Shown: in pieces, positions 1 through 20,419 of the stretch
How positions within the stretch are numbered: position 1 is the first letter of the stretch
Layout: the number at the start of each line of letters is the position of its first letter
IMG/VR virus record: IMGVR_UViG_3300008267_009253
Span: 1-20,419 of that record
Direction: 5' to 3' (one strand)
From: a virus
Length of the DNA stretch: 20,419 bases
The notes under the pieces: generated by a model
The model's database searches: none
Told to the model about the DNA's origin: nothing
Seen by the model: the letters and a program-made list of their open reading frames with translations, nothing else
Made by a program: the position numbers and the translations under genes

Positions 1-644
1 GTGATAGCTATGTAAGCTGGTCAAAGAAGAATAAAATGACCTTTGAAGAGATTGCGCAGCTTTTTGAAAAGAATGAATACCATGAAAAGCTTAAGCAAGG
101 AGCGATTCTTAAACTAACAGGCGGAGAGCCGTTTATTCAGCAAAAGAATCTTATTGAGTTTGTAAAGTTTATTAGAGATCGCTGGGGGTTTTATGACGTT
201 AGTACGCATGATTTTATGACGCCCTTACCGTCAACCCCGACTTTGCGTATCGACTTCGAGACAAACGGGACAATTATGCCAGACAAAGAGTGGTTTGATA
301 TTGGCTGCAGTGTGACATTTACAACTTCACCTAAGCTTTCTAATAACGGAGATCCTGCTGATAAACGTTTTAAACCAGAAGTCTTGCGTTTTCTCGTAAA
401 GCATAGTGCTTGTTTTAAATTTGTAGCTAAGCAAGAATCTGATCTCAATGAAGTACTTGAGAACTATATTAATAATCCTGATGTTGGTCTTACAAGCGAT
501 CTAGTATGGATTATGCCTATGTGTGGTTCCCGTAGTGAGTTACTTGAAGTAGGCCCCACTGTAGCTGAAATCTGTAAAAAGTATGGTTTTAAGTTTAGCA
601 ACCGTATGCATCTTCAAATCTGGGACAAAGCTTTAAAAGTATGA
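1..644 (+). CDS. queE: QueE, 7-carboxy-7-deazaguanine synthase (5' end outside window)
   Basis: Radical-SAM enzyme that converts 6-carboxytetrahydropterin to 7-carboxy-7-deazaguanine (CDG), the ring-contraction step of the preQ0 pathway. An ATG lies at 36, but the frame stays open back to base 3 and reads DSYVSWSKKNK; the two leading bases (gt) fit the end of a Cys codon. In QueE the last Cys of the CxxxCxxC cluster motif is followed by Asp, so the 4Fe-4S motif most likely lies just outside the window and the gene continues upstream. The TGGEP motif of radical-SAM QueE (about 117-131) and a C-terminal HLQIWD segment are present. Its stop overlaps the next start (ATGA). It shares the pathway with queC about 4.8 kb downstream. 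The family call is solid; only the N-terminus is missing. Confidence 0.9.
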   Translation, partial: DSYVSWSKKNKMTFEEIAQLFEKNEYHEKLKQGAILKLTGGEPFIQQKNLIEFVKFIRDRWGFYDVSTHDFMTPLPSTPTLRIDFETNGTIMPDKEWFDIGCSVTFTTSPKLSNNGDPADKRFKPEVLRFLVKHSACFKFVAKQESDLNEVLENYINNPDVGLTSDLVWIMPMCGSRSELLEVGPTVAEICKKYGFKFSNRMHLQIWDKALKV

Positions 645-799
645 ACGCTCCTGATCCTAAAAAACATCTCTTGATGAGTATAGGGAAAAGTGTTGTGCGT
701 ATTATTGCATGCACATCACTTATGTTCGGGGGTTATATTATATGCGGCGCTTTGCTTATAGTTGCTGAAGGTTTAGGTATTGCGGAAGAACTTGTATGA
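641..799 (+). CDS. Small membrane protein, 52 aa
   Basis: Unrecognised small protein. It starts MNAPDPKKHLL, has a basic stretch (GKSVVR), then one long hydrophobic segment at about residues 18-46, and a short acidic end (AEELV). The positive-inside pattern suggests a single-pass inner-membrane protein with its N-terminus in the cytoplasm. Both ends use ATGA overlaps: the start overlaps the queE stop and the stop overlaps the next start, which argues that it is really translated by coupling. No function can be assigned. It could be a holin- or superinfection-type small membrane protein, but nothing in the sequence shows that. Confidence 0.65.
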   Translation: MNAPDPKKHLLMSIGKSVVRIIACTSLMFGGYIICGALLIVAEGLGIAEELV

Positions 800-1023
800 A
801 GACAACCATTAAGTTTATTTATGAGAATGAGTACGAACCTGCTTTAGCTAGTCGTACTTCAGTGCCTCGTAAGTTTGAAGTGACTCTAGCAGGGGATGTA
901 TCCCTTCCTGAGCTTATTGAGCAATTTGAATACTTTACTAAAGGTATTGGCTATTTTCCTCCCGAAAACGCGCATCTAGACTATGTTGATAACGATACTG
1001 AAGAACGTAAATCTATAGAATGA
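796..1023 (+). CDS. Hypothetical protein, 75 aa
   Basis: Unrecognised small soluble protein. It opens with a beta-strand-like MKTTIKFIYEN, continues with a charged middle and ends in an acidic tail (YVDNDTEERKSIE). No Cys pairs, membrane segment or catalytic motif is visible. It overlaps both neighbours by four bases (ATGA), so it is the third member of a translationally coupled set running from queE to the kinase-like gene. Whether it works with the deazaguanine pathway or the kinase is unknown. Confidence 0.7.
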   Translation: MKTTIKFIYENEYEPALASRTSVPRKFEVTLAGDVSLPELIEQFEYFTKGIGYFPPENAHLDYVDNDTEERKSIE

Positions 1024-1703
1024 GTGTTAAACTTAGCAAAATCGGTATTATAGGTACTCAATGCATCGGTAAGAGTACTCTTATTGAAGACATGTTGCTT
1101 CAATGGCCTGAACTGAGCCGCCCAGAAAAGACTTATAGAGATTTAGTCAAAGAAAAAAATCTTCCGATCAATAAAGAGGGTACTAAAGAATCTCAGGAAA
1201 TGATCCTCAATTTTCTTGTAGACGAAGCAATGGCAAATTATGGTAAAAAGAAATTAGTCTTTGACCGTACGCCGTTAGATAATCTTGCTTATTCTTTGTG
1301 GCTCTACGATAAGCAGTGCTCTGATGTTGATGAGGCATTTATTGACAAAACTGTATCAATAGTAAGAAATGCAATGAAGTTCTATTCTGTGCTTTTTTAT
1401 ATACCCCTTTGTGCGGAAAACGACGTACTCATTACAAACAAAGAGCAAAGAGATATAGATCCAATATACAGAGGAGAAATAGGTGTGTTGTTTGATGCTT
1501 TTTATAAAGCCTGGGAAAGCGGTCGTTCTTACTTTTTTGATAATAGTGATTGCCCCCCGATTATTCCGTTATACGGTAACCCTCTCGAGCGAATTGCTAT
1601 GATGCAATTGTATATTAATGAGAAGTGTGAGTTTTTTGGAGAAAAGGATTCGTTAATAACTGATACAATACAGCAAGAATTTTTAAAAAAGAACTTGACT
1701 TAA
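1020..1703 (+). CDS. P-loop kinase-like ATPase (AAA_28 / nucleotide kinase type)
   Basis: A 227-aa protein with an N-terminal Walker A, GTQCIGKST (residues 12-20), on the first predicted beta-strand, and a downstream FDRTPLDN (residues 81-88) resembling the Walker B/DR substrate-binding region of thymidylate- and deoxynucleoside-kinase-like folds. The length and motif spacing fit AAA_28/NadR-like P-loop proteins common in T4-like phages. A role in phosphorylating a nucleoside or nucleotide is likely, but the substrate cannot be read. Its start overlaps the previous stop (ATGA), linking it to the queE operon, so supply of a modified nucleotide is a conceivable but unproven role. No terminator is evident after it; the next gene has its own late-promoter-like octamer. 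Confidence 0.7.
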   Translation: MSVKLSKIGIIGTQCIGKSTLIEDMLLQWPELSRPEKTYRDLVKEKNLPINKEGTKESQEMILNFLVDEAMANYGKKKLVFDRTPLDNLAYSLWLYDKQCSDVDEAFIDKTVSIVRNAMKFYSVLFYIPLCAENDVLITNKEQRDIDPIYRGEIGVLFDAFYKAWESGRSYFFDNSDCPPIIPLYGNPLERIAMMQLYINEKCEFFGEKDSLITDTIQQEFLKKNLT

Positions 1704-1707
1704 TTTG

Positions 1708-1715
1708 AGTAAGTA
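1708..1715 (+). promoter_or_regulatory. Putative late promoter (AGTAAGTA)
   Basis: Octamer AGTAAGTA ends 15 bases before the ATG at 1731, in the short gap after the kinase-like gene. It matches the N-R-T-A-A-R-T-A pattern found before the virion genes of this window, a relaxed form of the T4 late promoter TATAAATA. No Shine-Dalgarno sequence lies between it and the ATG. Confidence 0.45.
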
Positions 1716-1730
1716 TGTATTGTACTCTAC

Positions 1731-2441
1731 ATGAACTTCGATAAACTTGCAAATACGATTTCTGAAAGCTATTCAATAGCCTCAGAAGAGACTGAAGCCC
1801 GTCCGCCAAATCCAGAATTTTTGGCGTGGAAGAATACCCAGTCTCCTGAGTTTTTGAGTACTTTAAAAAATCCGTATTCATATTGGTATCTCAAAGTCCG
1901 TGGTAAAGGGCCTAATGTAGCTGATACTGAACCCCCTTCAATTGCCTCTACGACACCTAGCGCGATTTCATCCTCTAAGGAATATGCCCGTACACAGGAA
2001 GTAGTAGATGAAATTATTGCAGGCAACCCAAATGCTACTGTAGAAGACGTGCTTGCAGCTCTTGAACCTCGTATGCAAGTTTCTGGGCCGCTAGGCTTTA
2101 AATACGTAACCGACACTCAAGCTCTTCAGCAAATGCTTGATACTGCAAAGGGTATTGAAACCGGTGGTTCTGCAGAACCAGGTGAAGGAGATATCAATGA
2201 TGATAAAGCTGCTAAGCTTGACCGTCTACGCAAATTTATGGGTATGGGTCGCGGAGAACGAGATCTATACCTCAAGAAAGCTAAGGCTGCAGCTGCAGCT
2301 AAGGTAGCTGATTTTAACACTAAAGATAAAGAAGAAGACGATGAAGACGAAGAGGATATTGATCCGGATGTAAAGAGGTACGTCTCTCAACTAAAGGGCG
2401 GAGACGAAGATGAAGGGTCTGAAGATTACGAGAAGGATTAA
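1731..2441 (+). CDS. Hypothetical protein with acidic C-terminal tail, probable virion/head-related
   Basis: Unrecognised 236-aa protein. The N-terminus (MNFDKLANTISESYS) is a short amphipathic helix like the opening of many T4-type head proteins; the next 100 residues are rich in Pro, Ser and Thr. An alanine/lysine-rich helix (about 182-195) precedes a strongly acidic C-terminus (DKEEDDEDEEDIDPD and GGDEDEGSEDYEKD). Such acidic tails fit DNA-mimic, scaffold-core or assembly proteins. It has its own late-type octamer upstream and meets the head-completion gene tail to tail with overlapping stop codons, both of which support a late role. No catalytic motif is visible. Confidence 0.6.
   Translation: MNFDKLANTISESYSIASEETEARPPNPEFLAWKNTQSPEFLSTLKNPYSYWYLKVRGKGPNVADTEPPSIASTTPSAISSSKEYARTQEVVDEIIAGNPNATVEDVLAALEPRMQVSGPLGFKYVTDTQALQQMLDTAKGIETGGSAEPGEGDINDDKAAKLDRLRKFMGMGRGERDLYLKKAKAAAAAKVADFNTKDKEEDDEDEEDIDPDVKRYVSQLKGGDEDEGSEDYEKD
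2165..2180. repeat. 16-bp perfect palindrome
   Basis: TGGTTCTGCAGAACCA reads identically on both strands with no spacer, inside the acidic-tailed protein gene. It could bind a dimeric protein or be chance; no function is inferred. Confidence 0.4.
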
Positions 2442-2893
2442 CCTTTTAAGAACTTTTCAGTTAGTATAATAAATTTCATTCCTTTTTTAGCCGCGTATTC
2501 AGACGCGGCTTTCCATTTACACTGGTTTTGGTGGTACATTAAGTTCTCATAGAGAACAGTACTGCTTTTTTTCTTATTAGATTGCTTAGGTGGTAACGTT
2601 TGGCAATGCGGTTTTAATTCTATTAAATACTTTTGCACGTTACCTTGTTCATCTTTTATTGCTGCAATTAAATCTATATAGTAACGGTGTACTTTTTTAT
2701 CTACATCATTGTAGTAAGGCACAACTATAGACTCACTTGCCCATGCAACTACATTTGCGTTTTTGTCAAAGTGTAAAAAGAAGTCTCTTTCTAAAGAAGA
2801 TCTGTAGGAAGGATTAGTACTACCTTTGTATTTTTCTTTATTTATAGGGGTATAAATGCCTTGAAAGTACTTGTTATTTTTAGGGTACGCCAT
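2438..2893 (-). CDS. 4: Head completion protein, T4 gp4 (gp50) family
   Basis: A 151-aa protein matching the T4 gp4/gp50 head-completion family in length and motif order: an N-terminal tyrosine- and glycine-rich stretch (KYKGSTNPSYRSSLE), WASESIVVPYY (about 51-61), a YYIDLIAAIKDEQG segment, then a YLIELKP motif (89-95) and a C-terminal KFIILTE. Together E36, D74 and E92-x-K94 resemble a PD-(D/E)XK nuclease core, as noted for this family. In T4 the protein is needed after DNA packaging to make heads competent for tail joining, possibly by processing DNA ends. It is on the minus strand, divergent from the primase, with a GGTAAGTA late-type octamer 10 bases before its ATG, and it converges with the acidic-tailed gene. 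Confidence 0.85.
   Translation of the reverse strand: MAYPKNNKYFQGIYTPINKEKYKGSTNPSYRSSLERDFFLHFDKNANVVAWASESIVVPYYNDVDKKVHRYYIDLIAAIKDEQGNVQKYLIELKPHCQTLPPKQSNKKKSSTVLYENLMYHQNQCKWKAASEYAAKKGMKFIILTEKFLKG
2489..2510 (+). terminator. Hairpin, possible terminator of the 1731-2441 gene, inside antisense gp4
   Basis: AGCCGCGT, a 6-base loop (ATTCAG) and ACGCGGCT form a perfect, G+C-rich 8-bp stem followed by TTTCCATTT. It starts 48 bases after the stop codon of the plus-strand gene and lies wholly within the oppositely oriented gp4 coding sequence. The U-tract is short, so termination is plausible rather than certain. On the minus strand the stem is not followed by Ts. Confidence 0.45.
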
Positions 2894-2903
2894 ATACTAT
2901 AGT

Positions 2904-2911
2904 TACTTACC
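2904..2911 (-). promoter_or_regulatory. Putative late promoter of gp4 (GGTAAGTA)
   Basis: On the minus strand GGTAAGTA ends 10 bases before the gp4 ATG, with no Shine-Dalgarno sequence between. It also lies directly before the primase GTG start on the opposite strand, so a late and an early/middle transcription unit would diverge from these few bases. Confidence 0.5.
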
Positions 2912-2912
2912 T

Positions 2913-3938
2913 GTGCAAATTTCTCAAAACTTAGTAGTTAATACCTTTTTTCAATACTGTAAAAGACCAGTATTTAAAAAGAGTACGGGCACGTACAATG
3001 CAGAATGCCCGTATTGTAAAGAAGGTAAAAGTACTGGTAAGAAACGTAGATTCTTCTATATACCTCTAGATGATCAGTTATACTGTCATAACTGTAATAC
3101 TTCTAAGAATGGAATGAATTTCGTAATGGATCAAACTGGTATGTCATTTAAAGACATACTTGAAGAATCTGAAAATTGTATAGACAGTGTAGAAGACATA
3201 ATTAAGCGTTCTGCTATTTCTAAAAAATATAATCCTAAGAGCTTACCTGACGATAGTATTAATCTTTTTGATAATAATCAGCTTTCTTTTTATAGAGAGA
3301 ATCAAACTGTAAAAGACGCTTTAGAGTTTATATGTAAAAGAAGACTAGATACGGCTATTAATAGACCTAAGGCTTTATGGCTTAGTCTTACCGATTATAC
3401 GCATAAAAATAGAGTCGTTTTTCCGTTTTACAGTTTAGACACAAACGGTAAGGTAATATTTTATCAATCGAGAGCATTATACAAACACGACGAAGATATT
3501 GCAAAATATCTTTCTAAATCAAATTCAGACAAAGGTATATATAATATAGATAAAGTCAGTAGTGATATAGATTATATTTTTTTACAGGAGGGCCCTATTG
3601 ATGCTATGTTTTTACGCAATAGCGTAGCTCTTGCAGGTATTAAGCCTACAGAAGAACAGATAGATACAATTAAAAGGCGCTTTCCTATGCACACCTTAGT
3701 ATATGTACTTGACAATCAGTGGGTAGATGATACATCTTATAAAGTCACTAAAGATCTTTTAGATAGAGGAGAGAGTGTGTTTTTATGGCCAGACGGTCTT
3801 CAAAGGTTTAAAGATCTTAATGATATTTGTATTCATCTTAAAAAAGATGAAATAAAATGGGAATTTATCGTCAAACATACATATAATGGTATGAGAGGTC
3901 TTATACAATTTTCACAAATTAAATGCATACAAAATTAA
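2913..3938 (+). CDS. 61: DNA primase, T4 gp61-like (zinc finger + TOPRIM)
   Basis: Makes RNA primers for lagging-strand synthesis together with the phage replicative helicase. From the GTG at 2913 it is 341 aa, close to T4 gp61 (342). An N-terminal zinc ribbon has C32-PY-C35 and C58-HN-C61. The TOPRIM core shows LQEGPIDA (glutamate at about residue 225) and VYVLDNQ (about 260-266), the acidic metal-binding positions. The frame extends upstream to a TTG at 2871, but that would read into gp4 on the other strand and add a hydrophobic stretch atypical of primases, so the GTG is preferred. It overlaps thyX by 16 bases. The replicative helicase (gp41) is not in the window. Confidence 0.85.
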   Translation: MQISQNLVVNTFFQYCKRPVFKKSTGTYNAECPYCKEGKSTGKKRRFFYIPLDDQLYCHNCNTSKNGMNFVMDQTGMSFKDILEESENCIDSVEDIIKRSAISKKYNPKSLPDDSINLFDNNQLSFYRENQTVKDALEFICKRRLDTAINRPKALWLSLTDYTHKNRVVFPFYSLDTNGKVIFYQSRALYKHDEDIAKYLSKSNSDKGIYNIDKVSSDIDYIFLQEGPIDAMFLRNSVALAGIKPTEEQIDTIKRRFPMHTLVYVLDNQWVDDTSYKVTKDLLDRGESVFLWPDGLQRFKDLNDICIHLKKDEIKWEFIVKHTYNGMRGLIQFSQIKCIQN

Positions 3939-4585
3939 TAGCTATAACCAAGCCGCTTAATATTTCAGAAGCGTCTTTAACCCCTGAAGAGTTTATTGTT
4001 TATATTGCCCGAGTAAGCAATCCTGCTAATCAATTAAACGTAGAAACCGGTCACAGACTTATTCGTTATCTTATTAAGCATAAGCACTGGAGTCCCTTTG
4101 AACATGTTACAGTCACGTATGAAATTAAAACCTCTAGAGGTATTGCTGCTCAAATACTAAGACACCGTTCGTTTACGTTCCAGGAATTTAGTCAGCGTTA
4201 TGCTCAAGCTACTGACCTTGAGCTTATCGAATGGCGTAAACAGGGTAAAAGTAATAGACAAGTTGGGGATGAACCTGTAACCTTACCTCGTCATTTACAG
4301 TATGCAGTTGAAGAGTGTCAGCGCAATACAAAAGCGCTTTATGATCAATTAATCGGAGAGGGCATAGCTAAGGAATCAGCACGTATGATTCTACCGCTTT
4401 CCACGCAAACTACTATTTATATGTCTGGCACTCTACGTAGTTGGATACATTATCTAGATCTTCGTTGTGCTGAATCTACTCAAAAAGAGCATAGATTGAT
4501 AGCTCTAGACATTAAAAAAGGTCTCGAAGAATTGTTTCCCGAGACCTTTAAGGCTATTAATGAATTAGCTATTAACGCGGAGTAG
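3923..4585 (+). CDS. thyX: Flavin-dependent thymidylate synthase ThyX
   Basis: Methylates dUMP to dTMP using methylene-tetrahydrofolate, NADPH and FAD, supplying thymidine for replication. The signature RHRSFTFQEFSQRY (residues 80-93) matches the ThyX motif RHRxxSxxxxSxRY apart from a Thr for the first Ser. The N-terminal HWSPFEH segment (55-61) and C-terminal LRCAESTQKEHR are also typical. At 220 aa it is the usual length. It overlaps the primase by 16 bases, so the two are probably cotranscribed and coupled. Its last codons overlap the oppositely oriented virion gene by 14 bases and contain a hairpin that appears to serve that gene. Confidence 0.95.
   Translation: MHTKLIAITKPLNISEASLTPEEFIVYIARVSNPANQLNVETGHRLIRYLIKHKHWSPFEHVTVTYEIKTSRGIAAQILRHRSFTFQEFSQRYAQATDLELIEWRKQGKSNRQVGDEPVTLPRHLQYAVEECQRNTKALYDQLIGEGIAKESARMILPLSTQTTIYMSGTLRSWIHYLDLRCAESTQKEHRLIALDIKKGLEELFPETFKAINELAINAE
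4517..4549 (-). terminator. Rho-independent terminator for the minus-strand gene, inside thyX
   Basis: AAAGGTCTCG (4517-4526) and CGAGACCTTT (4540-4549) form a perfect 10-bp stem with a 13-base loop. Read on the minus strand the stem is followed by a run of T (CCTTTTTTAAT), and it begins 22 bases after the stop of the minus-strand virion gene. On the plus strand it lies in the last codons of thyX and has no clear T-run. Confidence 0.7.
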
Positions 4586-5360
4586 TAGCGTCTTTTACTT
4601 TCTTTTCAGAGGTAATAACCACCGACTTAAATACTTCAGCTAAGCCGCGAAGATTTTCTGCTAACTTAGTAATGCGCTTTTCTTCGCGGCGAACAACCCC
4701 GCGAAACGGAATAGAATTTTTAATTTCTAACTGATTAATTTGAGAATTTAAACTTTCTGGCCCGGTACCGTTAACGAACTCAGCTATTTCTTCTAGTTTA
4801 GAAATCCAACCACGAGCAGCATCAACCCCAGAGGAATCTACATTAAGCTGTGGGTTATCTGCTACATCAAAATCTGTTGGATCAGTACCCTTGTCTAATG
4901 AACGCTTGTAAGCTTCTTCGTCTGACATTTCATCCCCAGCTGGAGCAGGAATATCACCGACAGCTTCTTTCATAGCCATTTTTGTTGCAGTTGCGTATTT
5001 AATTTTTTTACCTTCTTTCTTACCGTACTGCTTTGTAAATGCATTAGTAGGTAATTTTTTATGTAATTTTTTAGCTTTCTTTTTTTCAGAAGGAGTCATA
5101 TGTCTCTCTTTTACTTCTACAGTCTTACCACCAATTTCAAACGACTTTTCACCAGATGCTTTAGCTTTAGCAAGCTTACCTGTAAAAGCATTACCTTCTG
5201 CTTCTTCTTTCTTTAAACCTTTTTTCATACGCAAAGCTGCAAAATCAGCACTAGTAATTTTGCCATGCGGTGAAGCAACATCTATGTTACCTTGTTTACC
5301 GTGCAACTTTTCGTTTTCTTCATTAAGGGATTTTAAAAATGTATGTGCGAACTTAGACAT
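4572..5360 (-). CDS. Predicted internal virion protein, Lys-rich (262 aa)
   Basis: Unrecognised at family level. The first ATG gives MSKFAHTFLKSLNEE; a TTG three codons upstream is less likely. The amphipathic opening followed by Glu resembles the capsid-targeting sequence of T4 internal proteins, which gp21 cleaves after [hydrophobic]-x-E. A very basic middle (SEKKKAKKLHKK, then QYGKKEGKKIKYATATKMA at about 113-131) could bind DNA; the YATATKMA element recurs in phage proteins. The C-terminal third is helical and ends in KKVKDATTPR. A GATAAATA octamer 9 bases before the ATG and a strong terminator after the stop mark it as a single late transcription unit on the minus strand. An internal or core head protein is the best inference. 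Confidence 0.6.
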   Translation of the reverse strand: MSKFAHTFLKSLNEENEKLHGKQGNIDVASPHGKITSADFAALRMKKGLKKEEAEGNAFTGKLAKAKASGEKSFEIGGKTVEVKERHMTPSEKKKAKKLHKKLPTNAFTKQYGKKEGKKIKYATATKMAMKEAVGDIPAPAGDEMSDEEAYKRSLDKGTDPTDFDVADNPQLNVDSSGVDAARGWISKLEEIAEFVNGTGPESLNSQINQLEIKNSIPFRGVVRREEKRITKLAENLRGLAEVFKSVVITSEKKVKDATTPR

Positions 5361-5369
5361 AGTTACCAA

Positions 5370-5377
5370 TATTTATC
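5370..5377 (-). promoter_or_regulatory. Putative late promoter (GATAAATA)
   Basis: On the minus strand GATAAATA differs from T4 TATAAATA only at the first base and ends 9 bases before the ATG at 5360. It sits in the divergent gap with queC. No Shine-Dalgarno sequence separates it from the start. Confidence 0.6.
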
Positions 5378-5419
5378 AAAAACATTTGAGTTTTTAAGGC
5401 TATATTTTAATATAAACAT

Positions 5420-6139
5420 ATGACAAAAGCATTAGTAATTCTTTCCGGTGGAATGGATAGTTCTGTATTGCTACACCATGTTGCACGTACACTCAATTAT
5501 AAGGAAGTATATGCTATTACGTTTAATTATGGGCAGCGGATTGCTAGAGAAATTGAATGCGCTAAGTTTCAAGCTAAAGATTGTTGTGTAAAGGAGCATA
5601 AAATCGTTAATATGGATTTCTTTAGAGATATCTCAAAGATGTCCGCTTTAACTAATACAGATCTAAAAATACCAAAGGCTAGAGAAGATATTGGTAATGC
5701 CCAGCCTTTGAGCTATGTTCCGTTTCGTAATCTTTTACTTTTAACTACCACTGCCGGATGGGCTGAAAGTATTGGGGCGGAGCATCTGTATTACGGCGCT
5801 GTACAAACTGATGATTTTAGTGGTTATTGGGATTGTACATCTTTATTTTTAAATAAAGTTAATGACGTGTACAACTTGAATCGTAAAAACAATATTCAAG
5901 TTAAAGCACCGTTTATGACTTATACTAAAGAAGAAGTGATTAAGACAGGTATTAACTTGCAAGTAGACTTTCGACAGACTCATACATGTTATGAAGGCAC
6001 TGACCCGGCCTGCGGAGAATGTGTTTCATGCGCTGCTCGTATTAAAGGGTTTATTGATAATGGCGCTATTGATCCTATTGCTTACAAGAAAGATATTCCC
6101 TGGTCTAAATACAACTGCAAAGAATTAACTTATCTATAA
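5420..6139 (+). CDS. queC: QueC, 7-cyano-7-deazaguanine (preQ0) synthase
   Basis: Converts CDG to preQ0 using ATP and ammonia. The N-terminal PP-loop SGGMDSS (residues 9-15) binds ATP, and the C-terminal zinc site is complete: C190, C198, C201 and C204 in CYEGTDPACGECVSC. Its 239 aa is a normal length for the stand-alone enzyme. With queE at the left edge, this is the second of the four classical preQ0 genes; folE and queD are not in the window. The class II glutamine amidotransferase gene starts two bases after the queC stop codon, so the two are almost certainly cotranslated. That pairing recalls Gat-QueC, known as a fusion in archaea and linked to archaeosine-type DNA bases in some phages. 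Confidence 0.96.
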   Translation: MTKALVILSGGMDSSVLLHHVARTLNYKEVYAITFNYGQRIAREIECAKFQAKDCCVKEHKIVNMDFFRDISKMSALTNTDLKIPKAREDIGNAQPLSYVPFRNLLLLTTTAGWAESIGAEHLYYGAVQTDDFSGYWDCTSLFLNKVNDVYNLNRKNNIQVKAPFMTYTKEEVIKTGINLQVDFRQTHTCYEGTDPACGECVSCAARIKGFIDNGAIDPIAYKKDIPWSKYNCKELTYL

Positions 6140-6140
6140 C

Positions 6141-6794
6141 ATGTGTGGTATAGCTGGTTCAAATAACAGTCTGCAGGCCTTCACTCTCTATCAGAGTAAT
6201 CTCGATAGGGGTTTTTATAGTTCCGGCTCTATAGTGCTTGACGATTTAGGGTTATGGTTGTGCGAAAAAGCTTTAGGGCAGTTTATTAAACCTTCAAAAC
6301 CAGCTTCTGTACCAGGTATACACGCAAATGGTATATATTATTTGTATCATTCTCGAGGACCCACGACCGAAACAAAAGAGTTCATAAAAGATAATAATCA
6401 TCCCTTTTTTTATGGAGACTGGATTATTGCGCATAATGGTATAATCAGTAATTTTGCTAAACTCTGTGAACAATATTTTCCTAGTGTAAATTCTGAAAAA
6501 GATACTGATAGCTGTATTATACCTCGAGTTATTAATGAATTTGGTTTAGTAGAAGGGTTATCGAAGTTAGAAGGTACACTTGCAATTTGGGCTTATAATA
6601 TTCGGGATACTCAGCTCTATATTACTCGTAATTCTTGTACTTTATACGCTAATGTTAATACTGGAGACTTTTGCTCTACCCAGTTCAAGGATAGTATTAT
6701 GCTTGATGAGGGGGTAATATATAAAATTGTTAATTCTAATCAGATCATAGTAGAAACTAAATTTAGAAGTAAATCTCCCTATTTTATACTCTAA
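6141..6794 (+). CDS. gat: Class II (Ntn) glutamine amidotransferase, Gat-like partner of QueC
   Basis: An Ntn-hydrolase glutaminase that releases ammonia from glutamine. Cys2, in the MCGIAG start, becomes the N-terminal nucleophile after Met removal. R72 (HSRGPTTE), the HPF triplet (87-89), the HNG oxyanion motif (98-100) and DTD (121-123) follow GlmS/PurF-type glutaminase domains. At 217 aa it is only the glutaminase domain, with no synthetase or isomerase domain, so it needs a partner. The start lies two bases past the queC stop. Two roles fit: feeding ammonia to QueC for nitrile formation, or acting as the Gat half of a Gat-QueC-like amidotransferase that turns preQ0 into the formamidine (G+). 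The second is favoured by known phage Gat-QueC enzymes but is inference. Confidence 0.85.
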   Translation: MCGIAGSNNSLQAFTLYQSNLDRGFYSSGSIVLDDLGLWLCEKALGQFIKPSKPASVPGIHANGIYYLYHSRGPTTETKEFIKDNNHPFFYGDWIIAHNGIISNFAKLCEQYFPSVNSEKDTDSCIIPRVINEFGLVEGLSKLEGTLAIWAYNIRDTQLYITRNSCTLYANVNTGDFCSTQFKDSIMLDEGVIYKIVNSNQIIVETKFRSKSPYFIL

Positions 6795-6806
6795 GTATAG
6801 AGTATA
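6785..6806 (+). promoter_or_regulatory. 9-bp hairpin spanning gat stop and next start
   Basis: TATACTCTA (6785-6793), loop AGTA, TAGAGTATA (6798-6806): a perfect inverted repeat containing the gat stop codon (6792-6794) and ending on the A of the next ATG. As RNA it would partly occlude the start; as DNA it could be an operator. The low G+C and missing T-run argue against a terminator. Confidence 0.5.
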
Positions 6807-7189
6807 TGGCTAATGATGCTTTAGATTATATTAATAGAGATATAGTAAACGTAAAAGAAGAATTACGTACTATAAGCAAACTTGTCAGAGACGGCAATGG
6901 CCAGCCCAGTTTAATGCAACAAGTAACTATGTTGCAAAGCGATATCGGGCGTATTGAAGTGGAATTAAAAGAACAGATTTTACATTTGCAAGGAAGTGTA
7001 GACTCTTTACGGTCTAAAGATAAAGAAAGAAATAGTTTAGTGTGGCAGTTTAAAACAGCAATAGCCGTGGCATTAATTACGGGCTTTACCTCAATTTATA
7101 TACACTATAGCAGTCCTAAGAGTGGAGATACAGAAAAACTCCTCGAGCAAATTATACAAAAGCTAGACAAACAAGCCCTTAAAAAATAG
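6806..7189 (+). CDS. Coiled-coil protein with one transmembrane segment (XhlA-like architecture)
   Basis: A 127-aa protein of unassigned function. Residues 1-75 are strongly helical with heptad-like spacing (VNVKEELRTISKLV and later IGRIEVELKEQILHLQGSVDSL). A single hydrophobic segment spans about 84-101 (TAIAVALITGFTSIYIHY), followed by a short charged tail. This resembles XhlA/hemolysin-type small phage proteins that bind the inner membrane and sometimes assist holins, but it is also a generic plan for any membrane-anchored coiled coil. The start is embedded in an inverted repeat that also holds the previous stop, so expression may be controlled at initiation. Confidence 0.6.
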   Translation: MANDALDYINRDIVNVKEELRTISKLVRDGNGQPSLMQQVTMLQSDIGRIEVELKEQILHLQGSVDSLRSKDKERNSLVWQFKTAIAVALITGFTSIYIHYSSPKSGDTEKLLEQIIQKLDKQALKK

Positions 7190-7207
7190 TGTAGATTTAA
7201 TAAAATT

Positions 7208-7231
7208 ATCTCTTACAATACAGTAAGAGAT
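7208..7231 (+). promoter_or_regulatory. 9-bp hairpin immediately before the ATG at 7233
   Basis: ATCTCTTAC (7208-7216), loop AATACA, GTAAGAGAT (7223-7231): a perfect inverted repeat ending one base before the start codon. Its position and stem length mirror the repeat at 6785-6806, although the sequence differs. A translational switch or operator is possible; there is no T-tract for termination. Confidence 0.5.
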
Positions 7232-7232
7232 T

Positions 7233-7505
7233 ATGAAAGGTTTACAACTTAGTATTGAAGATAAGCAGCTTATAATTGAAAGCCTACTTTTTAATGCATG
7301 TACGGATGTGTGCAGTGAACATACAATCGCACAGCAGGCTCGAATGATAAAGATTGCTGAACTTCTTAATAAGGATAATAGCGATGTACTATTAAAAAAT
7401 ATATATGTTTTTAGTGATTCTGAGATACCTTATGATGATAAGTGTACCCCTTTAATTTTGGAGAAATTTAAAAATCTCTCTTCAAATAGTTTTCTTTCTG
7501 ATTAA
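7233..7505 (+). CDS. Hypothetical protein, 90 aa
   Basis: Unrecognised, predicted mostly helical and soluble (MKGLQLSIEDKQLIIESLL). It contains three Cys (two in NACTDVCSEH, one in DDKCTPLI) but no classic zinc-finger spacing. A 9-bp inverted repeat lies just before its ATG, and its TAA stop shares a base with the next ATG (TAATG), so the glycosyltransferase is probably coupled to it. No function is proposed. Confidence 0.6.
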   Translation: MKGLQLSIEDKQLIIESLLFNACTDVCSEHTIAQQARMIKIAELLNKDNSDVLLKNIYVFSDSEIPYDDKCTPLILEKFKNLSSNSFLSD

Positions 7506-8191
7506 TGAAAAAGACAATCGTATATTTTTGTTCTGAATGTACAAACGAAAAAGAACTGAATCAGAAATACGGTAGATATAATGTATTAAAATCCCCTACA
7601 CTCGATAATGTACAATTTATCGGTAATTATAGTAATAAAACTTCTTTACCTAAAGTATATAATAAAGTAATAACTAATGAAGATGTTAATGTTGTTTTGG
7701 TACATGATGATGTCTTAATTAATGATAGCAATTGGGTACAGAAAATCGAAGACGGTTTAAAGACGTACGACGTTCTTGGGTTAGCTGGTACCGCTAATGT
7801 AAGATTAACAGAACCGTGCTTGTGGCACCTTATGAGTTCTAGAGAAGATCATAGAGGTAAAGTAAGCCATGTAACGGAAGACGGAAAAGGTACGTTCGTT
7901 ACTCATTTCGGTAAACATAGCCGTGTTCTTATACTAGACGGGCTCTTTTTAGCATTTAATGCTAAAAAGGTATTTAATTCAGGCGCGCGGTTTGACGAAT
8001 CGAACCCTTGTATTGCCCATTTTTACGATATAGATTTTAGCTTAACTTGTAATAGTAAAAAACTAAAACTTGGCACTGTAGATATAAATGCTGTACATAA
8101 TTCTCACGGTCTTCGCAGTTTTACAGATGAATGGCTTACTGGACAAGTGTGGTTTATGGACAAAGCAAGGAATGGAAAATATTTAGCTTAA
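7505..8191 (+). CDS. Glycosyltransferase-like protein (Glyco_tranf_2_5 type)
   Basis: A 228-aa predicted glycosyltransferase of the small GT-A group that Pfam calls Glyco_tranf_2_5. Features: an N-terminal IVYFCS strand; LPKVYNKVI followed by VNVVLVHDDVLI with the HDD metal/sugar-nucleotide motif (residues 67-69); a LGLAGTAN stretch (about 95-102); and a late HFYDIDFSLTC segment followed by VHNSHG. No signal peptide or membrane segment is seen, so it acts in the cytoplasm. The acceptor could be a virion protein, a modified DNA base or a host glycan; its place after the deazaguanine genes and before replication genes does not decide this. It is translationally coupled to the preceding 90-aa gene. 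Confidence 0.7.
   Translation: MKKTIVYFCSECTNEKELNQKYGRYNVLKSPTLDNVQFIGNYSNKTSLPKVYNKVITNEDVNVVLVHDDVLINDSNWVQKIEDGLKTYDVLGLAGTANVRLTEPCLWHLMSSREDHRGKVSHVTEDGKGTFVTHFGKHSRVLILDGLFLAFNAKKVFNSGARFDESNPCIAHFYDIDFSLTCNSKKLKLGTVDINAVHNSHGLRSFTDEWLTGQVWFMDKARNGKYLA
7945..7969. repeat. 11-bp inverted repeat inside the glycosyltransferase gene
   Basis: CTTTTTAGCAT (7945-7955), a 3-base loop and ATGCTAAAAAG (7959-7969) form a perfect stem. Neither strand has a T-run directly after it, so it is not a standard terminator. Part may be chance in A+T-rich coding sequence. Confidence 0.4.
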
Positions 8192-8194
8192 CAC

Positions 8195-8200
8195 TATAAT
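8195..8200 (+). promoter_or_regulatory. Possible -10 box (TATAAT)
   Basis: A consensus TATAAT lies 6 bases before the ATG at 8207, in the only gap between the glycosyltransferase and the replication cluster. No good -35 hexamer was found at the expected distance. If used, transcription would start at about the ATG, giving a leaderless mRNA. Confidence 0.3.
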
Positions 8201-8206
8201 TTAACT

Positions 8207-8788
8207 ATGATTATTAACGATCAAAAAATATACGACGGTTCTTTTATTCATAAGCGCTTTGCATACAAGTATTTTCGAGACAAGACTCTACCTATCGGTA
8301 ATATTGTGTCGTTCGTTGCCCCTGTAGAGGTTACCCTCAATCTTATTGATCTTGAAGATTCTCTAGAAAAAGATTATATTTATAGTGAATCAATGATTAA
8401 TTTCTGTTGGGAAATTCCTAATTTAGATCCTTTTGGCGCTGTTTGTTTTCAGCGCCTATTTAATACAGCTGTCGCAAACATTCTGCATAAAGAGATTAAC
8501 AAACCTATTGAGATGAAGGGAGATGATATTATTGTACATGCAGATCACGATCAAGGCGGAGTACATCAAACTAAAGGAAAAGCATCTGTGAGTATTACAT
8601 ACTCAAAAGATAATGTAGCTATTGGCCATACAGGTATTAACATTAATGCAGGCAAGAAAGCACCGGCTTTTGCCTATAGCACTAATTTGAATAACGAACA
8701 AGTTAATAAGTTTCAAAATACTGTACATCACCAGTTCTACACTATGGTAGATAATATTTTTATTGCTACTTCTAAGGTAATTGTTTAA
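8207..8788 (+). CDS. DUF366-family-like protein
   Basis: A 193-aa protein whose motif order matches, from memory, the DUF366 family of archaea and bacteria: an opening YDGSFIHKRFAYKYF, a strand ending FVAPVEV, LIDLEDSLEKDYIYSESMINF, a QRLF helix, a GDDI motif, a KASVSITYS strand, GHTGININ, and a C-terminal SKV. The biochemical role of DUF366 is not something I can state with certainty. The queE, queC and gat genes upstream raise the possibility that it acts on a 7-deazaguanine intermediate, but that rests on neighbourhood alone. Its stop shares a base with the next ATG (TAATG), so it is coupled to the clamp-loader-like gene. No membrane segment or signal peptide is visible. Confidence 0.6.
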   Translation: MIINDQKIYDGSFIHKRFAYKYFRDKTLPIGNIVSFVAPVEVTLNLIDLEDSLEKDYIYSESMINFCWEIPNLDPFGAVCFQRLFNTAVANILHKEINKPIEMKGDDIIVHADHDQGGVHQTKGKASVSITYSKDNVAIGHTGININAGKKAPAFAYSTNLNNEQVNKFQNTVHHQFYTMVDNIFIATSKVIV

Positions 8789-9174
8789 TGTTTGAGTATA
8801 TAAACAGTATACTTTTTAAAACTAAGGGACCAGGTACGGAAAATCTTAATGAAAATTCTGATTTTCAGCCGTACCTGGTCCAGCGGTGGTGCAGTATGCA
8901 TTCAGCTGAAATAGCTGTCTTATTAAATCAAACTAGTAACGTTTCTTGGTCCGCTTTGCAAAACAATACTATGTGGTTTCAGTATATGACCAGTACTATA
9001 CCTAAGTGCAAATTTCAGAGAATAAATTACATCAAAAAGAAAAAAGATACTGAAACGGTTAAAAGCCAAAAAGAAATTATCAACAAGGTTGCAAATAACC
9101 TTGAAATTTCAACTAGAGAAGTAAATTCTTATATACAAGAATTTAATTTACAACTACCACATGAAAAAAAGTGA
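8788..9174 (+). CDS. 62: Probable clamp-loader small subunit, T4 gp62-like
   Basis: A 128-aa protein with weak but ordered similarity to T4 gp62, the small subunit of the gp44/gp62 clamp loader. Matching stretches are a central aromatic segment ending in IPKCKFQRINYIKKKK (compare the IPRGKRYGKW region of gp62) and a C-terminal ANNLEISTREVNSYIQEF resembling gp62 LAKRYQVNTNDAI. It is shorter than T4 gp62 (187 aa). The ATPase subunit gp44 and clamp gp45 are not in the window, which lowers confidence. The gene carries an unusually strong 13-bp inverted repeat near its 5' end. It overlaps the co-chaperonin gene by 14 bases. Confidence 0.45.
   Translation: MFEYINSILFKTKGPGTENLNENSDFQPYLVQRWCSMHSAEIAVLLNQTSNVSWSALQNNTMWFQYMTSTIPKCKFQRINYIKKKKDTETVKSQKEIINKVANNLEISTREVNSYIQEFNLQLPHEKK
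8827..8881. repeat. 13-bp perfect inverted repeat with nested 6-bp stem
   Basis: GGACCAGGTACGG (8827-8839) pairs fully with CCGTACCTGGTCC (8869-8881). Inside the 29-base loop GAAAAT (8851-8856) and ATTTTC (8861-8866) make a second stem. It lies in codons 14-32 of the gp62-like gene and is far more G+C-rich than its surroundings. No T-run follows on the plus strand; the minus strand continues CTTAGTTTT, a poor U-tract. Confidence 0.7.
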
Positions 9175-9607
9175 AATAGCACTAGAAAAAGCCACTAAAA
9201 ATATGAGTAAAGCTGATAGGGAGAAAGCCTATCAAGCTTTTGAAGATGTTGGCACTGACACTAATAAAGGCATGGTTCGTCTCGAGGACTATACTAATTC
9301 AGATTTAAATCTTACAGGCTGGAAGCTAACTAATGTTCTTGACGATATTCTTATGTGTCAGTTCGTAGATATTAATGAGGACGGCACGCAGATTTTTAGA
9401 GGTGGGATTTGGGTACCAGTTAATGCTGTACAGCAAGCTTGGAGAGTTGCTAAAGTATTACTTGCCGGACCTCGAGCAAAAGTAAAGCCAGGCCAGTATG
9501 TAATTTTCCCAAGTACCTTTGGACTTAAAGCAAGTAATATAAATAATCTTAGACATATAGTTTTTCTTAATGAAGATAGAATTTTTGGTGTAGCAGAAAA
9601 AGAATGA
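9161..9607 (+). CDS. 31: GroES-like co-chaperonin (functional analogue of T4 gp31)
   Basis: A 148-aa protein whose residues 59-148 align in pattern with GroES: a first strand (DDILMCQFVDI), a loop then GGIWVP (81-86, compare GGIILP), VAKVLLAGP (97-104, compare GEVVAVG), KPGQYVIFPSTFG (109-121, compare VGDKVIFNKYGG) and a C-terminal LNEDRIFGVAE (compare REEDILAVI). The NEDGTQIFR segment (72-80) would be the mobile loop that contacts GroEL. T4-type phages encode gp31 because their large capsid protein needs a modified GroEL chamber, so this fits the gp23 in the window. The first 58 residues are an added helical, charged region absent from GroES. It overlaps both neighbours and is probably coupled. 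Confidence 0.7.
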   Translation: MKKSEIALEKATKNMSKADREKAYQAFEDVGTDTNKGMVRLEDYTNSDLNLTGWKLTNVLDDILMCQFVDINEDGTQIFRGGIWVPVNAVQQAWRVAKVLLAGPRAKVKPGQYVIFPSTFGLKASNINNLRHIVFLNEDRIFGVAEKE

Positions 9608-9987
9608 GAGTATCCCAAACAGCATTAGTAGCTCTTCTCAATAAAAACGCCGTAGAACTTAAGTTTCTACGGCGTCGTCCTTTAGAAGGGGATATGCCAA
9701 CAAGAAGAATGTTGGCCACTAATGATACTATCTTATTAAATAGTTCCGCTGGAAGAGTAGCATTAAATTTTAGACCAGCTACTGGCCGACTAAAATTCAA
9801 CCCCGCTTCAAAACGTTTAGTTTTAACCTGGGATATATTTATGCAGGATTATCGATTGGTACCTGCTGATGCAGTTGAGATCATTAGTGTTATACCTACA
9901 ACCCCGCCTGAACAATTCTGGAAATACTTTAGCGACGTATTAAGTAAAATGTCTGCAACTGATAAACAACAGTTTATGGACAAGTAA
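9604..9987 (+). CDS. WYL_2/Sm-like small protein (DUF2693-like), tentative
   Basis: A 127-aa protein. A beta-rich core (residues 16-101) starts AVELKFLRRRPLEGDMPTRR and ends LTWDIFMQDYRLVPADAVEII, resembling the WYL_2/DUF2693 Sm-like SH3-barrel of phages, where a strand ends in a W/Y-R pair followed by a I/V-rich strand. The C-terminal 25 residues are helical (PEQFWKYFSDVLSKMS). Ligand and role are unknown; Sm-like and WYL folds often bind nucleic acid or nucleotides. It starts within the co-chaperonin stop (ATGA) and carries an 11-bp hairpin in codons 15-24 that looks like an antisense terminator. Confidence 0.45.
   Translation: MRVSQTALVALLNKNAVELKFLRRRPLEGDMPTRRMLATNDTILLNSSAGRVALNFRPATGRLKFNPASKRLVLTWDIFMQDYRLVPADAVEIISVIPTTPPEQFWKYFSDVLSKMSATDKQQFMDK
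9647..9675 (-). terminator. Antisense-facing hairpin with T-tract
   Basis: ACGCCGTAGAA (9647-9657) and TTCTACGGCGT (9665-9675) form a perfect 11-bp G+C-rich stem with a 7-base loop. Read on the minus strand it is followed by TTTTA (ggcgtTTTTATTG), the layout of a rho-independent terminator. All genes for several kb on either side are on the plus strand, so it would stop antisense transcription. Confidence 0.55.
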
Positions 9988-9988
9988 T

Positions 9989-10324
9989 ATGATAGACATT
10001 TTAGATAATTTTATTAAACCTTATTTTCTTAAAGACGTAATTTTTACCCTTAAAAATAAAACCTATAAAAAAGGTAAACTAGTTAATTTTAAGATTTCAG
10101 GCTGTTATGTATCTTTTATTTTAAACACTGAAAAAAAGAAAGAATCTTTTGAGATACCTTTTCCATTTGCTGTAACAGAGAAGAATAATCAAATTACCTT
10201 TGATTATAAATTAGAAACATTAGCTGAACAAGACTTTGAGTTGCTTATTAATTTGAAGTCAACTACTAAAGTAAAAAACAGCAAGTTTTATAATGCAGTA
10301 CTTACAATTAATAAATTGAATTAG
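9989..10324 (+). CDS. Hypothetical protein, 111 aa
   Basis: Unrecognised, Lys-rich and beta-rich protein (for example VIFTLKNKTYKKGKLVNFKISGC and FELLINLKS). No signal peptide, membrane segment or catalytic motif is visible. It starts one base after the previous stop and sits between the Sm-like gene and the helicase, so it is probably expressed with the replication set. The alternating hydrophobic/charged strands would fit a small barrel fold, but this is only an impression. Confidence 0.6.
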   Translation: MIDILDNFIKPYFLKDVIFTLKNKTYKKGKLVNFKISGCYVSFILNTEKKKESFEIPFPFAVTEKNNQITFDYKLETLAEQDFELLINLKSTTKVKNSKFYNAVLTINKLN

Positions 10325-10352
10325 TTGTAAGTTAGAGTACTATATAGGGCTG

Positions 10353-11960
10353 ATGAACCTTGTTAAGCCCTTGATTGAATATTTTCCTGAAGGCTATACG
10401 CCACGGCCTCATCAAATAACTGGGCTTGAAAAGCTCGATGCTTCTCTAAGAAAAGAAGCTAAGTTCATTATCATACAAGCCCCCACCGGTTCCGGTAAAT
10501 CTTTTATCAGTAAGACTCTATCAAATATAACCCGGGAGTGCGATAATGAGTATCAGCGTTTAGTTTTTAACTATTACGCCTTCGATGAAGATTACGCAGG
10601 CGCTATTGCAAAATTGCCACCGCACGGCCTTTTTGCTTTAACAACGACCAAGGCTTTACAGAATCAATATAAAGATCTGTTTAATGAATCCTCTATTTTT
10701 AAAGGTAAGAGCAACTATCAGTGCGATATTGATAATAGTTTAACTACTGAGCATGCTCCCTGTCTAATCTCGCCTAAGCAAAAGAAGGAATGCTGGGACG
10801 ATCATTGCTGCCCGTACTACGAGTCCCGCAATAGTGCTTTAATTGAAAAATTCGCGGTGCTAAATTATGCATCTTTTTTCAATCTTCCTAATCATCTTAA
10901 AAAGAGACAGATACTAGTTGCGGACGAATGCTCAGAGTTAGAAGATGAAATTGTTAAATACTATTCTGCTGAAATTGATTACAGACGTTTAACTGTAAAC
11001 AATATAGAATTTGACAAGTTAACTAGTGAAGTACCGGCTAAAGCTCTTGGTTGGCTTACTGATCTAGCTGGTAATGTACAGAAAGCTATTGAAGATCATA
11101 AAGGCCGCGCTCGTTATGAGAATAATAAAATTGAGCTTATTAAACAGCAATTTAGAAAAGACCTTTATGAATCGATAATTAATATTATCGATCATTGGGA
11201 TAAGACTCAATATATAATTGAAAAAGACGGGGAAAAAGCTACTTTTACCCCGCTTAAAATAGATACCTTAACTCATTGCTTATTTGATTATGCCGATACG
11301 GTTATATTAATGAGTGCAACTATCGTTGATAAGAATATCTTTGCAAAGACTCTTGGTATAAAAGATTTTGAATATATAGAGTTTGAATCTACCTTTGATC
11401 CAAAGAAGAGCCCTATATATTGCCATAGCAAATACCCGCTAAATTACAAAACTCTAGAGAACAATCTACCTCCAGTGGTAGATATTACCCACAGTGTAGC
11501 CGAAAAACATAAAGGCGAGAAGGGCATTATACACACCCATTCATTTGCTATTACTCAAGCAGTTCAAAAGAAACTAAAAGGTAAACGTTTTTTATACAGA
11601 GAAGAAGGTACTACCAATGAAATTATTATTAAAGAACACACTCTTCGTAAGGATGATACCGTTCTTGTTAGTCCATCTTTGACTATGGGGTTAGACCTTA
11701 AAGGGGATTTAGGTAGATGGCAAGTTATCATAAAGATGCCATACCCCTCCCTAGCAAGTAAGCGGATTAAAAAACTTTTCGAAATTGACTCTAGCTGGTA
11801 TAGAATGAAAATGTTTATATCTCTTATACAAGCTTGCGGTCGCTGTACACGTAGCGCTGAAGACGAGAGTACTACATATATCCTAGATGGTACATCAGTA
11901 AAGACTATTATTGATAATAGACATGTTCTGCCTAAACACTTCTTAGATCGTATTATGTAA
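10353..11960 (+). CDS. Superfamily 2 DNA helicase with predicted Fe-S cluster (DinG/XPD type)
   Basis: A 535-aa ATP-dependent helicase. The Q-motif-like PRPHQITGLEKL (18-29) precedes Walker A APTGSGKSF (43-51). The region between motifs I and II holds C124, C137, C147, C152 and C153 (ending CCPYY), the position of the 4Fe-4S domain of XPD/DinG/Rad3 helicases. Motif II is ADECS (190-194), a DExH variant; SATI (about 321-324) is motif III; SPSLTMGLDL and QACGRCTRS (492-500) are motifs V and VI with the arginine finger. Such enzymes unwind DNA 5' to 3' in repair, R-loop removal or recombination. It differs from T4 UvsW, Dda and gp41. A 28-base gap before it lacks a clear promoter; its stop lies within the gp15 late-type octamer. 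Confidence 0.85.
   Translation: MNLVKPLIEYFPEGYTPRPHQITGLEKLDASLRKEAKFIIIQAPTGSGKSFISKTLSNITRECDNEYQRLVFNYYAFDEDYAGAIAKLPPHGLFALTTTKALQNQYKDLFNESSIFKGKSNYQCDIDNSLTTEHAPCLISPKQKKECWDDHCCPYYESRNSALIEKFAVLNYASFFNLPNHLKKRQILVADECSELEDEIVKYYSAEIDYRRLTVNNIEFDKLTSEVPAKALGWLTDLAGNVQKAIEDHKGRARYENNKIELIKQQFRKDLYESIINIIDHWDKTQYIIEKDGEKATFTPLKIDTLTHCLFDYADTVILMSATIVDKNIFAKTLGIKDFEYIEFESTFDPKKSPIYCHSKYPLNYKTLENNLPPVVDITHSVAEKHKGEKGIIHTHSFAITQAVQKKLKGKRFLYREEGTTNEIIIKEHTLRKDDTVLVSPSLTMGLDLKGDLGRWQVIIKMPYPSLASKRIKKLFEIDSSWYRMKMFISLIQACGRCTRSAEDESTTYILDGTSVKTIIDNRHVLPKHFLDRIM
11228..11252 (-). terminator. Antisense-facing hairpin with T-tract inside the helicase gene
   Basis: CGGGGAAAAAG (11228-11238), loop CTA, CTTTTACCCCG (11242-11252): ten pairs around one A-A mismatch. 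On the minus strand the stem is followed by TCTTTTT. As at 9647-9675, no minus-strand gene is near, so it would end antisense transcripts; the plus strand has no T-run after it. Confidence 0.45.
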
Positions 11961-11963
11961 GTA
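11956..11963 (+). promoter_or_regulatory. Putative late promoter of gp15 (TGTAAGTA)
   Basis: TGTAAGTA overlaps the helicase stop codon and ends 5 bases before the GTG start at 11969. It would separate late expression of gp15, the adhesin and perhaps the portal from the earlier helicase operon. Confidence 0.5.
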
Positions 11964-11968
11964 ATATT

Positions 11969-13090
11969 GTGCAGAAGTACACATATCACTGGGAAGTAAA
12001 GGATTTATTAACCCAATTTTTACAGGCCTTTGACGGGGCCATAGTAAAGCGTTATGATAATAACCGTCAAGCCGGTAATAATGTAGCGGTTAGATATGTT
12101 TATTCCCCTAAACAAAGAGTTTTACACGATTTAATTAATAAGGCTCAGCATATAACTTTACCCGCAGTTTCTTTTTGGATAAGTAGTATAAGCAGAGATC
12201 CTAGTAGAGTATTCAATAAACTAGAAGGTCAGTACTGGACCAATACCACCACTTCAGTTTATAACAAAAGTTCTTCTAATACTAATTTACAACCAGTACC
12301 TGTTAATATAGAAGTAAGCGTTAGTATTTTAACTCGGTTTCAGACTGATATGGATCAAATTTTAAGTAATTTCGTTCCGTATAGTGATCCTTATTTTATT
12401 ATTTCCTGGACTAGAGAAGGAATGCCAGGGCTAGAAATACGTTCAGAAGTTCTATGGGGTGGTAGTTTAAATATGACATACCCAGTTGAGCAATCAGATA
12501 CACAGCCTACTCGGGTTATCTGTGATACTAGTTTCACTATAAAAGGGTGGCTATTTAAATACGATGCAGACCCTATTGGTAGAATATTTAAAATTGAAAA
12601 TAATTTTTACCCGGTCTCTGGAGTACCCACCTTACAAAATATTGACTCTCTCGTTAACCCTACACTAACTGAAACGTTTATACTTTCAGCTCGGCCGGTT
12701 ATTGCGTATAGTTCAGCTTGGTTTGCACAGCGCTCTCTTTCAGGTATTATAGAAATATATGGGGATATGTATTCTCATACTAATAATGTTTACCTTAGTG
12801 GTAGTACGGGTATGTTTACAGGCACTACCACAATTAACCCGTTTTCAGCTTCTACAAGTTTATCTGCGTCTTATCCTGCCCTTACAGGTGTTGTACCCGC
12901 TTTAGATTACTACGCTATAAGTGACAACAAGATGATAGTAACGTATCAAGCACCCGCCGGGATTGGAAGCTTTGATATAATAGTAGTTAATGATGCTGGC
13001 TACACTAAACTTTCAACCGATTCGTATAACCCTAATTATTCAACTCAGTACCCTTACGTCTCGGGGGTACAAGTAACAAACCCTAACTAG
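11969..13090 (+). CDS. 15: Proximal tail sheath stabiliser/connector, T4 gp15 family, C-terminally extended
   Basis: Caps the contractile tail tube and sheath and joins it to the neck. The start is GTG (QKYTYHWEVKDLL). Residues 1-230 follow T4 gp15: FDGAIVKRYDNN then VRYVYSPKQRVLHDLINK (compare IQIKRQ and VPITYASKEHFMMKLNK), a VSVSILTRFQTDMDQIL segment (compare LSIFTRYEDDMFQIV), the PYSDPYF sequence and a conserved TSFTIKGWLF strand (compare LTFEVNGWMY). The protein is 373 aa against 272 in T4. The extra C-terminal ~110 residues look like an Ig/IPT-type beta domain (SGSTGMFTGTTTINPF and APAGIGSFDIIVVNDAGY). It precedes the LamG gene and portal on the plus strand. Confidence 0.85.
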   Translation: MQKYTYHWEVKDLLTQFLQAFDGAIVKRYDNNRQAGNNVAVRYVYSPKQRVLHDLINKAQHITLPAVSFWISSISRDPSRVFNKLEGQYWTNTTTSVYNKSSSNTNLQPVPVNIEVSVSILTRFQTDMDQILSNFVPYSDPYFIISWTREGMPGLEIRSEVLWGGSLNMTYPVEQSDTQPTRVICDTSFTIKGWLFKYDADPIGRIFKIENNFYPVSGVPTLQNIDSLVNPTLTETFILSARPVIAYSSAWFAQRSLSGIIEIYGDMYSHTNNVYLSGSTGMFTGTTTINPFSASTSLSASYPALTGVVPALDYYAISDNKMIVTYQAPAGIGSFDIIVVNDAGYTKLSTDSYNPNYSTQYPYVSGVQVTNPN

Positions 13091-13091
13091 T

Positions 13092-13799
13092 ATGAGTTTA
13101 ATAACAGCCGGTCTAATTAATCATCTCGACGCTAATGTTCTTTTGTTATCTGGCTTTAGTGATGGTCAAAATCTTTTAAACGCGTATATACCAGATCAAG
13201 TTGATCCCGCTGGTTGGTATGGTTCAGGTGGTTACGATGTTAGAGTAGTAGCTAATGGACAGTTTACCCGGCCAGTCATAAGAACTAATACCGGGGTTAT
13301 TACTTTTAAAAACCCTAGCAAATATTTAGATTATACTTCTTTAACTGTTCTTGTTGCCGCTAAACGTACTGGTTCTAGTTATACCAACACATGGATGGGC
13401 TTATTTAGTACCTGGTATAATTATGCTGAATCAGGGGTAACCATTTTAGCTATATCTGATAACGCTAATACCGATAGCTTTACCGGCTGGGGCACATACG
13501 GGGGTATAACTACTACTCAATCAACTAGTGCGATGCCAATAAACACTCCAATAGTTGTAGGTATGACAACAAATAGCAATGCGTCTGGAGCATTTTATAC
13601 TAACGGCATTAATAGCGGGTTTTTTACAAGCACTAAGTCCCAGGCTTATTTTGGGGTAGGTGGTTTGGAATCTGCAAAAGGATTCTTTGTAGGGGATATA
13701 TACGAAGTTCTAGTTTATAACAGAATTCTTTCCAGTTCTGAAATACAGGATAGTTCAAACTATCTTATGAACAAGTGGTTTTACGCCCCTGCCTCTTGA
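13092..13799 (+). CDS. LamG/concanavalin A-like lectin domain protein, probable virion adhesin or decoration
   Basis: A 235-aa single-domain protein starting ITAGLINHLDANVL, the typical entry of LamG/ConA-like jelly-roll domains in phage structural proteins. Further signs are SLTVLVAAKRT, a Gly/Thr/Ser-rich middle, TPIVVGMTTN with YTNGINSG, and the closing IYEVLVYNRILSSSEIQ strand and helix that end such folds. It has no signal peptide. The fold usually binds carbohydrate; here it probably decorates the head or tail and helps attachment to host or mucus glycans. It starts one base after the gp15 stop, so it is likely translated with that tail-neck protein. The exact virion location is inference. 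Confidence 0.75.
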   Translation: MSLITAGLINHLDANVLLLSGFSDGQNLLNAYIPDQVDPAGWYGSGGYDVRVVANGQFTRPVIRTNTGVITFKNPSKYLDYTSLTVLVAAKRTGSSYTNTWMGLFSTWYNYAESGVTILAISDNANTDSFTGWGTYGGITTTQSTSAMPINTPIVVGMTTNSNASGAFYTNGINSGFFTSTKSQAYFGVGGLESAKGFFVGDIYEVLVYNRILSSSEIQDSSNYLMNKWFYAPAS

Positions 13800-13842
13800 T
13801 AATTAGTAATCCCAAAAATATAGTATATAATAAGCAATCTAC

Positions 13843-13850
13843 TGTAAATA
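13843..13850 (+). promoter_or_regulatory. Putative late promoter of the portal gene (TGTAAATA)
   Basis: TGTAAATA ends 6 bases before the portal ATG at 13857, in a 57-base A+T-rich gap with no Shine-Dalgarno sequence. Confidence 0.55.
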
Positions 13851-13856
13851 TTCTAA

Positions 13857-15683
13857 ATGGCTGACGACGTAAAACCTAATTTCTTTACTAAAGCTTTTAA
13901 CAACTTTGTAAACAAACTACCTTATACTAATAACGTACAGGTTATTACGGATATTAAATCTTTAAATCCAAAGTTTGAAACGTTTTATAATATCAGTTCT
14001 TCTGCTAAGGAAAAGATTTATAATCAAGCAGTTTCTACCGCCCAGGATAAGGATATTAATATACCCACTCTTGACGGTATTGTAATTAATAGAGCGTATC
14101 ATGACTATCTTTATGCGCTTGTAGATACGGACAAGCCAAAGAGGTTAGCGGATTATCGCATTATGGCTTCTTATGCTGAAATAAGCGCAGCATTAGATGA
14201 AATTTGCGATGAAATTTTTGTTAAAGACGATAAAGGTAGGTACGCCTCTCTTAAGGTTAGTGAAAGTAAAGATGAAATTATAGTTAAAGAGCTACAGAAA
14301 AACTTTAACAATATTATTGAATTATTTAATTTAGAGAACAAAGGGTTCGAATATTTTAGAGCAATATTAATAGATGCGGAACTTTACTTTGAAAATGTAA
14401 TTAACGAAAAGAAAAAAGAAGCAGGTATTATTGGTATTGTACAAATACCTACCGAGCACATTAACCCTATTTACGATAACGTACAAAATATGTTAATAAA
14501 AGGGTTTTTGCTACGTAAACCTGTTATCGACACTTCGACTAATAACCGTTATACTTCTAAACAAGAGTTAATACCTCTTGAACGCCATCAAGTAAGCTAC
14601 TTTCATTCAGGTACTTGGAACGAACATAAAACTATTCGTTTACCTTATATTGAAGTTGCGCGTAGAGCATATAAACAACTTTCCTTAATAGAAGATAGTA
14701 TTGTGGTGTATCGTTTAGTAAGAGCGCCTGAGCGTTTAGTTTTTAAAGTAGACGTAGGTAATATGCCAGCCCCTAAAGCTGAAGCTTATATTAAACGTCT
14801 GATGCAATCATATTGGTCCCGTAGAACCTATGATTCGACTCAAGGTAATTCGGTTAATGTCTACGACCCACAAAGCATGTTAGATAGCTATTGGTTTGCT
14901 AAGCGCCCCGATGGCAGTGGTACCGATGTTGTCAGCTTACCAGGTGGAGCTAATCTCGGTCAATTAGATGATCTTAACTACTTCGTTAATAAACTTTATA
15001 AAGCATTAAGAGTACCTTCAAGTCGTTTAAACCCTGACACGAAGTTTGCTGACGGAGCAGAAATTCTTAGAGAAGAACTTAAATTTGCTAAATTAATTAT
15101 TAGATTGCAGCGTCAGTTTGCATCTGCACTAAAAGAGACTTTTATTACCCATTTAAAGCTTAAAGGCCTTTGGGAACAATACAAACTTAGAGAAACTGAT
15201 ATTTATATAGGCCTTAACCCCCCTTCTTATTTTCACGTTGCTAGAGAAACTCAAATACAAGAACTTAAATTTAAAACCTTTAGCGATTTAGTAGGCACTG
15301 ATGCTGTTTCTAAGTCTTATGCTCTAAAGCGTTATATGGGCTGGACAGATGAAGAAGTTAAAGCTAATAGAGAGTGGCAGAAAAAAGACGCTGCATTTGT
15401 ATTTGAAATTAATCAAATTACTAATTCCGGACCAAATTGGAGAGAGGGTATAACTGCTGGCCCGGGCGCGGAGCAAGGCGGAGCACCAGCTGGTGGTGGT
15501 GCTGGCCCTGGTGGTGCACCACCTTCCTTTGGTCCTGGCCCTGGTGGCGGGGCATCTGAACTACCACCGCCTGAAGCTGGAGCGCCTGGAGCACCTGAAG
15601 GCGGGCCGCCTGCAGCTTCGGCTGGAGCTCCTGCAGCCCCAGCACCAGCTGGTGGAGCACCTAGCGCATTACCGGCTATTTAG
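13857..15683 (+). CDS. 20: Portal protein gp20
   Basis: Forms the dodecameric portal vertex used for head initiation, DNA packaging and tail attachment. The body (residues ~1-520) has T4-family gp20 features: RMASYAEISAALDEICDEI near residues 100-120, the VIPTEHI-like VQIPTEHINPIYD, a YFHSGTW segment, and the highly conserved GGANLGQLDDLNYF and LRVPSSRLN block at about 360-390 used to classify marine T4-like phages. At 608 aa it is longer than T4 gp20 (524) because of a Gly/Ala/Pro-rich tail from about residue 524 to the end. That tail is visibly G+C-rich and repetitive compared with the rest. The stop overlaps the stop of the minus-strand neck gene. Confidence 0.96.
   Translation: MADDVKPNFFTKAFNNFVNKLPYTNNVQVITDIKSLNPKFETFYNISSSAKEKIYNQAVSTAQDKDINIPTLDGIVINRAYHDYLYALVDTDKPKRLADYRIMASYAEISAALDEICDEIFVKDDKGRYASLKVSESKDEIIVKELQKNFNNIIELFNLENKGFEYFRAILIDAELYFENVINEKKKEAGIIGIVQIPTEHINPIYDNVQNMLIKGFLLRKPVIDTSTNNRYTSKQELIPLERHQVSYFHSGTWNEHKTIRLPYIEVARRAYKQLSLIEDSIVVYRLVRAPERLVFKVDVGNMPAPKAEAYIKRLMQSYWSRRTYDSTQGNSVNVYDPQSMLDSYWFAKRPDGSGTDVVSLPGGANLGQLDDLNYFVNKLYKALRVPSSRLNPDTKFADGAEILREELKFAKLIIRLQRQFASALKETFITHLKLKGLWEQYKLRETDIYIGLNPPSYFHVARETQIQELKFKTFSDLVGTDAVSKSYALKRYMGWTDEEVKANREWQKKDAAFVFEINQITNSGPNWREGITAGPGAEQGGAPAGGGAGPGGAPPSFGPGPGGGASELPPPEAGAPGAPEGGPPAASAGAPAAPAPAGGAPSALPAI
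15430..15680 (+). repeat. Low-complexity Gly/Ala/Pro-coding tract of gp20
   Basis: Imperfect repeats of GGAPAGG-, GPGG- and PAAPAP-type units encode the portal tail. A CACCAGCTGGTG palindrome occurs twice (near 15484 and 15650). The tract is much richer in G+C than the flanks. Other frames also stay open here because of composition, not coding. Confidence 0.7.
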
Positions 15684-16531
15684 CCCATGAAGAACATCGG
15701 CGGTTCTTGATCTTCTAAATCTTTCTTTTCTGTGGTACCTTGGGTCATTAAATCTTGGTAAGCTATGGTACCACTACCGAATAAAGATGTGCCTTGATAC
15801 TTACCACGAGTATTAGCTAAAGATATTTTTATTAATGCTTTAGCATATTCCATTACCCAACGTTCTTTTACTAAATCCTTAATTGGGCGCTCTAATTTAC
15901 ATGCAATTATTGCCCAGTAGCGATTGTTACCAGGACGTGCCGGGTCAGGAGTAATACGTAATACTTGAGTACGAGGGTCAAATCTAAAATAAGGCTGCAT
16001 TGCAAAGACCTTTTCCCGGGTCTTTAACCAGTCCTTTAAGATATGCCATGAAATTACATCAAATGCTTTACTACCTAAAGAATAAGCAAAGTGCATTTGT
16101 TGCGCTAGAGACTGCTCAATAGTAAACAAGGTGTTTACCCCCTCGTTAGTGCCTACTGAGAAGGAACTTACGTCTTGTACTTTTCTCCATACTTCTAAAT
16201 CTTGATCCCAACCGGATTGAAAAGTTGAACTTAGTGCAGAAACCTCAGGGTTTAAAGTATTGTTTATAAGAGTATCTAATTTTATACCCTTACCGTATGT
16301 GTATAAGTTACTATCAAATACTAATAGTTCTTCGGTACCTGGTACAAAGCGAGAATACATTTCGCATGCATAAGCTATAGAATCGTAAGCCGCTACGCAG
16401 GCTATTTCTAAATTAATTAATGGCGCTCCTAGTTGAAAGAATATTCTTTCAGCCAGCAAATCATAAGAAGTTATGCGGGAATTTAAATTTGTAGATAAAA
16501 ATGCGGACGGGCCAATAGTATTCGTAGCCAT
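15680..16531 (-). CDS. Probable neck/head-tail connector protein (gp13-like)
   Basis: A 283-aa protein. The N-terminus (SYDLLAERIFFQLGAPLINLEI followed by YDSIAYACEMYSRF) matches the pattern of T4-type neck proteins, where a 'RLGAP-x-x-x-x-E' strand precedes an acidic/aromatic helix. The C-terminal half holds WAIIACKLERPIKDLVKERW then an ALIKISLANTRGKYQ helix, as in gp13-like proteins of T4-like phages. T4 gp13 is 309 aa. It would sit between portal and tail. It is on the minus strand facing the portal, their stop codons overlapping, with its own late octamer (AGTAAGTA) 7 bases before the ATG. gp14 is the main alternative; a structure comparison would decide. Confidence 0.5.
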   Translation of the reverse strand: MATNTIGPSAFLSTNLNSRITSYDLLAERIFFQLGAPLINLEIACVAAYDSIAYACEMYSRFVPGTEELLVFDSNLYTYGKGIKLDTLINNTLNPEVSALSSTFQSGWDQDLEVWRKVQDVSSFSVGTNEGVNTLFTIEQSLAQQMHFAYSLGSKAFDVISWHILKDWLKTREKVFAMQPYFRFDPRTQVLRITPDPARPGNNRYWAIIACKLERPIKDLVKERWVMEYAKALIKISLANTRGKYQGTSLFGSGTIAYQDLMTQGTTEKKDLEDQEPPMFFMG

Positions 16532-16538
16532 ACCACAA

Positions 16539-16546
16539 TACTTACT
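16539..16546 (-). promoter_or_regulatory. Putative late promoter of the gp13-like gene (AGTAAGTA)
   Basis: On the minus strand AGTAAGTA ends 7 bases before the ATG at 16531 and overlaps the stop codon of the upstream GT9-like gene. It would let the neck gene be transcribed apart from the glycosyltransferases. Confidence 0.5.
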
Positions 16547-17015
16547 ACATCCCTAATACTTTTATAACTGCATCTCTTACAGTATCTACACTCACAAATG
16601 CATCTTTATTAAACTCGCATTGTTCCCAAAGCCAAAACTGTTTTTCTCTTAAATATTTTTTATGTTTAAGCAAATTAACGTTTTCTTTATATCCGAATAT
16701 TTCAGGATTAGATTGAGAAAATATAACTACCCCTTGCTTACGCTCATAGTTATGATTCATATGTTGCAGGAAACTATCAACTGATATCCAGGTATCGCAT
16801 TCGTTTATAAGATTTCTTATCTCTTTTAATTTTAAATTCTGCTTAAACTCAGTTACTCCTGGTATAGGCTTATCTTTACTTGCTCCTATTTGTATAACTT
16901 TAATATTAAAATTTATTAATAAAGCTACTAACTCAGTCCAATATGGAAAATTTTTAGGGTTTTCCTTACCGTTACGCAATGCTTGCGCATAGGGGCTTAT
17001 TAGTACTTGTTTCAT
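16545..17015 (-). CDS. GT9-like glycosyltransferase C-terminal (nucleotide-sugar-binding) domain
   Basis: A 156-aa protein matching only the C-terminal half of heptosyltransferase-type (GT9, GT-B fold) enzymes: VLISPYAQALRNGKENPKNFPYWTELV (K/N-x-PYW is typical), VIQIGASKDKPIPGV, then the ICxxC-like region LIN-ECDTWISVDSFLQHM where GT9 has 'DTGxxHLA', and VIFSQSNPEIFGY near the end. The matching N-terminal half is not in this gene but at the C-terminus of the gene directly upstream, which it overlaps by 4 bases (ATGA). The two polypeptides may therefore associate as a split GT9. Normal GT9 length is about 300-350 aa. It lies on the minus strand between virion genes. Confidence 0.65.
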   Translation of the reverse strand: MKQVLISPYAQALRNGKENPKNFPYWTELVALLINFNIKVIQIGASKDKPIPGVTEFKQNLKLKEIRNLINECDTWISVDSFLQHMNHNYERKQGVVIFSQSNPEIFGYKENVNLLKHKKYLREKQFWLWEQCEFNKDAFVSVDTVRDAVIKVLGM

Positions 17016-18067
17016 GATGTATATTTTGTTTTATAGGCTTCCCCTAATGACTTGGCCCAGTTATGTTTATCCATCCAAGCATATATATTATTTTCATCTT
17101 TATTTACCAATAGACAAGATTCAGCTAAACTTACTACCTCTACACCGATATCTTCTTCAAATACTTCAGGGTAACATGCTCCTATAATAATTCTATGGTC
17201 AAAATATTTCTTTTTTACAGCGGGTAAAGCAGTATAACGGAAAGCATAATGATCCCCTATACCTCCGTCCAGCGGTATTACTTTAATCTTAGAGATCGGT
17301 ACTTTCCATTTTCTTAAATATTCGTAGAATATTTTTTCATCTTGCTCAAAAAGTTTTACTTCATTTTGACTACGTATACCGCCTGCTCCGTAACGCATAT
17401 GCCAAGTCTTAACATCGGTTAAAACAACTAACCTCCAGTCTGTCCTTTTCATTTCATATGTAAAAATAGTCTCTTCTCTATGACCTACTTTAGAAAGCCT
17501 TAAATCATACCCGTGCTTACCAGCTTCCTTACGAAATAAAAATGTACTACCCTGTAAATGATCGACCTCGATTGTTTTTTGCTCGTGTTTTTCCATCCAC
17601 TGTATGTTTAGACCTAAAAATATATCTTCTATTTTATTCGATCCTAGTTTACTATAATTAAAAGGGTTTTTAGGATCTAGTATCAACGGACCCACGGCCC
17701 CTACTCTTGGATTATTAAAAGCGTAATTACTTAATTTCTGCAATGTATCCGATTCCATTACATTGTCATCATCTAGACGCCAAATCCAATCTGTGTTTAC
17801 ATCTTCTAATGCTCGTTGATGATTGATAATTTGACCTCGTCGTCCACCCACCTTTACTTCCCAGTTAATACCGACTCTATTTAATAAGGTAAATAGATTT
17901 TTATAAATTTCATTTTCTCGTAAATCTTCTAAAGTCGGATTATCATCGTAAATAAAAATAGTTCCAGGTTTTACTGTCTGATTTATTACAGATGTTAAAA
18001 CTAACGGCAACGTTGTTGAAAAACGTCCTTTTGTAGACACTGTAGCGGTAACATTATCTAAAACCAT
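17012..18067 (-). CDS. GT2 glycosyltransferase fused to the N-terminal half of a GT9-like enzyme
   Basis: A 351-aa two-part protein. Residues 1-250 are a GT-A/GT2 transferase: VTATVSTKGR start, IFIYDDN (37-43), WRLDDDNVM with the DDD metal site (99-101), HLQGSTFLFRKEAG, and a late EETIFTYEMKRTDWRLV followed by TWHMRYG. From about 260 the chain reads KIKVIPLDGGIGDHY (GGIGDH at 268-273), RYTALPAVKKKYFDHRIIIG, the classic start of GT9 heptosyltransferases. It ends where the inter-domain linker would be, and the next gene begins with the GT9 C-domain through an ATGA overlap. Acceptors are unknown: virion protein, DNA base or host surface glycan. It diverges from gp21. No exact late octamer precedes it, only a TAATATAT stretch. 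Confidence 0.75.
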   Translation of the reverse strand: MVLDNVTATVSTKGRFSTTLPLVLTSVINQTVKPGTIFIYDDNPTLEDLRENEIYKNLFTLLNRVGINWEVKVGGRRGQIINHQRALEDVNTDWIWRLDDDNVMESDTLQKLSNYAFNNPRVGAVGPLILDPKNPFNYSKLGSNKIEDIFLGLNIQWMEKHEQKTIEVDHLQGSTFLFRKEAGKHGYDLRLSKVGHREETIFTYEMKRTDWRLVVLTDVKTWHMRYGAGGIRSQNEVKLFEQDEKIFYEYLRKWKVPISKIKVIPLDGGIGDHYAFRYTALPAVKKKYFDHRIIIGACYPEVFEEDIGVEVVSLAESCLLVNKDENNIYAWMDKHNWAKSLGEAYKTKYTS

Positions 18068-18108
18068 ACAGATATATTACACCCCCACATAGAAAATGCT
18101 ACAGTTTG

Positions 18109-18116
18109 CATAAATA
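18109..18116 (+). promoter_or_regulatory. Putative late promoter of gp21 (CATAAATA)
   Basis: CATAAATA differs from T4 TATAAATA at the first base only and ends 11 bases before the gp21 ATG. No Shine-Dalgarno sequence is visible between them. Confidence 0.65.
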
Positions 18117-18127
18117 TATTAAACGGT

Positions 18128-18787
18128 ATGCTTCTTAAACTTATTACACAAGCCCCTATTGTAGAAGGTTTGGACTTCTTAATTGAAGAAGGGAACAAAG
18201 ATAAACCAGCGAGCTTATATGTTACTGGTGTATATATGGTTGCTGACGAAAAAAATCGTAACAATCGTATTTATAGTAGAGAAGAAATGCAAAAAGAAGT
18301 AAATCGTTACAACGAAGAATTTGTTACTAAAAATAGAGCATTAGGAGAACTAGAACACCCTCAAAGTGCAACAGTAAACAGTGAAAGAGCTTGTCATCTA
18401 ATTACAGAGTTAAGAATGGATGATAATATTGTAAGAGGCAAAAGTAAAATACTCAGTACCCCTATGGGTAAAGTGATGGAGTCTTTAGTTAGAGATGGGG
18501 TAAAAATGGGTATGTCATCTAGAGCTCTTGGTCAATTAGAAGATAAAGGCGGTGTTAATATAGTAAAGAATATGAAACTAATAACTATCGATGCCGTAGC
18601 TGATCCTTCAGCCCCTGGGGCATTCGTCAATGGTATATTAGAGTCTAAAAATTTTATAATTAAACAAGACGGGGGATACGAAGAAGTGTATAATGCTTTT
18701 GAAAATAAACTTTCTTCTTTGCCGCGTAAAGAAGTAGATGCCTATTTAAGAGAGCATATTATCCGCTTCATTAATTCTATTAAATAA
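18128..18787 (+). CDS. 21: Prohead core protease gp21
   Basis: Serine protease that digests the scaffold and trims head proteins during maturation. Its 219 aa matches T4 gp21 (212). The catalytic His is in GELEHP (H77) and the Ser in GMSSRALG (S130), spaced as in T4 (H85, S140). The first residues (MLLKLITQAPIVEGL) contain an I-V-E site like the [hydrophobic]-x-E cleavage consensus, and the C-terminal VADPSAPGAFV is family-typical. It has its own late-type octamer, heads the 21-22-23 block and diverges from the glycosyltransferase pair on the minus strand. Confidence 0.95.
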   Translation: MLLKLITQAPIVEGLDFLIEEGNKDKPASLYVTGVYMVADEKNRNNRIYSREEMQKEVNRYNEEFVTKNRALGELEHPQSATVNSERACHLITELRMDDNIVRGKSKILSTPMGKVMESLVRDGVKMGMSSRALGQLEDKGGVNIVKNMKLITIDAVADPSAPGAFVNGILESKNFIIKQDGGYEEVYNAFENKLSSLPRKEVDAYLREHIIRFINSIK

Positions 18788-18788
18788 C

Positions 18789-18938
18789 ATGAAAGAAAAA
18801 CAAGCTATAGTCAATTTTATTAAAAACGTCGCTAATAATAATTTTAAGCAGGCCGATGCTTTGTTAGCTTCTATTGTTAACGAAAAATTAAAAGCCCGTG
18901 TGCAAGCTGCAAACGCAAAGTTAACAAATAACAAATAA
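18789..18938 (+). CDS. Small probable prohead core protein, 49 aa
   Basis: A short gene between gp21 and gp22, starting MKEKQAIVNFIKNVANNNF and ending RVQAANAKLTNNK. It begins one base after the gp21 stop. The protein is a basic, alanine-rich helix with the layout of the small T4-like core proteins found among the prohead genes (gp67/gp68 are neighbours of 21 in T4). The location and composition suggest a core or scaffold accessory role; sequence identity to a named family cannot be claimed. The helix pattern 'FKQADALLASIV-EKLKARV' resembles repeated core-protein segments. Confidence 0.6.
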   Translation: MKEKQAIVNFIKNVANNNFKQADALLASIVNEKLKARVQAANAKLTNNK

Positions 18939-18963
18939 ACCACTCAAATTCCATCGCGAATTA

Positions 18964-18971
18964 CATAAATA
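18964..18971 (+). promoter_or_regulatory. Putative late promoter of gp22 (CATAAATA)
   Basis: CATAAATA ends 11 bases before the gp22 ATG, the same octamer and spacing as at gp21. This matched pair is the best evidence for the late promoter of this phage. Confidence 0.65.
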
Positions 18972-18982
18972 CTCTTATCCAT

Positions 18983-19930
18983 ATGAACGACATTACCAAT
19001 CTTTTAAAGGAAGCCACTAAGGACCTCTTATCCGAGGACAGCCTTAAGGCTATTGCAGAAGCAGTAGAAAAGAAAGCAGAAGAAAAGGTACAGTTAGCTG
19101 TTGAAGCAGCTTTAGTAAGACAAGACGAAGAATATGCATCTAAGCTTGAGAAGGTCCTCGAAGCTATTGATGCCGATCACACTGAAAAACTTGACAAGAT
19201 TGTAGGTCGTATTGACGAAGTACATGCTAAGAAGTTTAAGCACGCTTTAGCAACTCTTGATGAATCTCATTCAGGCAAACTTCAACAGCTTGTAAAACTA
19301 TATGAAAATGCCCTTAAGAATGAAGCAAATCAGTTTAAGGAAACTCTAGTAGAACAGCTTTCAAATTATATTGAACTCTATATTGACAAAGCTATTCCCG
19401 CTCAACAGATCAAGGAAGCTACTGAAAATGCTCGTTCCCGTAAGATTGTAAACGAAGTTAAGCGTCTTGTTGGTTTAAGCGATGAATTCGTTAATGAGAG
19501 TATCAAAGAAGCTCTTGTAGACGGTAAAAAGCAGATCGAAGAAGCTAATGCAAGAACAATTGAAATTGAAAAGCAGCTTAAGCTTGTAACTGAAAGAGCA
19601 GCTAGCGCCGAAAAGCAGATTTTCTTAGAAAAGAAATTAGAAAATTTCCCAACTGCAAAGAAAGAATATATGCAACGAGTACTTTCTGAAAAGAGTCTAA
19701 TTTCTATTAAAGAAAACTTTGAGTATGTTGCAAATATGTATGATAAGAAGGAATCCGAAGATGTAGAAACTCTTAAGGAATCCACTACTCCAAAGACAAA
19801 GGGGGTAGATGTCGTTACAGAAAATACAAAGACTGTAAATGAATCTAGATCATTCTCTACCGCTGATGGGGACGGTTCAGCTTTCGTAGCAAAAGCATAC
19901 GTAACTGAACTTACTAAAAAGGCATACTAA
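18983..19930 (+). CDS. 22: Prohead core scaffolding protein gp22
   Basis: Major scaffold of the prohead core, later digested by gp21. The 315-aa protein is almost entirely charged coiled coil (for example KAIAEAVEKKAEEKVQLAVEAA and repeated L-x-K-h-x-x-x-h-D-x-x-H units at about 47-95), with a C-terminal region KEYMQRVLSEKSL and a final FVAKAYVTELTKKAY resembling the capsid-interacting end of gp22 proteins. T4 gp22 is 269 aa. Three near repeats (LEAIDADHTEKLDKIV, RIDEVHAKKFKHAL, TLDESHSGKLQQLV) span about 61-105. Order 21-22-terminator-23 is the standard head arrangement, so function is secure even though scaffold sequence diverges fast. Confidence 0.92.
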   Translation: MNDITNLLKEATKDLLSEDSLKAIAEAVEKKAEEKVQLAVEAALVRQDEEYASKLEKVLEAIDADHTEKLDKIVGRIDEVHAKKFKHALATLDESHSGKLQQLVKLYENALKNEANQFKETLVEQLSNYIELYIDKAIPAQQIKEATENARSRKIVNEVKRLVGLSDEFVNESIKEALVDGKKQIEEANARTIEIEKQLKLVTERAASAEKQIFLEKKLENFPTAKKEYMQRVLSEKSLISIKENFEYVANMYDKKESEDVETLKESTTPKTKGVDVVTENTKTVNESRSFSTADGDGSAFVAKAYVTELTKKAY

Positions 19931-19959
19931 TTTATAGTATTTATAAATCAGATTTTTTC

Positions 19960-19989
19960 AAAAAGTCCCCGGAAACGGGGGCTTTTTTT
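19960..19989 (+). terminator. Rho-independent terminator between gp22 and gp23
   Basis: AAAAAGTCCCCG (19960-19971), GAAA tetraloop, CGGGGGCTTTTT (19976-19987) then more T: 12 pairs including one G-T, with a GNRA loop and a 7-T tract. It begins 30 bases after the gp22 stop. Its mirror-image A-tract would also make it work in the other direction. It lets gp23 be expressed at its own level. Confidence 0.92.
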
Positions 19990-19996
19990 GTAAGTA
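19989..19996 (+). promoter_or_regulatory. Putative late promoter of gp23 (TGTAAGTA)
   Basis: TGTAAGTA starts on the last base of the terminator T-tract and ends 66 bases before the gp23 ATG, the only long leader among the late-type octamers here. A 7-bp inverted repeat (AAGTACT 20012-20018, AGTACTT 20023-20029) lies in the leader and could form a hairpin. Confidence 0.4.
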
Positions 19997-20062
19997 TTTA
20001 CTCAATCGTTGAAGTACTGTTAAGTACTTGAGGTATGTTAGTTAAAACAAACATTTAGTTAT

Positions 20063-20419
20063 ATGAAACAGATTAAACCTTCACAATCTTACATCAATCA
20101 AGATCGTGCTGCAGGCCTTCTCAAAAAGTGGGCCCCATTGCTCGATCATGCTGATGAAGCAACACCAGCAATCAAAGACGATCACACACGTTTAAATACC
20201 GCTATCCTTCTTGAGAACCAAGAACAGTGGTGCATAAACGAAGCTAGCAACACTGCTGGCGCCGGTGGCGTTTTCGGTAGCACCGCATCAATGGGCTTCG
20301 GTGGTAAGCCATCCAGTGACTTCTATGCTACTGGTGACGCTCGTCTACCAAAGATCCTCATTCCGATGATCCGTCGTACCTTCCCAGAGCTTATCACCAA
20401 CGAAATCGTAGGTGTACAG
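20063..20419 (+). CDS. 23: Major capsid protein gp23 (N-terminal 119 residues; continues past window)
   Basis: Start MKQIKPSQSYINQDRAAGLL with conserved T4-family elements AILLENQEQW (47-56), MIRRTFPELITNEIVGVQ at the window end. Residues 58-60 are INE followed by A61, matching the gp21 cleavage consensus and the position of T4 gp23 processing (after E65), so the mature protein probably begins at A61. The codon use is visibly richer in G/C-ending codons than neighbouring genes, as expected for a very highly expressed protein. The frame is open through base 20419; the rest lies outside the window. It is expected to fold with the co-chaperonin encoded upstream. Confidence 0.95.
   Translation, partial: MKQIKPSQSYINQDRAAGLLKKWAPLLDHADEATPAIKDDHTRLNTAILLENQEQWCINEASNTAGAGGVFGSTASMGFGGKPSSDFYATGDARLPKILIPMIRRTFPELITNEIVGVQ

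Follow-up and report, generated by a model that had tools for sequence, protein, structure and literature searches.

The locus described here raises the question of whether two overlapping viral genes encode one GT9 glycosyltransferase divided between two polypeptides or a single protein broken by a one-base change; the original prediction had offered both readings. The window, by which we mean the whole stretch of 20,419 nucleotides that was analysed, is a 20.4-kb piece of a T4-like phage contig that also encodes a thymidylate synthase, a primase, and a helicase. A minus-strand trio comprising a 351-aa gene, a 156-aa gene, and an Ad2-like gene sits between the portal and protease genes, the Ad2-like gene lying immediately downstream of the 156-aa gene on the same strand as the split pair. 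The coordinates, lengths, and ATGA overlap that had been predicted for the two genes were all reproduced from the sequence. The features are as follows.

2438-2893, minus strand: head closure
11969-13090: tail sheath stabiliser
13857..15683, plus strand: T4-like portal protein gp20 (PF07230, E=5e-105)
15680..16531, minus strand: head-tail adaptor Ad2-like gene (PHROG 211, E=3.7e-16)
16545..17015, minus strand: downstream gene P0002, a GT9 C-domain as its own 156-aa protein (Pfam, PDB profile, fold, invariant columns)
17012..17015, minus strand: ATGA overlap of 4 bases, in which ATG opens the downstream gene and TGA closes the upstream gene
17012-18067, minus strand: upstream gene P0001, 351 aa, with a GT2 domain and, after it, a short GT9 N-domain
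17015..17302, minus strand: short GT9 N-domain, residues 256-351, ~96 aa (invariant columns, hhalign, fused relatives)
17303..18067, minus strand: GT2 (GT-A fold) domain, residues 1-255 (Pfam, AF2 model, fold match, invariant columns)
18128..18787, plus strand: gp21-like prohead core protease (PF03420, E=3.9e-31)

The second gene had been proposed to begin at the GT9 C-domain, which both its profile matches and its predicted fold bear out. The downstream protein matches Pfam PF01075 (Glyco_transf_9) with E=2.5e-5, above the curated cut-off, and the match spans positions 108-226 of the 247 in the profile, the C-terminal half only; a PDB profile search aligned the protein with residues 181-294 of WaaC (E=0.004). 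Its AlphaFold2 model (pLDDT 96.8) matches residues 180-345 of E. coli WaaF (1psw), the whole C-domain, with a Z-score of 16.9 and 2.2 Å over 137 residues, and residues 178-322 of WaaC (2h1h) with a Z-score of 15.2, thereby supplying the GT9 structural match on which the proposal for this gene depended. GT9 structures headed the fold ranking (Z 14-17), followed by GT1-type structures (Z about 9-11). K21 and H85 show no variation and D80 almost none; they align with K192, H266, and D261 of WaaC, respectively, which we take to be its donor-site residues, just as we take D13 of WaaC to be its catalytic base. The protein has the C-terminal Rossmann domain with the Lys and D[ST]xxxH donor-site motifs that marks GT9 members, and fold and motif together rule out a chance likeness to GT9.

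The upstream protein carries both of the motifs claimed for it, DDD at residues 99-101 and GGIGDH at residues 268-273. Its GT2 part matches PF13641 (E=8e-12) and PF00535 (E=2e-11), and the AF2 model of the whole protein (pLDDT 91.4) matches GalNAc-T2 with a Z-score of 19.8 over model residues 2-261. Among the 26-27 relatives aligned, D41 and D42, D99-D101, R197, E198 and E199, and W222 and H223 are invariant, and the GT-A domain with the DD and DxD motifs of GT2 is present. G269, G271, D272, and H273 of the GGIGDH motif are invariant in the same alignment. Taken alone, the part that contains this motif has neither a Pfam nor a PDB-profile match, and the fold-match list for the whole upstream model was taken up by its GT2 domain. 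Aligned by hhalign with 27 cellular GT9s, it gave E=2.6e-5 and a score of 37.3, compared with 23.4 for the best of 100 column shuffles, in the register of the GT9 N-terminus and through a strand-GxGD-helix-strand segment; an earlier profile-profile comparison with 11 cellular GT9s had been weak (19.8 versus 17.7 for the best of 30 shuffles). In four fused relatives, the part stands directly N-terminal to the C-domain. From the profile alignment and these fusions, we assign the 96-aa extension as a short GT9 N-domain, with the GxGD motif of GT9 recognised at the sequence level (the G and D of GIGD are invariant). The proposed GT9 N-domain stands as regards its N-terminal register, with the correction that it is short, ~96 aa compared with ~170 in WaaC. 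Because the predicted catalytic D272 lies on the upstream chain and the predicted donor-binding K21, D80, and H85 lie on the downstream chain, neither chain holds a complete GT9 site.

How widely this division occurs was read from IMG/VR scans, which returned at least 591 relatives of the upstream protein and at least 569 of the downstream protein; 308 loci were read, giving a sample of 163 distinct upstream sequences, which leans to relatives of the queries because the scans keep the best 80. The split is found in 155 of the 163, with 120 pairs adjacent and 35 apart, mostly with genes in between; of the rest, four are fused, three run off the contig end, and one has no C gene in reach. When only the 159 distinct pairs whose C-domain is in reach are counted, the split recurs in 155, at identities from 99% down to about 40%. 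An ATGA or GTGA overlap joins 108 of the 120 adjacent pairs, and the nearest relatives (L001-L004, 78-100% identical) share the ATGA junction of the window. Rough estimates of dN/dS, as dS is near saturation, are about 0.04-0.14 for both genes, against L002-L004 and against more distant relatives. These ratios indicate strong purifying selection on both halves, and on the evidence of its recurrence the split is an old arrangement kept across a large phage family. All characterised GT9 members known to us have both domains on one polypeptide; here and in the 155 distinct pairs they are encoded by two genes.

The four fused relatives are distant from the window proteins (about 38-44% identical) and carry linkers of 16-22 aa, mutually unrelated, exactly at the split junction; in one of them (L126), a single Pfam GT9 match spans the join (residues 338-487, profile 84-228). 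Among plasmids, none matched a fused form. Three fused forms fall at two places within the split family in a 104-row tree, implying at least two changes, and that tree does not include the fourth (L279), which came to light later; the direction from split to fused is likely rather than proven because the tree is rooted at its midpoint. The two gene trees are concordant (Mantel r 0.81, compared with 0.12 for the best of 1000 permutations), which indicates co-inheritance rather than contact, since shared vertical descent also gives agreement. Direct-coupling analysis of the pair, at a shallow effective depth of 96, gave no decisive signal between the N-domain and the C-domain, and its top scores probably reflect ancestry because the same few columns recur in all three comparisons.

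Other genes occupy the slot between the halves in many relatives. In several loci (e.g. L036:4510-4998) it is filled by a 163-aa methyltransferase that has ATGA at each end; L037 has a second GT2 there, and other genes occur in the slot as well. The inserted-gene state flips many times on the tree, and the sister pairs L160/L225, L195/L219, and L216/L217 differ in it. A single translated chain is excluded in the pairs whose halves lie apart, mostly by inserted genes, and the ATGA/GTGA overlaps, the slot genes, and the changes between sister pairs together make separate translation the rule. Four further observations concern these loci. The small methyltransferase gene, ATGA overlaps included, occupies the slot in L036 (4510-4998) and in about 15 distinct relatives, with sister pairs differing in having it. 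A GIY-YIG homing endonuclease gene lies exactly between the enzyme halves at L055:4192-4998. An intein (PF14890, LAGLIDADG) breaks the GT2 domain at the conserved DDD motif in a 170-kb phage contig (L061:2836-5001). On a 482-kb phage contig (L067:3483-5462), the GT9 C-domain forms the tail of a GT2-methyltransferase protein of 660 aa that is distinct from the usual upstream one, so a donor half has been re-attached elsewhere.

These observations bear on how the pair should be read. That the cut shifts the frame and that fused relatives exist might suggest a single GT2-GT9 gene interrupted at 17012-17015, whether by a recent indel or by an error in sequencing. We rejected it on the conserved split and regard it as extremely improbable: the closest relatives, from separate samples, are split at the same junction, the start codon and the ATGA are intact, dN/dS is far below 1 in both halves, and inserted genes separate the halves in many pairs. 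Close relatives with a continuous frame and an indel at these positions, which had been named as the sign of such a break, were not what the homologues revealed; with 155 split and four fused, the continuous frames are distant, bear linkers, and lack an indel repair. One chain could also be produced by programmed -1 frameshifting over the ATGA junction, as the C frame is usually -1 relative to the upstream gene and the open frames overlap by a median of 19 bases. Slippery-like heptamers, however, occur in only 18 of 120 junctions, other frame relations are also seen, the mechanism is impossible where genes are inserted, and the ATGA overlap is the usual form of coupled separate genes. The few heptamers and the inserted genes led us to reject programmed frameshifting as the general explanation, and we consider it very unlikely. 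The recurrence of the split, often with whole genes between the halves, instead supports the reading of GT2-GT9N and GT9C as two polypeptides.

Two polypeptides might nevertheless act independently, with a GT2 enzyme using its GT9-like tail to bind an acceptor or partner and the C-domain protein serving as a separate nucleotide-sugar binder. The separate translation of the halves is compatible with this, as are two incomplete records that have one half without the other nearby (L112, a 38-kb fragment with the upstream gene and no C gene, and L088, with a C gene and no upstream gene within 4 kb) and the C-domain joined to another protein in L067. Against it stand the tight co-inheritance and tree agreement, the repeated fusion at the same point, and the predicted catalytic Asp that all aligned members keep in their N-part, and we hold such independence to be unlikely.

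We therefore favour as the probable reading that the two genes form one glycosyltransferase unit, in which two chains, one of them bearing a GT2, come together to restore a naturally split GT-B enzyme. The domains, the conserved split, the co-inheritance, the purifying selection, and the natural fusions at the same point are the observations behind this two-chain reading; physical association, catalysis, the order of the sugars, and the acceptor are its inferred parts, for which we propose the following. The GT9 enzyme would be of the heptosyltransferase type, with a GT-B fold. Its donor-binding C-domain would be the downstream chain, whereas its N-domain, with D272 as the predicted catalytic base, would sit on the upstream chain, attached to a GT2 enzyme that is complete in itself. 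Both chains would be produced at the same time by translation coupled through the ATGA overlap, and they might then join non-covalently, with the GT9 site formed in the cleft between them by D272 and K21/D80/H85. The complex could add two sugars successively, one at the GT2 site and one at the reassembled GT9 site.

The acceptor would be a virion protein, with collagen-like tail fibres and neck/head proteins as candidates. Among 80 flanking proteins from 26 loci, we found 13 GT2s, 12 methyltransferases, eight proteins with collagen repeats, and eight of tail fibre families, with portal, prohead protease, and sheath stabiliser among the further families. Mycobacteriophages carry glycans on capsid and tail-tube proteins, according to the account of Freeman 2023 given in PMC12619734. 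Because of the tail fibre and neck/head neighbours, the tape-measure proximity of the pair in phage P19250A (described below), and these known virion glycans, a virion protein is probably the acceptor. Alternatively, the pair might modify host surface glycans or lipid-linked sugars, with a change of serotype or receptor, or the phage DNA; this concerns the acceptor only and is compatible with the two-chain reading. Both DNA and host surface glycans are known targets of phage glycosyltransferases (PMC12619734, PMC8024684), a GtrB-like PHROG is matched by 10 of the 80 flanking proteins, and the closest cellular short GT9 lies among other glycosyltransferase genes. The tail fibre or neck/head genes that adjoin the pair speak against such targets, which we consider a substantial possibility, although not the leading one. 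More speculative, and rather unlikely in this full form, is a phage-specific modular class of virion glycosylation in which GT9 is permanently split, the N half riding on a GT2 and the C half acting in trans, while donor halves, GT2s, and methyltransferases are swapped as junction cassettes that diversify the tail-fibre glycan.

GT-B enzymes in two pieces have precedents. Alg14/Alg13 of eukaryotes and EpsE/EpsF of bacteria and archaea are GT1/GT28-related split UDP-sugar transferases, for which an early split and repeated re-fusions have been inferred (PMC8993221), and separately expressed GT-B halves of plant GT1 enzymes self-assemble (PMC10937113). In the phage pair, too, a GT-B enzyme is divided where its acceptor (N) and donor (C) domains meet, with occasional re-fusion, a likeness of architecture only, but the pair belongs to GT9 rather than GT1/GT28, has its N half fused to a GT2, and is found here on phage contigs only. 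By this analogy, the pair resembles these systems in its presumed working, yet it is probably not a member of them; as regards kinship with the MurG/GT1/GT28 group, GT9 structures outranked GT1-type ones in the fold comparison given above. With the bacterial GT9 heptosyltransferases WaaC, WaaF, and TibC it shares the C-domain fold, the aligned Lys/Asp/His, and the N-terminal GxGD-type motif; those enzymes are single chains, whereas the pair has two chains and a much shorter N-domain. Our search of the literature accessible without subscription found no phage GT9 described as split or as linked to a GT2. If the two-chain reading is true, the pair would be a second, independent case of a split GT-B after the Alg14/Alg13-EpsE/EpsF line, this time in viruses and in a different family. 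It would also offer a natural experiment in which a two-domain enzyme was taken apart and rejoined, with the sister pairs that differ in the slot and the fused relatives as built-in controls, and many unannotated phage gene pairs would become readable as one system.

Among 50,697 phage records, the only isolate matched was Methylophilaceae phage P19250A, whose genes P19250A_0025/0026, both annotated as hypothetical, show the same split with an ATGA overlap; this pair is about 40-44% identical to that of the window and lies near the tape-measure gene, not the portal. Nearly all other relatives are metagenome contigs. A peptide-pattern scan of 84,980 species genomes gave five loci, the readable ones of which look like phage contigs. 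Across two bacterial phyla, sampled with 395 and 387 genomes, matches to the C-profile sit in frames of 291-561 aa, two phage contigs excepted; the cellular matches are, as far as their sequences tell, single-chain GT9s, and near relatives of the pair were found on phage contigs only. The best cellular C-profile match in the first phylum sampled, a 291-aa GT9 (L352), is recognised by the GT9N model (E=7.5e-6) as well as by the GT9C model, and its N-domain is comparably short, but it is one continuous frame with no GT2 attached and lies in a glycosyltransferase gene cluster.

Some minor observations concern the window itself. A QueC-like gene at 5420-6139 (PHROG 1550, E=4e-63) suggests a deazaguanine-type modification of DNA or tRNA in this phage. 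The C-terminal end of the portal protein (15440-15683) is a long tail rich in Gly, Pro, and Ala, and a 265-aa frame on the minus strand at 4572-5369 opposes the direction of its neighbours and has no PHROG match. Across both genes of the pair, the window is 99-100% identical to a viral contig of 5.5 kb (L001) that belongs to a different record.
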